From Gemmatimonadales bacterium (lineage in GTDB: Bacteria > Gemmatimonadota > Gemmatimonadetes > Gemmatimonadales > GWC2-71-9), in assembly GCA_019637315.1 (NCBI GenBank), contig JAHBVU010000002.1:300001-358109 (forward strand): DNA of 58,109 nt, in the 5' to 3' direction. Made by a program: the position numbers and the translations under genes. This document shows positions 1 through 58,109 of this stretch, piece after piece; within the stretch, counting starts at the first letter, position 1, and each line of letters begins with the position of its first letter. The notes under the pieces are model-generated. The model was not told the origin of the DNA. It saw only the letters and a list, made by a program, of their open reading frames with translations, and ran no database searches.

Positions 1-1
1 C

Positions 2-1060
2 CTGGCCACCCAGAGCTGGCCCAGCGGCTGGATCGGTTACCTGGTGTCGAGCGTGTCGGTGATCGGCACCCTGGCGCTGCTGCTGGTGCACCCGCTCCGC
101 GATCGCGCCGAGGAGCGATGGATCAGCGGGTATGCCCGCTGGTATTTCCTGGCGCTGCTGCCGGCGCTGATCATGCTGCTGCTCGCCGTCGGGAAGCGGA
201 TCGGTCAGTATGGCCTCACCGAGCCCCGCTACACCCTGCTGGTCCTCGCCGGCTGGATGACCGCCATTGCCCTCTACTTCGGAGCAACTCGTTCCCGGCA
301 GATTGCCTTGATTCCGGTGTCGCTGGCGGTCGTGACTCTGCTGACGCTGATCGGCCCCTGGGGCATGACGGCAATGTCACGGCGCAGCCAGACCCAGCGG
401 CTGACGGCCATCCTCGACCGGACGCCGCTACCGCTCCCTGCCGGACAGACCCTCCCTGAAGAGGACCGCCGAGAAGTGGTCGCCATTTTGATGTACCTGG
501 AGCAGGCCCACGGCGCTGGTGCGGTCGCTGGTGCGGCTGGCCTGGATCCGACCCTCGCGGCTGGCTGGCACCGGTCAGGGGCCGTCGACTCGGCGCTCGC
601 CCGCCTCGGCGTCGACCGTTACGGCTCGGGAGCCCCCGGCAGCGGCGAACGCTACGCCATGTTCGAGATCTCCTCCGTCGATACGCTGGTGAGCGGGGGC
701 GTCGCGGTGGCCGGCGAGGGGCGCTGGTATCTCGACCGCGCCCTGCTCCGCCCCTTCCGTATTCGCTATCTCGACCAGGTGCTGTCGTTTGTGCCACGAA
801 CTGCGGCAGGCGAGGTGGTGGTCTATCGGGGCGATTCGGTCGAAGCGATCCTGCCCGTCTTTGCCGCGCTCGAGCCTGCCCTGGTGCCGCTGAGCAGCCA
901 CGCGGTCGATGAACGGGCACGGGCCGAACCGATCATGGTCGACGTGCGCGGTGCAACCCTGCGGATCCGCCTGATCATCACCAGCGCGAACTGGTCGTTT
1001 GCCCCGGCAGACTCCCTCGGGCGCTCTGCCACCGGCGCGGTCGTGGTGACGCCGCGCTAG
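2..1060 (+). CDS. DUF4153-like integral membrane protein, 5' end outside the window
   Basis: The reading frame is open to the first base of the window, so the gene is truncated at its 5' end; the GTG at 44 is only the first internal start. About 352 residues are visible. The N-terminal part has several hydrophobic segments (a segment around VIGTLALLLV, then WYFLALLPALIMLLLAV and later ones) with a loop containing YGLTEPRY, which resembles DUF4153 membrane proteins. The C-terminal 200 residues are soluble and contain no motif I recognise. Function is unknown. The next gene, an ECF-type sigma factor, starts 2 bases after the stop, so the two may be cotranscribed. Family assignment is by memory of the pattern and is moderate. 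Confidence 0.7.
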   Translation: MATQSWPSGWIGYLVSSVSVIGTLALLLVHPLRDRAEERWISGYARWYFLALLPALIMLLLAVGKRIGQYGLTEPRYTLLVLAGWMTAIALYFGATRSRQIALIPVSLAVVTLLTLIGPWGMTAMSRRSQTQRLTAILDRTPLPLPAGQTLPEEDRREVVAILMYLEQAHGAGAVAGAAGLDPTLAAGWHRSGAVDSALARLGVDRYGSGAPGSGERYAMFEISSVDTLVSGGVAVAGEGRWYLDRALLRPFRIRYLDQVLSFVPRTAAGEVVVYRGDSVEAILPVFAALEPALVPLSSHAVDERARAEPIMVDVRGATLRIRLIITSANWSFAPADSLGRSATGAVVVTPR

Positions 1061-1062
1061 CT

Positions 1063-2334
1063 ATGGATGGCCCAGAAGTAGCGAACCCACTCACCCAGGG
1101 CATCGACGCCCGGGCAGCCTCCCGGCACCTGGTTGCTGTGCTTACCAAGCGTGTCGGCCCGGAACACCTGGGACTCGTCGAGGATGCCGTACAAGACGCC
1201 TTCGTCGCTGCGCTGCGCACCTGGGGGATCCGGGGTAGCCGGCCAGTCGATCCCGTCGCCTGGCTCTATCGCGCCGCCTGGAATCGGATGGTCGACCAGT
1301 TTCGGCGAGTCGAGCCAGACTCCCTGGATGCAGTCGGCGTGGACCCCGTGCACGACCCTGGTCAAGAAGCCCGCACCGATGACGACGGCGACGACGAGCT
1401 CCGCCTGGTGATGCTTTGCTGTCACCCGACGCTGAGTGCCGACTCGCAGGTGGCGTTGACGCTCAAGATCGCAGCGGGCTTTTCGGTTGCGGAGATCGCG
1501 CGGCTGCTGGGCGCGGCTCCCGACGCCGTCGACCAGCGCCTGGTGCGGGCCAAACGGAGCCTGCGAACCTCGGGGGTCAGCCTCGACCTCGCACCGGCCG
1601 AGCTGACCCGTCGGAGCGCGGTCGCACTCGAGGTGCTCTACGGAATGTTCAGCGAGGGGTACTCGTCCTTGACGGCACCAACCGGCCTTCGTCGTGAGCT
1701 ATGCATCGAGGCGCTCCGACTGACTCACCGTATGCTGGCCGACCCGGCCACCGCCTCGCCGCCGGCGCATGCGCTGGCTTCGCTCTTCGCATTCCACCTG
1801 TCCCGGTTCGATGCGCGGTTCGACGACGCGGGAGCGTTCCAGTCACTCCGCGATCAAGACCGGCAGCGCTGGAACCGCAGGGCGATCGCTCTCGGGCTCG
1901 ACCACTTGCGCCGCTCGACCGGACCAACGCTGACCCGGTATCACCTGGAGGCCGAGATTGCCTCATGTCATGCCGTAGCCACGCACTATCGCGAGACGGA
2001 CTGGACTCGAATCATCGGCCTGTACGACGCGCTGCTCGAGCAGTGGCCGACCCGTACGGCCCGACTCGCCCGGGCCATTGCGGTCGGCGAGCGGGATGGC
2101 CCCCGCATCGGTCTCGAAGCCCTCGAGAACCTGGCCGGGAGCGAGAACGATCCGGCCTATCTGGCAGCGATGGCTCATTGCTGGGAGCAGGCAGGCAATC
2201 ACGCTCACGCCGCGGCCTGGTACCGCCGGGCGCTCGAAATGGCGGTCGCGCCGGGGGTGCGGCGGCTCATGGAAGCCGCGCTGGTTCGGGTGATCGGGAC
2301 CGATGTCGGTTCTGAGCCCGTCGATCCGTCGTAA
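1063..2334 (+). CDS. ECF42-type RNA polymerase sigma factor (sigma-70 family, DUF6596/TPR-like C-terminal extension)
   Basis: This 423-residue protein has an ECF sigma region 2 near the N-terminus (HLGLVEDAVQDAFVAAL, then WLYRAAWNRMVDQFRR) and region 4 (VALTLKIAAGFSVAEIARLLG, a helix-turn-helix) at about residues 130-165. A long C-terminal extension follows with EVLYGMFSEGYSS and TPR-like helices, the hallmark of the ECF42 group. It should direct RNA polymerase to a small set of promoters. No anti-sigma factor lies beside it. Instead a YCII/DGPF-family gene follows at 2393, the known genomic partner of ECF42 sigmas. It starts 2 bases after the DUF4153-like gene and has no clear ribosome binding site, so it may depend on upstream translation. 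Confidence 0.92.
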   Translation: MDGPEVANPLTQGIDARAASRHLVAVLTKRVGPEHLGLVEDAVQDAFVAALRTWGIRGSRPVDPVAWLYRAAWNRMVDQFRRVEPDSLDAVGVDPVHDPGQEARTDDDGDDELRLVMLCCHPTLSADSQVALTLKIAAGFSVAEIARLLGAAPDAVDQRLVRAKRSLRTSGVSLDLAPAELTRRSAVALEVLYGMFSEGYSSLTAPTGLRRELCIEALRLTHRMLADPATASPPAHALASLFAFHLSRFDARFDDAGAFQSLRDQDRQRWNRRAIALGLDHLRRSTGPTLTRYHLEAEIASCHAVATHYRETDWTRIIGLYDALLEQWPTRTARLARAIAVGERDGPRIGLEALENLAGSENDPAYLAAMAHCWEQAGNHAHAAAWYRRALEMAVAPGVRRLMEAALVRVIGTDVGSEPVDPS

Positions 2335-2392
2335 GGAATACAGACGGCAGGGTTCACCCGGCCCGACAACCTACTGCGAGGAGAAGGTCCCG

Positions 2393-2728
2393 ATGGCGGA
2401 GTATGTGATGATGCTCTGGGAGAATCCGACCGCGTTTGCGGCGGCCTCACCTGCCGATATCGAGGGAATCATTCAGGAGTACATCGCGTGGCGCGAGGCG
2501 ATGGGCGCCGCAGGCAAGATCACCGGCGGAAAGAAGCTGCGGGACGAGGGGGGCAAGCACCTCAAGGGCGGTATCGTCACCGATGGCCCGTATGCCGAGG
2601 TCAGCGAAATCGTCGGAGGGCTGTTCTTTGTCCAGGCCAGGGATTATGACGAAGCCGTCGAGATTGCTCGGAGTTGTCCACATCTCAAATTCGGATGGGT
2701 CGAGCTCAGGGAAGTCGAGCCGACCTGA
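2393..2728 (+). CDS. YCII-related (DGPF domain) protein, ECF42 partner
   Basis: This is a 111-residue protein of the YCII/DGPF family; the signature appears as TDGPYAEVSEIVGGLFFV and the C-terminal part follows the usual DYDEAVEIARSCPHL pattern. The ATG at 2393 is preceded by a clear GAGGAGA ribosome binding site at about 2378-2384, which excludes the in-frame upstream start at 2303 that would overlap the sigma gene. Family members are ferredoxin-like small proteins of uncertain biochemical role, repeatedly found next to ECF42 sigma factors. The adjacency strongly suggests a shared regulatory or stress function, but no activity can be read from the sequence. Confidence 0.9.
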   Translation: MAEYVMMLWENPTAFAAASPADIEGIIQEYIAWREAMGAAGKITGGKKLRDEGGKHLKGGIVTDGPYAEVSEIVGGLFFVQARDYDEAVEIARSCPHLKFGWVELREVEPT

Positions 2729-2964
2729 TGCTACGCTCCACCGGGGTTCTGCTGGTGCTCGGAATCGCGGCAGTTTCGGATCGCCCGGCTGGCCTGCTAA
2801 CCGCCGGGATGCGTCTGACCTGCGAAAGCGGTCGGCAGACGACGGTCTGCACCGTTGATTCGGTCCGACTGGGCGAGGACTCCAACTGCAGACGATCAAC
2901 TGAACCTCAGCGTCGATCGGCCTGCGCACCGGCGGCAAGATCGAACCGAGGGATTGGCGCCTGA
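2728..2964 (+). CDS. possible small secreted protein, coupled to the YCII gene
   Basis: An ATG at 2728 overlaps the TGA stop of the YCII gene in a TGATG arrangement typical of coupled translation. The frame encodes 78 residues: a hydrophobic N-terminus (STGVLLVLGIAAVS) resembling a short signal peptide, then a polar part with four cysteines. The last 58 bases overlap the 3' end of apaG on the other strand, which counts against the full length being real. I recognise no family. It may be a genuine third member of the sigma locus or a chance frame in GC-rich DNA. Confidence 0.35.
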   Translation: MLRSTGVLLVLGIAAVSDRPAGLLTAGMRLTCESGRQTTVCTVDSVRLGEDSNCRRSTEPQRRSACAPAARSNRGIGA

Positions 2965-3311
2965 AAGGTGGACTCGTCCTCCCGCTGGAACTCATAGTGC
3001 CCCTCCATATAGCCGGAGGGGCTTTTGAGAATGCAGTAGCTTTGATACGTGTGAACCGCACCTGGCGCAATCCAAGGCTGCTCCCCGATCACACCATCGC
3101 CGCGCACCTCGTGGTCTTCACCGCCCCCCACCGAATCGTGAATCCGCCAGAACCGGCTCAGCAGCTGCGCGGGGACCGTACCGACGTTCTCGATCCTGAC
3201 CGTATAGGCAAAGACGAAGTGCCCGAGCGTCGGACGAGACTGTCCGCGCAGGTAAGCGGGACGGACGGAAATCCGGATTCCGTCCGTCATGCGATAGTAG
3301 AACGGAGCCAT
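2907..3311 (-). CDS. apaG: ApaG family protein
   Basis: This 134-residue protein matches ApaG along its whole length: ISVRPAYLRGQS near the start, FAYTVRIENVG, the WRIHDSVGG segment, then EVRGDGVIGEQPWIAPG and the terminal GHYEF. ApaG is a fibronectin type III-like fold whose loss in enteric bacteria affects cobalt resistance and magnesium efflux; its molecular function is not firmly known. It starts 6 bases after the stop of the propeller gene, so it may be the last gene of the hppD-hmgA-propeller run. A second ATG at 3290 (MTDGIRISV) is an equally good start. Confidence 0.93.
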   Translation of the reverse strand: MAPFYYRMTDGIRISVRPAYLRGQSRPTLGHFVFAYTVRIENVGTVPAQLLSRFWRIHDSVGGGEDHEVRGDGVIGEQPWIAPGAVHTYQSYCILKSPSGYMEGHYEFQREDESTFQAPIPRFDLAAGAQADRR

Positions 3312-3317
3312 CGGCGT

Positions 3318-5327
3318 CTAGGGCGTCAGTTCTCGGGGTCTCGGCTCGATCCGAATGATCCAGAGACCGTTGTGCATGTCGTTGACATAGGCAAGGCCAT
3401 CCTTCGGATTGACCACGACACCCCAGGTCATTGCACTGTTCTGAACCCGGCCGTTCATGTCCGCCGTGTTGACGTGCGCCATCTCGCGTCCCTGGGCACG
3501 CAGATCGCCCTTGAGTTCACCCGAGATGTCGAAGACCCGGAAACCAGCATTGTAGGCACCCAGATAGAGGGTATCGCCAGCGACCCAGACGTTGTGAACG
3601 CCGCCATACTCCGGTTCGTACCAGGCGACCGCCTTCGGATTCATCAGATCCGAGACATCGACCACCTGCAGCCGGCCGTAGGCGCGACCGGCGGCCGCGT
3701 CCTTGGCGCCTTTGACGGGGGTGGCCGGGAAGACCTCGTCCGCGATGATGACATAGTCCTTGTAGCGCCAGGCGGTATGGGTGCCTCGAATGAAACCGGG
3801 ACCGCCCGTGGCCTCCACGTCGCGATACATGGCGTTGAGGTCGTACTTGAACTGGCTGACGAACTGCGGATTGGTCGGGCTGCCGCCCTTGATGCCGTTG
3901 CCAACATCGAGAATGACGAGGCCATCGTTCCAGTAACTCGCGTAGAGCAGGCCGTCCTGGACGTCGACATCATGCAGCGAGCGTCCCGCGTCCGGACGCG
4001 GCGTCTTCCAGACGGCGGCTTCGCGCGGATTGGCGGGATCAGAAATGTCGATGATGTGGAGCGCCCCGGTACCATCGTTGGTAAGGTAGACGTGCGTGCC
4101 GTACTTCTCCTGCCGGTAGATGAAGGTCGAGTGCACGCCGGCCGTCAGGTTGTGCGTATACTCCGCGATGATCCTGGGGTGCGCGGGATCTTCGGTCGAC
4201 GCAATCACGATGCCGTTCTTCCGGTCGCTGGCACCTTCGCGAGTGAACACGATGGCTTTGCCATCCGGCGTCGACATCACGTCGTTGACGCGTCGGGTGT
4301 TGACCACGAGCGAATCGGTGACGACCGGATTGGCAGGATCGCGAATATCGACGGTGTAGAGAACGTCGCCGCCGCCGCCCGAGCCGAGGTAGGCATAATC
4401 CCCGCTCGGGTGGATCCAGACTTCCTCCGTGTTGAACCTGGTGCGCGGCAACCGACCGACCACCGTCGCCGGGCGCCGCACGTCGCGCGGCGTCACCGTA
4501 ACCGTCGCCTCGGCGGAGCGGCTGCCGATGCTCGCCGTAACGAGATAGGTCCCCGCCTCATAGCCGACGAATGAACCGTCTGAATCGATCACCCCGTGGC
4601 CTGGCGCAAAGCTCCACTGGGGCGTGAACCCGGTGATCTCCTTCCCGGCACGATCGGTCGCAACGAGCTTGAAGCGCACCACATCACCGCTGCGCACTTC
4701 GCTCATCTCGGGCGTGATCTGCAGGGCGGCGACCGTGTTCGCCACGACTTGCAGCGTGAACGACTGTTCGGCGCTTCCCGCCCGAGCGGTGATCCGAGTC
4801 GTTCCCGCAGCTTTCGCTTCGAGAAGCCCGTCAGCCCGCACGGACGCCACATTCGGCGCCGAGCTCGACCAGCGTGCCGCTTCGTTGCGACGGTCGCCGG
4901 CGGCGGAGTAGACAGCCGCCTCGAGCCGGAGCCGCTGCCCGGCAATCACCGATCGGACGGCAGGAGCGATCGCGATACTCGCGGCCGGCCCGGCGACCAT
5001 GTTGACCTTGATCATCTCGCGCACCGGACGGGAGCCAGGCACGTGCGCCGTGGCGAGGACCTGGAACGACCCGGTCGACCCCGATTCGATCAGGCCGGTC
5101 GGATCGACCCGGGCTTCGAAGTAGGCCCCCTGCCCGACAAACGAGATCCTGACGCCGGCAACGGGCTTTCCGTCCGCACCAAGAGGCGTAGCGGTGAGCC
5201 GCAAGGTATCCTGCGCAGTCATGGTAACGTTGGTGCCCGGCGTGATCACCAGCTTGGCAATCGGGCTCGCGGGCAGCTGCGGAGTGGCCGGCTGCTGCAC
5301 GGCCAGGAGCGCAAGTAGGGCTAGCAT
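3318..5327 (-). CDS. secreted Ig-like / LVIVD-repeat beta-propeller protein
   Basis: The product is 669 residues from the ATG at 5327, which sits 37 bases after hmgA; a longer frame that runs back into hmgA is not credible. A short hydrophobic leader (MLALLALLAV) suggests export. Residues of about 20-290 form three bacterial Ig-like (Big-type) domains, with patterns such as WSSSAPNVASVRADG and GTTRITARAG. The remainder carries LVIVD-type repeats, for example TVDIRDPANPVV, HIIDISDPANPREAAVW and VVDVSDLMNPKAVAWY, expected to fold as a beta-propeller. Such proteins are extracytoplasmic and probably bind proteins or carbohydrates. No catalytic motif is visible. Its place downstream of tyrosine-catabolism genes has no obvious functional explanation. 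Confidence 0.82.
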   Translation of the reverse strand: MLALLALLAVQQPATPQLPASPIAKLVITPGTNVTMTAQDTLRLTATPLGADGKPVAGVRISFVGQGAYFEARVDPTGLIESGSTGSFQVLATAHVPGSRPVREMIKVNMVAGPAASIAIAPAVRSVIAGQRLRLEAAVYSAAGDRRNEAARWSSSAPNVASVRADGLLEAKAAGTTRITARAGSAEQSFTLQVVANTVAALQITPEMSEVRSGDVVRFKLVATDRAGKEITGFTPQWSFAPGHGVIDSDGSFVGYEAGTYLVTASIGSRSAEATVTVTPRDVRRPATVVGRLPRTRFNTEEVWIHPSGDYAYLGSGGGGDVLYTVDIRDPANPVVTDSLVVNTRRVNDVMSTPDGKAIVFTREGASDRKNGIVIASTEDPAHPRIIAEYTHNLTAGVHSTFIYRQEKYGTHVYLTNDGTGALHIIDISDPANPREAAVWKTPRPDAGRSLHDVDVQDGLLYASYWNDGLVILDVGNGIKGGSPTNPQFVSQFKYDLNAMYRDVEATGGPGFIRGTHTAWRYKDYVIIADEVFPATPVKGAKDAAAGRAYGRLQVVDVSDLMNPKAVAWYEPEYGGVHNVWVAGDTLYLGAYNAGFRVFDISGELKGDLRAQGREMAHVNTADMNGRVQNSAMTWGVVVNPKDGLAYVNDMHNGLWIIRIEPRPRELTP

Positions 5328-5364
5328 CGAATCGGAGTCGTCCTTGGCAAGGGGCGTTGGAGGA

Positions 5365-6548
5365 TCAGCTGGTCGGCGGATTGAAGCCTTCGCCGGCCTC
5401 GATCCACGAGAACTGATACTTCGGATCTTCAATGGGCGCTGCTTGCCGAGCAGTCTTGAGCGGCCGGAAGGTGTCGACCATGACTGCCAGCTCGTTGGTT
5501 TCCTTGGCGCCGATACTGGCTTCCATTCGGCCCGGATGCGGACCATGCGGAATGCCGTCCGGGTGCAAGGTGATGCTGCCGTACTCGATCCCCTTGCGGC
5601 TCATGAACTCGCTCGAGGCGTAGTAGAGCACTTCGTCCGAGTCGACGTTGCTGTGATTGTACGGAGCGGGCACCGCTTCCGGATGGAAGTCGTACTGCCT
5701 CGGGCAGAACGAACACACCACGAACCCGTCGCCCTGAAAGGTCTGGTGAACCGGAGGCGGCTGATGAATCCGCCCGACGATCGGCTCGAAGTCGTGGATG
5801 TTGAACGCCCAGGGATAGAACATGCCGTCCCAGCCCACCACATCGAACGGGTGGTGGTCGAGAATGAACTCGTTCAAGGTGTCGTGCTGCTTGACGATGA
5901 TCGGGAAATCGCCCCGCTCGTCGTAGGTCTTGAGCTCACGCGGCACCCGAAAATCGCGCTCGGAGTACGGTGCGCCCTCGACGATCTGGCCGTACTCGTT
6001 GCGGTACCGCTTCGGGGTCCGGACATAGCCGCGACTTTCGATGATCAGCAGTCGGTGCGGCACCGGATCCATTTTGAAGCGGTGCATGATGCCACGATGG
6101 ATGACCAGGTAGTCACCTTCCCCGTACGGCAGGTCACCGAACTGCGACTCCAGTACCCCGGACCCCTGGCTGATGTAGACGACCTCATCGGCTTGCGCGT
6201 TGCGATAGAAATGCGTGTCGGCCACGGTCGGTCTGGCAAACAGCAGGGCGCAATCGTTGTTGAAAAGCAGCGGCGTCCGATCGAGCGTTGGGCTGCCCCC
6301 CTCTGCCAGCTGCGCTGTGCGAAAGTGGCGATGTTTGAAGACCGGATCGGCTTCCTCCTCGTACCGGACATCCTTCAGCTTGCGAATCGCCTTGATCGTC
6401 GTGGGCGGAGCAATGTGGTACAGCAGCGACGCCACGCCGGTGAAGCCCTCGTTGCCGACAAGCTGCTCCTGGTAAATCCCGCCGTCGGGCTTCCGAAAGG
6501 CGATATGCCGCTTCTTCGGCACCCGGCCGAGGGTATGATAGACTGGCA

Positions 6549-6549
<1 letters not shown>
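5365..6549 (-). CDS. hmgA: homogentisate 1,2-dioxygenase
   Basis: This 394-residue cupin-fold enzyme opens the ring of homogentisate to maleylacetoacetate, the third step of tyrosine degradation. It belongs to the shorter bacterial form. Recognisable stretches include NEGFTGVASLLYH, HQTFQGDGFVVCSFCPR and HSNVDSDEVLYY followed by HPDGIPHGPHPG. His299, an acidic residue at 305/306 and His335 are the likely iron ligands. Its ATG overlaps the TAA of the upstream hppD gene (TAATG at 6547-6551), so translation of the two is probably coupled and the substrate is made by its neighbour. Maleylacetoacetate isomerase and fumarylacetoacetase are not in this window. Confidence 0.96.
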
Positions 6550-7706
<1,157 letters not shown>

Positions 7707-7729
7707 CTAGCTGCGCGTGCGATGATCGA

Positions 7730-9088
7730 TCAGTGCCCGGGGGCGTCGATCACGACCCGGGTCAGGACCCGGCCGAGCCGGATCTTGACCCGAACGACCA
7801 GGACCACCGCCACGACCATCAACCCCACGACCAAGCCCCACCAGAGACCCGGGGGACCCAGCCCCTGCCGGAACCCCAGCCAGAGACTCACCGGCAGCCC
7901 TATTAGATAGTAACCAAACAAGTTGATCAGTACAGGAACCCGGGTGTCTCCTGCTCCCCGAAGGGCTCCCAGAGCGACCGCCTGGGTGCCATCGAAGACC
8001 TGGAACAGCCCAGCCAGGGGCAGCAGCGTCGCCGCGATGGTCAGGACGGCGGCATCGTTGGTGTAGAGTCCCGAGAGTGACACCGGAAAGGTGACGAAAA
8101 CCAGCGCCGTCAGCGCCATGAACGACACCCCGATGATCAGGGCCGCCACGGCTCCGCGCCGGGCGTCGTCCGGTCGACCAGCGCCGATGGCCCGACCGAC
8201 CATGACGGCGGCCGCCGACCCAATGCCGAGCGGCACCATGAAGGCGACGGCGGCCATGTTGAGGGCGATCTGGTGGCCCGCCAGTGCCTGGGCACTGATC
8301 CGCCCCATCAGCAGGCCCACGCCGCCGAAGACCCCATACTCGAAGAGGATCTGGAAGCCAACCGGCAGTCCGATCATGAGCATCCGGCGGAGCGGCTGCC
8401 AGTGCCAGGACTCGGCCCGCCAGGGACGGATCCGCGGAACCAGGTGGACCCGAACCAGCAAGGCCAACCCCAAAAACATGGCCCACCGGCTGACGGTTGT
8501 CGCCACGGCCGCGCCGGTGACGCCCAGTGCCGGAAACCCGAAATGCCCGAAGATGAGAACCCAGTTGACCAGGGCGTTGAGCAGGTTGGCGGCGACAATG
8601 GCAACCAGCAGCGGCCGAAGAATGCCCTGCGCCTGCAGCATCTCGCGCAGGACCATGAAGCCGAAGTACGGGAACACCCCCGGAAGCGTCCAGCGCATGT
8701 ACCCGCCGGCAAGCGGGATGATCTCCTCCGCCTGGCCCGTCAAGCGCAAGATCGGCTCGAGGGTCAGGTAGGCGAGCGCCGCCACCACGGTGACGAGCAC
8801 CGCGATCACGAAGCCGCGCTGGACGCCCCGGGTCACGCCGAGGTCATCGTGGGCGCCGTAGGCCTGGGCGATCACGGGGGCCAGGGCGGCAATACACCCC
8901 ATCCCGATCGTGGTCACCATGAAAAACCAGATGTTGGCCGCCCCCGTGGCTGCCAGCGCCTCAGCCGAGAAGCGGCCCACCATGGCGGTGTCGACGACGC
9001 CCATGAACATGAGGCCGACCTGCACCGTGGCAATTGGTGTCGCGAGGGCGAGCAAGGACCGGATGTCGGCCCTGGTCGGACGCAGCAT
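7730..9088 (-). CDS. MATE family multidrug/cation efflux transporter
   Basis: This 452-residue membrane protein has about 12 hydrophobic segments in two similar MatE halves. The N-terminal half shows LALATPIATVQVGLMFMGVVDTAMVGRF and NIWFFMVTTIGMG; the second half shows PVGFQILFEYGVFGGVGLLMG. MATE proteins export cationic drugs or metabolites using a sodium or proton gradient. It ends 62 bases before the hppD start and begins 183 bases after the ABC exporter operon, so it may have its own promoter. The substrate cannot be deduced. Confidence 0.93.
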   Translation of the reverse strand: MLRPTRADIRSLLALATPIATVQVGLMFMGVVDTAMVGRFSAEALAATGAANIWFFMVTTIGMGCIAALAPVIAQAYGAHDDLGVTRGVQRGFVIAVLVTVVAALAYLTLEPILRLTGQAEEIIPLAGGYMRWTLPGVFPYFGFMVLREMLQAQGILRPLLVAIVAANLLNALVNWVLIFGHFGFPALGVTGAAVATTVSRWAMFLGLALLVRVHLVPRIRPWRAESWHWQPLRRMLMIGLPVGFQILFEYGVFGGVGLLMGRISAQALAGHQIALNMAAVAFMVPLGIGSAAAVMVGRAIGAGRPDDARRGAVAALIIGVSFMALTALVFVTFPVSLSGLYTNDAAVLTIAATLLPLAGLFQVFDGTQAVALGALRGAGDTRVPVLINLFGYYLIGLPVSLWLGFRQGLGPPGLWWGLVVGLMVVAVVLVVRVKIRLGRVLTRVVIDAPGH

Positions 9089-9271
9089 GGCCTGCCCTCG
9101 TCAGCGCCGCATCGGGCTGCCCACCGGCAGGTCGACCGATGGCAACGAAACGACGGAATGGTGACAGGTCATCAGCGGGGGTCGGAGGGCTGTGGACAGG
9201 GCGGAACGGGACCCGGCAAGATACACGGCCGGAAGGCCTGCTGCATACCAGCGGCACAGCGGACTCCCCAG

Positions 9272-10003
9272 CTACGGATCCCGGGCCTGGCGGCGAAGGA
9301 AGCCTCCCAGGGACACTCTGATTAGGACCAGCCAGAGAAGCGCGCCGCTCGCGGCCCAGAGATACCCGGCCAGCACATCACCATCGGCGAGTGCCAGGAT
9401 GGACCTGACCGCCCAGGTGGCCGGCGTGACGAGCAGCAGGTCCGAGTACCAGGCGTCACGCGGCAGGAACAGGTAGAGCGCCGCAATCTGAACGTAGAGG
9501 TTGAGGCCCTTGAAGAGTCCGAGCGCCTGGACCTTGTCGCGGGCCAGCGCAGGTACCGTCACCGTGGTCCAGATGCTGCCGAGCGACAGTGACAGGATCG
9601 GCGCCATCCAAAGCAAAACGGGTAGCTCGATCATCCGCGTGGCAAGCACCAGGAGGACTGCGTAGCTGACTACGAACCCGTACGCGAGGCTCAGCCGAAG
9701 CCCCAGAATCGCGGTGATCGGAAGGGGCACCACCTGGAGAGCTCGGTCGACGCCGCTGTCTCGCTCGTCGACGAGGAGCATGGCCGTCAGGTAGCCGATG
9801 CCCGGGCCGTAGCCGAGCAACACCAGGATCTGCAGATTGGTCCACCAGGCAGCGAACAACCCCAGGTGCCGAATCAGCGCTGCAATGAGCAGGATGGCCA
9901 GCATGAGGCCGACAATGTTCCGCAGAACCTGATCTCGGCGGATACTCGCCAGGTCATGTCGAAGCAGGCTGAGGCTGGGCGACCCTCCGGACACGTTACC
10001 CAC
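9272..10003 (-). CDS. ABC-2 type exporter, permease subunit (second)
   Basis: This 243-residue membrane protein has about six hydrophobic segments (for example NIVGLMLAILLIAALI, ILVLLGYGPGIGYLTAML and GFVVSYAVLLVLA). It carries no known catalytic motif, as expected for an ABC-2 permease. Its start overlaps the end of the preceding permease gene by 8 bases, and both lie downstream of the ATPase gene. It should form the membrane channel as a heterodimer with its neighbour. Confidence 0.85.
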   Translation of the reverse strand: MGNVSGGSPSLSLLRHDLASIRRDQVLRNIVGLMLAILLIAALIRHLGLFAAWWTNLQILVLLGYGPGIGYLTAMLLVDERDSGVDRALQVVPLPITAILGLRLSLAYGFVVSYAVLLVLATRMIELPVLLWMAPILSLSLGSIWTTVTVPALARDKVQALGLFKGLNLYVQIAALYLFLPRDAWYSDLLLVTPATWAVRSILALADGDVLAGYLWAASGALLWLVLIRVSLGGFLRRQARDP

Positions 10004-10724
10004 CCGTTCTGCCGAGGGTGTCAGTATGCAGCCTCACGGCGTGTCGGAACAGGACCGAGCCGAGCAATGCCAGGTAGCCGAACGCGTAGACGGCCTCGAT
10101 CGGTGAGACCGCCGCAGGGTCCGCAGCCCACAGCGTGGCGCGCAGCATGGCATGCCCCGGGTTGAGACCGAACAGAACCCAGGCAAACCAGCCATCGACG
10201 AGACCGAAGTGAGCCAGGAGCGGGAGGTAGGTCACGATCGAGACTGGAATCAACCGGGCGATCACATGGTTGAGCGACTGAGCGGTCGCAACGATCACCA
10301 GCCCAGCAAGGACCGCCACTGCGCCAGTACAGGTCAGCGCGACGACCATTCTGATGAGCAACGGAATCGGGGCGGGCCAGGCCCACGCAGCCATGATGAC
10401 CAGCCCTCCGACAACCGTCAGGGTCGTGAACGTGAACAGCTTGGCCGTGACATACTCAGCTGGCGCAGCCGGCGTTACGGCCAGGGCCGGGAGCGTCGAC
10501 TGCGATCGTTCGAGCAGCACCAGTGCGGCGACAAACCCGGTACCGACCACGGACGGATCCAGCAACAGGATGCCAGTGATGATCGTGACCGGCGCCTCGT
10601 CAGGGAGCAGAATGGCGATCAGGGCGAACGCGGCCGTCGTCACGGCAGTGAAGAGATAGATCCGCTCGCGGGCCTGGACTCGGATGTCCCACAGCACGAG
10701 TCGCTGAAGCCGATCGGCGTTCAC
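9996..10724 (-). CDS. ABC-2 type exporter, permease subunit (first)
   Basis: This 242-residue protein has six predicted membrane spans, including YLFTAVTTAAFALIAILL, IITGILLLDPSVVGTGFVAALVLL and the LLGSVLF region near the C-terminus. The start overlaps the stop of the ATPase gene in an ATGA arrangement at 10721-10724, and its own end overlaps the next permease gene. The ATPase-permease-permease order resembles that of mycobacterial fluoroquinolone export systems, but the substrate here is unknown. Confidence 0.85.
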   Translation of the reverse strand: MNADRLQRLVLWDIRVQARERIYLFTAVTTAAFALIAILLPDEAPVTIITGILLLDPSVVGTGFVAALVLLERSQSTLPALAVTPAAPAEYVTAKLFTFTTLTVVGGLVIMAAWAWPAPIPLLIRMVVALTCTGAVAVLAGLVIVATAQSLNHVIARLIPVSIVTYLPLLAHFGLVDGWFAWVLFGLNPGHAMLRATLWAADPAAVSPIEAVYAFGYLALLGSVLFRHAVRLHTDTLGRTGG

Positions 10725-11653
10725 GGCTCGGCGACTCCATCGAGCGAAGTACCCGTCACGTCGACAAAGACCTGATCGAGGGTGGCCTCCTGGCTGTGGA
10801 TGCTGCGAATGTTGCCGGCGCGGAGGAGGGCCAGAAAGCCTGGATTGTCCGCCAAGCCGTCCAGTGGAAACTCTGTCTGCTCCTCGCGGTGGTCAGCCCC
10901 GTGCCTGACTCGCACCACACGACGACCGTAGCGCGCTTTGAGCACGGCGGGTGCATCCATCGCGACGAGGCGTCCGCCGATCAGAAACGAAACGCGATCG
11001 CAGAGCTCGTCGACGTCGTGCATGTTGTGCGTGGTCAGCACGACCGTCTTGCCGCGCGACCGCAACTCGGCAATCAGCCCCTTCACGATCCCCGCGTTGA
11101 CGGGATCGAGCCCCGCGGTCGGTTCGTCGAGATAGAGAATTTCCGGGTCGTGCTGAATGGCGCGCACGAAGTTGAGCCGCATCCGCATCCCTTTGCTGAA
11201 TGTCTCGACTCTGGCATGCGCGGCCCGTTCCAGTCCCACCCTCGCCATGAGTTCCATGGGGTCCTGGCACGCCTTGCGGTACATCGAGGCGAAGAAGCGG
11301 AGATTCTCGTACGCGGTGAACTTGAGGTAGTGATTGGGCAGCTCGAAACCAACGCCGATCGCTTCGAAGTACTCCTGCCCCCAGGACGGCAGCGACCGGC
11401 CGAGGACCGACACCTGCCCGCGATAATCGCGCAGCTGCCGGGTCAGCACCCTTTGCAGCGTGCTCTTGCCGGCGCCCGAGGGGCCCAGCAGTCCGACGAT
11501 CTCTCCACGGGCCACCGAGAGCCCGACCGAATCGACAGCGTCGCGGGGTGCGCCACGATAGCGAAAGCTGACGTCCTCGACCCGAATCGCATCAGATTCT
11601 GGCGGGGAGCTGAACGAATCGCGGCCTGCGTCCGGAGGGTCTTCCGCTCCCAT
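10721..11653 (-). CDS. ABC exporter ATP-binding protein
   Basis: This 310-residue nucleotide-binding subunit has Walker A GPSGAGKST, an ABC signature region reading ETFSKGMRMRLNFVRA, Walker B ILYLDEPTAGLDP and the switch histidine in LTTHNMHD. The domain starts at IRVEDVSFRYRG and is followed by a C-terminal DrrA-like tail. I place the start at the ATG at 11653; a longer frame runs through the tRNA-Arg gene and is not credible. The product should energise export by the two permeases that follow with overlapping frames. The overall pattern is close to the Rv2688c-type ATPase of mycobacterial quinolone exporters, an observation from memory only. Confidence 0.92.
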   Translation of the reverse strand: MGAEDPPDAGRDSFSSPPESDAIRVEDVSFRYRGAPRDAVDSVGLSVARGEIVGLLGPSGAGKSTLQRVLTRQLRDYRGQVSVLGRSLPSWGQEYFEAIGVGFELPNHYLKFTAYENLRFFASMYRKACQDPMELMARVGLERAAHARVETFSKGMRMRLNFVRAIQHDPEILYLDEPTAGLDPVNAGIVKGLIAELRSRGKTVVLTTHNMHDVDELCDRVSFLIGGRLVAMDAPAVLKARYGRRVVRVRHGADHREEQTEFPLDGLADNPGFLALLRAGNIRSIHSQEATLDQVFVDVTGTSLDGVAEP

Positions 11654-11729
11654 CGTTGCCCTGGGCTCTCTGGCGTGCGGGGGTCGAGTGCTCGACGTGC
11701 GGGGTTCGTAGCGATTGCAAATGGTGCAG

Positions 11730-11803
11730 CGCGCCCGGCAGGAGTCGAACCTGCGACCCACAGCTTAGAAGGCTGTTGCTCTATCCAACTGAGCTACGGG
11801 CGC
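11730..11803 (-). tRNA. tRNA-Arg (anticodon TCT)
   Basis: Read on the minus strand, a 74-nt cloverleaf is complete. The acceptor stem GCGCCCG pairs with CGGGCGC, the D-arm reads GCTCAGTTGGATAGAGC, the anticodon stem-loop is ACAGC-CTTCTAA-GCTGT with anticodon TCT, and the T-arm reads GCAGG-TTCGACT-CCTGC. No CCA is encoded. It reads AGA codons. It lies between lutC and the ABC exporter operon. Confidence 0.97.
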
Positions 11804-11839
11804 CCTGGGGTCGAAAGATAGACGGGTCCGGTAGACGGG

Positions 11840-12502
11840 TCAGGCCCCGCCCACGGGCAGACAGTGCACCCGCCCCGGGCCATGGACCCCCACCAGCAGC
11901 TGTCCCTCGATGTCGGCGGTGCGGCTGGGGCCGGTCACCAGTACGGCTGCGCTGGCCTGTCGACTGCCGAGCGCACTTGCGGCCTGCCGGATGAAGTCGC
12001 CCAAGGTGGCCACAACCCGCGCCGGATCGAGGACGGTCAGGTGCGCCGGGGCAATCACACTCGACAGCCGCCCCTGCCCCGGACTCGGAATCAGCGCAAA
12101 AGTACCCGACTCGGCAATCGCCGCGGTGGTTGCGGTAATCGAAAGCCCCAAGCGATCGGCGTGTTCAGGCCCCTCGAAGCCGCGCACCACCTCCACCCCA
12201 GCCGCCACCAGCGTATCCGCAACGCCGAGCCGATCGAGCAGTCCGTCGGGATCGCGCGCCACCCAGACGGCTCCCGCATACTGCCGAGCAATTGCGACCA
12301 GCTGCGCATCGACAGCGGCACGGTCGCCCGCCGGGTGCCACTGGCCGCCCAGCCCCTCGAACCGCTCGCGAAACTGCGCCAGCAGCGATGACCATGACCC
12401 GGGTGCTGCCACCGGCCAGGCCGGGTGCGGGTGATGGTGCGGTGGCGGCATGACTCGAAGGAGTGCCGCACGAACGTCGGCCAGAATCCGATCGCGGCTC
12501 AT
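11840..12502 (-). CDS. lutC: LutC/YkgG-type LUD domain protein
   Basis: The product is 220 residues from the ATG at 12502, which is preceded by a GAGGG ribosome binding site; longer frames would lie inside lutB. The LUD (YkgG) fold is recognisable from ITATTAAIAESGTFAL and the C-terminal VLVTGPSRTADIEGQLLVGVHGP with the conserved GPSxTADIE motif. LutC is the third subunit of the iron-sulfur L-lactate oxidising complex that converts L-lactate to pyruvate. The start overlaps the end of lutB by 4 bases, supporting coupled synthesis. The tRNA-Arg gene follows 36 bases downstream. Confidence 0.93.
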   Translation of the reverse strand: MSRDRILADVRAALLRVMPPPHHHPHPAWPVAAPGSWSSLLAQFRERFEGLGGQWHPAGDRAAVDAQLVAIARQYAGAVWVARDPDGLLDRLGVADTLVAAGVEVVRGFEGPEHADRLGLSITATTAAIAESGTFALIPSPGQGRLSSVIAPAHLTVLDPARVVATLGDFIRQAASALGSRQASAAVLVTGPSRTADIEGQLLVGVHGPGRVHCLPVGGA

Positions 12503-13896
12503 CGATCCCTCACCAGATCGCGAAGCGGACGGGCCGCCAGCTGTGGAACCGAGCGCCATCGCGCCCAGCCGGCAGCAGGTCCCGGCGCCAGCCACTGGCC
12601 TCCTCCGGCAGCACGCTGCAGCCAATACGCCATCCGGCCGGCCAGGCGAAACCGGACCGGCGAGGCCATGATCCAGGCCGCCAGCCGAAGCGGCCAGCGC
12701 CCGACGGTCCCGGGTTCGGGCGGCAGCGCAGCCGCTTCCTTCCGGAAGTGAAGTAGCATCCTCGGGATGTCGATCTTGATCGGGCAGGCGTCCCGACAGG
12801 CGCCGCAGAGCGACGACGCAAAGGGCAGTTCCTTGGCCGCCTCCACGCCGAGCAATCCGGGCGTGACGACAGCACCGATCGGTCCCTGGTAGACCCACCC
12901 GTAGGCGTGCCCGCCCGCGCGGCGATAGACCGGACAGACGCCAAGACAGGCTGCGCAGCGAATGCACAGCAGCGACTCCCGCGCCTCCGGATCTGCCAGC
13001 AAGCGTGAGCGGCCATTGTCCAGCAGCACGACGTGGAACTCTTCCGGACCGTCGGTCTCGCCGGGTCGGCGCATCCCATTCAGAATACTGACGTAACTCG
13101 ACAGGCGCTGACCGGTCGCACTCCTCGGCAGCACGCTGAGCAGCGGGTCCAGATCCGCGAAGCGCGGCACGATCTTGTCGATGCCGATCACGGCCACGTG
13201 CACCGACGGCAGTGAGGTCGACAGCCTAGCATTGCCCTCGTTCTCCACCACCACGATCGACCCCGTCTCGGCCACAGCAAAGTTGGCGCCGGTGATGCCC
13301 ATCGAGGCGGTCAGGAATCGCTTGCGCAAGGTTCGGCGGGCGATGGCGGTCAGTTCGCCAGGCTCGGTCGTCAGCGGCACGTCCAGCGTTCGGGCAAAGA
13401 GATCGCCGACTCGCTCCTTGGTCCAATGGATTGCCGGCGCCAGAAAGTGCGACGGCGTGTCGTGGGCCAGTTGGATGATGTACTCACCCAGATCGGTTTC
13501 GACCGGGGTGACACCCGCTGCTTCGAGTGCCTGATTGAGACCGATCTCTTCGGTCGCCATCGACTTGCTCTTGACCGCAATCGTGACGCCGCGACGCCGG
13601 GCGATGGCCGTGACGTGCTGGCACGCCTCCTCCGCCGTGCGGGCCCACCAGACCGTGCCGCCGTTGGCCTGGACGCTCGCTTCGAACTGGGTCAGGTAAC
13701 GATCGAGGTTGCTGATGGCTTCGAGGCGTGCCGCGCGGGCGCGAGCACGGAGCGATTCCCAATCGGGCCGCTCGGCCACCGCCGCAAGCCGGAGGTCGAC
13801 GAACCGGGAGGTGGTGCGATGCAATGCACCCTGAAGCTGGACCAGGTCGAGCGCGCGATCAGCCTGCTCATGGAACCGCTCGGCGGCAGGCTTCAT
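12499..13896 (-). CDS. lutB: LutB-type iron-sulfur lactate utilisation protein
   Basis: This 465-residue subunit has an N-terminal LUD domain (VAVKSKSMATEEIGLN-type motif and ANFAVAETGSIVVVENEGN) and a C-terminal ferredoxin-like segment. The first cluster motif is CIRCAACLGVCP with cysteines 311, 314, 317 and 321. The second is CGACRDACPIKI with cysteines 364, 367 and 371. A tail of about 85 residues follows. It should transfer electrons from lactate oxidation toward the quinone pool. It overlaps both lutA (13893-13896) and lutC (12499-12502) by 4 bases. Confidence 0.95.
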   Translation of the reverse strand: MKPAAERFHEQADRALDLVQLQGALHRTTSRFVDLRLAAVAERPDWESLRARARAARLEAISNLDRYLTQFEASVQANGGTVWWARTAEEACQHVTAIARRRGVTIAVKSKSMATEEIGLNQALEAAGVTPVETDLGEYIIQLAHDTPSHFLAPAIHWTKERVGDLFARTLDVPLTTEPGELTAIARRTLRKRFLTASMGITGANFAVAETGSIVVVENEGNARLSTSLPSVHVAVIGIDKIVPRFADLDPLLSVLPRSATGQRLSSYVSILNGMRRPGETDGPEEFHVVLLDNGRSRLLADPEARESLLCIRCAACLGVCPVYRRAGGHAYGWVYQGPIGAVVTPGLLGVEAAKELPFASSLCGACRDACPIKIDIPRMLLHFRKEAAALPPEPGTVGRWPLRLAAWIMASPVRFRLAGRMAYWLQRAAGGGQWLAPGPAAGWARWRSVPQLAARPLRDLVRDR

Positions 13897-14624
13897 GGCG
13901 CGCCCGGATCAGCGGCGAGCACCTGGGCGAGATGAAGCACTTCGACGTCCAGGCCGCGCCGATCGAGAATGCCCTTGATCTGGAGCAGGCAGGATGGATC
14001 GCAGGACACCACAGCCTCCGCCCCGGTGGCCGCGATGGCGTCGACTTTCGCGTTGCCCATGCTGGCCGAGATCCTGTCGAAGGACACCGAGAAGCTGCCG
14101 CCGAAACCGCAGCACGCCTGCCGATCGTCCAGCTCGACGAGCTCACATCCCTCCACCTTGCGGAGCAAGCGCCGAGGCTGATCTCGCACACCGAGTTCCC
14201 GGAGCGAGTGACACCCGTCGTGCATCGTGACGCGGGCGGCGCAGGCGGACGTGAGCTCTGCCGCTCGCGGCTGCTGACTGACGAACTCGCTGAATTCGAA
14301 CGTCTTGGCCGCCACGGATCGGGCGGCATCGTGACTCGGGTCTCCGGCGGGGAGCAGGTCGGCGTAGTGAACCCGGATCATGGCTGCGCATGATCCAGAC
14401 GGCACGACGACGGCGTCGAAATCATCGAGTATCTTTACGGTCGCGCGGGCGAGCTTGGCCGCTTCACCACGATGCCCCGCATTATAGAACGGCTGCCCGC
14501 AGCAGGTCTGGGCCGCGGGAAACTCGGCCGAGCACCCGATCCGGTCGAGCACGGTGAGCGCTGCCAGGCCAATGTCGGGCAGTACCTGATCGACCACACA
14601 GGTGGCAAAGAGCGCGATGCGCAT
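13893..14624 (-). CDS. lutA: LutA-type (Fe-S)-binding CCG-domain protein
   Basis: This 243-residue protein carries two cysteine-rich CCG domains. The first contains AQTCCGQPFYNAGH and the second MHDGCHSLRELG followed by ACCGFGGSFSV; these motifs bind iron-sulfur clusters in LutA, GlpC and HdrB relatives. The ATG at 14624 heads the lutABC operon, read divergently from the DUF218 gene at 14690. The 65-base gap between them must hold promoters for both directions, but I see no clear elements. No lactate permease or LutR-type regulator is adjacent. Confidence 0.95.
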   Translation of the reverse strand: MRIALFATCVVDQVLPDIGLAALTVLDRIGCSAEFPAAQTCCGQPFYNAGHRGEAAKLARATVKILDDFDAVVVPSGSCAAMIRVHYADLLPAGDPSHDAARSVAAKTFEFSEFVSQQPRAAELTSACAARVTMHDGCHSLRELGVRDQPRRLLRKVEGCELVELDDRQACCGFGGSFSVSFDRISASMGNAKVDAIAATGAEAVVSCDPSCLLQIKGILDRRGLDVEVLHLAQVLAADPGAP

Positions 14625-14689
14625 GGGACTTCCGATGAAGGCTGGCGAATAATGTTGCGGGACCCACAGAATCGCCAGGCGGTCCGACG

Positions 14690-15508
14690 ATGAACCCCAG
14701 GGTCAGACAGTCTGCAGCACAGGCAGGATTGGGCGCGGTTGCCACCGCAGGCTTACTCTATCCGCTGCACGCCATGGGGATCGACAGCCTGATCGGGATG
14801 ACGTTCCCGGCCTGGCATGCGGCATTATTTGCGGCGGGTATGTTGCTCGGGGGGATGGGTTTGGTGCGGTGGCTGGCCGGGACCGCCGGTCTTGCGCTCC
14901 TCCTGCTCCTCGTGGTCGAGCAGATCCCCGCGCCGTCCAGGTGGGCCCGCCAGTTTATTCGGGAGGATCCCCTGCCAGCCGCCCCGGTCGACGGTATCGT
15001 CGTGCTTTCGGCGTCGGTCAATACCGACGGCCTGATCAATCCGCCTGGCCTCGACCGATTGCGAGAAGGCATTCGACTTCATCAGCTGGGCGTCTCCAAT
15101 CGCCTCATCCTCTCGAGCATCCAATGGGACGACCGGCCCGATGTGCGGTCCGATTCAGACCAGCGCGCCATCGTGGCTGGCTCAGGAACCACGCCGGAGC
15201 TTCATATCGTGCCTGATGTCGGCTCGACACGTACCGAGGCGCTGCGCATTGCGGAACTCGCCAAGTCCCACGGCTGGACGTCCATCGTCCTGGTGACCTC
15301 ACCGACCCATACCCGACGCGCCTGCGCGTCCTTCGAGGCGGTCGGGTTTGCCGTCGTCTGTCGACCCAGTCCAGACCGCACCATCGCGTGGGGCCATTTG
15401 GGCGCCCCTGCCGACCGGTCGGCTGCGTTCGGGCTCTGGCTGTATGAACTGCTTGGTTGGTGGAAGTACCGCGCCGCAGGGTGGATTCGGCCCGAAGTTT
15501 CACGCTGA
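14690..15508 (+). CDS. DUF218 (YdcF/SanA/ElyC-like) membrane-anchored protein
   Basis: This 272-residue protein has two or three hydrophobic segments in the first 90 residues (GLGAVATAGLLYPLHAMG and LAGTAGLALLLLLVV). A DUF218 domain follows: VDGIVVLSASV at the start of the domain, GVSNRLILSS, VPDVGSTRTEALRIAELAKSHGW and VLVTSPTHTRRA. This Rossmann-like domain occurs in envelope proteins linked to cell-wall or polysaccharide maintenance. The domain should face the periplasm. An AGGCGG sequence lies just before the ATG. Substrate and reaction are unknown. Confidence 0.85.
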   Translation: MNPRVRQSAAQAGLGAVATAGLLYPLHAMGIDSLIGMTFPAWHAALFAAGMLLGGMGLVRWLAGTAGLALLLLLVVEQIPAPSRWARQFIREDPLPAAPVDGIVVLSASVNTDGLINPPGLDRLREGIRLHQLGVSNRLILSSIQWDDRPDVRSDSDQRAIVAGSGTTPELHIVPDVGSTRTEALRIAELAKSHGWTSIVLVTSPTHTRRACASFEAVGFAVVCRPSPDRTIAWGHLGAPADRSAAFGLWLYELLGWWKYRAAGWIRPEVSR

Positions 15509-15559
15509 TCGAAAGCTGTCATTCCTCGACGCCGGCTGGTCCGGCAAAGGAGTTGTTCG

Positions 15560-16654
15560 ATGAACAGTCGCACTGCGCGAACCGCACTCTGGATCGGTGG
15601 CATTGCGGTTCTGGCCGTGGGTGCCCTCTGGGCTGTCACGACACGCGCCGCCCAGCCCCAGGCCGTTCGGGTGCTGGTCTATCATGATATGGAGGGCTTG
15701 GCCGGCCAGGACGATCCACGCACCTACCGGTTCGTTCATCGGGACTACTACGCCCGAGGTCAGAAGATGCTGGTCGCCGACCTCAATGCCGTCATCGCCG
15801 GCCTCTTCGACGGCGGCGCAACGGTGGTTCACGTCGTCGACGCCCACGGCAGCGGCAATCCCGATCCCGATGTGCTGACGGCGGAGCTCGACCCCCGGGC
15901 CAAGCAGGTCTTTCGAGACGCTCCCTTCCATTCCTACGATGATGTCGTGGCCCCCAATCAGTACGACGCCGTGGTGGCCGTCGGGATGCATGCCAAGACG
16001 GGCAGCGGCGGGTTCGCGTCGCATACCTACACCATCGGGATCGAGCTGCGCCTCAACGGGCAATCGATCACCGAGTCCGAGCTGGTGGCGTACAGCTGGG
16101 GCCGCGTCGATGTACCCATGATCATGGTCACCGGTGACGACAAGCTGAAACAGGATCTCTCGACCATGCCCTGGCTCCAGTACGTCGTCACCAAAACCGC
16201 CACGGCCGCGGACTCGGCGATCCTCCGCCCCGTCGATGAAGTTCATGCGGAGATGCGGAGTGCTGCCAAGCAGGCGGTCGAGAATCGCGGCCAGGCCAAG
16301 GTCATGAAGCTGGAAGGCCCGATCACCGCGGCCCTGCATGCCGTACCCCCAGCCAGCTTGCGCGTGCTCGAGGGCGTTCCGGGAATCAACTACCGGGACA
16401 ACACGGTCGAGTTCGTGGCGCAGGATTTCAAGAGCGCCTATCGCGGCCTGGTGGCCCTGATTGGCGTGGCAACGCAATCGTTCTCCGGCCTGTACCGCGA
16501 AATGCACGCTGCTCGTCCCGAGGCCGAGGCCAGAGCGCTCTCGCTCGAGTTCTCGGACCGGCTGTTTCAGCGCTGGATGGACGTTGAATCCGGGCGCTGG
16601 CAGCCGCCGCCACCACCGCCCGCCGTGGCGCGCAAGTATCACGGCGCGAATTGA
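15560..16654 (+). CDS. M55 family metallopeptidase (D-aminopeptidase DppA-like), exported
   Basis: The 364-residue product starts with a signal or anchor segment (LWIGGIAVLAVGALWAV) and continues with an M55 domain. All five zinc-binding residues known from DppA can be matched: Asp43 and Glu45 in YHDMEGLAG, His96 in VVDAHGSGN, His144 in VAVGMHAKTG, and Glu172 in ITESELVAYSW. DppA-type enzymes cleave D-amino acid peptides, so a role in recycling or scavenging peptidoglycan-derived peptides outside the cytoplasm is plausible. Unlike cytoplasmic Bacillus DppA it has an N-terminal export signal. It follows the DUF218 gene after 51 bases. Confidence 0.92.
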   Translation: MNSRTARTALWIGGIAVLAVGALWAVTTRAAQPQAVRVLVYHDMEGLAGQDDPRTYRFVHRDYYARGQKMLVADLNAVIAGLFDGGATVVHVVDAHGSGNPDPDVLTAELDPRAKQVFRDAPFHSYDDVVAPNQYDAVVAVGMHAKTGSGGFASHTYTIGIELRLNGQSITESELVAYSWGRVDVPMIMVTGDDKLKQDLSTMPWLQYVVTKTATAADSAILRPVDEVHAEMRSAAKQAVENRGQAKVMKLEGPITAALHAVPPASLRVLEGVPGINYRDNTVEFVAQDFKSAYRGLVALIGVATQSFSGLYREMHAARPEAEARALSLEFSDRLFQRWMDVESGRWQPPPPPPAVARKYHGAN

Positions 16655-16832
16655 CGACTTCCGTCAGCGGGCGGTCGCCTTGGTCTTCAGACCGGGTTCA
16701 GCATTCCTTCATCCGGTGCCGCCCATCTTGGAGTGTGCCAGTCGCGGGTAAGCATCCGACTTGTAATGGTCGGCTGCCGATCCCGGGCGGAAGCCATTGA
16801 CAATCCGGCGCCCCTCGAACTTGGGAGTGACT

Positions 16833-17702
16833 ATGCGCATCGTGTGCGGAACGGACTTCTCAGCCCCGGGGCAGCAAGCTGCAACGGTGGCCGGCCTCCT
16901 CGCCCGTCAGACGGGAGGCGAGCTCCATCTGATTCATGGTCTCGGGCCCCGCCGACGCTGGGACTTTACTGCCGAACGGACCGAGCTCGAGAAAGAGGGC
17001 CGCCGACTTCAGGAGCAGGGTGTCGCTGTTACCGGCATCAATGCGGTGTGGGGCGACCCAAACGTTGTCATGATCGAGGAAGCCACCCGATGGGGTGCCG
17101 AGCTCATCGTGCTCGGCGCAACCGGGCAACGGCTGGCGGACTTGACGCTGCTCGGCAGCGTCGCCTCCAGGACAGCACGGGAATCGCCGGTACCCGTTCT
17201 GGTCGTTCGAGACGCTGCGCCGTTCGTCGCGTGGCTCGAGAAGAGCGCTCCCCTTCGAGTTCTCACCGGCTTCGAACGAGGGGAGAGTACCAATCATGCC
17301 CTTCGCTGGGCGGCGAGTCTCAGGCGTCTCGGCACCGTCAACCTGACTGTTGCGCAGCTGGTGACCCCGGGATTGGAGAATCGCCGAGCCGAGGCGTCGG
17401 GCCCCGGAACCGGCATCGAACTCCACCCCAGTACCCGCAGTCAGCTGCTGGAAGAGCTCCGTCTGGCTACGGCGCCGGCAATCGGCGACATCTCGGCCAC
17501 TCTGACCGTCAAGCCGGCGATCGGCCGCACCGACATACACCTGGTGCAGGAAGCCGAGGGCATGCACGCCGACCTGGTGGTGGTCGGCAGCCACCAGCGC
17601 AAGGGGTTTCAACGCTGGTGGCACGGTTCGGTGTCGAGTGGCGTGGTGCATGGGGCGCCGATGAGCGTCGCGGTGGTTCCCTACCGCCCGTCGGAGAGCT
17701 GA
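16833..17702 (+). CDS. tandem universal stress protein (two UspA domains)
   Basis: The ATG at 16833 has a GGGAGTGA ribosome binding site and gives 289 residues; an in-frame start 36 bases upstream adds residues with no family likeness. The first UspA domain (MRIVCGTDFSAPGQQA to PVLVVRD) has GATG followed by LLGSVAS. The second ends with a full nucleotide-binding pattern, VVVGSHQRKGF then HGSVSSGVVHG. Tandem USPs bind ATP or other adenine nucleotides and act in stress or redox adaptation. The next gene, a flavocytochrome, begins 4 bases later, so this protein is probably cotranscribed with the redox module that follows. Confidence 0.93.
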   Translation: MRIVCGTDFSAPGQQAATVAGLLARQTGGELHLIHGLGPRRRWDFTAERTELEKEGRRLQEQGVAVTGINAVWGDPNVVMIEEATRWGAELIVLGATGQRLADLTLLGSVASRTARESPVPVLVVRDAAPFVAWLEKSAPLRVLTGFERGESTNHALRWAASLRRLGTVNLTVAQLVTPGLENRRAEASGPGTGIELHPSTRSQLLEELRLATAPAIGDISATLTVKPAIGRTDIHLVQEAEGMHADLVVVGSHQRKGFQRWWHGSVSSGVVHGAPMSVAVVPYRPSES

Positions 17703-17706
17703 AGCG

Positions 17707-19053
17707 ATGCAGTCCCGTTGGCGGCGTGTGCGTGAAACGCCCGCTGCCACGGGTGTTCTCTGGATCGCTCTTTACGTTGCCCTGGTGGTGACACCGCTGC
17801 TCGTACTCTTCATCGACCCGACCTCGCCTGGGGGTGGCGTCGTCTGGGACGTGGGGATTGCACTGGGCTTCGGGGGCCTGGCAATGCTCGGCGTGCAGTT
17901 CTTTCTGACTGCCCGGTTCCGGCGCGCCACCGCCCCATATGGCATCGATCTCATCTACTACTTCCACCGGTACCTCGGCATCGTTGCCCTGATCGTTCTG
18001 GTAGCGCATCCGGCGCTGCTCTGGATATCGAACCCAGCTGTCGCGGCGCTCTTCAACCCAATGACGGCGCCGTGGCACATCACCGCCGGTACGCTTTCGC
18101 TCGCTGCGGTGGCTGGCCTGGCAGTGTCTTCCCTGCTGCGCCGGCAGCTCGGTCTCGAGTATGACCTCTGGCGGGTGGGACACACGATCCTCGCCATTGT
18201 CGCGGTCGGTCTGGCCCTATGGCATGTGCACGGCGTGGGTTACTACGTGGCAAGCCCCTGGGCGAGGGCGCTATGGCTGGTCATCGGGGCATCGCTGATT
18301 GCCGTAGTGGCGTGGATCCGCTTGGTCAGGCCGTGGTTGCTGCGGAGAAAGCCATACCGGGTCATCTCGGTCGTTCCGGAACGCGGTGACGCCTGGACGC
18401 TGGCCCTGGAGCCGGTCAATCACAACGGGGTGCGTTTCCAGCCGGGCCAGTTTGCCTGGCTCACGCTGAGACACAGTCCGTTTGCAATGAAAGAGCATCC
18501 GTTCTCGTTTTCGTCGAGCCCCGATCGCGACGGCCGACGAATCGAGTTTACGATCAAGGAGCTGGGGGACTTCAGTCGCACGATCAAGAGCGTTCTTCCC
18601 GGAGAGATCGGGTATGTCGATGGGCCCTATGGCGCCTTCACGATCGATCGTCACCCGGCAACGTACTACGTGTTCATCGCGGGAGGTATCGGGATCGCAC
18701 CGATCATGAGCATGCTGCGGGGGCTGGCAGATCGCGCCTACCCGCACCCCGTGCTATTGCTGTACGCCTACAGCAGGTGGGACCGGATGACGTTTCGGGA
18801 GTCACTCGACGAGCTGACGACTCGTCTGTCGCTCACCGTCGTACCAGTGCTCGACGAGCCACCCGAAGGATGGTCGGGCGAGCACGGCTGGATCACCCGG
18901 GAGATTCTGGAACGGCATCTGCCCCGCGACCGCGGTCAGCCGCACTACTTCATCTGCGGGCCGGAGGCGATGACCCAGGCGATGGAACGACTGCTGAAAT
19001 CGGTGGGCGTTCCACTCCGACGGATACATTCGGAGCTCTTTAACTTGGTCTGA
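17707..19053 (+). CDS. NOX/ferric-reductase-like transmembrane flavocytochrome b
   Basis: This 448-residue protein has a six-helix ferric-reductase-type membrane domain (residues about 15-210) and a cytoplasmic FAD/NAD(P)H module. Two histidine pairs are spaced as in NADPH oxidases: His87/His101 in one helix and His159/His173 in another, suited to hold two stacked hemes b. The FAD-binding motif is HPFSFSS (264-270), the nucleotide motifs are AGGIGIAP and ICGPEAM, and the chain ends ELFNLV with a near-terminal aromatic as in NOX enzymes. It should pass electrons from cytoplasmic NAD(P)H across the membrane. The acceptor could be oxygen, ferric iron or the c-type cytochrome encoded downstream. 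Domain calls are firm; the acceptor is inference. Confidence 0.9.
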   Translation: MQSRWRRVRETPAATGVLWIALYVALVVTPLLVLFIDPTSPGGGVVWDVGIALGFGGLAMLGVQFFLTARFRRATAPYGIDLIYYFHRYLGIVALIVLVAHPALLWISNPAVAALFNPMTAPWHITAGTLSLAAVAGLAVSSLLRRQLGLEYDLWRVGHTILAIVAVGLALWHVHGVGYYVASPWARALWLVIGASLIAVVAWIRLVRPWLLRRKPYRVISVVPERGDAWTLALEPVNHNGVRFQPGQFAWLTLRHSPFAMKEHPFSFSSSPDRDGRRIEFTIKELGDFSRTIKSVLPGEIGYVDGPYGAFTIDRHPATYYVFIAGGIGIAPIMSMLRGLADRAYPHPVLLLYAYSRWDRMTFRESLDELTTRLSLTVVPVLDEPPEGWSGEHGWITREILERHLPRDRGQPHYFICGPEAMTQAMERLLKSVGVPLRRIHSELFNLV

Positions 19054-19098
19054 GCTCCAAGCCGAGACGGCTAGGCCGGGATGCCGAGGGAGGTGGCC

Positions 19099-19191
19099 AT
19101 GCGTTGCACACTGGCGAAACTGCTGGCGGTCGGAACCGGACTTGTGGTCGTCTTGCTGGCGATACTCTTTGCCGCTCTGCAGAGGGGGTAA
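19099..19191 (+). CDS. 30-residue single-pass membrane peptide
   Basis: An ATG at 19099 directly follows a strong ribosome binding site (GGGAGGTGG at about 19088-19096). The frame encodes 30 residues: a short positive start (MRCTLAKLL), a continuous hydrophobic core of about 18 residues rich in Val, Leu and Ala, and a short ALQRG tail before TAA. This is the shape of a single transmembrane helix. It lies 45 bases after the flavocytochrome stop and 2 bases before the cytochrome c start. Small peptides of this type are often accessory subunits of membrane redox complexes. I know no named family; existence is supported by the signal, spacing and composition only. Confidence 0.7.
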   Translation: MRCTLAKLLAVGTGLVVVLLAILFAALQRG

Positions 19192-19193
19192 CT

Positions 19194-19568
19194 ATGGTAC
19201 CGCGATCAAGAGTAGCGCTGATCCGCATCTTCGCCGGAGCCGTGGCGTCGTTCCTCGCCGCTGCTTCGCTTTCGGCACAGCAGGTGGCCCAAGACTCCGC
19301 TGCGCAAGTTGCCCGGGGCAAACGCGTGTACCACGAGCAGCGATGTCGGGTCTGCCACGCGATCGCGGGAGAGGGGAACCGGCGGTACCCCCTCGACGGG
19401 GTTGGGTCGCGCCTGTCCGCCGATACGATCCGACTGTGGATTGTGGCGCCTCGCGAGGTCAACCCCAAGGTGCGCAAGCGAGCTTACGACCAGCTGTCGG
19501 CCGATGACCTCCAGGCGCTCGTAGCATTTCTTCGGGGTCTGAGGGAACCGCGGGCCCCGGGCAGTTAA
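19194..19568 (+). CDS. exported mono-heme c-type cytochrome lacking the usual axial methionine
   Basis: The ATG at 19194 starts a 124-residue protein with a signal peptide (ALIRIFAGAVASFLAAASLSAQQ) and one heme-binding motif CRVCH at residues 51-55. The fold resembles class I cytochrome c, with the C-terminal helix SADDLQALVAFLRGL. Where a class I cytochrome normally has the sixth-ligand methionine the sequence reads NPKVRKRAYDQL, and no methionine occurs anywhere after residue 1. The second axial ligand must be another residue or open. It is 2 bases downstream of the membrane peptide, so the two are probably cotranscribed with the flavocytochrome and may receive its electrons in the periplasm. 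Confidence 0.88.
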   Translation: MVPRSRVALIRIFAGAVASFLAAASLSAQQVAQDSAAQVARGKRVYHEQRCRVCHAIAGEGNRRYPLDGVGSRLSADTIRLWIVAPREVNPKVRKRAYDQLSADDLQALVAFLRGLREPRAPGS

Positions 19569-19676
19569 GCCCAGCCTGCCATCAGGCCGCGACCGGTTCG
19601 GCGTTGCGACGCCGGAGGCCAAGAGCTCCGCGTCCCGAAAGCAAAGCGAGCGGCCTCACGGCCGCTCGCTCTACAA

Positions 19677-19750
19677 TCGGGGCGCCGGGATTCGAACCCG
19701 GGACCTCCTGCGCCCAAGGCAGGCGCGCTACCGGGCTGCGCTACGCCCCG
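19677..19750 (-). tRNA. tRNA-Pro (anticodon TGG)
   Basis: On the minus strand a complete 74-nt cloverleaf is seen. The acceptor stem CGGGGCG pairs with CGCCCCG, the anticodon stem-loop is CCTGC-CTTGGGC-GCAGG with anticodon TGG, and the T-arm reads CCGGG-TTCGAAT-CCCGG; the discriminator base is A and CCA is not encoded. It sits between the cytochrome c gene and the TetR gene. Confidence 0.97.
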
Positions 19751-19770
19751 ATTTCGTCCAGCCTGATAAT

Positions 19771-20403
19771 TTACCGCGGCCGCCGGTGAAGCGGCACTGG
19801 GGAACGTTCCGGAACCGCGTATCGCCCACCGAGATACCCCTCGACGATGGCCCACTGCCGATCCGGCGGGTAGTCCTTGGGACGCAGCAGGAAGCCCAGA
19901 CCGATCCCGTCGGACAATGCCAGCAGCGCATCAGCCTCGAGTGCCGGGTCGATGCTCGCCGGGATAGCGTCGGCGTTGCGAAGCGCGTGGAGTTCGGTGG
20001 CCAATCGCTCGTGCATCATCTCCAGGCGGCGCTGGTGCTCTTCCCGCAGCCGCTTGTTGCTCATGGCGAGCCCGACAAACGAGATCCAGAGCCGGAGACC
20101 GCTGACTTCCCGCGGGGTGAGCGGGAGCGTCACACTCAGAATCCGACGGACCCGGTCGAGCCCGAGCGCGCCGTCGAGCGCAGCATCGATGTTCCGAATG
20201 ACCGCCGCCCCCAGCCGATCCAGCGCCATCAACAGCAGATCGGCCTTGTCACGAAAGTGGTAGGTCACGACGCCAGTGGTGGCGCCCAGTTCGGCCGCAA
20301 TGGCGCGCACGCTGGCTTTGTGCAGCCCATCGCGAAGGATGACTCGCCAAGCCGCTTCGGTGACTTCTTCGCGTGTAAAGGTGCGCCCGGCCACCCGAGC
20401 CAT
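19771..20403 (-). CDS. TetR/AcrR family transcriptional regulator
   Basis: This 210-residue regulator has an N-terminal TetR helix-turn-helix: EVTEAAWRVILRDGLHKASVRAIAAELG followed by GVVTYHFRDKADLL. The C-terminal ligand domain resembles the BetI-like group (TPREVSGLRLWISFVG, DALLALSDGIGLG). It is read divergently from the beta-lactamase-like gene, with 134 bases between the two starts. That gap carries an imperfect inverted repeat close to this start (20421-20436) that is a reasonable operator. It probably represses itself and perhaps the divergent gene. The ligand is unknown. Confidence 0.92.
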   Translation of the reverse strand: MARVAGRTFTREEVTEAAWRVILRDGLHKASVRAIAAELGATTGVVTYHFRDKADLLLMALDRLGAAVIRNIDAALDGALGLDRVRRILSVTLPLTPREVSGLRLWISFVGLAMSNKRLREEHQRRLEMMHERLATELHALRNADAIPASIDPALEADALLALSDGIGLGFLLRPKDYPPDRQWAIVEGYLGGRYAVPERSPVPLHRRPR

Positions 20404-20420
20404 ACCGACCTCGACAATTA

Positions 20421-20436
20421 AACAACACTCGTTATT
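20421..20436. promoter_or_regulatory. candidate TetR operator (imperfect inverted repeat)
   Basis: The sequence AACAAC-ACTC-GTTATT is an inverted repeat with one mismatch in six positions per arm. It begins 18 bases upstream of the tetR start and 102-117 bases upstream of the divergent gene. It lies in an AT-richer patch than its surroundings. TetR repressors commonly bind such short dyads in their own promoters. The role is inferred. Confidence 0.4.
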
Positions 20437-20445
20437 TTCCTGTAT

Positions 20446-20469
20446 CGTCTCCGGGCTGAGCCGGAGACG
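20446..20469. other. perfect 9-bp hairpin in the divergent promoter region
   Basis: CGTCTCCGG at 20446-20454 and CCGGAGACG at 20461-20469 are perfect reverse complements around a 6-base loop. There is no run of T on either side, so it is not an intrinsic terminator. It could be a second operator, or a stem in the 5' leader of the gene that starts at 20538. Confidence 0.55.
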
Positions 20470-20537
20470 GACGCCGAAGTCTAGCGGATCGGCTACGTGG
20501 CGTCATCCGCCTGTTCATGCCTGCTGAGGGAAACCTG

Positions 20538-21977
20538 ATGCTCCGCCGACTCTCGCTGATCGGACCAGTTGTGCTGATGCTTGCCTCCTGTGCCGGGGAG
20601 GCGGCTCCCCCGCCTGCTCCCTATACCGTTGCGCTTGACCAGGCCATCGAGGACGCCCTGGCCCGCCGGGAAATTCCCGGGGCCGCTGTCGTGGTTGTCG
20701 AGGGTGACCGGGTCAGCTACAGCCGAGGACACGGCAAGGCCGACTTGGAGACTGGCCGACCGATGACCGACTCGACCCCAATCGTGATCGGCTCGACGTC
20801 GAAGCCGATCACCGGGCTCGCGGTGCTGCGGCTGGTTCAGCAGAACGCCGTGGCGCTCGACACCCCGATCGCCAGGTACATCCCGGAGGTGCGATTCGCC
20901 GATCCGCGCGCTGAGACCATGACCCTCCGCCACCTGCTGACGAACCGATCCGGGCTGCCGGTTGGATTCTCGGGCCCGGCGTACCAGCGACCGTCGATCG
21001 TCGACGACGGAGCGCTGGAGCGGTTGGTCGGAACGATGGCGGCCGAACCGCTGCTGTTTGCGCCGGGCGAGGGGTATGCCTATTCGAATCGCGGCTGGGC
21101 GCTGGCAGGCTACGTCGTGCAGCGGGTCAGTGGCCTCTCGATCGAAACGTTCCTCAGCCGCGAAGTCTTTGCGCCGCTTGGCATGACGAGCACGACTCTT
21201 GAGTTCTGGACCGTTCCCAACCTCACGACCGGTTACCGCGACGGGTATCGGACCCGCAACCATCCGGGCCTGCCCTCAGTGGCACGCGACTACGGTCCCT
21301 CAGGCATGGTGGTCTCGACGGCACGGGACATGGCGCGCCTGCTGGTGGCGATGCTGAACGATGGGCGGACCGAGGATGGGCGTCAGTTCCTGACACCCGA
21401 GCTGATTCGCGAGGCGCTGCGTGGCCAGGCTCCCGCCGAGAGCGAGCTGGGTGGCCCAACGCACTATGGTCTCGGTTGGGAGGTGGATTCATCGTTTGGT
21501 GCGCTGACGGTCAAGAAGGCGGGGTCAGTCAGTACCATGGTGACGTTCTGGGTCATCCTGCCGGAACGACGAACCGCAGTTGGCTTTGCCTTCAACCGTG
21601 AGGACTACGGCTCGATTCCCCTGGTGGGCAGCGTTCTCTCGATCGTGGCCGGTGGCGAGGCAATGCCGGTTGCGCCCTGGTCCGGTACTCCGCCCGCGAT
21701 CCCGGCCCCGGTCGGGATCAGCGGAGCCGCGCTCGATCGCTGGGCAGGTCGGTACGACACCCGATTCGGGTACACCAGCTTCACCCGTCAGGGCGATTCA
21801 CTGGTCACGGATTTCGAAGGTGTGGATTCGCGATTGGTTGCCACGAGCGACTCGACCTTCGTGATCGACTCGGATATCGTCAAACACGCGGGCCGGGTCT
21901 TCACCTTCAGACGCCGCGGAGCGGCGACCGTCGTCTCGATCGATAAGGACTCCCTGGGCGTCCGCATGGCACCCTGA
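20538..21977 (+). CDS. class C beta-lactamase-like serine hydrolase, predicted lipoprotein
   Basis: The ATG at 20538 with a GAGGGA ribosome binding site gives 479 residues. The first 18 form a lipoprotein signal ending in the lipobox LASC (Cys18). The serine hydrolase domain has the catalytic SxxK motif as Ser86-Thr-Ser-Lys89 (GSTSKPITG) and the second motif Tyr182-Ser-Asn184 (AYSNRGWALAGY). A C-terminal domain of about 90 residues follows. This family (PF00144) includes beta-lactamases, D-Ala-D-Ala carboxypeptidases, D-aminopeptidases and esterases, so resistance should not be assumed. It is anchored on the periplasmic side and is divergent from a TetR regulator. Confidence 0.9.
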   Translation: MLRRLSLIGPVVLMLASCAGEAAPPPAPYTVALDQAIEDALARREIPGAAVVVVEGDRVSYSRGHGKADLETGRPMTDSTPIVIGSTSKPITGLAVLRLVQQNAVALDTPIARYIPEVRFADPRAETMTLRHLLTNRSGLPVGFSGPAYQRPSIVDDGALERLVGTMAAEPLLFAPGEGYAYSNRGWALAGYVVQRVSGLSIETFLSREVFAPLGMTSTTLEFWTVPNLTTGYRDGYRTRNHPGLPSVARDYGPSGMVVSTARDMARLLVAMLNDGRTEDGRQFLTPELIREALRGQAPAESELGGPTHYGLGWEVDSSFGALTVKKAGSVSTMVTFWVILPERRTAVGFAFNREDYGSIPLVGSVLSIVAGGEAMPVAPWSGTPPAIPAPVGISGAALDRWAGRYDTRFGYTSFTRQGDSLVTDFEGVDSRLVATSDSTFVIDSDIVKHAGRVFTFRRRGAATVVSIDKDSLGVRMAP

Positions 21978-22000
21978 GTCCGGGTTCCGGTTTTCCGGTC

Positions 22001-22037
22001 GATTGCCTGTTCGAGGCGGCTGACGGAGCAGGCAATC
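22001..22037. other. 9-bp inverted repeat between the beta-lactamase-like and LLM genes
   Basis: GATTGCCTG at 22001-22009 is the exact reverse complement of CAGGCAATC at 22029-22037, with 19 bases between. No T-run follows. It may terminate transcription of the upstream gene through a factor-independent pause, or be an operator for the downstream gene. Confidence 0.45.
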
Positions 22038-22122
22038 GTGGCGAGTGCGGTCTGCTCGTATATTGCGCTATGGCTTCCATCAATCGCAGGGTCGGCGTGC
22101 GATGCTTCGGCGCGGTCGGCCC

Positions 22123-23145
22123 GTGAAATCGATCGGCTTCCTTTCCTTCGGCCATTGGTCCTCCACGCCCCACTCCGAGACCCGGACTGCCTCTGACGCG
22201 CTGGTACAATCGATCGACCTCGCCGTCGCGGCCGAGGAGTTGGGCGCGGACGGGGCCTACTTTCGGGTGCATCACTTTGCCCGGCAGCTGGCCTCGCCGT
22301 TTCCGCTGCTTGCGGCCATCGGTGCCAAGACGCGCCGGATCGAGATCGGGACAGCGGTGATCGACATGCGCTACGAGAACCCGATGTACATGGCCGAGAG
22401 CGCGGGCGCTGCCGATCTCATTGCCGGGGGTCGACTCCAGCTGGGCATCAGCCGCGGATCGCCGGAGCAGGTCATCGACGGATGGCGCTACTTTGGCTAC
22501 GAGCCGGCCCACGGGGAGACGGACGCCGAGATGGCACGGCGGCATGCGGAGGAACTGCTCGACCTGCTTCGCGGCGAGGGATTTGCCCGTCCCAACCCGC
22601 GCCCGATGTTCCCGAACCCTCCGGGGTTGCTGCGCATCGAGCCTCATTCGGAGGGGCTGCGGGACCGGATCTGGTGGGGCGCCGCCTCAAACGCCACGGC
22701 GGTCTGGGCCGCGACGCTCGGCATGAATCTGCAGAGTTCCACCCTCAAAGACGATGAAGGCGGGCAGCCGTTCCACGTCCAGCAGGCGACCCAGATCCGT
22801 GCCTATCGCGAGGCGTGGCGGGCGGCAGGCCACACCCGCACACCTCGGGTGTCGGTGAGTCGCAGCATCTTTCCGCTCGTGGACGACCGTGATCGCGCCT
22901 ACTTCGGAACCGGAAGCCAGACCGAGGACCAGATCGGCGTCATCGACGCGACCACCCGAGCGATCTTCGGGCGCCAGTACGCGGGGGTGCCCGAGGCGCT
23001 GATTGAGCAATTGGCCAAAGACGAAGCCATTGCCGAAGCCGACACGCTGCTCCTGACCGTGCCGAACCAGTTGGGCGTCGACTACAACGTCCACTTCATC
23101 GAGGCGATCCTGGGACAAGTCGCTCCGGCGCTCGGCTGGCGTTGA
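22123..23145 (+). CDS. LLM class flavin-dependent oxidoreductase (luciferase-like)
   Basis: This protein of about 340 residues belongs to the bacterial luciferase-like monooxygenases. It begins KSIGFLSFGHW, then has LAVAAEELGADGAYFRVHHFARQ, IEIGTAVIDMRYENP and GGRLQLGISRGSPEQV, typical of the F420- or FMN-dependent TIM-barrel fold. I chose the GTG at 22123 because family similarity starts there. An ATG at 22102, preceded by AGGG, is a fair alternative, and neither has a strong ribosome binding site. The substrate cannot be deduced from sequence or from neighbours. Confidence 0.9.
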   Translation: MKSIGFLSFGHWSSTPHSETRTASDALVQSIDLAVAAEELGADGAYFRVHHFARQLASPFPLLAAIGAKTRRIEIGTAVIDMRYENPMYMAESAGAADLIAGGRLQLGISRGSPEQVIDGWRYFGYEPAHGETDAEMARRHAEELLDLLRGEGFARPNPRPMFPNPPGLLRIEPHSEGLRDRIWWGAASNATAVWAATLGMNLQSSTLKDDEGGQPFHVQQATQIRAYREAWRAAGHTRTPRVSVSRSIFPLVDDRDRAYFGTGSQTEDQIGVIDATTRAIFGRQYAGVPEALIEQLAKDEAIAEADTLLLTVPNQLGVDYNVHFIEAILGQVAPALGWR

Positions 23146-23190
23146 GCGCCGGGATGCTCCCGTGATCCCGTCGAATTGGGCCGTGCTGCG

Positions 23191-23970
23191 TCAGGCTCCC
23201 CGCACCGCATCGGCGGCCGCCTTGCCAGCCGCCTGCAGGAACCCCATCTCGGTCGAGATGCTCACCAGGCGCATGCCACGGCGAGCCCAGTCGGCGCTGA
23301 GCGCCACGTCGTTGGTGTGGATCGCGGGAAGCGCGCCATGCGCCCGGCAGGCTTCGATGGTGCGCTCGATCGCCTGCTCCAGCACAGGATCGCGCATCCG
23401 CCCGGGCACCCCGAGCGCGATGGCCAGGTCGTTCGGCCCGATCAGCGCGGCGTCGACGCCAGGCACGCTCAGGATCTCATCGAGCCCCTCCACGGCCTCG
23501 CGTGTTTCGATCTGCACGATCACGAAGGTCTCGCGGTTGGCGGCCACCATCGTCTCCACCACGTCGGCGGCCCGAAAGTTGGTGTGGGCGCGCCCCATGG
23601 CGCTGCCGCGCCGGCCCTCCGGCGGATACTTGGCAATCGCCACCGCAGCTCGGACCTCCTCCGCCGAGGTAATGCGCGGAAGCATGATGCCCTGCGCACC
23701 GGCATCGAGGGCCTGCGCAATCTGCTCGTAGGTCAATACAGGCACCCGGACGATCGGGGTGACCTCCACCAGCCGCGCAATCCGCGACAGCTCCGCGATC
23801 GACTCGGTGGTAAAGGTCCCGTGCTCGTTGTCGATCAGGACCCAATCGAAACCGGCATTGGCCAGGGCCTGCATCACCGATGGTTGACGGATCTCAGCCA
23901 GCATGGTGCCGACCGCCACAGGCGCCGAGGCCAAGCGGCGCCGAAGGCGATTCTCTGGAATGATGGACAC
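23191..23970 (-). CDS. HpcH/HpaI family class II aldolase
   Basis: This 259-residue TIM-barrel enzyme cleaves or forms 2-keto-3-deoxy acids with a divalent metal. The key stretches are WVLIDNEHGTFTTE (catalytic His region), PIVRVP, the metal-binding glutamate in FVIVQIETREAVE and the aspartate in AALIGPNDLA. Relatives are 4-hydroxy-2-oxoheptanedioate aldolase and 2-dehydro-3-deoxyglucarate aldolase; the precise substrate is unclear. It starts 14 bases after rdgB and is the last gene of an eight-gene minus-strand run, ending tail to tail with the LLM gene. Confidence 0.92.
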   Translation of the reverse strand: MSIIPENRLRRRLASAPVAVGTMLAEIRQPSVMQALANAGFDWVLIDNEHGTFTTESIAELSRIARLVEVTPIVRVPVLTYEQIAQALDAGAQGIMLPRITSAEEVRAAVAIAKYPPEGRRGSAMGRAHTNFRAADVVETMVAANRETFVIVQIETREAVEGLDEILSVPGVDAALIGPNDLAIALGVPGRMRDPVLEQAIERTIEACRAHGALPAIHTNDVALSADWARRGMRLVSISTEMGFLQAAGKAAADAVRGA

Positions 23971-23984
23971 AGGTCGTCGATTGG

Positions 23985-24608
23985 TTAAAGTGGGCGGGAT
24001 GTCAGCGCTTGCAGCAGCGCGCGAAACGCATTGCCGCGATGACTGACGCGGTCCTTGTCACCATCGCTTGCTTCGCCGAAGGTGAGACCGAGATCGTCAC
24101 TCAGAAAGTAGGGATCGTACCCGAAGCCGTTATCACCGCGCGCCTCCTCGGTGATCGACCCGTAGCAGTTTCCCTCGAATACTTCCGGAATCGACGACGG
24201 ACTGCGATACAGGACGAGGACGCAACGATAGCGGGCCCGCCGCCGGGTCTCCGTCGCGCCGGCAAGCCTGCGCAGCAGCATGGTATTGTTGGCAGCGTCG
24301 ATCTCGGCTGCGGATCCAGCAGTCTGGGCCCAACGCTTTGACCGGACGCCGGGCTCGCCGCCCAGGCTCAGCACTTCGAGGCCGCTGTCGTCTGCCACGG
24401 TCGGCAGCCGAGTCCGCTTGACGAAGAACTCGGCCTTGGCTCGCGCGTTGCCCTGGAAGGAGTCGTGCAGCTCGAGCAGCTCTTCTGCCTCGGTTTCCCA
24501 AGCGTTGACCTGATCAGGGAAGACGACTTCGAACGGCGCGTCCGCGAGCAATCGTCGCACCTCGCGCTGCTTGCCGGCACTCCGGGTAGCGACCAGCAGC
24601 TTTACCAT
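23985..24608 (-). CDS. rdgB: non-canonical purine NTP pyrophosphatase (RdgB/HAM1)
   Basis: This 207-residue housecleaning enzyme hydrolyses dITP, dXTP and related nucleotides to monophosphates. It begins KLLVATRSAGKQREVRRLL and has the family motifs LPTVADDSGLEV, NNTMLLRRLAG, GFGYDPYFLSDDLG and SHRGNAFRALL. Length and motif order are standard. Its ATG overlaps the 3' end of rph by 7 bases, a common pairing of rph and rdgB in bacteria. Confidence 0.97.
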   Translation of the reverse strand: MVKLLVATRSAGKQREVRRLLADAPFEVVFPDQVNAWETEAEELLELHDSFQGNARAKAEFFVKRTRLPTVADDSGLEVLSLGGEPGVRSKRWAQTAGSAAEIDAANNTMLLRRLAGATETRRRARYRCVLVLYRSPSSIPEVFEGNCYGSITEEARGDNGFGYDPYFLSDDLGLTFGEASDGDKDRVSHRGNAFRALLQALTSRPL

Positions 24609-25309
24609 CCCAATGCCTTTCGCTGGGCCGCGAAGAGCTCCGCCAAGCCCGCGTCGGCCAAGTCGAGCATTCGATCGAGCTGCGCCCGCGAGAAGACTCC
24701 CTGCTCTCCGGTACCCTGAACCTCGACGAGGTCGGAAGGTGCGCGCATCACGACGTTGGCATCGACCTCGGCATCCTTGTCTTCGGTGTAGGCAAGGTCG
24801 AGACAGACTTCCCCACCGACGACGCCTACCGACACCGCGGCCACCAGCTGTCCGAATGGCGATGGCTTACCGGTGCGTTCCGCCAGCCAGCTGCAGGCAT
24901 CCGCCAGCGCCACCGATGCTCCGGTAATGCTCGCGGTGCGAGTCCCGCCGTCGGCCTGCAAAACATCGCAGTCGATCTTGATGGTGTACTCGCCGAAATC
25001 CCAGCGTCCCATCCCGGCACGCAGCGAACGGCCGATCAATCGCTGGATCTCCTGGCTCCGGCCGCCCGGCCCGTTGCGTTCACGATTGGTGCGCTCGCTC
25101 GTGGCACGCGGCAGCATGGCGTACTCGGCAGTGACCCAGCCCTGCCCTGAGCCCTTCTTGAACGGCGGAACCCCGACTTCCACCGATGCCGTGCAGTGGA
25201 TCAGCGTACCGCCGAAACGAACGAGGCAGGACCCTTCGGCATACGGGTTGGCATTTCGCTCCAGCACGACGGGCCGAAGCTGGCTTACGGATCGGCCGTC
25301 AGGACGCAT
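24602..25309 (-). CDS. rph: ribonuclease PH
   Basis: This 235-residue phosphorolytic exoribonuclease trims tRNA 3' ends using phosphate. It shows the family start MRPDGRSVSQLRPV, then TEYAMLPRAT-like AEYAMLPRATSERTNRER, RSQEIQRLIGRSLR, CDVLQADGGTRTASITG and DLAYTEDKDAEVDANVVM. Its length matches the family. It overlaps rfaE2 upstream by 11 bases and rdgB downstream by 7 bases. Confidence 0.97.
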   Translation of the reverse strand: MRPDGRSVSQLRPVVLERNANPYAEGSCLVRFGGTLIHCTASVEVGVPPFKKGSGQGWVTAEYAMLPRATSERTNRERNGPGGRSQEIQRLIGRSLRAGMGRWDFGEYTIKIDCDVLQADGGTRTASITGASVALADACSWLAERTGKPSPFGQLVAAVSVGVVGGEVCLDLAYTEDKDAEVDANVVMRAPSDLVEVQGTGEQGVFSRAQLDRMLDLADAGLAELFAAQRKALGW

Positions 25310-25787
25310 GACGAATTCTCTCCACCAGTGAGGTCGTTGATCGATCAGGAGTCAAGGGAATCAACTCGACACGTCCGCCCCGGGCCTCGACGGCCTCCGC
25401 ACCGACGACCATCTCACGGGTGTAGTCGCCGCCCTTGACCAGGATATCGGGCGCCAGCGCGTCGATCAGGGCCGAGGGTGTCAACTCCTCGAAAACCACG
25501 ACCCGATCCACCGCAGTGAGGGCGGCAAGCAGACGGGCTCGCTCCACGGCGCCGACGAACGGACGACCGGGACCCTTGCCCAGGGCGGCGGCCGACCCAT
25601 CGCTGTTGACGCCCACGATGAGGGACCCGCCGAGTGCGCGGGCAGCTTCGAGGTAGTCGACATGTCCTGCATGCAGCAGATCGAAGACGCCGTTGGTAAA
25701 GACGACCGGCGTCGGCGCCTGATGCCGCCAGCGGATCGCATCGTCGAGAGACAGGACCTTGTCCGCCGTGGCGCGTGCCGTCGTCAC
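25299..25787 (-). CDS. rfaE2: D-glycero-beta-D-manno-heptose 1-phosphate adenylyltransferase (RfaE domain II)
   Basis: This stand-alone 162-residue cytidylyltransferase-like protein has FTNGVFDLLHAGHVDYLEAAR with the HxGH motif at His39 to His42, IVGVNSDGSAA and the closing RSTTSLVERI. It activates heptose 1-phosphate with ATP to make the ADP-heptose used in lipopolysaccharide cores. The kinase half (RfaE1) is not in this window. It starts with GTG overlapping the stop of the small membrane protein by 4 bases and overlaps rph by 11 bases. With lptE two genes upstream it indicates an LPS-bearing outer membrane. Confidence 0.94.
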   Translation of the reverse strand: MTTARATADKVLSLDDAIRWRHQAPTPVVFTNGVFDLLHAGHVDYLEAARALGGSLIVGVNSDGSAAALGKGPGRPFVGAVERARLLAALTAVDRVVVFEELTPSALIDALAPDILVKGGDYTREMVVGAEAVEARGGRVELIPLTPDRSTTSLVERIRHAS

Positions 25788-26146
25788 AGTCGCTGGTCGA
25801 CCGATGGTTTGAATGAGATGGTTCGGTGTATGAACGGCAGCTCGACCCGCTCTTCATAACTGGTCGAGATCGAGATCGCGTTCGGGTGCTCGGTCCGCAC
25901 CACCCGAAAGCGCAGCGGCGTGCCGGGGATCGACAACTCCAACGCATCGCCCTGCAGCTGCGAGACGATCTGCGCATCAGTGGTCATGTTGGCGAAGCGC
26001 GCCGCCGTTTTCATTCGGTCACGCAGTTCGTAATAGCGCCACCAGACCTGGCCCAGATTGAGGCCATAGTAGACGACCACGGCGACGACGAGCAGCGAGA
26101 ACAAACACCCCGTCGTGCTGACCCCGCGGCGACCGGTCGCTACCAT
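25784..26146 (-). CDS. small single-pass membrane protein of unknown function
   Basis: The 120-residue product has one N-terminal membrane segment (LFSLLVVAVVVYYGLNLG) followed by a soluble domain of about 85 residues (YYELRDRMKTAARF, then a beta-rich part ending RTISFKPSVDQRL). The layout resembles DUF4845-type proteins, but I cannot confirm this. It overlaps lptE by 7 bases and rfaE2 by 4 bases, so it is part of the envelope operon. An envelope role is inference from context. Confidence 0.8.
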   Translation of the reverse strand: MVATGRRGVSTTGCLFSLLVVAVVVYYGLNLGQVWWRYYELRDRMKTAARFANMTTDAQIVSQLQGDALELSIPGTPLRFRVVRTEHPNAISISTSYEERVELPFIHRTISFKPSVDQRL

Positions 26147-26643
26147 TGGGACTGCGCCCCGTCGACGATATCGGTGATGAGCCGTTCGATGGCACGGCGG
26201 CGTCCGTCGATTTCATTGTTGGTGTAGTCGCCTTCGACGGACAGACCGTTTCGTTCCCAGAGCACCTTGTTGTTCTGCTGGTCGAGGATCTGGACGTTGA
26301 TCACGATCTGCACTTTGCGGCGGCTGACCTCGACCCGCTGATTCTGGTCGCCCGAGAAGGCGATCGGGATGTCGGGGTCGTAGCGTTGGATCGTTCCGCG
26401 CACGATGGCATCGGCCTGCGCTTCGCCGGCGGGCCGCAGACCGAGCCGACCCTGAACCGCTTCGCGAACGGCGCGATTGATCTCGTTGGTGAGGGTCGGT
26501 TCCGGCGTCAGATTGTCGAACGGAAGCACCGCGACCGTCTTGATGCCGGGCGGAAAGCCAGTGCCCCCGCCGAACCCGTAGAGGCATCCGCCCAGGCCAA
26601 CGGCCAGACTAAGGCTGAGGAGGAGTCCAGGTATCCGGATCAA
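26140..26643 (-). CDS. lptE: LptE-like LPS assembly lipoprotein
   Basis: The likely start is the TTG at 26643, which has an AGAAGG ribosome binding site 9 bases upstream and yields a standard lipoprotein signal (IRIPGLLLSLSLAVGLGGC, lipobox Cys20). An ATG at 26697 would add an Arg-rich extension and has no ribosome binding site. The 167-residue protein has KTVAVLPFDNLTPEPTLTNEINRAVREA and IRGTIQRYDP-like VRGTIQRYDP, as in LptE lipoproteins that plug LptD during LPS delivery to the outer membrane. It overlaps the upstream lipoprotein gene by 35 bases from this start. Assignment to LptE rather than another TPR-free lipoprotein is fairly secure. Confidence 0.85.
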   Translation of the reverse strand: MIRIPGLLLSLSLAVGLGGCLYGFGGGTGFPPGIKTVAVLPFDNLTPEPTLTNEINRAVREAVQGRLGLRPAGEAQADAIVRGTIQRYDPDIPIAFSGDQNQRVEVSRRKVQIVINVQILDQQNNKVLWERNGLSVEGDYTNNEIDGRRRAIERLITDIVDGAQSQW

Positions 26644-27337
26644 AGGACGTCGCCTTCTGAATCGACGAAAACGTGATATCCAACCGTGCCGGTGCATCGG
26701 GTACAATCAGGCGGGCGGAAACCGGCTGCCCGTCAGGCCCGAAAACCGTCTCGACGGTACCCACTTGTCGCCCGCCCTCTCGAACCTGGGCAATCAGCCT
26801 GTCGGGGGTTCCCGCCATCCAAACATAGTCGAGGGTATCGGGCCCCCGATGGTACCGCCAGGCAATCAGCTCAGGATCGGCCGACCGGAGTACGGCCGCC
26901 CCGTTGGCCGGCGCCCGCACCACCCCAAGCAGGGCCCAGAAGAGCGGATAGTTCGGCACCAGGCGCTTGACGTCGTCTTCCGGCTGCGCCCACACGGCAG
27001 TATCACCGGCCACCAGAGCTGCAGCGCGTCCGGTGCCAAGCGGCCCCTGAACATCGAGCCGCGCCGAGTCGGGTACGGCCAGCCGAATCCGCCCGCGCCC
27101 GCCTGCGGCGCCCTTGTCGTCCCGGAACTGCCAGCGGAACCGAATGTCGCGGGCACCATCCGGCAAGGTCGAGCGCGCCCACTCGGCCGCCGCCCCGGCT
27201 TCGCCAGGCACGAAGCCACTCGGTTTGGGGAGACGGATCTGCCCGGCGCCGCCACATCCGGTGGCTAGCCCGATCAGGCCAAGGATGAGGACCGGCCGCA
27301 TGGGCATCATGATAGCGGAACGTGCCGGGTTTGTCAT
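26609..27337 (-). CDS. predicted outer-membrane-facing lipoprotein, LolB/DUF4292-like
   Basis: The product of 242 residues has a lipoprotein signal (PVLILGLIGLATGC, with Cys at about residue 28). A beta-rich domain follows with DIRFRWQFRDD, GRIRLAVPDSARLDVQGPLGTG and VETVFGPDGQPVSARLIV. This pattern is reminiscent of LolB and DUF4292 lipoproteins that carry lipids or lipoproteins across the periplasm, but the similarity is loose. Several in-frame ATGs (27337, 27310, 27307, 27301) could be the start and none has a clear ribosome binding site. It lies 18 bases after the thioesterase gene and immediately before lptE. Confidence 0.75.
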   Translation of the reverse strand: MTNPARSAIMMPMRPVLILGLIGLATGCGGAGQIRLPKPSGFVPGEAGAAAEWARSTLPDGARDIRFRWQFRDDKGAAGGRGRIRLAVPDSARLDVQGPLGTGRAAALVAGDTAVWAQPEDDVKRLVPNYPLFWALLGVVRAPANGAAVLRSADPELIAWRYHRGPDTLDYVWMAGTPDRLIAQVREGGRQVGTVETVFGPDGQPVSARLIVPDAPARLDITFSSIQKATSFDPDTWTPPQP

Positions 27338-27355
27338 TGCAGCAACGACGCCAAG

Positions 27356-27787
27356 CTAGAGGCGCACCGGGTCGGCCGAGACGGGCAGCCGCTCGGCGAC
27401 CTCGGCAGGCAGCCGGCTCCACTTGAAGCGGGCATCGAGCACCAGCATGCTGGTTTCACCCGTCGCAAGCAGTTCGCCGGTCTCGGCTCGTTCGACGGCG
27501 TATCCGAAGACGATCCGCCGTGAGGCAAGATCCCTGACCCAGCAACGAATTCGCACCACGTCGTCGTAGCGGGCCGGTTGCCGGTACCGGATCCGCGCCT
27601 CGCCAACGGCGAGCCGGAAGCCGCGCGCTTCCAGGTCCGCGTAGGTGGTCCCGGTCTGTCGCAGGTGCTCGGTCCGCGCCCGATCGAACCAAATCAGATA
27701 ACAGGCGTGGTACACCACCCCCATTTGGTCCGTCTCGCTATAGTTGACGCGCAGATCGATGGCTGAAATCGCCCCCGTCGCTTCCAT
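27356..27787 (-). CDS. acyl-CoA thioesterase, YbgC/4HBT family
   Basis: This 143-residue hot-dog-fold enzyme has the signature VNYSETDQMGVVYHACYLIWFDRAR, given here in parts: the catalytic aspartate is Asp20 in ETDQMG and His27 follows in VVYHACY. It continues FGYAVER and GETSMLVLDARFKW. It hydrolyses acyl-CoA or acyl-ACP thioesters. It heads the minus-strand run toward lptE and rfaE2, and its start is 29 bases from the divergent LpxH-like gene, so promoters for both must overlap in that gap or lie within the genes. Confidence 0.93.
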   Translation of the reverse strand: MEATGAISAIDLRVNYSETDQMGVVYHACYLIWFDRARTEHLRQTGTTYADLEARGFRLAVGEARIRYRQPARYDDVVRIRCWVRDLASRRIVFGYAVERAETGELLATGETSMLVLDARFKWSRLPAEVAERLPVSADPVRL

Positions 27788-27816
27788 GCGTTCCTCGATG
27801 GCCGTATCTTCGGCCG

Positions 27817-28608
27817 ATGCTCGGTACCCAGCTCGTCGTGGTGTCGGACGTGCACCTCGGGGCGTCGCCCGCAGCCACCGACCTGGCCTTCCTTGACTTC
27901 CTGGATCAGGTCCCGTCTCTCGGCGACTGCCTCCTGATCAACGGCGACCTTTTCGACTTCTGGTTTTCCTACCGTCGGGTCATTCCCCGGCGCAACTTTG
28001 CGATCACCGCCGCCCTGGCCGTGCTGGCCCGCCGGATGCCGATCCTGATGACCGGCGGCAACCACGACCGTTGGGGCGACTCGTTCTGGGAACGTGACGC
28101 GGGGATCCGGTACGCAGCCGATCGAGTCAGCTTTGCCGCGGCCGGACGTTCAGTGACCGCCGTGCACGGCGACGGCCTCACCGAGGTTCATCGGACCTCT
28201 GCGATCATGCACCGGATTACCCGCCACCGACTCACCAGCTGGCTCTATCGGATCATCCACCCTGACCTCGGCATCTGGCTGGTCGACCGGATGAGTCGTC
28301 ATCTGGCGGACTCGACCCGCGATCCAGCTGTGTTGGATCATGCGCAGGAACAGCAGGTGGCCTGGGCGCGTGACCACCTCCAGCGCCACCCCGACGTCGG
28401 CGTGCTGGTGATGTCACATACTCATCGCACCGCAGCAATCGAGATGTTCCCGGGACGCTGGTACCTGAATCCTGGCGCGTGGGTGGACGGGCAGCACTTC
28501 GCGGTCGTCGACGGATCCGGTGTGACGCTCCATCAGTATGACCGCTCCCTCCCTGCTGCCGGACGGCCCCACCTGCCTCAGGGCCAGCGGAACGGCACGG
28601 AGGCCTGA
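27817..28608 (+). CDS. lpxH: UDP-2,3-diacylglucosamine hydrolase-like metallophosphoesterase
   Basis: This 263-residue calcineurin-like phosphoesterase shows the full metal-binding set: SDVHLG (Asp11, His13), NGDLFDFW (Asp44), GGNHDRW, HGDGLTEV and MSHTHR. The GDLFDFWF and HGDGL segments are characteristic of LpxH, which makes lipid X in lipid A synthesis, although other UDP-sugar hydrolases look similar. Its 3' end overlaps the end of the convergent DUF5683-like gene by 31 bases (28578-28608). Context next to other LPS genes supports the LpxH reading. Confidence 0.85.
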   Translation: MLGTQLVVVSDVHLGASPAATDLAFLDFLDQVPSLGDCLLINGDLFDFWFSYRRVIPRRNFAITAALAVLARRMPILMTGGNHDRWGDSFWERDAGIRYAADRVSFAAAGRSVTAVHGDGLTEVHRTSAIMHRITRHRLTSWLYRIIHPDLGIWLVDRMSRHLADSTRDPAVLDHAQEQQVAWARDHLQRHPDVGVLVMSHTHRTAAIEMFPGRWYLNPGAWVDGQHFAVVDGSGVTLHQYDRSLPAAGRPHLPQGQRNGTEA

Positions 28609-29114
28609 AACCCAATCCCGCCTGCCGGCATCGGCACGGCGCGCAGGCGAAGATCTTCAGGGAAGTCGTGCAACTGACTGCCCACGAACGCCTCGATCCC
28701 CGAAAAGAGGTGATTGAAGCCGAGCAGAATGAGCCAGTCCTGCCGCTGGCTACGCTTGCTGACGATTCGGGCGCTGTCGGCCCCGACCCGTTCGAGGTAC
28801 TTGAGCTCGCGAATCGTCTTGACCGTCATCCCGACGGCCAGGCCTTCGACGGTAATGAAGAGTGCTCCGGTCAGCTTCCGGTCGAGCCGCGCCTGGGACC
28901 AGCCAGGCACGGCCAGCGACATGAAGAACGCTTTGAGCGGCTTGATCGGGCGGGCCAGGTAGGACAACGTATCGGCGGATGCCGGCAGCTGCGCTGACGC
29001 CCCCTGAACCAGCAACGACTCGCCCGAGGGCGGCGGCCCGGCAAGCGGGGCCTGCCCCGCTCCGCCCGCCGCCGCGCCCAGAACGAGCGCCAGGCTCAGC
29101 CAGATACTGCGCAA
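28578..29114 (-). CDS. DUF5683-like exported/membrane protein
   Basis: No good ATG exists outside ridA. The likely start is the TTG at 29114, 13 bases after the ridA stop, giving 178 residues. A signal-like segment (IWLSLALVLGAAAGGAG) is followed by KAFFMSLAVPGWSQARLDRK and a hydrophobic segment LTGALFITVEGLAVGM, a layout seen in DUF5683 proteins. A second hydrophobic stretch (WLILLGFNHLFSGIEAFVG) follows. Function is unknown. It is the last gene of the long nusA-to-ridA run, and its tail overlaps lpxH on the opposite strand. Confidence 0.7.
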   Translation of the reverse strand: MRSIWLSLALVLGAAAGGAGQAPLAGPPPSGESLLVQGASAQLPASADTLSYLARPIKPLKAFFMSLAVPGWSQARLDRKLTGALFITVEGLAVGMTVKTIRELKYLERVGADSARIVSKRSQRQDWLILLGFNHLFSGIEAFVGSQLHDFPEDLRLRAVPMPAGGIGFQASVPFRWP

Positions 29115-29127
29115 GACGACAATCCGT

Positions 29128-29511
29128 TCAGCGAAGGGCGATGCACTCGATTTCAACGCGAACGCCCTTCGGAAGACCGGCCGCCTGCACCGTCGAGCGG
29201 GCCGGACGGTGGCTGCCGAAGTGCTCCGCGTAGATCTCGTTGACAACGCCGAACTCAGCCATGTCGGCCAGGAAGACGGTCGTCTTGACGACCCGGCTGA
29301 AATCCGTACCGGCCGCTTTGAGGACCGCGGCAAGGTTGGCAAAGACCTGGCGCGCTTGCGGACCGACCTCGCCGGAGACGACTTCCATCGTGACCGGGTC
29401 GAGTGCAATCTGCCCGGCCGTGAATACCAGGTTGCCGACCGCGGTTGCCTGCGAGTACGGACCAATCGCCTTGGGGGCCGCGTCGGTCGCGATGATATCG
29501 ATGTTCGACAT
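29128..29511 (-). CDS. ridA: RidA family enamine/imine deaminase
   Basis: The ATG at 29511 is preceded by GAGG at the right distance, whereas the ATG at 29517 lies directly on it; this gives 127 residues. The family pattern is clear: KAIGPYSQATAVGNLVFTAGQ, GPQARQVFANLAAVLKAAG, VVKTTVFLADM and RPARSTVQAAGLPKGVRVEIE with the substrate-binding arginine. RidA hydrolyses reactive 2-aminoacrylate released by PLP enzymes. It follows fhs after 32 bases. Confidence 0.95.
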   Translation of the reverse strand: MSNIDIIATDAAPKAIGPYSQATAVGNLVFTAGQIALDPVTMEVVSGEVGPQARQVFANLAAVLKAAGTDFSRVVKTTVFLADMAEFGVVNEIYAEHFGSHRPARSTVQAAGLPKGVRVEIECIALR

Positions 29512-29543
29512 GCTCATCCTCGAAAAATGGAGTTCCATCCCGC

Positions 29544-31217
29544 CTAGAACAGACCTTCGATCCGACCATCGGCGTGAACCCGAATGGCCTCAGCCGATGG
29601 CGTCTTCGACAAACCGGGCATCGTCATGATCTCCCCGGCAAGGGCCACCACAAAACCGGCGCCCGCCGAAGGATAGACGTCCCGGATCGTAATCCGAAAT
29701 CCCGAAGGGCGGCCGAGCCGGGTCGGGTCGTCGGAAAACGAGTACTGCGTCTTGGCAATACAGATCGGCGTATTGCCGAGTCCCATGCTTTCGCACTGCG
29801 CAATATTCCGCTCCGCGGCGGCCAGGTAGTCGACCCCATCGGCGCCGTAGATTTCCCGCGCAATGGCCTCGATCTTGGCCTTGATCGGCTGCGCCGCATC
29901 GTAAATCGGCTGGAAGGCCGCCTGGCCTTCGACCAGCGTTTCCAGCACCGCCTGCGCCACGGCCTCGCCGCCGGCACCGCCGGCCGCCCAAACATCCGAG
30001 AGCGCCGCCCGGACGCCCCAGCGGGCGGCCGCGTCGAGAACGCACTGGATCTCTTCCTGCGAGTCACTGGTAAACCGGTTGAGCGCCACGACGACGGGAA
30101 GGCCGAACTTGGCCAGGTTCGCGGCATGCGCTTCGAGATTGACGAGCCCCCGCTCGAGAGCCGCAACGTCTGGCGTTCCCAGGCTGTCCTTCTTGACGCC
30201 GCCGTGCATCTTGAGCGCCCGAATCGTGGCCACGACGACGGCCGCCTCCGGCGTGAGGCCGCCCAGCCGGCACTTGATATCGAGGAACTTCTCGGCGCCC
30301 AGGTCGGCCCCAAAGCCCGCCTCGGTCAGCACGATGTCGGCCAGAGACAAACCCAGCCGAGTCGCCGCCAGCGAATTGCAGCCGTGGGCGATATTGCCGA
30401 ACGGGCCGCCATGCACCAGCGCAGGGCCCCCCTCCAGGGTCTGTACCAGATTGGGCAGGATTGCGTCCTTGAGCAGCAACGTCATGGCGCCCGAGGCCTT
30501 GAGATCGGCTGCAGTAACCGGCCTCTTGTCGCGGGTCAGACCCACGACAATCCGGCCGAGCCGCGCCTCGAGGTCCTGCAGGTCGGTTGCCAGGCAGAGC
30601 ACGGCCATCACTTCACTGCCTGGCACGATCACGAACCGATCTTCCCGGGTCGGACCGCCGTTCAAGCCGCCCATCCCGACCACGATCTGCCGAAGCGCAC
30701 GATCGTTCATGTCGATGGTGCGCGGCCAGCTGATCCGCCGCGAATCGATGCCCAGGGCGTTGCCATGGTGGATATGGTTATCCAGCATCGCCGAGAGCAG
30801 GTTGTGCGCCGAGGTGATGGCGTGGAAGTCGCCCGTGAAGTGCAGGTTGATCTCGTCCATCGGAACGACCTGCGCATACCCGCCGCCGGCGGCGCCGCCT
30901 TTGACCCCGAAGATGGGGCCGAGTGACGGCTCCCGAATGCAGACCATGACCTTCTTTCCGAGCCGCCGGAGCGCCTGGCTGACGCCGACGGTCACCGTCG
31001 ACTTGCCCTCGCCCGCCGGTGTCGGGTTGATCCCGGTTACCAGCACCAGCTTGCCCCGGGGTGACCGGGCGCGAATCGCCTCGGCGCTGATCTTGGCCTT
31101 GTATTTCCCGTACGGAATGATCTCATCCGCTGCAAGTCCGACCTCTGCGGCGACGTCAGCGATCGGACGCAGGGTGGCGGCTTGAGCGATGGCGATGTCT
31201 GACGGAACAATGGACAC
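29544..31217 (-). CDS. fhs: formate-tetrahydrofolate ligase
   Basis: The GTG at 31217 with AAGGTG upstream gives 557 residues, the usual length; the frame extends further upstream but overlaps tatD. The P-loop TPAGEGKST is at residues 66-74, with [40 protein letters not shown] and [11 protein letters not shown] as further family marks. The enzyme makes 10-formyl-THF from formate, THF and ATP for one-carbon metabolism and initiator tRNA formylation. It lies 10 bases after tatD. Confidence 0.97.
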
Positions 31218-31227
31218 GGGACACACC

Positions 31228-32025
31228 TTACGCGATACGGTTTGAGACAGGGCCAACCCGGGAACCGAAGACGGCAGCGGCATTGGCGGAAGTCCGGACG
31301 GCAATCTCCTCGAACGACAGACCGACGATCTGGGCCAGCTTCCGGGCCGTGGCGGCGACGTAGGCGGGCTCGTTGCGCTTGCCGCGGAAAGGCACCGGCG
31401 CCAGGTAGGGCGCATCCGTCTCGACCAGCAGACGATCCTCGGGTACCTCACGAACGGCGTCGTCCTGCTGCCACGACTTGAACGTGATCATGCCGCTCCA
31501 CGAGATATAGTGCCCAAGCCGAACGGCGCTGCGCAAGAGGCCGATGCCACTGGAGAACGAGTGCATCACCGCCACAACACCAGGATGGTTGCGCAGAATG
31601 GCAATCATGTCCTCGTCGGCCTCGCGGGCGTGGATGACCACCGGCTTGCCTGCCTGAGTCGCAAGCTCAAGCTGCGCATCGAGCGCCGCGAGCTGATCAG
31701 TCCTGGGCGAATGATCGTAGTGGTAGTCGAGGCCCATTTCTCCGGCTGCCACGACGAGCGGGTCAGTCAGGGCATCTGCCAGCCACCGTGCCAGCTCGGC
31801 AGACCATCGGGTGGCCTGGTGCGGATGCAAGCCAGCCGTTGCAGACAGCGCCGAGTCGGCCTCGGCAAGGGCACGGGCGCGGGCCGCAGCCTCCGGCGTC
31901 TCGCCGATGACGATCGCATGGCCAACCCCCGCATCCCTCATTCGCACCACCACCTCGCCAACCTCGGACGCGAATCCGGGGTCGGCGAGGTGGCAATGAG
32001 TGTCGACCAGCGACGCGGCTACCAA
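31228..32025 (-). CDS. tatD: TatD family metal-dependent hydrolase
   Basis: The best start is the TTG at 32025, 7 bases after the secDF stop, giving 265 residues; the longer frame lies in secDF. The amidohydrolase-like TIM barrel has the metal motif DTHCH (His10, His12), then [15 protein letters not shown] with the conserved glutamate, [18 protein letters not shown] and [20 protein letters not shown]. TatD enzymes are 3'-5' exonucleases or D-aminoacyl-related hydrolases. It is between secDF and fhs. Confidence 0.93.
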
Positions 32026-32032
32026 CCCGGGG

Positions 32033-34624
32033 TCACCCGGTCGGCTGCGCCTTCGCCGATGCCGCCACGCGCTTGACCGCGGAGGCGGCCACCCCGGCGG
32101 CCGGCGGCCACTTGGTCTGGATCCAGAGCAGAATCGGCGCGGCAATGAAGATCGACGAGAAGGTCGCCAGCAGGATGCCGAAGAACAGTACCAGCGAGAA
32201 CGGCCGGATCACGTCGGTGCCGAAGATCGACAGCGCAATCAAGGTGCCCAGGGTCGTGACACCGGTCAGCACCGTGCGAGGCAGCGTCTCGTTGACGGAG
32301 CGATTGAGCAGATCGATGAAATTCATCTGGCGACGATCGCGCAGATTCTCGCGGATTCGGTCGAAGATGACGATCGTGTCGTTGAGCGAGAGACCCAGCA
32401 CGGTCAGCAGCGCGGCGACCACGACGAGACTGACCTCGAGCTTGAGCAGCGCGATAAAGGCAATGGTAACGCCGATATCGTGGACGGTGGCCACGACCGC
32501 CGCGAGGCCAAAGCGCCAGTCGAAGCGATACGCCAGATAGGCAAGCACGGCAAAGAACGAAAAGAAGATGGCCATGAAGGCCTTCTGCTGGAGCTCTCCA
32601 CCGACCTTCGGTCCGACAGCCTCGGTTCGCTCGACCGAGAAGTTGCCGGCACCTACGATCTTGGTCAGCGCCTGCGCAATCGCGGCGCCTGCCTGCTGCG
32701 TATCATCGGCGTCGGTCGTATTGTCACCGACCCGGACCCGAACCACGAACTCGTTGGAGGCACCGAAGGTCTGGATCTCCGCTCCCGAAAATCCTTCGGC
32801 CTCGAGGCCCCCGCGAAGCGCATCGACCGTGATGGCCTCGCTGGCCTTGACGTGCATCAGTGTGCCACCGGTAAACTCGACGCTGTAGTTGATGCCGCGA
32901 GCGACAATCGCCACCGCACCGAGCGTCAGAATCGCAGCCGTGACGATATAGGCATAGCGGCGGTTCTCGATGAACTTGTACGCCGCGTTCTTGAAGGCAC
33001 GGTAGGTGCCAACCGACAGTGTCGTCATGTCCGGACGCCGCTTGAGCCAGGCCAGGAAGAACGTCCGGGTCACGAAGATCGCCGTGATCATCGAGGCAAA
33101 GACACCAATAATCAGCGTCACGGCAAAACCCTGCACCGGTCCGGTTCCGAACTGGAACAGGAAGAGCGCAGTCAGCACGGTCGTGAGGTTGGAGTCGATG
33201 ATGGCCGGCAAGGCGTTCTTGAAGCCCTCGTCGACCGAGAGACGAACCGTCTTCCCGTCCGCCAACTCTTCGCGAATCCGCTCGAAGATCAGCACGTTGG
33301 CATCGACCGCCATCGCGATGGCGAGGACGAAGCCCGCCAGACCCGGCAACGTCAGCGTCGCCTCGAATGCCGCCAGCGCTGCGAATGTCATCAGCGTGTA
33401 GATGATCAACGCACCGATGGCGATGACACCGCTCCAGGCATAGTACAGAATCATCATCAGGATCACGAAGATCACGCCGATGATACCGGCAATGATGCCG
33501 CCCCGAATCGCGTCCGCGCCGAGACTCGGACCGACCTGGCGCTCCTCGACGATCTTGAGCGGGGTCGGCAGCGCACCGGCCCGGAGCGTCAGCGCCAGGT
33601 CCTGCGCCTCCTGCAGCGAGCGGCCGCCCAGCTGAATCCGCCCTTGCCGCTCGATCCGACTCTGAATCACCGGGGGACGACCCTGGACCTCGTTGTCCAG
33701 AATGATCGCCATGTAATCCCCGACATGCCGGGCGGTTTCCTGGCCAAACCGTCGCCCGCCCTGGCGGTCGAGCTCGAAATTGACCTCCGCGCCATTGGTC
33801 AGCGGATCCAGCTGCGCAATCGCATTGACGAGGTGGGTTCCGGTAATGATCGGGCGCTCATCGAGCGCGTACAGCAGTCGGAACTGCTCAACCCCGGCGG
33901 AAATCGGCGCGTTGGACCACTTGAAGTCGATGCCGCGCGGCCAGAGGCGGCGGACCTCAGGCCGGCGCAACAGGCTGTCCACCTGACGGTAGGCGCCTTC
34001 GCGAACCACATATTCGCCGGGCACCTGGGGAAGGCCGACGGCCGACGACGGCTGAATCAGCGAGGCGAAGATGCCGTTGGTGATCACGCTGTCGGATTCG
34101 GCCTCCTTGGCCGAATCCGCACCGAGCAGGTCCTGCACCGCGGATGGGCGGGCCGGCGTGGCGCCGACCGACGCCGTCACCCCGAGGTCGCGCAAGGTCC
34201 GATCCATGATGCCGATCGAGCGCTCGAGCGCCTGGGTCTTGTCGGTGATCTTGAACTCGAGGAACGCGCTCCGCTGCACCACCGCCTTGGCGCGATCGGG
34301 ATCCGTCACACCCGGCAGCTCGACCACGATCCGCTCGGCGCCGACAGTCTGGATGATCGGCTCCAAGACTCCGAACTCGTCGATCCGCTTGCGAAGCACC
34401 GTCAGCGCAAGCTGAATGTCCCCGGCCGGATCACTGGATACCCGGTTCGACTGATCGAGCTCGAGGCCCAGGTGCATCCCGCCCTGAAGATCGAGTCCAA
34501 GATTGACGATCGTCCCCTGATGCGTCGGCGTAGTCGTCTTCCGCTTGTTGTTCCAGAGGAAGAAGCCGGACGCGAGGATCAGAATCGCGATGACGATGAA
34601 TCGGTTACGTAAGTTCGTGAACAT
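32033..34624 (-). CDS. secDF: fused protein-export membrane protein SecD-SecF
   Basis: The 863-residue product contains SecD (NLGLDLQGGMHL near residue 45, a large periplasmic domain, then six helices around GIIAGIIGVIFVILMMILYY) fused to SecF (GINYSVEFTGGTLMHV, then six helices around HDIGVTIAFIALL and LNDTIVIFDRIREN). It uses the proton or sodium gradient to complete translocation through SecYEG. The ATG at 34624 has a GGGAA ribosome binding site. ribF ends 35 bases upstream. Fusion of SecD and SecF occurs in several phyla and is not damage. Confidence 0.95.
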   Translation of the reverse strand: MFTNLRNRFIVIAILILASGFFLWNNKRKTTTPTHQGTIVNLGLDLQGGMHLGLELDQSNRVSSDPAGDIQLALTVLRKRIDEFGVLEPIIQTVGAERIVVELPGVTDPDRAKAVVQRSAFLEFKITDKTQALERSIGIMDRTLRDLGVTASVGATPARPSAVQDLLGADSAKEAESDSVITNGIFASLIQPSSAVGLPQVPGEYVVREGAYRQVDSLLRRPEVRRLWPRGIDFKWSNAPISAGVEQFRLLYALDERPIITGTHLVNAIAQLDPLTNGAEVNFELDRQGGRRFGQETARHVGDYMAIILDNEVQGRPPVIQSRIERQGRIQLGGRSLQEAQDLALTLRAGALPTPLKIVEERQVGPSLGADAIRGGIIAGIIGVIFVILMMILYYAWSGVIAIGALIIYTLMTFAALAAFEATLTLPGLAGFVLAIAMAVDANVLIFERIREELADGKTVRLSVDEGFKNALPAIIDSNLTTVLTALFLFQFGTGPVQGFAVTLIIGVFASMITAIFVTRTFFLAWLKRRPDMTTLSVGTYRAFKNAAYKFIENRRYAYIVTAAILTLGAVAIVARGINYSVEFTGGTLMHVKASEAITVDALRGGLEAEGFSGAEIQTFGASNEFVVRVRVGDNTTDADDTQQAGAAIAQALTKIVGAGNFSVERTEAVGPKVGGELQQKAFMAIFFSFFAVLAYLAYRFDWRFGLAAVVATVHDIGVTIAFIALLKLEVSLVVVAALLTVLGLSLNDTIVIFDRIRENLRDRRQMNFIDLLNRSVNETLPRTVLTGVTTLGTLIALSIFGTDVIRPFSLVLFFGILLATFSSIFIAAPILLWIQTKWPPAAGVAASAVKRVAASAKAQPTG

Positions 34625-34659
34625 CGTTCCCACACCGCGTGTCAACGGGTGACACTTCG

Positions 34660-35583
34660 TTAGAGGTTCGCGCGCCCCTCGAGCGTGGCCCGCGCGTTGG
34701 CACGATCCTGCTCGAGCTGATCCCGTAGCGCGGCCAGCGAATCAAAGCGCCGGATCGCTCGGAGCGGAGCGACCCATTCGATCCGGATCTCCCGCCCGTA
34801 TAAATCACCGTCGAAATCGAAGAGATGCACTTCCAGCCACCGAGTGGCGTCTCCGACCGTCGGACGGGTACCCTGGTTCATCATTCCACCTGCCGTACCA
34901 CCACCCCACTCCACCCGCACCGCGTAGACGCCGTCCGGCGGCAGCAGCTTTCCGACCGGCGTCGACAGATTGGCCGTCGGGATCCCAAGCGTGCGACCCC
35001 GCCGCTGCCCTGGCACCACCCGCCCGGACACCCGGTACGGCCGACCCAGCCCTGCGGCCGCGGCCGCGAAGTCGCCGGCGACCACGGCATCACGAATCAC
35101 GCTGCTCGACACCAGGTGGCCTCGACTTCCCGCCACGGGGGCAACGACTCGCAGCGCGAATCCGCCATCCGTAGCAAGCGATTCGAGCATGACCCGATCG
35201 CCGGCCCGCCGCCGCCCGAACCCGTGGTCGTGGCCCACCACCAGTTCGACCATCTGGCACCGCGCCTGCAGCACGTCGCGGACGAACTGCTCCGGATCGA
35301 GCGCGGCCAGGGCCTGATCGAAGCGGAGCACGACCTGGTAGTCGATGCTCGTCTCGGCGAGCGCGGCGCTGCGCTCATCAGCCGTCGTGAGCCGCCCCGG
35401 CGCGGCACCGGGCCGCAGCACGGCCAGCGGATGCGGCTCGAACGTCACCAGCACCGCAGGTCGGTCCGCCTGACGTGCCCGGCGAACCAGCTCCTCGATC
35501 ACCGCCTGGTGACCGAGATGAACCCCATCGAAGGTCCCCACGGTTACCGCAGCACCGCGCGGAAATCCGGGCAAATCGTTCAT
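34660..35583 (-). CDS. ribF: bifunctional riboflavin kinase / FMN adenylyltransferase
   Basis: The ATG at 35583 overlaps the truB stop as ATGA and gives 307 residues. The N-terminal FAD synthetase domain starts AVTVGTFDGVHLGHQAVIEEL, with a nucleotidyltransferase HxGH-type motif. The riboflavin kinase domain has GRPYRVSGRVVPGQRRGRTLGIPTANL and GDLYGREIRIEWV. It makes FMN and FAD from riboflavin. Placement after truB is the classic arrangement in many bacteria. Confidence 0.96.
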   Translation of the reverse strand: MNDLPGFPRGAAVTVGTFDGVHLGHQAVIEELVRRARQADRPAVLVTFEPHPLAVLRPGAAPGRLTTADERSAALAETSIDYQVVLRFDQALAALDPEQFVRDVLQARCQMVELVVGHDHGFGRRRAGDRVMLESLATDGGFALRVVAPVAGSRGHLVSSSVIRDAVVAGDFAAAAAGLGRPYRVSGRVVPGQRRGRTLGIPTANLSTPVGKLLPPDGVYAVRVEWGGGTAGGMMNQGTRPTVGDATRWLEVHLFDFDGDLYGREIRIEWVAPLRAIRRFDSLAALRDQLEQDRANARATLEGRANL

Positions 35584-36407
35584 GCCGGGAACACCGTAAT
35601 CGGCTGCCAAACCCCATCACGGGCTTCCGCAATTGCAACCAGCTGTTCGCCGGCCACCAGCGCGGTTGGACCGGCTCCGAACCCGCCCGGCACCCGCTGC
35701 CCGTGGCGGACCCGGGTCACAGCATCCGGGGCGAGTTCGACCCTCGGCAAATGCTCGATCAGCGCCAGCGGGGGTATCACCGCCTCGGCCGTCAGATCGC
35801 GGAGCGGAGTCGCCCGGGCCAGCGCGAACCTGCCCACCGATTCCCTCCGCAGGGCCGTCAGGTGAGCACCGGTGCCGAGTTGCATCCCGAGATCCCGCGC
35901 CAGGGCCCGAATGTAGGTGCCTGCGCTGACCGTCACCCGAAAGCTGAGCAGTGGCGGCCGATAACTCAGCAGCGTCAACTCGTGCACCGTAACCGGCACC
36001 GCCGCCAGTTCCAGTCGACCACCCCGCCGCGCCACGGCGTGACTGCGAACGCCGCCAACCTGCTTGGCCGAGTACGCGGGCGGCCGCTGTTCGCCCGGGC
36101 CGGTCAATCGCGCCAACACCTCTCCGACCTGTCCTTGACTCGGCCAGGGACCGGTGACGGCAACGCCGAGCGGTTCCCCCGTCCAATCGTCGCTGTCTGT
36201 CGCGAACCCCAGCCGGGCCTCGGCCCAGTAGGTCTTGGTCGCACCCTCGAGGTGCCGAGCCAGCCGGGTCGCCGATCCCAGCACCAGGACGAGAAGCCCG
36301 GTCGCAAACGGATCCAGGGTGCCGGTGTGCCCCACCGCACGGGTACCCAGTCGCTTCCTGACCGTCGCGACCACATCGTGGGATGTGATCCCGGCCGGCT
36401 TGTCCAC
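35580..36407 (-). CDS. truB: tRNA pseudouridine(55) synthase
   Basis: This 275-residue enzyme makes pseudouridine 55 in the T-loop of tRNAs. It starts DKPAGITSHDVV; the catalytic aspartate is Asp32 in GHTGTLDPFATG, and GATKTYWAEARLG and YIRALARDLG are family marks. The GTG start at 36407 has a GGAGGG ribosome binding site 6 bases upstream. It lies 14 bases after rbfA and overlaps ribF by 4 bases. Confidence 0.96.
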   Translation of the reverse strand: MDKPAGITSHDVVATVRKRLGTRAVGHTGTLDPFATGLLVLVLGSATRLARHLEGATKTYWAEARLGFATDSDDWTGEPLGVAVTGPWPSQGQVGEVLARLTGPGEQRPPAYSAKQVGGVRSHAVARRGGRLELAAVPVTVHELTLLSYRPPLLSFRVTVSAGTYIRALARDLGMQLGTGAHLTALRRESVGRFALARATPLRDLTAEAVIPPLALIEHLPRVELAPDAVTRVRHGQRVPGGFGAGPTALVAGEQLVAIAEARDGVWQPITVFPA

Positions 36408-36421
36408 CAGAAGCCCTCCGT

Positions 36422-36793
36422 TCAGGACTCGGTCTCCTCGCGCCGGAGATCGGCCAGGATCTGATCGATCCGCGCCGCATGCTCCCGGCCCCGGTCAACC
36501 TGAAACTGCAGGTCCGGGGTAATCCGGGTATCGAGCGCGTGCGCCACCTTGGTGCGCAGAAAGCCGGCGGCCCGCTCCAGCCCTTCGAGCTCGGCCTTCT
36601 GCTCCTCTCCCTCGCCACTCAGCGTCACGAAGATCCGGGCGACCGACAGATCGGGCGTGACTTCGACCCGTGTGACCGTCGCCGAACGGACCCGCGGATC
36701 CCGGACCTCGTGGATCAGGGCCTCCGCCACGATCTGACGCACCACCTCAGCCACCTGATCCGGGCGGCGGCGATTGCCCGAGCGGCCGGCCAT
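36422..36793 (-). CDS. rbfA: ribosome-binding factor A
   Basis: This 123-residue KH-like protein assists maturation of the 16S rRNA 5' end. Family marks are RRRPDQVAEVVRQIVAEAL, VRDPRVRSATVTRVEVTPDLSVARIFVTL and ITPDLQFQVDRGREHAARID, the last with the usual end of the domain. It starts 4 bases after infB. Confidence 0.96.
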   Translation of the reverse strand: MAGRSGNRRRPDQVAEVVRQIVAEALIHEVRDPRVRSATVTRVEVTPDLSVARIFVTLSGEGEEQKAELEGLERAAGFLRTKVAHALDTRITPDLQFQVDRGREHAARIDQILADLRREETES

Positions 36794-36797
36794 GGGA

Positions 36798-39689
36798 TCA
36801 GGTCTCCGCCCCGGCGCTCGCGGCGAGGGTCCGCTTCACTTCCTCGACCCGGAACGCCTCGATCCGATCGCCCACCTTGAGATCGTTGAAGTTTTCGATG
36901 GCGATACCGCACTCGAACCCTTCCTTGACCTCGCGGACGTCTTCTTTGAACCGCTTCAGGCTGCCGAACGTGCCGGTGTAGACCACCGAGCCATCGCGCA
37001 CCACGCGAGCCTTGGCAGTCCGGGCAATGACGCCCGACCGCACCGCACAACCGGCAATGGTGCCGACCCGGGAGACTTTGAACGTCTCGAGCACCTCGGC
37101 CTCGCCCAGGACGATTTCCTTCTCTTCCGGCTTGAGCAGGCCTTCGAGGGCTTTGCGAACGTCCTCGACAGCCTCGTAGATGATCCGGTAGGTGCGAATA
37201 TCGACGTGCTCCCGCTCCGCCGCGGCCCTCGCGTTGGCGTCGGGACGAACGTGGAAGCCGATGATGATCGCGCCGGAACTGCTGGCCAGCAGCACATCGC
37301 TCTCGGTAATGGCACCGACACCGCGATGCACGACCTCGACTCGCACTTCACTGTTGGACAGATGCGAGATCGCGTCGGCCAGCGCTTCGGCCGGACCGCC
37401 CTGGTCGGCCTTGATGATGATGGGCAGTTGGGTGACCCGGCCGGCCTGAAGCTGCCGGCTGATGTCCTCGAGCGATCCACCCCGCTGGCTGCGCCGATTC
37501 TGCGCTTCCCGCTCGAGCCGCTGTCGCTTCTGCGCGATGTCACGCGCTTCGACCGCATCGACGATACTGATGAAGCTGTCGCCGGCCGCCGGCACACCCT
37601 CGAATCCGAGCACGCGCACCGGAATCGACGGACCAGCTTGCTTGACCGCTTTGCCGCGTTCGTCCGTCATGGCGCGGACGCGCCCGGAGAACTTGCCGCA
37701 GATGAAGTTGTCGCCCACCCGAAGCGTGCCCCGCTGAACCAGCACGGTCGCCAACGGGCCCTTGCCCGGATCGAGCGTCGCCTCGAGCACCGTACCCGAC
37801 GCCTCCGAGTCCGGATTGGCCTTAAGGTCGAGAATCTCGGTCTGCAGCAGAATCTGCTCCAGCAGATGGTCGATCCCGGTGCCTTTCTTGGCCGAGATCT
37901 CGGCTGAAAGCACGTTGCCGCCAAACTCTTCCAGCACGACCTGATGCTGCAGCAAGTCCTGCTTGACCTTGGGGATATTGGCCGCCGGCAGGTCGACCTT
38001 GTTGATCGCGACGATGATGGGCACACCGGCATTCTTGGCGTGACTGATCGCCTCGATCGTCTGCGGCATCACCTGGTCGTCGGCTGCGATGACGAGCACC
38101 ACGATGTCGGTGACCTGCGCACCGCGGGCGCGCATGGCGGTAAAGGCCTGGTGACCCGGTGTGTCGAGGAAGGTGATTTCCTTGCCCGACGGCAGCGAGA
38201 CATGGTAGGCGCCGATGTGCTGGGTGATCCCGCCCGCTTCACCCGCGACCACGTTCGCTTTGCGCAGGTAGTCGAGCAACGAGGTCTTACCATGGTCGAC
38301 GTGACCCATGATCGTGACCACCGGCGAGCGCGGCTGGAGCAGCTCCGGCGCCTCTTCCGGCGCCTCGCTGCCCAGTTCGGCCGCGTACTCCTCTTCCCGC
38401 ATGGCCTCGAACCCGAACTCCGACGCGATCAGTTCGATCTGATCGAAGTCGAGCCGCTGGTTCACGGTGACCATCATGCCCATCTCTTTGAAGGCAAACT
38501 GGACGATCTGCGTCGCCGGCACCTTCATCAGCTCGGCCAGTTCGGCCACCGAGATGAACTCGTTGACCCGAATCCGGGTCTTTTCCCGCTCCCGCTCCTC
38601 GGCGCTTCGGCTGGCGAGCATGTCGCGGTAGCTGGGCTCGTCGGAGCGGCGCTTGCGCGGACCGCCCTTCATGCCCTGGAGCGTCTTCAGGATGTTGGCT
38701 TGCACCTGATCCTGATCGACATAGCTCTTCCGCCCCCGCTTGGCCTTCTTCCGACCACCCTGCGCCGAACGGGACGGCGCATCGGGACCGAAGTTCCGCG
38801 CCGGGGCCCCCGGCGCACCACCCGGACCTGCCGGACGTCCGGGCGGGCCGCCGGGACGCTGGCCACCCCTGGGCGGCCCACCGGGACGCTGCGGTCCGCC
38901 TGGCCGGTTGAAGGTACCTCCCGGACGCCCGGGACCACCGGGGCGCTGCCCCCCGCCAAAACCGCCGCGCTCGCCCGACGGGGCGCCACCACGGTTCGGG
39001 GCACCCGAGGTGCTGCTGAAAACCGGGCGAGGACCGGCCGGACCGCGCTGAACCCGCGGAGGTACGAAAGTTCGACGCGCCGGCGGGCCGCCTTCACCAC
39101 CTGAGGTAACCGAAGGCGGCAACACCGTCCGCGGCGGAATCGGGGGCAACGGCGGGGGCGGCGGGGCCACAGCCTTGGGCGGGGGCGGTGGAGGCTCGTC
39201 GACCGGCTCCGGTTCAGCCTCTGGCTCCGGTGCGGGCGGCAGGTCTTTGAACAAAGCGCGGGCCCGTTCATCCAGCGTCGGCATCGGCGCGGAGGGCTGC
39301 GGCTCGGGGCGCTCGAACACGACGGGCTTCTCGCGCTCGAACGTCGCTGATTCGGCCGCGACCTTCTCGGCCTCAGCCTGCGCAGCGGCTTCGGACTCGG
39401 CCACTTCGGCCGCGGTCCGGCGACGCTTGGCGGTCGGGGCCGCGGGAGCAGGCGCCGCCGGGGCTGCACTCGCTTTGGTGGTTCGGCGCCGCGTCTTTTT
39501 GGGCTCCTCGGCGGTAGCCTGCTTGCGCTTTTCGCGCTCCCAGCGGAGCCGGATAGCAGCTACCTGCGCATCGTCGAGCGGGTGCAACGGCCCCCGGACG
39601 ACGACATGCATGTCTTTGAGCACCGACATCAGCTGCTCTGTCGGGACTCCGAATTCCGTCGCGAGATCTTGGACTTTCGTCTTGACCAC
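36798..39689 (-). CDS. infB: translation initiation factor IF-2
   Basis: This 963-residue GTPase loads fMet-tRNA on the 30S subunit. The N-terminus has an IF2_N domain ([22 protein letters not shown]). A low-complexity linker follows at about residues 55-320, first Ala/Glu-rich, then Pro-rich, then Gly/Pro/Arg-rich. A second IF2_N-like domain ([19 protein letters not shown]) precedes the G domain with G1 [10 protein letters not shown] at 461-470, DTPGHQAF and NKVDLP. Domains II to IV complete the protein. It begins with GTG directly after the ylxQ stop (TGAGTG). The long disordered linker makes it larger than the common 700-900 residue forms. Confidence 0.97.
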
Positions 39690-40007
39690 TCAGGCCTCCA
39701 TCGCATCCTGCGCTCCGGCAAGACGGATCAGTCCGTCTGCCAGCGCAGGATCACGTACACCCACCACCATCACCGGGGGCTTGCCCAGCCGGGCCCCCAA
39801 CTCCTGCGCCGTCGGGCCGGGGATCTGCGGCACCCCGCGCGCGGTCGCCAGCCGCGACGCCTTTTCCAGCGCCCGCTGACTCGCATCACTTGCCACGACG
39901 ATACAGCGGCACTCGCCCTCCTGAAGCGCGCGCCGCACCGCTTCGACTCCGATCACCACATGGCCCGCCCGGAGTCCCAGCCCCAGCAGACCGATCAGTC
40001 CGGTCAT
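39690..40007 (-). CDS. ylxQ: L7Ae/YlxQ-like ribosome-associated protein
   Basis: This 105-residue protein resembles L7Ae and YlxQ: GLIGLGLRAGHVVIGVEAVRRAL-type start (here IGLLGLGLRAGHVVIG), CRCIVVASDASQRALEKASRLA, a variable loop and a hydrophobic end. Such proteins bind kink-turn RNA, and homologues often lie between nusA/ylxR and infB. Its ATG overlaps the nusA stop (40004-40007). The ylxR gene normally found just before it is missing. Confidence 0.85.
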   Translation of the reverse strand: MTGLIGLLGLGLRAGHVVIGVEAVRRALQEGECRCIVVASDASQRALEKASRLATARGVPQIPGPTAQELGARLGKPPVMVVGVRDPALADGLIRLAGAQDAMEA

Positions 40008-41326
40008 TCGCTCTTGACTGCGTCCTCGCCCGCGTCGTCGGCCGTCAGGTCCGCCAGGAAGGCAAGCAGCTCTTCCGCCGCCGCAGGCGTCATACCCTCG
40101 ATCGAGGCGATGTCATCACGCTCGAGATCCAGAATGTCGTTGAGGGTCCGATATCCACCCCGATCGAGCGCGCCAAGTACTTCCGGCGAGAGCCCCTTGA
40201 GCTCGGCCAGCTGAACTTGCGACGCCCGATCTTCTGGCAAGGGCGCCAGCGCGAACAGCGGGCCTTCACCACCGCGCTCCACCCACTCGCGACTCGAATA
40301 CAGATCGATCTTCCAGCCGGTCAACTCGGACGCCAGCCGCACGTTCTGCCCGTTCTTGCCGATGGCGAGCGAGAGTTGATCCTCGTCGACCACGGCCTGA
40401 ATGGTCTTGGTTTCCGGATCGGAAAAGACCTTCGCCACCCGCGCAGGCGCAAGCGAAAGCCGCGCAAACCGCTCCGGATCCGGCGACCACGGGACGATGT
40501 CGATCCGCTCACCCGAGAGCTCGTTGACGACCGCCTGGACCCGGGAGCCCTTGAGACCGACACAGGCCCCGACCGGATCGATGGCGTCATCGCGGGAGAT
40601 CACTGCCACCTTGGTACGGCTGCCGACCTCACGCGCAATCGCCCTGATCTCGACGATCTGCTGAGCAATTTCCGGCACTTCGAGCCGGAACAGCGCCGCG
40701 ACAAACGACGGATCGGCGCGCGACAATACCAACCGGGGGCCCTTGGGCGTTTCTTCGAGCCGCTTGAGCACGGCCCGAATGGTGTCGCCCTGGTGGAAAT
40801 GTTCCCGGTGATTCTGCTCCCGATACGGGATGATGGCCTCAGCCTCTTTGAACTTGGCCAGCATCAACACGATCTTGCCACGCTCGACCTGCTGCACCTC
40901 ACCTGACAGAAGCTCGCCGACCTTGTCGCCGAACTCCTCGCGAATCTTGCTGCGCTCGCCTTCCCTGACCCGCTGGATGATGCGCTGCTTCGCAGCCTGC
41001 ACGGCCAAGCGGCCGAAGTCGCTGAACGGCACATCCTCTTCGAGCACGTCGCCGACCTGGAAATCCTCGTCCTCGTAGCGCGCCTCGTCGATGGAGACTT
41101 GCGAACTCGGATCGTCGACTTCCTCGACCACGGTGCGCAGCCGCGCCACCCGGATCACACCCTGCAACTCGTCGACGTTCATCTCGAACTTGACGTTCGG
41201 GCCGTATTTGCGAACCAGCGCTGCGTGAATGCCGTCGCGAAGCAGATCGAGCAAATCCGCTCGATCCAGTTGCTTCGCATTGGTCAGCTCACGAAACGCT
41301 GCCAGCATCTCGGTGGAACCCGCCAT
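40004..41326 (-). CDS. nusA: transcription termination/antitermination factor NusA
   Basis: The ATG at 41326 sits 6 bases after GGGGGA and gives 440 residues; a longer frame reaches into the leader. The NusA N-terminal domain (REDLLDLLRDGIHAALVRKYG-like DRADLLDLLRDGIHAAL) is followed by an S1 domain (GDKVGELLSGEVQQVERGKIV), KH1 (GACVGLKGSRVQAVVNELSGE), KH2 (LSLAIGKNGQNVRLASELTG) and a C-terminal helix-hairpin-helix segment (DILDLERDDIASIEGM). It binds RNA polymerase and modulates pausing. It heads the long minus-strand run but is not preceded by rimP, and its leader carries several hairpins. Confidence 0.96.
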   Translation of the reverse strand: MAGSTEMLAAFRELTNAKQLDRADLLDLLRDGIHAALVRKYGPNVKFEMNVDELQGVIRVARLRTVVEEVDDPSSQVSIDEARYEDEDFQVGDVLEEDVPFSDFGRLAVQAAKQRIIQRVREGERSKIREEFGDKVGELLSGEVQQVERGKIVLMLAKFKEAEAIIPYREQNHREHFHQGDTIRAVLKRLEETPKGPRLVLSRADPSFVAALFRLEVPEIAQQIVEIRAIAREVGSRTKVAVISRDDAIDPVGACVGLKGSRVQAVVNELSGERIDIVPWSPDPERFARLSLAPARVAKVFSDPETKTIQAVVDEDQLSLAIGKNGQNVRLASELTGWKIDLYSSREWVERGGEGPLFALAPLPEDRASQVQLAELKGLSPEVLGALDRGGYRTLNDILDLERDDIASIEGMTPAAAEELLAFLADLTADDAGEDAVKSE

Positions 41327-41362
41327 CGACATTCCCCCACTTCGGAGGCCCACGGTTGAGCA

Positions 41363-41382
41363 CGAGTCTCCGACGAGACTCG
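41363..41382. other. perfect 8-bp hairpin in the nusA leader
   Basis: CGAGTCTC and GAGACTCG flank a 4-base loop, forming an exact stem 37 bases upstream of the nusA start on the minus strand. It could influence ribosome binding or serve as a NusA autoregulatory element. This is seen in the sequence; the role is inferred. Confidence 0.55.
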
Positions 41383-41443
41383 CGACGCTACGGTACCAGA
41401 ATCGTTTCGAGGACGACCGCGGATGGGCACCTGCAACGCGCAT

Positions 41444-41459
41444 CCCCTCTGGCGAGGGG
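41444..41459. other. 6-bp hairpin in the nusA leader
   Basis: CCCCTC and GAGGGG pair around a 4-base TGGC loop. It is short but GC-rich and lies between the terminator and the nusA start. Confidence 0.4.
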
Positions 41460-41478
41460 ACGGACCAGAACTGGTTCC

Positions 41479-41509
41479 GAAAACAAAAATGTGGGGGAAC
41501 ACCCCACAT
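41479..41509 (-). terminator. intrinsic (rho-independent) terminator
   Basis: On the minus strand, ATGTGGGG and CCCCACAT form an exact 8-bp stem around a 5-base loop (41509 down to 41489), followed at once by TTTTTGTTTT. This is a textbook intrinsic terminator and the clearest one in the window. It may end the murA-pgeF transcript, or act as an attenuator if the nusA promoter is upstream of it. Confidence 0.85.
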
Positions 41510-41691
41510 CACCCAACTCCCCGCGCCAGACATTGAAGTTAGCCGAGCGGGGCCTGAGCGTCAATCGACCCCGGTTGCCCTATGGCCTTGTCTGACAGGC
41601 CGTTACGTGAGCTCCCCGCGGTACTGGCGCCGCCGGGTTCGCCCGGCTCCGGCCAAAGACCTCTGCTGCCTGTCCAGTGACGCGTAATCGG

Positions 41692-42462
41692 TCACTCTGG
41701 CAATAGCCCAAGCAACGCAATCATCCGCCCGTCCCGCCCCGATGACCGCCGATGGCTCATGAAGCGACCCGCGTCGTGCGCCGAGCAGAGCGGCGAGACC
41801 GAGAGGTCGGTGATGCCAAGCGCTCCGGCCTGATCCGCGATCACCCCGCGGAGGTCGAGCCCGCCGGCAGCCCCATCGGCGAGCGGCCGCCCGCAGGCCG
41901 AGGCAACCTCGGCTCCGACTTCGTAACAGGACTCGCAGATCCCGACTCCGACGTGGACCGCGAGATCCTCGGCGCGTGACCGCGACCGCTGCGCCAGCAG
42001 CTCGACGCCCGCCCGGAGAATCTCGCCAGCCGTGCCCCGCCAGCCCGAATGAAGCAGCGCGACGGCCCGCCGCACCGGATCGATCAGGTAGATCGGAATG
42101 CAGTCGGCCAGCGACACCGTGAGCAACAGGCCCGGCGCGGCGGTGGCATGGCCGTCGGCTCCATGGAGGAGAGTCCAGCCCGCTCGAGCCTGATCGTGCC
42201 AGAGTACGGTGACGCCGTGGACCTGACGGGCCACGACAATCCCGCTGAACCCCGGGACAGCCTCCTGGACCCGCCGCCAGCGTTCGAGCACCGCTCCGAT
42301 CGGGGCCGTCCCGGCAAGACCGAGATCAAACGGGTCTGCCGGATCGCCGCGCTCCGTGATGCCTGCCACGACGCCGAAGCGCTCCCGCCAGCCAGGCACC
42401 AGCGCCCACGGTACCGGCGCGCCCGCCACGGTCTGCTCAGCGAGGACCGCCACCTCAGTCAT
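41692..42462 (-). CDS. pgeF: PgeF/YfiH family (laccase-domain, peptidoglycan editing) protein
   Basis: This 256-residue protein has the CNF1/YfiH-like fold. Family marks are VVARQVHGVTVLW, the Cys-containing LTVSLADCIPIYLIDP, ALLHSGWRGTAGEIL, GVGICESCYEVG and the closing DAGRFMSHRRSSGRDGRM. Metal- or substrate-binding His and Cys residues are in HSGWRG and ADCIP. In other bacteria it removes L-Ser from mis-made peptidoglycan precursors or acts as a purine nucleoside phosphorylase. It overlaps the end of murA by 8 bases, consistent with a wall-quality role. Confidence 0.93.
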   Translation of the reverse strand: MTEVAVLAEQTVAGAPVPWALVPGWRERFGVVAGITERGDPADPFDLGLAGTAPIGAVLERWRRVQEAVPGFSGIVVARQVHGVTVLWHDQARAGWTLLHGADGHATAAPGLLLTVSLADCIPIYLIDPVRRAVALLHSGWRGTAGEILRAGVELLAQRSRSRAEDLAVHVGVGICESCYEVGAEVASACGRPLADGAAGGLDLRGVIADQAGALGITDLSVSPLCSAHDAGRFMSHRRSSGRDGRMIALLGLLPE

Positions 42463-43738
42463 CGAAACGCTGGATCTCGGCTCCCAGGGCCCGCAGGCGC
42501 TCGTCGATTCGCTCGTAGCCGCGCTCGATCTGGCCCACGTTGTGAATGACGCTCTGGCCTTCCGCAGCGAGCGCGGCCAGCAGCATGGCCATGCCGGCCC
42601 GGATGTCGGGTGACTCCACGACCCCGCCCCGCAGCGGGGACGGCCCCGAGATGACAGCCCGATGCGGGTCACAGAGCACGATCCGGGCGCCCATCCCGAT
42701 CAGCTTGTCCACGAAATAGAGCCGCGACTCGAACATCTTCTCGAACACCAGCAGCATGCCGGCGCACTGCGTCGCCGCGACGATGGCGATGGACATGGTG
42801 TCCGCCGGAAAGGCCGGCCAGGGACCGTCCTCGAGCTTCGGCACGTGCCCGCCGAGATCCGATCGGATCCGGCGCTCCTGGTTGCGATCGACCGTGAGCC
42901 GGCCGCCCTCGAGACGCGGGCGAATCCCCAGTCGGTCAAATCCGATCAGAGTTGCCCGCAGGTCGTCCCCGCGAACCCCGTCGATGACGATCTGACCGTT
43001 GGTGACGGCCGCCAGCCCGATGAAACTGCCGATTTCGATGTGATCCGGGCCGATCTCGTAGCTGGTGCCCTTGAGGGGTCGGCCACCCCGAATCACGTAG
43101 GTATTGCTTCCGATCCCGTCGATTTCCGCCCCCATGGCCACCAGGATCCGGGCCAGGTCCTGGACGTGCGGCTCGGCAGCAGCGTTACGGAGCGTGGTGG
43201 TGCCCTCGGCCATCACCGCGGCCATCAGCGCATTTTCGGTCGCCGTTACGCTGGGCTCGTCGAGAAAGATGTCGGCCCCAACCAGGCGCTTGGCCTCGAT
43301 CTCATACCGGTCGCCGACCCGCACGGTCGCGCCAAGCGCTTCGAGAATCAGGAAGTGCGTGTCGACTCGGCGGCGGCCAATCACGTCCCCCCCGGGAGGG
43401 GGCAGCGTCACCTGACCGAATCGCGCCAGGAGCGGCGCCGCCAGGAGGATCGAGGCGCGGATTCGGGCGCAAAGCGCCGGATCCAGCGGCTTCGAACTGA
43501 CGCTGCTGGCATCGACCCGAACCAGGTTGGGTCCGATCCATTCTGCTCGGGCGCCGAGATGCTCGAGCAACGCGATCATCAGCTCGACGTCGCGGATCCG
43601 GGGCACGTTGCTGAGCTCGACCGGTTCGTCGGCAAGCAAGGTTGCGGCCAGGATCGGCAGGGCGGCGTTCTTGTTTCCAGCGGGGCGCACCGTTCCATTG
43701 AGCGGACGGCCGCCTTGTACGACGAATCGAGGAGGCAT
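42455..43738 (-). CDS. murA: UDP-N-acetylglucosamine 1-carboxyvinyltransferase with Asp in the fosfomycin-target position
   Basis: The 427-residue enzyme transfers enolpyruvate to UDP-GlcNAc, the first committed step of peptidoglycan synthesis. Key residues are Lys23 in AGNKNAALP and the loop PPPGGDVIGRRRVD. The loop position held by Cys115 in E. coli MurA is Asp118 here (codon GAC at 43385-43387). Enzymes with this natural Cys-to-Asp change, as in mycobacteria, are active and not inactivated by fosfomycin. The ATG at 43738 is preceded by GAGG; a GTG 18 bases upstream is less likely. It is read divergently from the DUF948-like gene. Confidence 0.96.
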   Translation of the reverse strand: MPPRFVVQGGRPLNGTVRPAGNKNAALPILAATLLADEPVELSNVPRIRDVELMIALLEHLGARAEWIGPNLVRVDASSVSSKPLDPALCARIRASILLAAPLLARFGQVTLPPPGGDVIGRRRVDTHFLILEALGATVRVGDRYEIEAKRLVGADIFLDEPSVTATENALMAAVMAEGTTTLRNAAAEPHVQDLARILVAMGAEIDGIGSNTYVIRGGRPLKGTSYEIGPDHIEIGSFIGLAAVTNGQIVIDGVRGDDLRATLIGFDRLGIRPRLEGGRLTVDRNQERRIRSDLGGHVPKLEDGPWPAFPADTMSIAIVAATQCAGMLLVFEKMFESRLYFVDKLIGMGARIVLCDPHRAVISGPSPLRGGVVESPDIRAGMAMLLAALAAEGQSVIHNVGQIERGYERIDERLRALGAEIQRFDD

Positions 43739-43818
43739 GGCCAACAACCTCGCCACCGGGCTAGCGGCGCGTCAAGGCGAGGACATTATCTTGTGAGGAT
43801 GCGGACCATGAGGTGGAT

Positions 43819-44274
43819 ATGACGACGGTACCCGGATGGGTCGGACCGACCATCGCCCTGTCGCTCGTGATCATTGCGATCGGCTTTGTCTCGTTCGTTG
43901 CGGCGCTGCTCATGGCCGGCAAGAAGGCAGCCGATCAGATGGAGAGCCTCGGCAAGGAGGTCGCCGAGCTGCGGAAGGAGTTGCGGCCGACCATTACTGC
44001 ACTCAACGCCTGGGTCGGATCGAGTATCGAAGTAACCGGCGAGGTCAAGGACGAAGTCCGTGCCATTCTGAAAAGCTCACGGCGTCTGCGCAAGAGCGCC
44101 ATGCGGGGCGCGGGCCGAGTCCGTGACCGCCTCGAGGATCTCGACGCGCTCTACGAGGTCGTCTCCGCTGAAGTCGAGGAAACGGCACTTTCCGTGGCGT
44201 CGACGCTCCGCTCGGTCCGGACCGGGACGTCGGCGCTCAGCCGGATCAAGCGTTTTCTGGGACGCCGTCGGTGA
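43819..44274 (+). CDS. DUF948-like small membrane protein
   Basis: This 151-residue protein starts with one membrane helix (GPTIALSLVIIAIGFVSFVAALL), then a long alpha-helical, charged region with coiled-coil character (MESLGKEVAELRKELRPTITALN), and a basic C-terminus (IKRFLGRRR). This is the layout of DUF948 proteins of unknown function. Its GTGA stop overlaps the start of the phospholipase-like gene. The AGGTGG near the ATG at 43819 is closer than ideal. Confidence 0.75.
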   Translation: MTTVPGWVGPTIALSLVIIAIGFVSFVAALLMAGKKAADQMESLGKEVAELRKELRPTITALNAWVGSSIEVTGEVKDEVRAILKSSRRLRKSAMRGAGRVRDRLEDLDALYEVVSAEVEETALSVASTLRSVRTGTSALSRIKRFLGRRR

Positions 44275-45266
44275 GCGCTCGGCGGCTGGTGGTCACTGGT
44301 GTTCTGCTCGGCTGCATCGCTGCGGTGTTGCTGCCGGACACGGCCTATGCCTGGACCCATGGCACGCATGTATTTCTGGGCGAGACAGTCCTTGCCAACC
44401 TGCATCTGCTGCCGTCCCATGTCGCAACCCTGATCGGCTCGTTTCCGCACGACTTCCTCTACGGCTCGATCGCGCCGGACACGTCGATCGCGAAGCGCTA
44501 CGTTCCCGCCGGTCGCCATTCGCACTACTGGAACGTCGGGCAGGAGACCTTCGACCACGCCGAGACGGAAGCACTCCGCTCGTTCGGTCTCGGGTACCTG
44601 GCGCATCTGGCCGCGGATACGGTGGCTCACAACTACTTCATTCCCCGGCAGCTGCTGCTGACCAGCAGCACCCGGGCCATGGGGCACCAGTACTGGGAAC
44701 TGCGGGTCGAAACGCATCTGACCGACCGCTACGCCCGACTGGCGCGTGAGCTGATTCGGCGGGATCACTCGGGATCGGATCTGCACCTCGAGCGCATCAT
44801 CTCGCCGACCCTGTTCAGCGTCAGAACCAATCGACGTATCTTTCGGAGCATCGTCCACCTCTCCGACACCAAGAGCTGGCAACGCGCGATGCAGGCCGCG
44901 CGAGGCGTCAGCCGCTTTCTGCTGACGGACGAGGACGTCGAGCGCCACCTCGCCCTTTCGTACGAGGTGGTGATGCAGACCCTCGCCGGTATCTCGGATC
45001 GAGAGGGCGTGGCGCGGGAGTGGGACCCGTCTGGCGAGGGCCCGTTGCGTCGGGCCAAACGGTGGCGCCGCGAAGCACTCTGGAAGGGCGGGCTCTGGGT
45101 CCCGGAGCATATGATCGAAGCGGCAGAAGAACGATTTGGGCTCCCGGACCTCGATCTGGGATTCTGGCAGGCATCAAAGATCGAACGGCCGTGGATGCCG
45201 CTGATCGGCAAACCGGCCTTGTACGACACACACACACCAGGAGTACTGAACGATGGGCAAGGGTGA
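44271..45266 (+). CDS. zinc-dependent phospholipase C-like secreted protein
   Basis: The 331-residue product has a signal peptide whose predicted AYA cleavage site falls immediately before Trp28. In secreted zinc phospholipases C the mature protein begins with Trp, whose amino group binds zinc. A His-rich metal-binding core follows: WTHGTH, then GSFPHDFLYGSIAPD, HSHYW, FDHAE, LAHLAADTVAHN and GHQYWE. These match the Zn_dep_PLPC family pattern. It probably hydrolyses phospholipids outside the cell, but the substrate is unproven. It starts with GTG overlapping the DUF948-like stop. Confidence 0.85.
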   Translation: MSARRLVVTGVLLGCIAAVLLPDTAYAWTHGTHVFLGETVLANLHLLPSHVATLIGSFPHDFLYGSIAPDTSIAKRYVPAGRHSHYWNVGQETFDHAETEALRSFGLGYLAHLAADTVAHNYFIPRQLLLTSSTRAMGHQYWELRVETHLTDRYARLARELIRRDHSGSDLHLERIISPTLFSVRTNRRIFRSIVHLSDTKSWQRAMQAARGVSRFLLTDEDVERHLALSYEVVMQTLAGISDREGVAREWDPSGEGPLRRAKRWRREALWKGGLWVPEHMIEAAEERFGLPDLDLGFWQASKIERPWMPLIGKPALYDTHTPGVLNDGQG

Positions 45267-45360
45267 CCGACGCAGTCGCAAGGGCAAGATCTTTCGGGGA
45301 ACCACGGGCAAAAAGCGTCCTCGGGGCACCAAGAAGGTCGCGACCGCGAAGAAGAGTTGA
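45253..45360 (+). CDS. THX-type small 30S ribosomal protein
   Basis: A 36-codon frame begins at the ATG at 45253 with CAGGAG upstream at 45239-45244. The product of 35 residues starts MGKGDRRSRKGKIFRG and continues TTGKKRPRGTKK, closely following THX/bTHX and plastid PSRP4, which have MGKGD, RRGKIW and GKxRPR. In Thermus, THX sits at the top of the 30S head and is strongly basic, as here. The start overlaps the last codons of the phospholipase-like gene (14 bases). It is short enough to be missed by gene finders. Confidence 0.88.
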   Translation: MGKGDRRSRKGKIFRGTTGKKRPRGTKKVATAKKS

Positions 45361-45366
45361 CCCGAA

Positions 45367-45403
45367 ACGGTACGAGGGGCGATAGGATCGCCCCTCGTAC
45401 CGT
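45367..45403. terminator. strong perfect hairpin, probable bidirectional terminator
   Basis: ACGGTACGAGGGGCGAT and ATCGCCCCTCGTACCGT form an exact 17-bp stem with an AGG loop, 6 bases after the THX stop and 48 bases before the end of the convergent aminotransferase gene. T-runs are short on both sides. The stem length and location between convergent genes point to transcription termination in both directions. Confidence 0.7.
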
Positions 45404-45450
45404 CTTGCCCCACCAGCTGAAGTACCAGCGCGCCTACCTGTTGAAGGCCC

Positions 45451-46689
45451 TCAACGCACCGTCGACTTCGCCAGCTCGGCAACTCCCGCCACCAACCGAT
45501 CGATTTCAGCAGCATCGGTGTAACAGGCGATCCCGGCCCGAACGATCCCGTGTTCCGCCTGTCCCAGCCCTTCGATGACGCCTGCGGCGTAGAAATCGCC
45601 GTGCGAGGCGAACACCGCGCGATCTGCCAGATGCCGGGCCACGGTTTGCGCCGGCACGCCCTCGAGCACAAACCCGAGTGTCGGCGTGCGGGAGCCCTCC
45701 GGTGGCAGGCCGAACCGGCGAACACCGGGCACCTCCCCGACGCCGGACCAGAGCCGCTCGAACAATTCCATGCCGCGGCGGTGCAGCGCGTCAAACGCAG
45801 CAAGCAGCGAGGCTCGTCGGTTCGCACTCGGCGCCAGATTCGCCAGGTACTCGACGGCTGCATGCGCACCGACGATCGCCTCGTGGCTCAAGGTGCCCGT
45901 CTCCAGGCGTTCCGGGGCGGTGTCAGGCGCAGGCTCCAGCTTGGGAACCGCCACCGATTCGAGCAATTCCCGTCGACCGTAGAGCGCCCCCAAGTGCGGA
46001 CCATAGAACTTGTAGGGTGAACAGACCAGAAAGTCGCAGGCGAACGCCTGGACATCGGGAAGCTGATGCGCAGCGCCGTGGACTGCATCGATGTAACTCA
46101 GCACCCCTCGCTCGCGCGCGGCGCGGCAAACGGTCGCGACGTCGTTGACCGTCCCAATGGCGTTGGAGGCCAAGCCCATCGCCACGACCCGGGTCCGATC
46201 GGTCATGGCGTCCATCAGGCGGTCGGTATCGAGCGTGCCGGTCTCCGGATCGAAGGGAATCCGCCGAAGCACGAGTCCACGCTCCCGCGCAATCGCCGCC
46301 CACGGTGCCACGTTGCCGTGGTGGTCGAGCTCGGTGACCACCAGTTCGTCTCCCGGCGCAAAACCATTGGCCAGGCCTCGGCTCAGGTGAAACGTCAGCG
46401 TGGTCATATTCTGCCCGAAGACGACCTCGTCGCTCGCGCAGTGGAAGTAGTCGGCAAACGCCTCACGGGCAGCCTGAATCATCGCGTCCGTTTCGTGGCT
46501 GGTCGGATAATCCCAATGCGTATTGGCGTTGTGCCGAGCGAGGTAATCGACCATGGCATCGATGACGGACTGCGGAACCTGGGTTCCTCCAGGCCCGTCG
46601 AAGAAGGCTATCGGTGCACCACGGTGATGCCGGGCAAGCGCCGGGAAATCGGACCGAATCGACTCAACCGACCGAACGCTGAGACTCAT
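45451..46689 (-). CDS. class V aminotransferase-fold PLP enzyme, cysteine-desulfurase-like
   Basis: The 412-residue product belongs to the SufS/IscS-like branch of PLP enzymes: FFDGPGGTQVPQSVIDAM, QNMTTLTFHLSRGLANGF, VVTELDHHGNVAPW, the PLP aspartate in YIDAVHGAAH and the Schiff-base lysine Lys227 in CSPYKFYGPHLG. The cysteine desulfurase RxGHHCA loop is not present; the corresponding region reads VFASHGDFYAAG. Desulfurase activity is therefore doubtful. The ATG at 46689 overlaps the gatB stop by 4 bases, so the two are probably coupled. Function is unknown beyond PLP chemistry. Confidence 0.88.
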   Translation of the reverse strand: MSLSVRSVESIRSDFPALARHHRGAPIAFFDGPGGTQVPQSVIDAMVDYLARHNANTHWDYPTSHETDAMIQAAREAFADYFHCASDEVVFGQNMTTLTFHLSRGLANGFAPGDELVVTELDHHGNVAPWAAIARERGLVLRRIPFDPETGTLDTDRLMDAMTDRTRVVAMGLASNAIGTVNDVATVCRAARERGVLSYIDAVHGAAHQLPDVQAFACDFLVCSPYKFYGPHLGALYGRRELLESVAVPKLEPAPDTAPERLETGTLSHEAIVGAHAAVEYLANLAPSANRRASLLAAFDALHRRGMELFERLWSGVGEVPGVRRFGLPPEGSRTPTLGFVLEGVPAQTVARHLADRAVFASHGDFYAAGVIEGLGQAEHGIVRAGIACYTDAAEIDRLVAGVAELAKSTVR

Positions 46690-48104
46690 GCCAGTGCCTT
46701 TGCAACGAGGTCTGAGACCGCTTTGGGGTCGGCCTTGCCACGACTCTTCTTCATGACCTGGCCGACCAGAAACCCTATCAGTTTGACTTCGCCCTGCCGG
46801 TACCGTTCCACTTCGGCTGGGTGTGAGGCAATCACGTCGCTGACCCACGCCCCCAGGGCACCGTCGTCACGCACCTGGCCCAGGCCCAGCCGATCGATCA
46901 CGAGATCGGGCGCCTCGCCCGTCTCAGCCATGGCAACAAACACCTTCTTGGCGGCCTGATGGCTGACCGCGCCAGTGCGCACCAAGCTGATCAACGCCGC
47001 CAGCTGATCTGCGGCGACCGGAAAGCGCCCCTGCTCGTTGAACCCGGGCAGCGCCTCGGTCGAGACCCAATTGGCGGCCGCCTTCGGATCCGCTCCGGCC
47101 CCTACCACGGCCTCGTAGTAGTCTGCAACCGCCTGTTCTGCCGTCAGCACTCCGGTATCGTACCCCGACAGGCCGTACCGCTCCGCGAACCGAATTCGCT
47201 TGGCCTCGGGCAGCTCCGGAAGCGCGGCGCGTTCCGCGGCAATCCAGGCAGCCCCGAGCACCAGCGGCGGCAGATCCGGATCGGGGAAGTACCGGTAGTC
47301 GTGGCTCTCTTCCTTACTGCGCATCGGCTTGACGGTTCCGGTCGTCGCGTTGAACAGCAACGTCACCTGCTCGATCGCCTGGCCGGACTCGAGCACCGCC
47401 TGCTGGCGCGCCCGCTCGATCTCGAGCGCCCGCTCCACATTGGCGAAGCTGTTCATGTTCTTGAGTTCGGTCTTGGTGCCCAGCCGGGACTCGCCCGGCC
47501 GCCGTAGCGAAATGTTGGCGTCGACCCGGAGGCTGCCCTTTTCCATGCTGCATTCGCTGACGCCGGCATAGACCAGGATCTGCCGCAGCACCGTCAGATA
47601 TGCACGGGCCTCAGCCGGGCTCCGGAGGTCAGGCTCGCTGACGATCTCGGCGAGCGGAATCCCGGTCCGATTGAGATCGACGGCTGTCGCTCCGGGCACG
47701 CGATCGTGCAGCAGCTTTCCTGCGTCCTCCTCCAGGTGGAGCCGGGTCACCCCGATCCTGACGAGGCCGCGTTCGGGGCTCTCGCAACGAACCAACCCGG
47801 CCGTGGCCAGCGGCCGATCGAATTGCGAAATCTGGTAGCCCTTGGGCAGGTCCGGATAGAAGTAGTTCTTCCGGGCAAACACACTCTGCTCGTGAACCGT
47901 ACACCCGAGCGCCAGCGCTGCCCGGGTGCCGAGCCGCACAGCCTGTTCGTTCGGCACCGGTAGCGCACCCGGCAGGCCAAGGCAGACCGGACACACATTG
48001 GAATTGGGCCGCTCGCCGAACGCGGTCGAGCAACCGCAGAAGAGCTTCGAGCGGGTGGCGAGCTGCACGTGGACTTCGAGACCGATGACGGTTTCCCAGG
48101 GCAT
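46686..48104 (-). CDS. gatB: aspartyl/glutamyl-tRNA amidotransferase subunit B
   Basis: The 472-residue subunit starts at the ATG at 48104, 1 base after the gatA stop, with GGAGGTGCG upstream. It opens WETVIGLEVHVQLATRSKLFCGC and carries the zinc-site pattern CGC followed by CPVCLGLPGALP, then RKNYFYPDLPKGYQISQFDRP and RVDANISLR. GatB phosphorylates misacylated Glu-tRNA(Gln) or Asp-tRNA(Asn) and transamidates it with ammonia from GatA. Confidence 0.97.
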   Translation of the reverse strand: MPWETVIGLEVHVQLATRSKLFCGCSTAFGERPNSNVCPVCLGLPGALPVPNEQAVRLGTRAALALGCTVHEQSVFARKNYFYPDLPKGYQISQFDRPLATAGLVRCESPERGLVRIGVTRLHLEEDAGKLLHDRVPGATAVDLNRTGIPLAEIVSEPDLRSPAEARAYLTVLRQILVYAGVSECSMEKGSLRVDANISLRRPGESRLGTKTELKNMNSFANVERALEIERARQQAVLESGQAIEQVTLLFNATTGTVKPMRSKEESHDYRYFPDPDLPPLVLGAAWIAAERAALPELPEAKRIRFAERYGLSGYDTGVLTAEQAVADYYEAVVGAGADPKAAANWVSTEALPGFNEQGRFPVAADQLAALISLVRTGAVSHQAAKKVFVAMAETGEAPDLVIDRLGLGQVRDDGALGAWVSDVIASHPAEVERYRQGEVKLIGFLVGQVMKKSRGKADPKAVSDLVAKALA

Positions 48105-48105
48105 C

Positions 48106-49488
48106 TCAGCGCACCTCCGCCGCGGCATCGAGGTGCCGCTCGATGACCTGCGCCATCGCCAGCATCCGCGCCTCGTCGAACGCGGGGCTGATCAACTGCA
48201 GGCCAATGGGAAGGCCGTTGCTGGTACCGATCGGCAGACTCATGGCCGGGAGCCCGGCAAGGCTCGCTCCGCAGACGAAGACGTCGGCGAGATACATCTG
48301 CACCGGATCATCGACCTTGGATCCGGCCGCAAAGGCGGGCGTCGGCGTCGTCGGCGTCAGCAGGGCGTCGACGCCAGACTCGAAGACATTCTGAAAATCC
48401 CGCGCGATCCGGCGCCGAGCTGCCTGGGCACGGCCGTAGTAGGCATCGTAGTACCCGGCGCTCAGGACGTAGGTTCCGATCAGGATCCGCCGCCGAACCT
48501 CGGCACCGAATCCCTGGCCGCGGGTCGCTCGGTACAGGGCCCGCAGGTCGCCCGCGGCACCGATCTTCCGGTTGCCGTACCGCACCCCGTCGTACCGCGC
48601 CAGGTTCGCCGCCGCTTCGGCAGGCGCGACCACGTAGTAGGTGGGTACTGCGTAGGAAGTGCTCGGCAGCGAGACATCAACGACGGTTGCCCCCAAGCTG
48701 CGCACGAGCGCGACCGCGCCGTCGACCCCGGCACGGATACCGGGATCGAGATCCGCGGGCAGGTACTCGCGCGGCAAACCGAATCGCAGGCCACGCAGAT
48801 CATCGCGCGGGCGTTCCAGCGTCAGCGGCGGCGCTGCGACCGTCGTCGCGTCCTGAGCATCGGGCCCGGCAATCGCCGCCAGCACCCGGGCAGCCGCGTC
48901 GACGTCTCGTCCAAACACCGAGACGCAGTCGAGGGAGGACCCGAACGCCACCAGCCCGAACCGACTGACCCGCCCATAGGTGGGTTTGACACCGACGATA
49001 CCGCAGAACGCAGCAGGCTGCCGAACCGATCCGCCCGTTTCCGACCCCAGCGCCGCAGGTACCACGCCGGCGGCGACCAGTGCGGCCGATCCGCCGGAAC
49101 TGCCACCCGGCACCAGCGCCGGGTCGAGCGGATGATGCACCCGCCCGAACGCCGAGTACTCGCTCGACGACCCCATGGCGAACTCGTCCATGTTGGTCTT
49201 GCAGGCCACGACGCCGCCAGCATCACGAAGCCGCTCGACCACTGTCGCCGTATAGGGCGATCGATACCCGGCCAGCATTGCCGACGCGCAGGTCGTCGGC
49301 AACTCGGCCGTCACGATGTTGTCTTTGACGGCCACTGGCATGCCGGCAAGGACGCCTTCAGGGGCGCGTGCGGCCACGCGGACCGCTTCCGCCTCGAGAT
49401 CGGCACGGGTTCCCGCCAGCGCGGCGTTGAGCCCCCTGGCCCGCTCGAGTCGCTCCGCAGCTGCCTGCGCCAGCGCCAGGAAGCTCAT
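48106..49488 (-). CDS. gatA: aspartyl/glutamyl-tRNA amidotransferase subunit A
   Basis: This 460-residue amidase-signature enzyme releases ammonia from glutamine. The catalytic set is present with the spacing of known GatA: Lys55 (AVKDNIV), cis-Ser130 (PGGSSGGS) and Ser154 ([11 protein letters not shown]). Other family marks are [17 protein letters not shown] and [13 protein letters not shown]. It starts 1 base into the gatC stop codon and ends 1 base before gatB, indicating a tight gatCAB operon. Confidence 0.97.
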
Positions 49489-49778
49489 CAGTCGTCCATC
49501 GCGGCCAAACGGGGCACCACGAAGAAGCCGTCGACCATCGCAGGGGCGATGGACTCGATGCCGTGAACCAACGGAACCGATGCAACGACGTCCCGTCGGA
49601 GCGCGGTCTGCTCGGGACCGACGGGCAGCGAGGTCCCCTCGTCACTGACCGGGGCGAGCTGTCCGACATAGTCGACGATTTCTGCCAGCTGCGCGGCCAG
49701 ATGCTCGACGGCCGCGTCCGGAACGTCGAGCTCCGCCAGCCGAGCGACCCGCAGGACATCCTGGCGTGAGATGCTCAT
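49488..49778 (-). CDS. gatC: aspartyl/glutamyl-tRNA amidotransferase subunit C
   Basis: This 96-residue subunit stabilises the GatAB complex. It has the usual start SRQDVLRVARLAELDV, then LAAQLAEIVDYVGQLAPV and a closing VHGIESIAPAMVDGFFVVPRL. Its ATG overlaps the stop of pcrA by 4 bases, so the amidotransferase genes are coupled to a DNA helicase gene. Confidence 0.95.
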   Translation of the reverse strand: MSISRQDVLRVARLAELDVPDAAVEHLAAQLAEIVDYVGQLAPVSDEGTSLPVGPEQTALRRDVVASVPLVHGIESIAPAMVDGFFVVPRLAAMDD

Positions 49779-52084
49779 GCGCTCTCCCAGTCGCGCTCGA
49801 GGCCGGCGTAGGCCACCAGCAGCTGCTTGATGCCGAACTCCTCGGCGTCGAACCGTACCGTCACCTTGAGGTCCTTCCCGGCCCCGGACAAGCCCTGGAT
49901 GATGCCGCTGCCAAAGCGGCGATGTCGGACCCGCTCGCCCTTGATCAGGCGCGGGGCGTCCTGCGACTGCTCTTCCGCTTCGACCCGTGGCATCGGCACA
50001 GCCGGCCTGGACGCGGGCCGTTCAGGCTGCCAGCCGCGCTGGGGAGTCCGTCCGGATCCGCCCGACGATCCGTAGCTGCCGGAGCGCCCGTAGCGGCTTG
50101 CGGAGGCCTGCTTCCAGCTTGGCGCGAATAGTGACGAGGTCCGCTTCTCGTCGACGATGCCCGGCGGAATACTCTCGAGAAAACGCGACGGCATGCTGGG
50201 CAGAATCTCCCCGCCGCGCCTCCGAGACCGGGCGTGACTCAAGTAGAGTTTGTCCTTGGCTCGCGTCAGCGCGACGTAGAACAGACGCCGTTCTTCCTCC
50301 AGCCCTTCCTGGGACTCGGTCGATCGGGCCAGCGGAAACAGACCGTCCTCGAGGCCGGCCACGGCAACCACGGGCCACTCGAGCCCTTTGGCCGTGTGCA
50401 TCGTCATCAGCGTGACACCAACCTCATCGCCTTCCTGGGTATCGTGGTTCGACAGCAGCGCAGCCTCCGCCAGGAAGCGCATCAGCGGTGTTGTCGTGTC
50501 CTCGCCGTCGGTGACGACCTCGGACCAACTCGCGGCAGCAGCGACCAGTTCCTTGACGTTGTCCCAGCGATCCTTGCCCTCGGGGCCCTCGTCGAGCAGC
50601 ATCCGCTCGTACCCGAGCGACTCGATCAGCGCCTCCAGCACCTCGGCAGGCTGACGATCGCCCACCCGGTCACGCAGCCCGTTGATCAGCTCGGCAAACC
50701 GCCGCAGCGCTTCGCGCACGTTGGGACGGAGGCCGGGAACCCGGTCGCCGATGGCGGCCGACTCGAGCAGCGGCTTCTGCCACCCCGCGGCCGCGCCGAG
50801 CAGGGTCTGCAGGCTGGTGTCACCGATGCCGCGTTTGGGAACGCCGATGGCGCGGAGGAAGGCCTCGTCGTCGGCAGGATTGACGATCAGGCGCAGGTAG
50901 GCGAGCAGATCCTTGACTTCGCGCCGGTCATAGAAGCTGACCGATCCGACCAGTCGAAACGGCACCCCCGCCCGACGAAAGGCCTCCTCCATGGCGCGGG
51001 ACTGGAAGTTGGTGCGGTAGAGCACCGCCATCTGGCTGGTGCCGTAGTCTCCGGCCGAGCGACGGGCCGCGAACTCGCGGGCAATCCACTCGGCTTCGTC
51101 GCGCTCGTCGGCGGCGCCGAGCACGGTGACCGGGTCTCCGCCCTTCCGCCTGGTCCGCAAAGTCTTGCCGATCCGCCCGGTGTTGAGGGCAATGGCGGCA
51201 TTGGCCGCATCGAGCACGGTCTGGGTGCTGCGGTAGTTCTCTTCCAGACGGATCAGGCGGCTGCCGGGAAAGTCGTGCTGGAAGTCGCGCATGTTGCGTA
51301 CTTCGGCGCCGCGCCAGGCGTAGATCGACTGGTCGTCATCGCCGACGACGAAGACGTTCTGGTGCGCACCCAGCAGCCGTACCAGCTGATACTGCGCCTT
51401 GTTGGTGTCCTGAAATTCATCCACCAGCACGAAGGCAAAGCGCCGGCGGTACCACTCGAGCCGATCCGGATGTTCCCGGAACAAGGTGAGCGGATGCAGC
51501 ATCAGGTCGTCGAAGTCCATCGCATTCTGGGCCTTGAGGGCCGAGGTCAGATCGCGAAAGACGTCAGCCGCCACGCTGGTCAGCGGATCGCTGCCGGACG
51601 CCGCCAGATCCTCGGGCGATTGCATCCGGTTCTTGGCGCCCGAAATCAGGCTCTGCACCAGCTTGGGCGGATACAGCTTGGGTGAATGTCGTCGCTGCTC
51701 GAGGATCCGCTTGATCAGCGAGAGGCGGTCGTCTTCGTCGTAGATCGTGAACTCGCGGGAGAAGCCGAGTCGCTCCGCCTCCCGGCGCAGCAAGCGAGCC
51801 GACAGCGAGTGGAAGGTGCCGATCCAGAGCCCGGTAGGATCACGGGCCAGCATGGTTCCGATCCGCTCCTTCATCTCTCCCGCCGCGCGGTTGGTGAAGG
51901 TGACGGAAAAGATCTGTTGAGGCGGGACCTGATGTTCCTGGATCAGCAGGGCAATCCGGGTCGTCAGCACTCGCGTCTTGCCCGACCCGGCCCCCGCCAG
52001 CACGAGCACGGGGCCGGTCAGATGCTCGGCGGCGGCTCGCTGTTCGGGATTCAGGGCAACGAGAAGATCGGAGGCAGAGGACAC
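49775..52084 (-). CDS. pcrA: ATP-dependent DNA helicase UvrD/PcrA
   Basis: The GTG at 52084 places family similarity (SDLLVALNPEQRAAAEH) at the N-terminus and gives 769 residues; a TTG 30 bases upstream is an alternative. Walker A is GAGSGKT at 31-37, with motifs Ib and II in VDEFQDTNKAQYQLV, QSIYAWRGAEV, and motifs V and VI in TMHTAKGLEWPVV and RRLFYVALTRAKDKL. The C-terminal extension is low-complexity (SGSYGSSGGSGR) with a RNAP-binding-like end (RVRHRRFGSGIIQGL). It unwinds DNA in repair and replication restart. It heads the gatCAB run. Confidence 0.95.
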   Translation of the reverse strand: MSSASDLLVALNPEQRAAAEHLTGPVLVLAGAGSGKTRVLTTRIALLIQEHQVPPQQIFSVTFTNRAAGEMKERIGTMLARDPTGLWIGTFHSLSARLLRREAERLGFSREFTIYDEDDRLSLIKRILEQRRHSPKLYPPKLVQSLISGAKNRMQSPEDLAASGSDPLTSVAADVFRDLTSALKAQNAMDFDDLMLHPLTLFREHPDRLEWYRRRFAFVLVDEFQDTNKAQYQLVRLLGAHQNVFVVGDDDQSIYAWRGAEVRNMRDFQHDFPGSRLIRLEENYRSTQTVLDAANAAIALNTGRIGKTLRTRRKGGDPVTVLGAADERDEAEWIAREFAARRSAGDYGTSQMAVLYRTNFQSRAMEEAFRRAGVPFRLVGSVSFYDRREVKDLLAYLRLIVNPADDEAFLRAIGVPKRGIGDTSLQTLLGAAAGWQKPLLESAAIGDRVPGLRPNVREALRRFAELINGLRDRVGDRQPAEVLEALIESLGYERMLLDEGPEGKDRWDNVKELVAAAASWSEVVTDGEDTTTPLMRFLAEAALLSNHDTQEGDEVGVTLMTMHTAKGLEWPVVAVAGLEDGLFPLARSTESQEGLEEERRLFYVALTRAKDKLYLSHARSRRRGGEILPSMPSRFLESIPPGIVDEKRTSSLFAPSWKQASASRYGRSGSYGSSGGSGRTPQRGWQPERPASRPAVPMPRVEAEEQSQDAPRLIKGERVRHRRFGSGIIQGLSGAGKDLKVTVRFDAEEFGIKQLLVAYAGLERDWESA

Positions 52085-52181
52085 GAGGCAGCGTTCTGCG
52101 AAGGTCGAGGGCAAGCGCTCGTGGGTTCGGCGCGACGGACGGTGACAAGCTAATCGGGCGGCAAGCCACCCCGAAACCTGT

Positions 52182-53456
52182 CTAGGCCGTCAGGCGTTCC
52201 ACACCGAGGTACGGAACCAGGGACTCGGGAACAACGACCGAGCCATCCGCCTGCTGATAGTGTTCGAGGATCCCGATAATCGTGCGAGGAAACGCCACGC
52301 CCGATGAGTTGAGGGTATGGACGAACTCGGGTTTGGCGCCAGGCGCGGGACGATACCGCAGATTCGCGCGGCGAGCCTGGAAATCGGTGAAGACACTCGC
52401 GCTCGAGACTTCGAGCCAGGCTTCAGTGCCGGGCGCCCAGATCTCGAGATCGAGGGTACGTGCCGAGGCAAACCCGATATCGCCCGCGGCGAGCGAGAGA
52501 ACCCGGTAGGGTAAGCCCAGCCGCCGGAGCACCGTTTCCGAATGCTGGGTGAGCAGCTCATGCTCAGCCGCGCTCGTTTCCGCTCGAACCAGTCGGACCA
52601 GCTCGACCTTGTCGAACTGGTGGAGACGAATCAGGCCGCGGGTATCCTTGCCGTGCGAGAAGGCCTCCTGCCGAAAGCACGGCGTGTAGGCCGTGTAGGC
52701 AATCGGCAGCACAGCAGCATCGAGGATCTCATCACGATGGATGTTGGTGAGCGGCACTTCGGAGGTCGGAATGAGAAACAAGTCGTCCTCGGTCCGATAC
52801 ATATCCTCTTCGAACTTGGGCAGCTGTCCAGTACCGGTGGCCGTGCTACGGTTGACCAGGTAGGGCGGCTGGACCTCCCGGTACCCATGCTCGCGGGTGT
52901 GAAGATCGAGCATGAAGTTGGCGAGGGCCCGCACCAATCGGGCGCCCATCCCAGTGAACAGGGGAAAGCCCGACCCGGTCAGCTTGGCGCCACGGGGCAG
53001 GTCGAAGAGTCCCAGTGCCTCGCCCAGTTCCCAGTGTGGTCTGGGGGTAAAGTCGAACTGCCGCGGTTCGCCCCAGGCCCGGAGCACCTGATTAGCGGTG
53101 GCGTCACCGTCCGGCACGATCGGCAACGGAAGGTTCGGAATGCCCAGCGCGGCCTGCAGCAACGCCTCCTCGACCTGGCGCACTGCGCCATCGAGCTGCT
53201 TGACCCGTTCGCCCGACTCTTTGAGCTGGACCATCAGGTCATCCGCCGGTTGCTTGGCACGCTTGCGACGAGCGACCTCTTCGGTGGCCGCATTTCGTTC
53301 AGCTTTGAGCCCTTCCACCTGCGCCACGAGCCCCCGCCACTCGCGTTCGAGCTCGCCGAGGCGGTCGAGCGCTTCCGGCAACGCGGGATCGAGGCGCCGG
53401 AGGATCGCGATGCGAAACCCCTCCGGATCCTGCCGAAATGCCTTGAGATCAATCAC
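52182..53456 (-). CDS. serS: seryl-tRNA synthetase
   Basis: This 424-residue class II synthetase has the N-terminal coiled-coil tRNA arm (about residues 30-105, ERNAATEEVARRKRAKQPADDL) and the catalytic core with VPLTNIHRDEILD, YTPCFRQEAFSHGKDTRGLIRLHQFDKVE (motif 2), and the motif 3 region FVHTLNSSGVAFPRTIIGILE. It charges tRNA-Ser. The start overlaps the end of the upstream lipoprotein gene by 4 bases. pcrA follows after 97 bases. Confidence 0.97.
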   Translation of the reverse strand: MIDLKAFRQDPEGFRIAILRRLDPALPEALDRLGELEREWRGLVAQVEGLKAERNAATEEVARRKRAKQPADDLMVQLKESGERVKQLDGAVRQVEEALLQAALGIPNLPLPIVPDGDATANQVLRAWGEPRQFDFTPRPHWELGEALGLFDLPRGAKLTGSGFPLFTGMGARLVRALANFMLDLHTREHGYREVQPPYLVNRSTATGTGQLPKFEEDMYRTEDDLFLIPTSEVPLTNIHRDEILDAAVLPIAYTAYTPCFRQEAFSHGKDTRGLIRLHQFDKVELVRLVRAETSAAEHELLTQHSETVLRRLGLPYRVLSLAAGDIGFASARTLDLEIWAPGTEAWLEVSSASVFTDFQARRANLRYRPAPGAKPEFVHTLNSSGVAFPRTIIGILEHYQQADGSVVVPESLVPYLGVERLTA

Positions 53457-54028
53457 TGCCTGGGAATACCAGGCTGGAGTTGGCGGTAGCCGCAGTTGAT
53501 GTTGACGAGGACGCGGAAACGCACCGACCTGGCGGCCTCGTCGAAACTCAGCACCTCGAGCTTGGCGTAGTACGGGATGTTCAGGAAACAGCCATTCGGA
53601 AGACCCGAGCGGGCGTACAGAACCTGGCCAACCTCGATTCGCGTCGGCCGGTCGACCACGTAGCCGACCTGCTGGGCCTCCTGTATGGCATCGAACCCCG
53701 TGGTCGAGGGCTGAAGCCCCGGAAAGCCCAAGGTCGACGAGCCCGGTGGCGGCGGCGCTACCACCCGGTAGGGTACCAACTCGGGACCCGTCGTTGCATC
53801 GATCCGATAGAGGAAGTCGAAGTTGTAGGCAGTGACGTCGATACCAAGTCGGACGGGAATCCGGCTGGACATCACGTAGCCGCTGGGTCGGTTGAGCCCC
53901 GTCCCGTTAACGGCAAAGATTTCGACCGTGTCGACCATATTGGGAATAGTGGCCGGCAGAATCGCGTACGGATTCCCGCACGCGGTCAGGGCTGCCACTA
54001 CCGCGGTCATTCCGACTACGAGGCGCAT
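53453..54028 (-). CDS. predicted lipoprotein of unknown function
   Basis: This 191-residue protein has a lipoprotein signal with lipobox LTAC (Cys17). The mature domain is beta-rich, with a proline-rich patch (PPPPGSSTLGFPGLQPS), the sequence RIEVGQVLYARSG and two later cysteines (GCFLNIPYYA, NINCGYRQL). I recognise no family. It overlaps serS by 4 bases, a coupling with a tRNA synthetase that probably reflects shared transcription only. Confidence 0.7.
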   Translation of the reverse strand: MRLVVGMTAVVAALTACGNPYAILPATIPNMVDTVEIFAVNGTGLNRPSGYVMSSRIPVRLGIDVTAYNFDFLYRIDATTGPELVPYRVVAPPPPGSSTLGFPGLQPSTTGFDAIQEAQQVGYVVDRPTRIEVGQVLYARSGLPNGCFLNIPYYAKLEVLSFDEAARSVRFRVLVNINCGYRQLQPGIPRQ

Positions 54029-54132
54029 AGATCCGAAGGTTAAAGACGGGTCAAACCTCGGTCAACCCACAGTCGTTCCTTGACTTCGCTCCCAGGCCGC
54101 AAGTAGTCTCCGCCCATCCTCACCGGCCTGCC

Positions 54133-54483
54133 ATGACATTTCGCGATTCTATCGGCCGTTGGCCGTCCTATATCGACGTTCGTGGAGCTGCCGTGATCAG
54201 CGAAGATGGGCTGCTGATTCACGACATGTTCCCGGCGGATGCTGATGGCGAAGCCGTTGCCGCCCTGGCGCTGGCCCTGCTCTCCCAAGCCGAGCAAATC
54301 GGTCACGCCGCCGGTGGCGACGCAACCGGCCATGTCGTGGTGGAACTCGACGCCGGACCGGTCGTGGTGACCCGACTCGATCGGCAGCACTCCCTGGTCG
54401 TGCTGGCCGAGCCTGGGCGGGACATTGGCGCTCTCCTCTTCGATATCCGCCGGCACCGCACTCAGCTGAGCGAGGCCGTCTGA
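54133..54483 (+). CDS. roadblock/LC7-like protein
   Basis: The 116-residue protein starts SIGRWPSYIDVRGAAVISEDGLLIHD, which matches the opening of roadblock/LC7 (MglB-like) domains, followed by VAALALALLSQAEQIG and VVVELDAGPVVVTRLDRQHSLVVLAEPG. Such small alpha/beta proteins regulate Ras-like GTPases such as MglA. No GTPase gene is adjacent. It is 2 bases before the mannose-1-phosphate guanylyltransferase gene, a link between a roadblock protein and sugar-nucleotide synthesis. Confidence 0.75.
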   Translation: MTFRDSIGRWPSYIDVRGAAVISEDGLLIHDMFPADADGEAVAALALALLSQAEQIGHAAGGDATGHVVVELDAGPVVVTRLDRQHSLVVLAEPGRDIGALLFDIRRHRTQLSEAV

Positions 54484-54485
54484 GC

Positions 54486-55511
54486 ATGCGCTGGGCCGTC
54501 ATTCTGGCGGGCGGCTCCGGCAGCCGGTTCTGGCCACTGTCGACGGCGGCCCGCCCCAAGCAGCTGCTGCCCCTGATCAATGCGCAGTCCACCGCAGAGG
54601 CCACCCTGGCGCGACTCGAGGGCCTGGTTGCGCCCGAACGCGTCCTGCTGGTCACTGGTGCGCACCTGGCGGCGCCGCTCCAGGCAGCCTTGGAACTTCC
54701 GGCCGCCAACGTGCTGATCGAACCCCGCGCCCGGTCGACGGCCCCCGCCCTCCTCTGGGCAGCCCACGAAGCGGCGCGTCGGGATCCCGACGCGGTGCTG
54801 CTCTCCCTGCATGCCGACTGGTACGTCCCCGATCCGATTCCCTTTCGCGATGCGGGGAACGCCGCGTTTGCGCTCGCCGAAGGCGAGCCGGTTCTGGTAA
54901 CCGTCGGCGTGACTCCGACCAGGCCGGAAACGGGATACGGTTACATCATTCCCGGAGCGCCCCTGGCAGGCGGCGGTCGCCGGGTTGCCGCCTTCACCGA
55001 AAAACCCTCGGCCCAGCGCGCCACCGAGTTGATCGCGCAAGGTGCGTTCTGGAACTCAGGGTTGTTCGCCTGGCGAAGCACCGTGCTGCGCAACGAAGTC
55101 GAGGAGATCGCGCCCGAGCTGGCCGCGGGCTATGCGGCACTCGATCGTGGTGACGTGACCGCCTTCTTCGAGACCGTGCCATCCGTCGCCATCGACACGG
55201 CGGTCCTGGAGCGCAGCCAGGCGGTCGCTACCATTGAAGGCCGGTTTTCCTGGGACGATATTGGTACCTGGGAGGCCTTGAGCCGGGTGCGTCCGCACGA
55301 CGATCATGACAACGTGCTGGTCGGCGATGTCTCGGCGGTCGACGCCGCCCGCATCATTGCCTGGAGCGAGCGGACGCCGATCGTGGTGAGCGGCGTCAGC
55401 GACCTCGTGATCGTCGAAGCCAACGGCCGGCTCCTGATTCTCGGGCGCGGCAAGGCCGCGGACCTCAAGACTGTGCTCGATCGGCTCGAGCCTCGGATCC
55501 GGGACATCTAA
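54486..55511 (+). CDS. mannose-1-phosphate guanylyltransferase
   Basis: This 341-residue enzyme makes GDP-mannose from mannose 1-phosphate and GTP. The nucleotidyltransferase signature is VILAGGSGSRFWPLSTAARPKQLL, given here as GGSGSRFWPLS at about 9-19 with RPKQLL after it. It continues VLLSLHADW, ETGYGYIIPG, KPSAQRATELI, GAFWNSGLFAWR and FSWDDIGTWEAL. The isomerase domain seen in bifunctional ManC is absent. It supplies GDP-mannose for polysaccharide or glycoprotein synthesis. Confidence 0.93.
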   Translation: MRWAVILAGGSGSRFWPLSTAARPKQLLPLINAQSTAEATLARLEGLVAPERVLLVTGAHLAAPLQAALELPAANVLIEPRARSTAPALLWAAHEAARRDPDAVLLSLHADWYVPDPIPFRDAGNAAFALAEGEPVLVTVGVTPTRPETGYGYIIPGAPLAGGGRRVAAFTEKPSAQRATELIAQGAFWNSGLFAWRSTVLRNEVEEIAPELAAGYAALDRGDVTAFFETVPSVAIDTAVLERSQAVATIEGRFSWDDIGTWEALSRVRPHDDHDNVLVGDVSAVDAARIIAWSERTPIVVSGVSDLVIVEANGRLLILGRGKAADLKTVLDRLEPRIRDI

Positions 55512-55514
55512 ATC

Positions 55515-56675
55515 ATGCGCAGGCTATTCGTCGTCGACCCGCCGCACCCGAACGACCGGTGGGCACCCTTCCTCGGTGTTCGCCCCATCGGCGAGCTGCG
55601 TGCTGGCGCCTGGCGAATCTGGGAACGGTGGCAGCGGGCGCTTGCCGCGGATCAGGTCTGGTCGGTCGCGCCAACCTGTACCGGGTTTACCGACGCCGAT
55701 GCCCTGCCCGTGGCCGATCCGGCCACCATTGCCGGACCGGCCATCGTGGTACGTTCCGACTTTATCCCGATCGGGGATGCGATCGACCTCAGCGGGGCGC
55801 CCCAGACGCTCGGGATCGATGGCATGACGGTCGGATGGATCCTGGACCCCGGCGAGCGGTGGTCGACCAATGCGCGGCCCGGTCGGCGACTCGAAGTTCC
55901 CGGGCTCCGCCTGGCCGGCACACCCGATCTGCTTGGTGCGCTGGAGCAGCTCCTCGTTGCGGATTGCGCCGGGCTGGTGGACCAGCCGCACGACGGCGTC
56001 CCGGCCGGTGCCATCGTCCTGGGCGACCCGAGTGGGATTATCGTCCGGGATGCGGCGGTCGAGCCCCACGTCGTCTTCGACGTCCGCAAGGGGCCGATCG
56101 TCCTGGAACCCGGCGTCCAGGTGCGTGCCGGAACCCGGCTCGAAGGCCCGCTCTATGTGGCCGAACAGTCGTGGTTGCTGGGCGGCGCAATCCGGCACAC
56201 CGTGATCGGTCCGCACTGTCGGATCCACGGTGAAGTGGCGCACTCTGTCTTTCTCGGTTACGCCAACAAGGGCCACGACGGATTCGTCGGTCACAGCGTC
56301 ATCGGACACTGGGTCAATCTGGGCGCCGGGACCATCACCTCGAACCTCAAGAACACTTACGGGCCCATCCGTCTCGACTTGCCGGGCGGTCGCTACGATA
56401 CTGGCCGCACTAACCTCGGCAGCCTGATTGGCGACCACGCCAAGACCGCGATTGGCAGCCTGCTCTCGACCGGTACTGTCATCGGCGCCGCCGCCAACGT
56501 GGTCGCCAACCCGGTGCCGCGGTATGTCCGACCGTTTACCTGGGCCGCCGCGGGGCGTCTCACCGTCGATGGTTTCCTGACCATAGCCAACCGGATCATG
56601 CCTCGCCGTGGTGTCGAAGTCACGCCACTGATCGAAGCATCGTTGCGCGAACTTCACACCCGGTTCGGTGAATGA
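55515..56675 (+). CDS. alternative GlmU-like putative sugar nucleotidyl-/acetyltransferase
   Basis: The 386-residue protein starts LFVVDPPHPNDRWAPFLGVRPIGELRAGAWRIWERW, in parts resembling the 'alternative' GlmU family of Bacteroidota-like phyla rather than classic GlmU; the canonical GxGTRM motif is absent. The C-terminal half is a left-handed beta-helix with ESVVIRDAAV-like GLVIVRDAAVEPHVVFDV-type hexapeptides, HTVIGPHCRIHGEVAHSVFLGYANKGHDGFVG and NLGAGTITSNLKNTYGPIRL, close to the GlmU acetyltransferase core. It may make UDP-GlcNAc or another nucleotide sugar. ATGA overlap with the next gene. Confidence 0.85.
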   Translation: MRRLFVVDPPHPNDRWAPFLGVRPIGELRAGAWRIWERWQRALAADQVWSVAPTCTGFTDADALPVADPATIAGPAIVVRSDFIPIGDAIDLSGAPQTLGIDGMTVGWILDPGERWSTNARPGRRLEVPGLRLAGTPDLLGALEQLLVADCAGLVDQPHDGVPAGAIVLGDPSGIIVRDAAVEPHVVFDVRKGPIVLEPGVQVRAGTRLEGPLYVAEQSWLLGGAIRHTVIGPHCRIHGEVAHSVFLGYANKGHDGFVGHSVIGHWVNLGAGTITSNLKNTYGPIRLDLPGGRYDTGRTNLGSLIGDHAKTAIGSLLSTGTVIGAAANVVANPVPRYVRPFTWAAAGRLTVDGFLTIANRIMPRRGVEVTPLIEASLRELHTRFGE

Positions 56676-57493
56676 TCGCGCTGTCGGCACTCGGCTCGGG
56701 ATCCGGCGGCAATGCCTTCGTTTTGGACGGCCCCGATGGAGCCTTGCTGGTCGACGCGGGGTTCACGGCCAAGGAACTCGAGCGGCGCGCCACACTGGTC
56801 GGGGTCGATCTCAGTCGGGTCCACGGCGTCGTACTGACCCATGAACACGGCGACCACGCCACCGGCTCAGTCCGGATAGCAAAGCGGCTGGGGGTGCCGC
56901 TGGTAGCTACCGAGGGAACCTTGCGATCGCTCGCGCCACCGGAAGGGGTCGACCGAGTCATGCTGCGCAGCAGCTCGATTGCTGAGCTGGGCCCGTTTTC
57001 GATCGAGAGTTGCCGGATCATCCATGATGCGGCCGAGCCGACGGCGCTGGCCGTCGAGTACCAGGAAGTCCGCCTTGGCGTGGCGTATGACTTCGGTCGG
57101 GCAACACTCGGCCTGCGCCACCTCCTACGCGGGTGTGACGCGCTCGTGGTCGAGTCGAACTACGACGAAATCATGCTGCGAACCAGTGACTACCCGGTCT
57201 CGGTACAGCACCGGATTGCAGGATCGGGCGGCCATCTGTCGAACCGGGCCGCCGCCGAGCTGCTGGCCGACCTCTGTCACGACGGACTCGGCGTGGTGGT
57301 CCTGGCGCACCTCAGCCGACAGTGCAACGCGCCGGAAGTGGCCCACTCGACCGTCGCTGGCTATCTGGGCGTCCGCGGCTTTACCGGGCGGATCGCGGTC
57401 GCTACGCAGGACACACCGGTTGGTCCGCTGCCGATCTCGGCAAGCGGCGCCCGTCATCGCCTGGCCACCCAATGTGAACTCGAGTTCTCGTAA
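56672..57493 (+). CDS. MBL-fold metallohydrolase (WalJ/YycJ-like)
   Basis: This 273-residue protein begins LSALGSGSGGNAFVLDG and has the beta-lactamase-fold metal motif THEHGDH (His57, His59, Asp61, His62). Later metal ligands lie in VAYDFGRATLG and VLAHLSRQCNAPEVA. It resembles YycJ/WalJ, linked to DNA or cell-wall metabolism in other bacteria. It overlaps the GlmU-like gene by 4 bases (ATGA). The precise substrate is unknown. Confidence 0.9.
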   Translation: MIALSALGSGSGGNAFVLDGPDGALLVDAGFTAKELERRATLVGVDLSRVHGVVLTHEHGDHATGSVRIAKRLGVPLVATEGTLRSLAPPEGVDRVMLRSSSIAELGPFSIESCRIIHDAAEPTALAVEYQEVRLGVAYDFGRATLGLRHLLRGCDALVVESNYDEIMLRTSDYPVSVQHRIAGSGGHLSNRAAAELLADLCHDGLGVVVLAHLSRQCNAPEVAHSTVAGYLGVRGFTGRIAVATQDTPVGPLPISASGARHRLATQCELEFS

Positions 57494-57519
57494 CCCCGCA
57501 CTTCGACCGGGAGCCCTTG

Positions 57520-58023
57520 ATGAGTATCTCCGCCGCCGTCCTGCCAGAGTACGACCACGAAACCTCGGTCACCCGGACCGTACTCTCCCGGGTTCCCGAC
57601 GAGCACGCCACCTGGCGACCCCACCCCAAGTCGTACTCGCTGGGCGACCTCTCGGCTCACATCGCCAATCTGCTGACCTGGATTGGACCAACCTTGTCCG
57701 AAACCGAACTCGACCTGAATCCGCCCGGGGGCACCGGATGGGTACCGCCAAAGTATGAGTCGACTGCGGCGCTGCTGACGACGTTCGATGCCAACGTGGC
57801 GGATGGACGGGCGGCGATTGCGGGAACGGGAGACGAAGCCTTCGGGGTGCCGTGGTCACTCAAGTACGGCGGCAACGTGATCTTCACGATGCCGCGTGTC
57901 GTGGTACTGCGTTCGTTCGTGCTCAACCACCTGATTCATCACCGGGGCCAGCTGGGGGTATACCTCCGCTTGCTGGACGTCCCGGTTCCGCAGATCTACG
58001 GACCGACCGCCGACGAGCCCTGA
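57520..58023 (+). CDS. DinB family protein
   Basis: The ATG at 57520 has CGGGAG 6 bases upstream and gives 167 residues. The four-helix DinB pattern is seen in VPDEHATWRPHPKSYSLGDLSAHIANLLTW (His47 among the likely metal ligands) and FVLNHLIHHRGQLGVYLRLL, which supplies two more histidines of the metal site. DinB proteins are metal-dependent thiol-using enzymes of mixed function. It follows the MBL gene after 26 bases. Confidence 0.88.
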   Translation: MSISAAVLPEYDHETSVTRTVLSRVPDEHATWRPHPKSYSLGDLSAHIANLLTWIGPTLSETELDLNPPGGTGWVPPKYESTAALLTTFDANVADGRAAIAGTGDEAFGVPWSLKYGGNVIFTMPRVVVLRSFVLNHLIHHRGQLGVYLRLLDVPVPQIYGPTADEP

Positions 58024-58031
58024 GAGACGGG

Positions 58032-58065
58032 CACCGGCGACGGTGCGCCCGCTCGGTCGCCGGTG
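58032..58065. other. 10-bp hairpin near the window end
   Basis: CACCGGCGAC at 58032-58041 and GTCGCCGGTG at 58056-58065 are exact reverse complements around a 14-base loop, just after the DinB stop. No T-run follows. It could end the preceding operon. The bases after it are open in several frames to the window edge (for example GTG at 58063), but nothing there can be assigned. Confidence 0.5.
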
Positions 58066-58109
58066 TCGCTCGCGCAGGCCGAGCAGTGGCAGCGCGACGC
58101 GGCCCGAAT

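Follow-up and report, generated by a model that had tools for sequence, protein, structure and literature searches.

A bacterial NOX-type flavocytochrome accompanied by a recurrent single-helix protein that may link it to c-type cytochromes

The window, a 58,109-nucleotide stretch of the genome of a Gemmatimonadales bacterium, encodes a NOX-type flavocytochrome b followed by a 30-residue single-helix protein. Such helix ORFs recur beside the flavocytochrome in several bacterial phyla, either standing alone or fused to a c-type cytochrome. We propose, with a probability of about 0.6, that these proteins carry out NAD(P)H-driven transmembrane electron transfer to an exchangeable c-type acceptor, with the helix as a small accessory or docking element. 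In its support we count the NOX criteria and the SpNOX fold, helix recurrence, codon constraint, repeated switching between bare and fused helices, the gene neighborhoods, and the direct, oxygen-free reduction of cytochrome c by SpNOX (PMC11564096).

The locus and its flavocytochrome

Four ORFs lie on the plus strand in the order given in the preliminary description: a gene for a tandem-domain universal stress protein (USP; 289 aa, 16833..17702), the flavocytochrome gene (448 aa, 17707..19053), the single-helix ORF (30 aa, MRCTLAKLLAVGTGLVVVLLAILFAALQRG, 19099..19191), and a gene for a mono-heme cytochrome c with its own signal peptide (124 aa, 19194..19568). The coordinates and the intergenic gaps of 4, 45, and 2 nt were confirmed, and Pfam recognizes two Usp stretches in the first protein, in agreement with its description as a tandem USP. 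An SD-like GGGAGGTGG is found upstream of the 30-aa ORF. A search of the plus strand of the four-gene unit for consensus promoters or terminators found none; no FNR-type box is present upstream of the USP gene, and the window-wide total of such boxes is not above chance.

The flavocytochrome contains the Pfam domains Ferric_reduct, FAD_binding_8, and NAD_binding_1, the last two accounting for the FAD/NAD(P)H module ascribed to it earlier. The bis-heme histidine spacing noted at the same time extends to relatives: in an alignment of 48 orthologues, His87, His159, and His173 are kept in all 48 and His101 in 47, and His264 of the HPF motif, the GGxG and CGP motifs, and a C-terminal aromatic residue are kept as well. 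The histidines form two b-heme sites, an inner one (H87/H159) and an outer one (H101/H173). The AlphaFold2 model (pLDDT 92) has six TM helices with the heme histidines on helices 3 and 5, H87-X13-H101 falling in model helix 80–108 and H159-X13-H173 in model helix 152–177, and its best full-length structural match is SpNOX (8qta; Z 36.4, rmsd 2.6 Å over 390 residues, 20% identity). The published definition of bacterial NOX proteins (PMC5676040) asks for a His-X12/14-His motif in each of TM helices 3 and 5 and for a six-helix membrane part that precedes FAD and NADPH domains, and both features are present here. By these published sequence criteria the flavocytochrome is a bacterial NOX-type protein, related to the enzyme that makes superoxide in human white blood cells; NADPH-dependent superoxide production, the third trait by which the family is defined, is putative for it. 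It shares with SpNOX the order of domains, the six TM helices, the bis-histidine pairs, and the FAD and NAD(P)H domains. It differs from SpNOX in sequence (about 20% identity) and in company: SpNOX reportedly works without a p22phox-like subunit (PMC5676040, PMC11564096), whereas the window-type enzyme is accompanied by a helix gene and often by a c-type cytochrome.

A different assignment would make the enzyme a superoxide-producing NADPH oxidase in vivo, with the neighboring cytochrome either incidental or a protective scavenger. The window enzyme has the sequence features of the bacterial NOX proteins. SpNOX itself generates superoxide in vitro (PMC5676040, PMC11564096). However, SpNOX can also pass electrons directly to cytochrome c in the absence of oxygen. 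Its authors regard cytochrome c as the main direct acceptor in vitro, question whether oxygen is the natural one, and leave open the possibility of a protein acceptor (PMC11564096). That the helix has repeatedly been fused to c-type cytochromes, and that c-type or oxidase genes are neighbors, as described below, also speaks against superoxide as the physiological product, and we consider this assignment unlikely.

The 30-residue helix

The 30-aa ORF matches no Pfam family. Relatives of the locus were sought in 395 genomes of its own phylum and in 1146 genomes belonging to the phyla or orders in which the other loci occur. By a strict test (an ATG within 90 nt, 25–40 aa or CxxCH-fused, strongly hydrophobic, with orthologue genes at least 37% identical), a helix ORF follows 32 of 46 orthologue genes, compared with none in 100 dinucleotide shuffles per locus and none at the other long-ORF ends of the control loci. 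By a looser test, 39 of 46 relatives have one, against a background of 4 in about 516 for the ends of other long ORFs and 12 in 4600 for mononucleotide shuffles. A few orthologues (L034 and L056) have no recognizable helix. Because recurrence after flavocytochromes far exceeds both the shuffle and the other-ORF-end controls, the 30-aa ORF is beyond chance, and the comparison supports the view that the helix belongs to the flavocytochrome.

In one clade the helix ORFs diverge by 0.28, 0.25, and 0.51 at codon positions 1, 2, and 3, and in a second clade by 0.38, 0.19, and 0.62, which is the pattern of a protein under selection. Helix identity tracks flavocytochrome identity in near pairs. In the alignment, positive charge at the N-terminus and an FA pair close to the helix end recur among both fused and standalone helices, and the window protein matches the N-terminal anchor of the fused relatives' cytochrome in place and character; permuted helices have a mean identity of 26% with a 99th percentile of 50%, so 30 hydrophobic residues cannot prove common homology. 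In a more distant NOX-type clade (L049, L062, and L063), short helix ORFs also occur, beginning right at the 3′ end of the flavocytochrome gene or overlapping it; they are possible homologues of the main helix.

Membrane proteins of about 30–40 residues encoded with a heme enzyme are represented by CydX and CcoM. The latter has been described as a small oxidase subunit (PMC10433244). The window protein is likewise a small single-helix membrane protein encoded with a heme enzyme; it differs in that no sequence relation to these proteins is shown, its partner is a NOX-type enzyme, and the helix can bear a cytochrome domain. In the open-access literature we found no description of this helix or of its fusion to a cytochrome.

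Fusion and fission of helix and cytochrome

Many relatives have a standalone helix ORF, mostly without a cytochrome (e.g. L032, L036, L037, L043, L046, L055, and L060), and in 20 other relatives the helix is fused to a CxxCH protein. At L003, L004, and L005, for instance, helix-type sequence forms the N-terminus of the downstream cytochrome c. A view formed after four relatives, that the 30-aa ORF is a mere split-off signal anchor, was rejected as a complete account given bare, cytochrome-free helices in many lineages. Mapping the fused state onto a maximum-likelihood tree of 66 flavocytochromes requires seven changes, of which at least four are forced by well-supported branches. Within a mostly fused clade, the window and L028 each encode the helix on its own and, separately, a cytochrome that carries its own signal peptide. 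On this tree, whose deeper branches in that clade are moderately supported, the fusion was probably split in the window's lineage with the helix retained. L006 (positions 2829–3030, genome G041) holds an intact helix ORF, a stop, and then a frameshifted C-terminal cytochrome remnant, and at L055 the helix is present and the cytochrome gone. The helix has thus been kept with its cytochrome lost or separate in the window, L006, L028, and L055. Because it persists without a cytochrome in several relatives, the helix appears to serve the flavocytochrome itself.

These observations also bear on whether the 30-aa ORF could be a functionless relic of a membrane anchor, left behind when the cytochrome became a separate gene and acquired a signal peptide. 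Such a history would suit the placement of the window in a clade of mostly fused members, and the helix, stop, and cytochrome debris of L006 would fit it as well. It does not suit the standalone helices of many separate lineages, which are mostly cytochrome-free and show codon-position constraint, nor the comparison of the window with L055, in which the helices are 57% identical and the flavocytochromes 59%, though L055 has no cytochrome. A relic is in our judgment quite improbable, and a helix that serves the flavocytochrome is preferred.

The cytochrome and its conserved lysine

The window cytochrome, a secreted mono-heme protein resembling class I, has CRVCH at residues 51–55 and matches Pfam Cytochrom_C. 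Its model (pLDDT 89) matches class I structures, with a best Z of 11.3. The CxxCH motif and cytochrome c fold of class I are both present, and the distal Met ligand of that class is missing, as the mature part of the protein contains no Met. A Lys near the usual distal Met site (K95 in the window) is invariant in 17 of 17 cytochromes of the window type; in a profile alignment K95 coincides with the Met of the caa3 cytochrome domain from Thermus (2yev) and is displaced by one residue from that of 1w2l. A His occupies the K95 region in the smaller alternative cytochromes (L057, L074, L077, and L079). Replacement of a Met ligand by Lys is the basis for expecting a low-potential heme, and we infer such a heme in the window cytochrome with the Lys as a candidate ligand. 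Because many relatives have no cytochrome beside the flavocytochrome, the cytochrome is not an obligatory acceptor.

Gene neighborhoods in relatives

Neighboring genes were identified with named queries, all-ORF clustering of the wide loci being clouded by antisense and frame-shadow ORFs. Six Lysobacterales loci with a fused cytochrome (L005, L096–L099, and L115) adjoin genes for a DmsE-family decaheme cytochrome and an MtrB/PioB porin; at L005, the one locus scanned, both matches are above the NCBIfam cut-offs. It is possible, judging by gene content, that these loci are an NAD(P)H-fed extracellular electron-transfer cluster. The decaheme and outer-membrane porin genes are a likeness to MtrAB/PioAB conduits, in which case a NOX-type feeder would replace the quinol-oxidizing one; the window differs in that MtrB is absent from its own genome. 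Seven loci with a cytochrome-free helix adjoin COX1 and COX2, usually also DUF2231 and CtaG; at two of the seven, L101 and L117, the oxidase cluster includes an ORF for a CxxCH cytochrome close to COX2. The contrast between conduit and oxidase neighborhoods is suggestive, the loci being few and partly related. Two ORFs 3′ of the L047 and L048 flavocytochromes, with provisional frames, gave no family match.

The CtaG and COX genes that adjoin in seven loci, together with the Ferric_reduct domain, raise the question of whether the enzyme is a periplasmic ferric or cupric metal reductase, supplying metal for oxidase assembly, for example; a ferrous transporter gene is also included in some MsrQ-like clusters (PMC8238504). 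However, there is no metal transporter among the window's neighbor genes scanned, ferric reduction by SpNOX is very slow (PMC11564096), and the fused cytochromes would be left unexplained, making metal reduction a very unlikely role compared with electron transfer to a c-type acceptor. MsrQ-like and MsrPQ systems bear a broader resemblance to the window, in that a Ferric_reduct-type membrane protein, often with an NAD-binding domain, feeds an extracytosolic partner (PMC8238504). That partner is an FMN-binding protein, to which MsrQ-like systems pass electrons (PMC8238504), or MsrP, with ApbE, whereas the window-type partner is a c-type cytochrome. Pfam finds no FMN-binding protein or ApbE, the marks of a flavinylation-associated MsrQ-like cluster, among the seven neighboring genes and the four genes of the block.

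The USP gene is adjacent to the flavocytochrome gene only in the window and at L004, and the USP was rejected as a conserved partner. The conserved co-occurrence of USP, flavocytochrome, helix, and cytochrome, for which the preliminary description proposed a search, was not found as a recurring set among the loci compared, the cytochrome being optional and usually helix-fused. Other neighbors include a PEP synthase gene at L003 and L089, a site-2-protease-like gene at L089 (L006/L089), and acetate kinase and USP genes at L004. By gene family, the neighbors at L003, L006/L089, and L004 are of a stress or hypoxia type around some copies.

Origin of the block

Five congeners lack the flavocytochrome, as do nearly all of the family members that were searched. 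One congener (G005) has the same order of DUF218, M55 peptidase, tRNA-Pro, TetR, and beta-lactamase genes with a block of about 3 kb missing (16655..19675 in the window), so that 67–70 nt separate its M55 peptidase gene from tRNA-Pro. Because the four-gene block is missing whole at the same site, its genes were gained or lost together in the window lineage; the scattered distribution favors gain by transfer. The USP thus travels with the block in this lineage though it is no conserved partner elsewhere. The tRNA-Pro gene (tgg; 19676–19751, minus strand) lies directly downstream of the block and is possibly related to insertion. Elsewhere in the window (12499–14624, minus strand), LutB-like (LUD domain, 4Fe-4S) and LutA-like (cysteine-rich CCG) genes are a probable lactate-utilization pair.

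Discussion

We predict that the NOX-type enzyme sits in the inner membrane and transfers hydride from NAD(P)H in the cytosol to FAD, from which single electrons would pass to the inner heme (H87/H159), the outer heme (H101/H173), and the periplasmic side. The helix of about 30 residues may form a complex with the enzyme as an accessory or docking subunit, its N-terminus inside and its C-terminus at the periplasmic face. In fused relatives, the helix runs on into the c-type cytochrome and would tether the electron acceptor to the enzyme. In the window lineage, where the fusion was probably split, the helix would stay as a separate 30-aa protein and the cytochrome would become a secreted carrier that picks up electrons at the outer heme and delivers them to a further sink in the periplasm. 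A heme-copper oxidase is a possible sink because the window genome has COX1 and no MtrB. The preliminary description proposed NAD(P)H-driven electron flow to a dedicated periplasmic carrier with a small helix as accessory; comparison supports the components, and their joint function is still a proposal.

A broader reading, to which we give somewhat less than even odds, is that the helix is a general partner of a large subfamily of bacterial NOX proteins and an exchangeable adaptor, the bare form going with an oxidase sink and the cytochrome-bearing form with crossing of the periplasm, for example through MtrAB. The enzymes would then be NAD(P)H:cytochrome c reductases and not superoxide generators.

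The function and electron acceptor of bacterial NOX-type enzymes were left open in the SpNOX papers (PMC5676040, PMC11564096). The helix and its association with cytochromes suggest a dedicated extramembrane electron partner rather than simply oxygen, and a recurrent helix that has repeatedly turned into a cytochrome anchor offers both a testable acceptor and a candidate subunit. If the broader reading is true, such NOX enzymes would serve respiration or extracellular electron transfer, the NOX fold would join respiratory and extracellular electron-transfer modules, and the helix would be comparable, on the bacterial side, to the small membrane subunits that eukaryotic NOX enzymes have.
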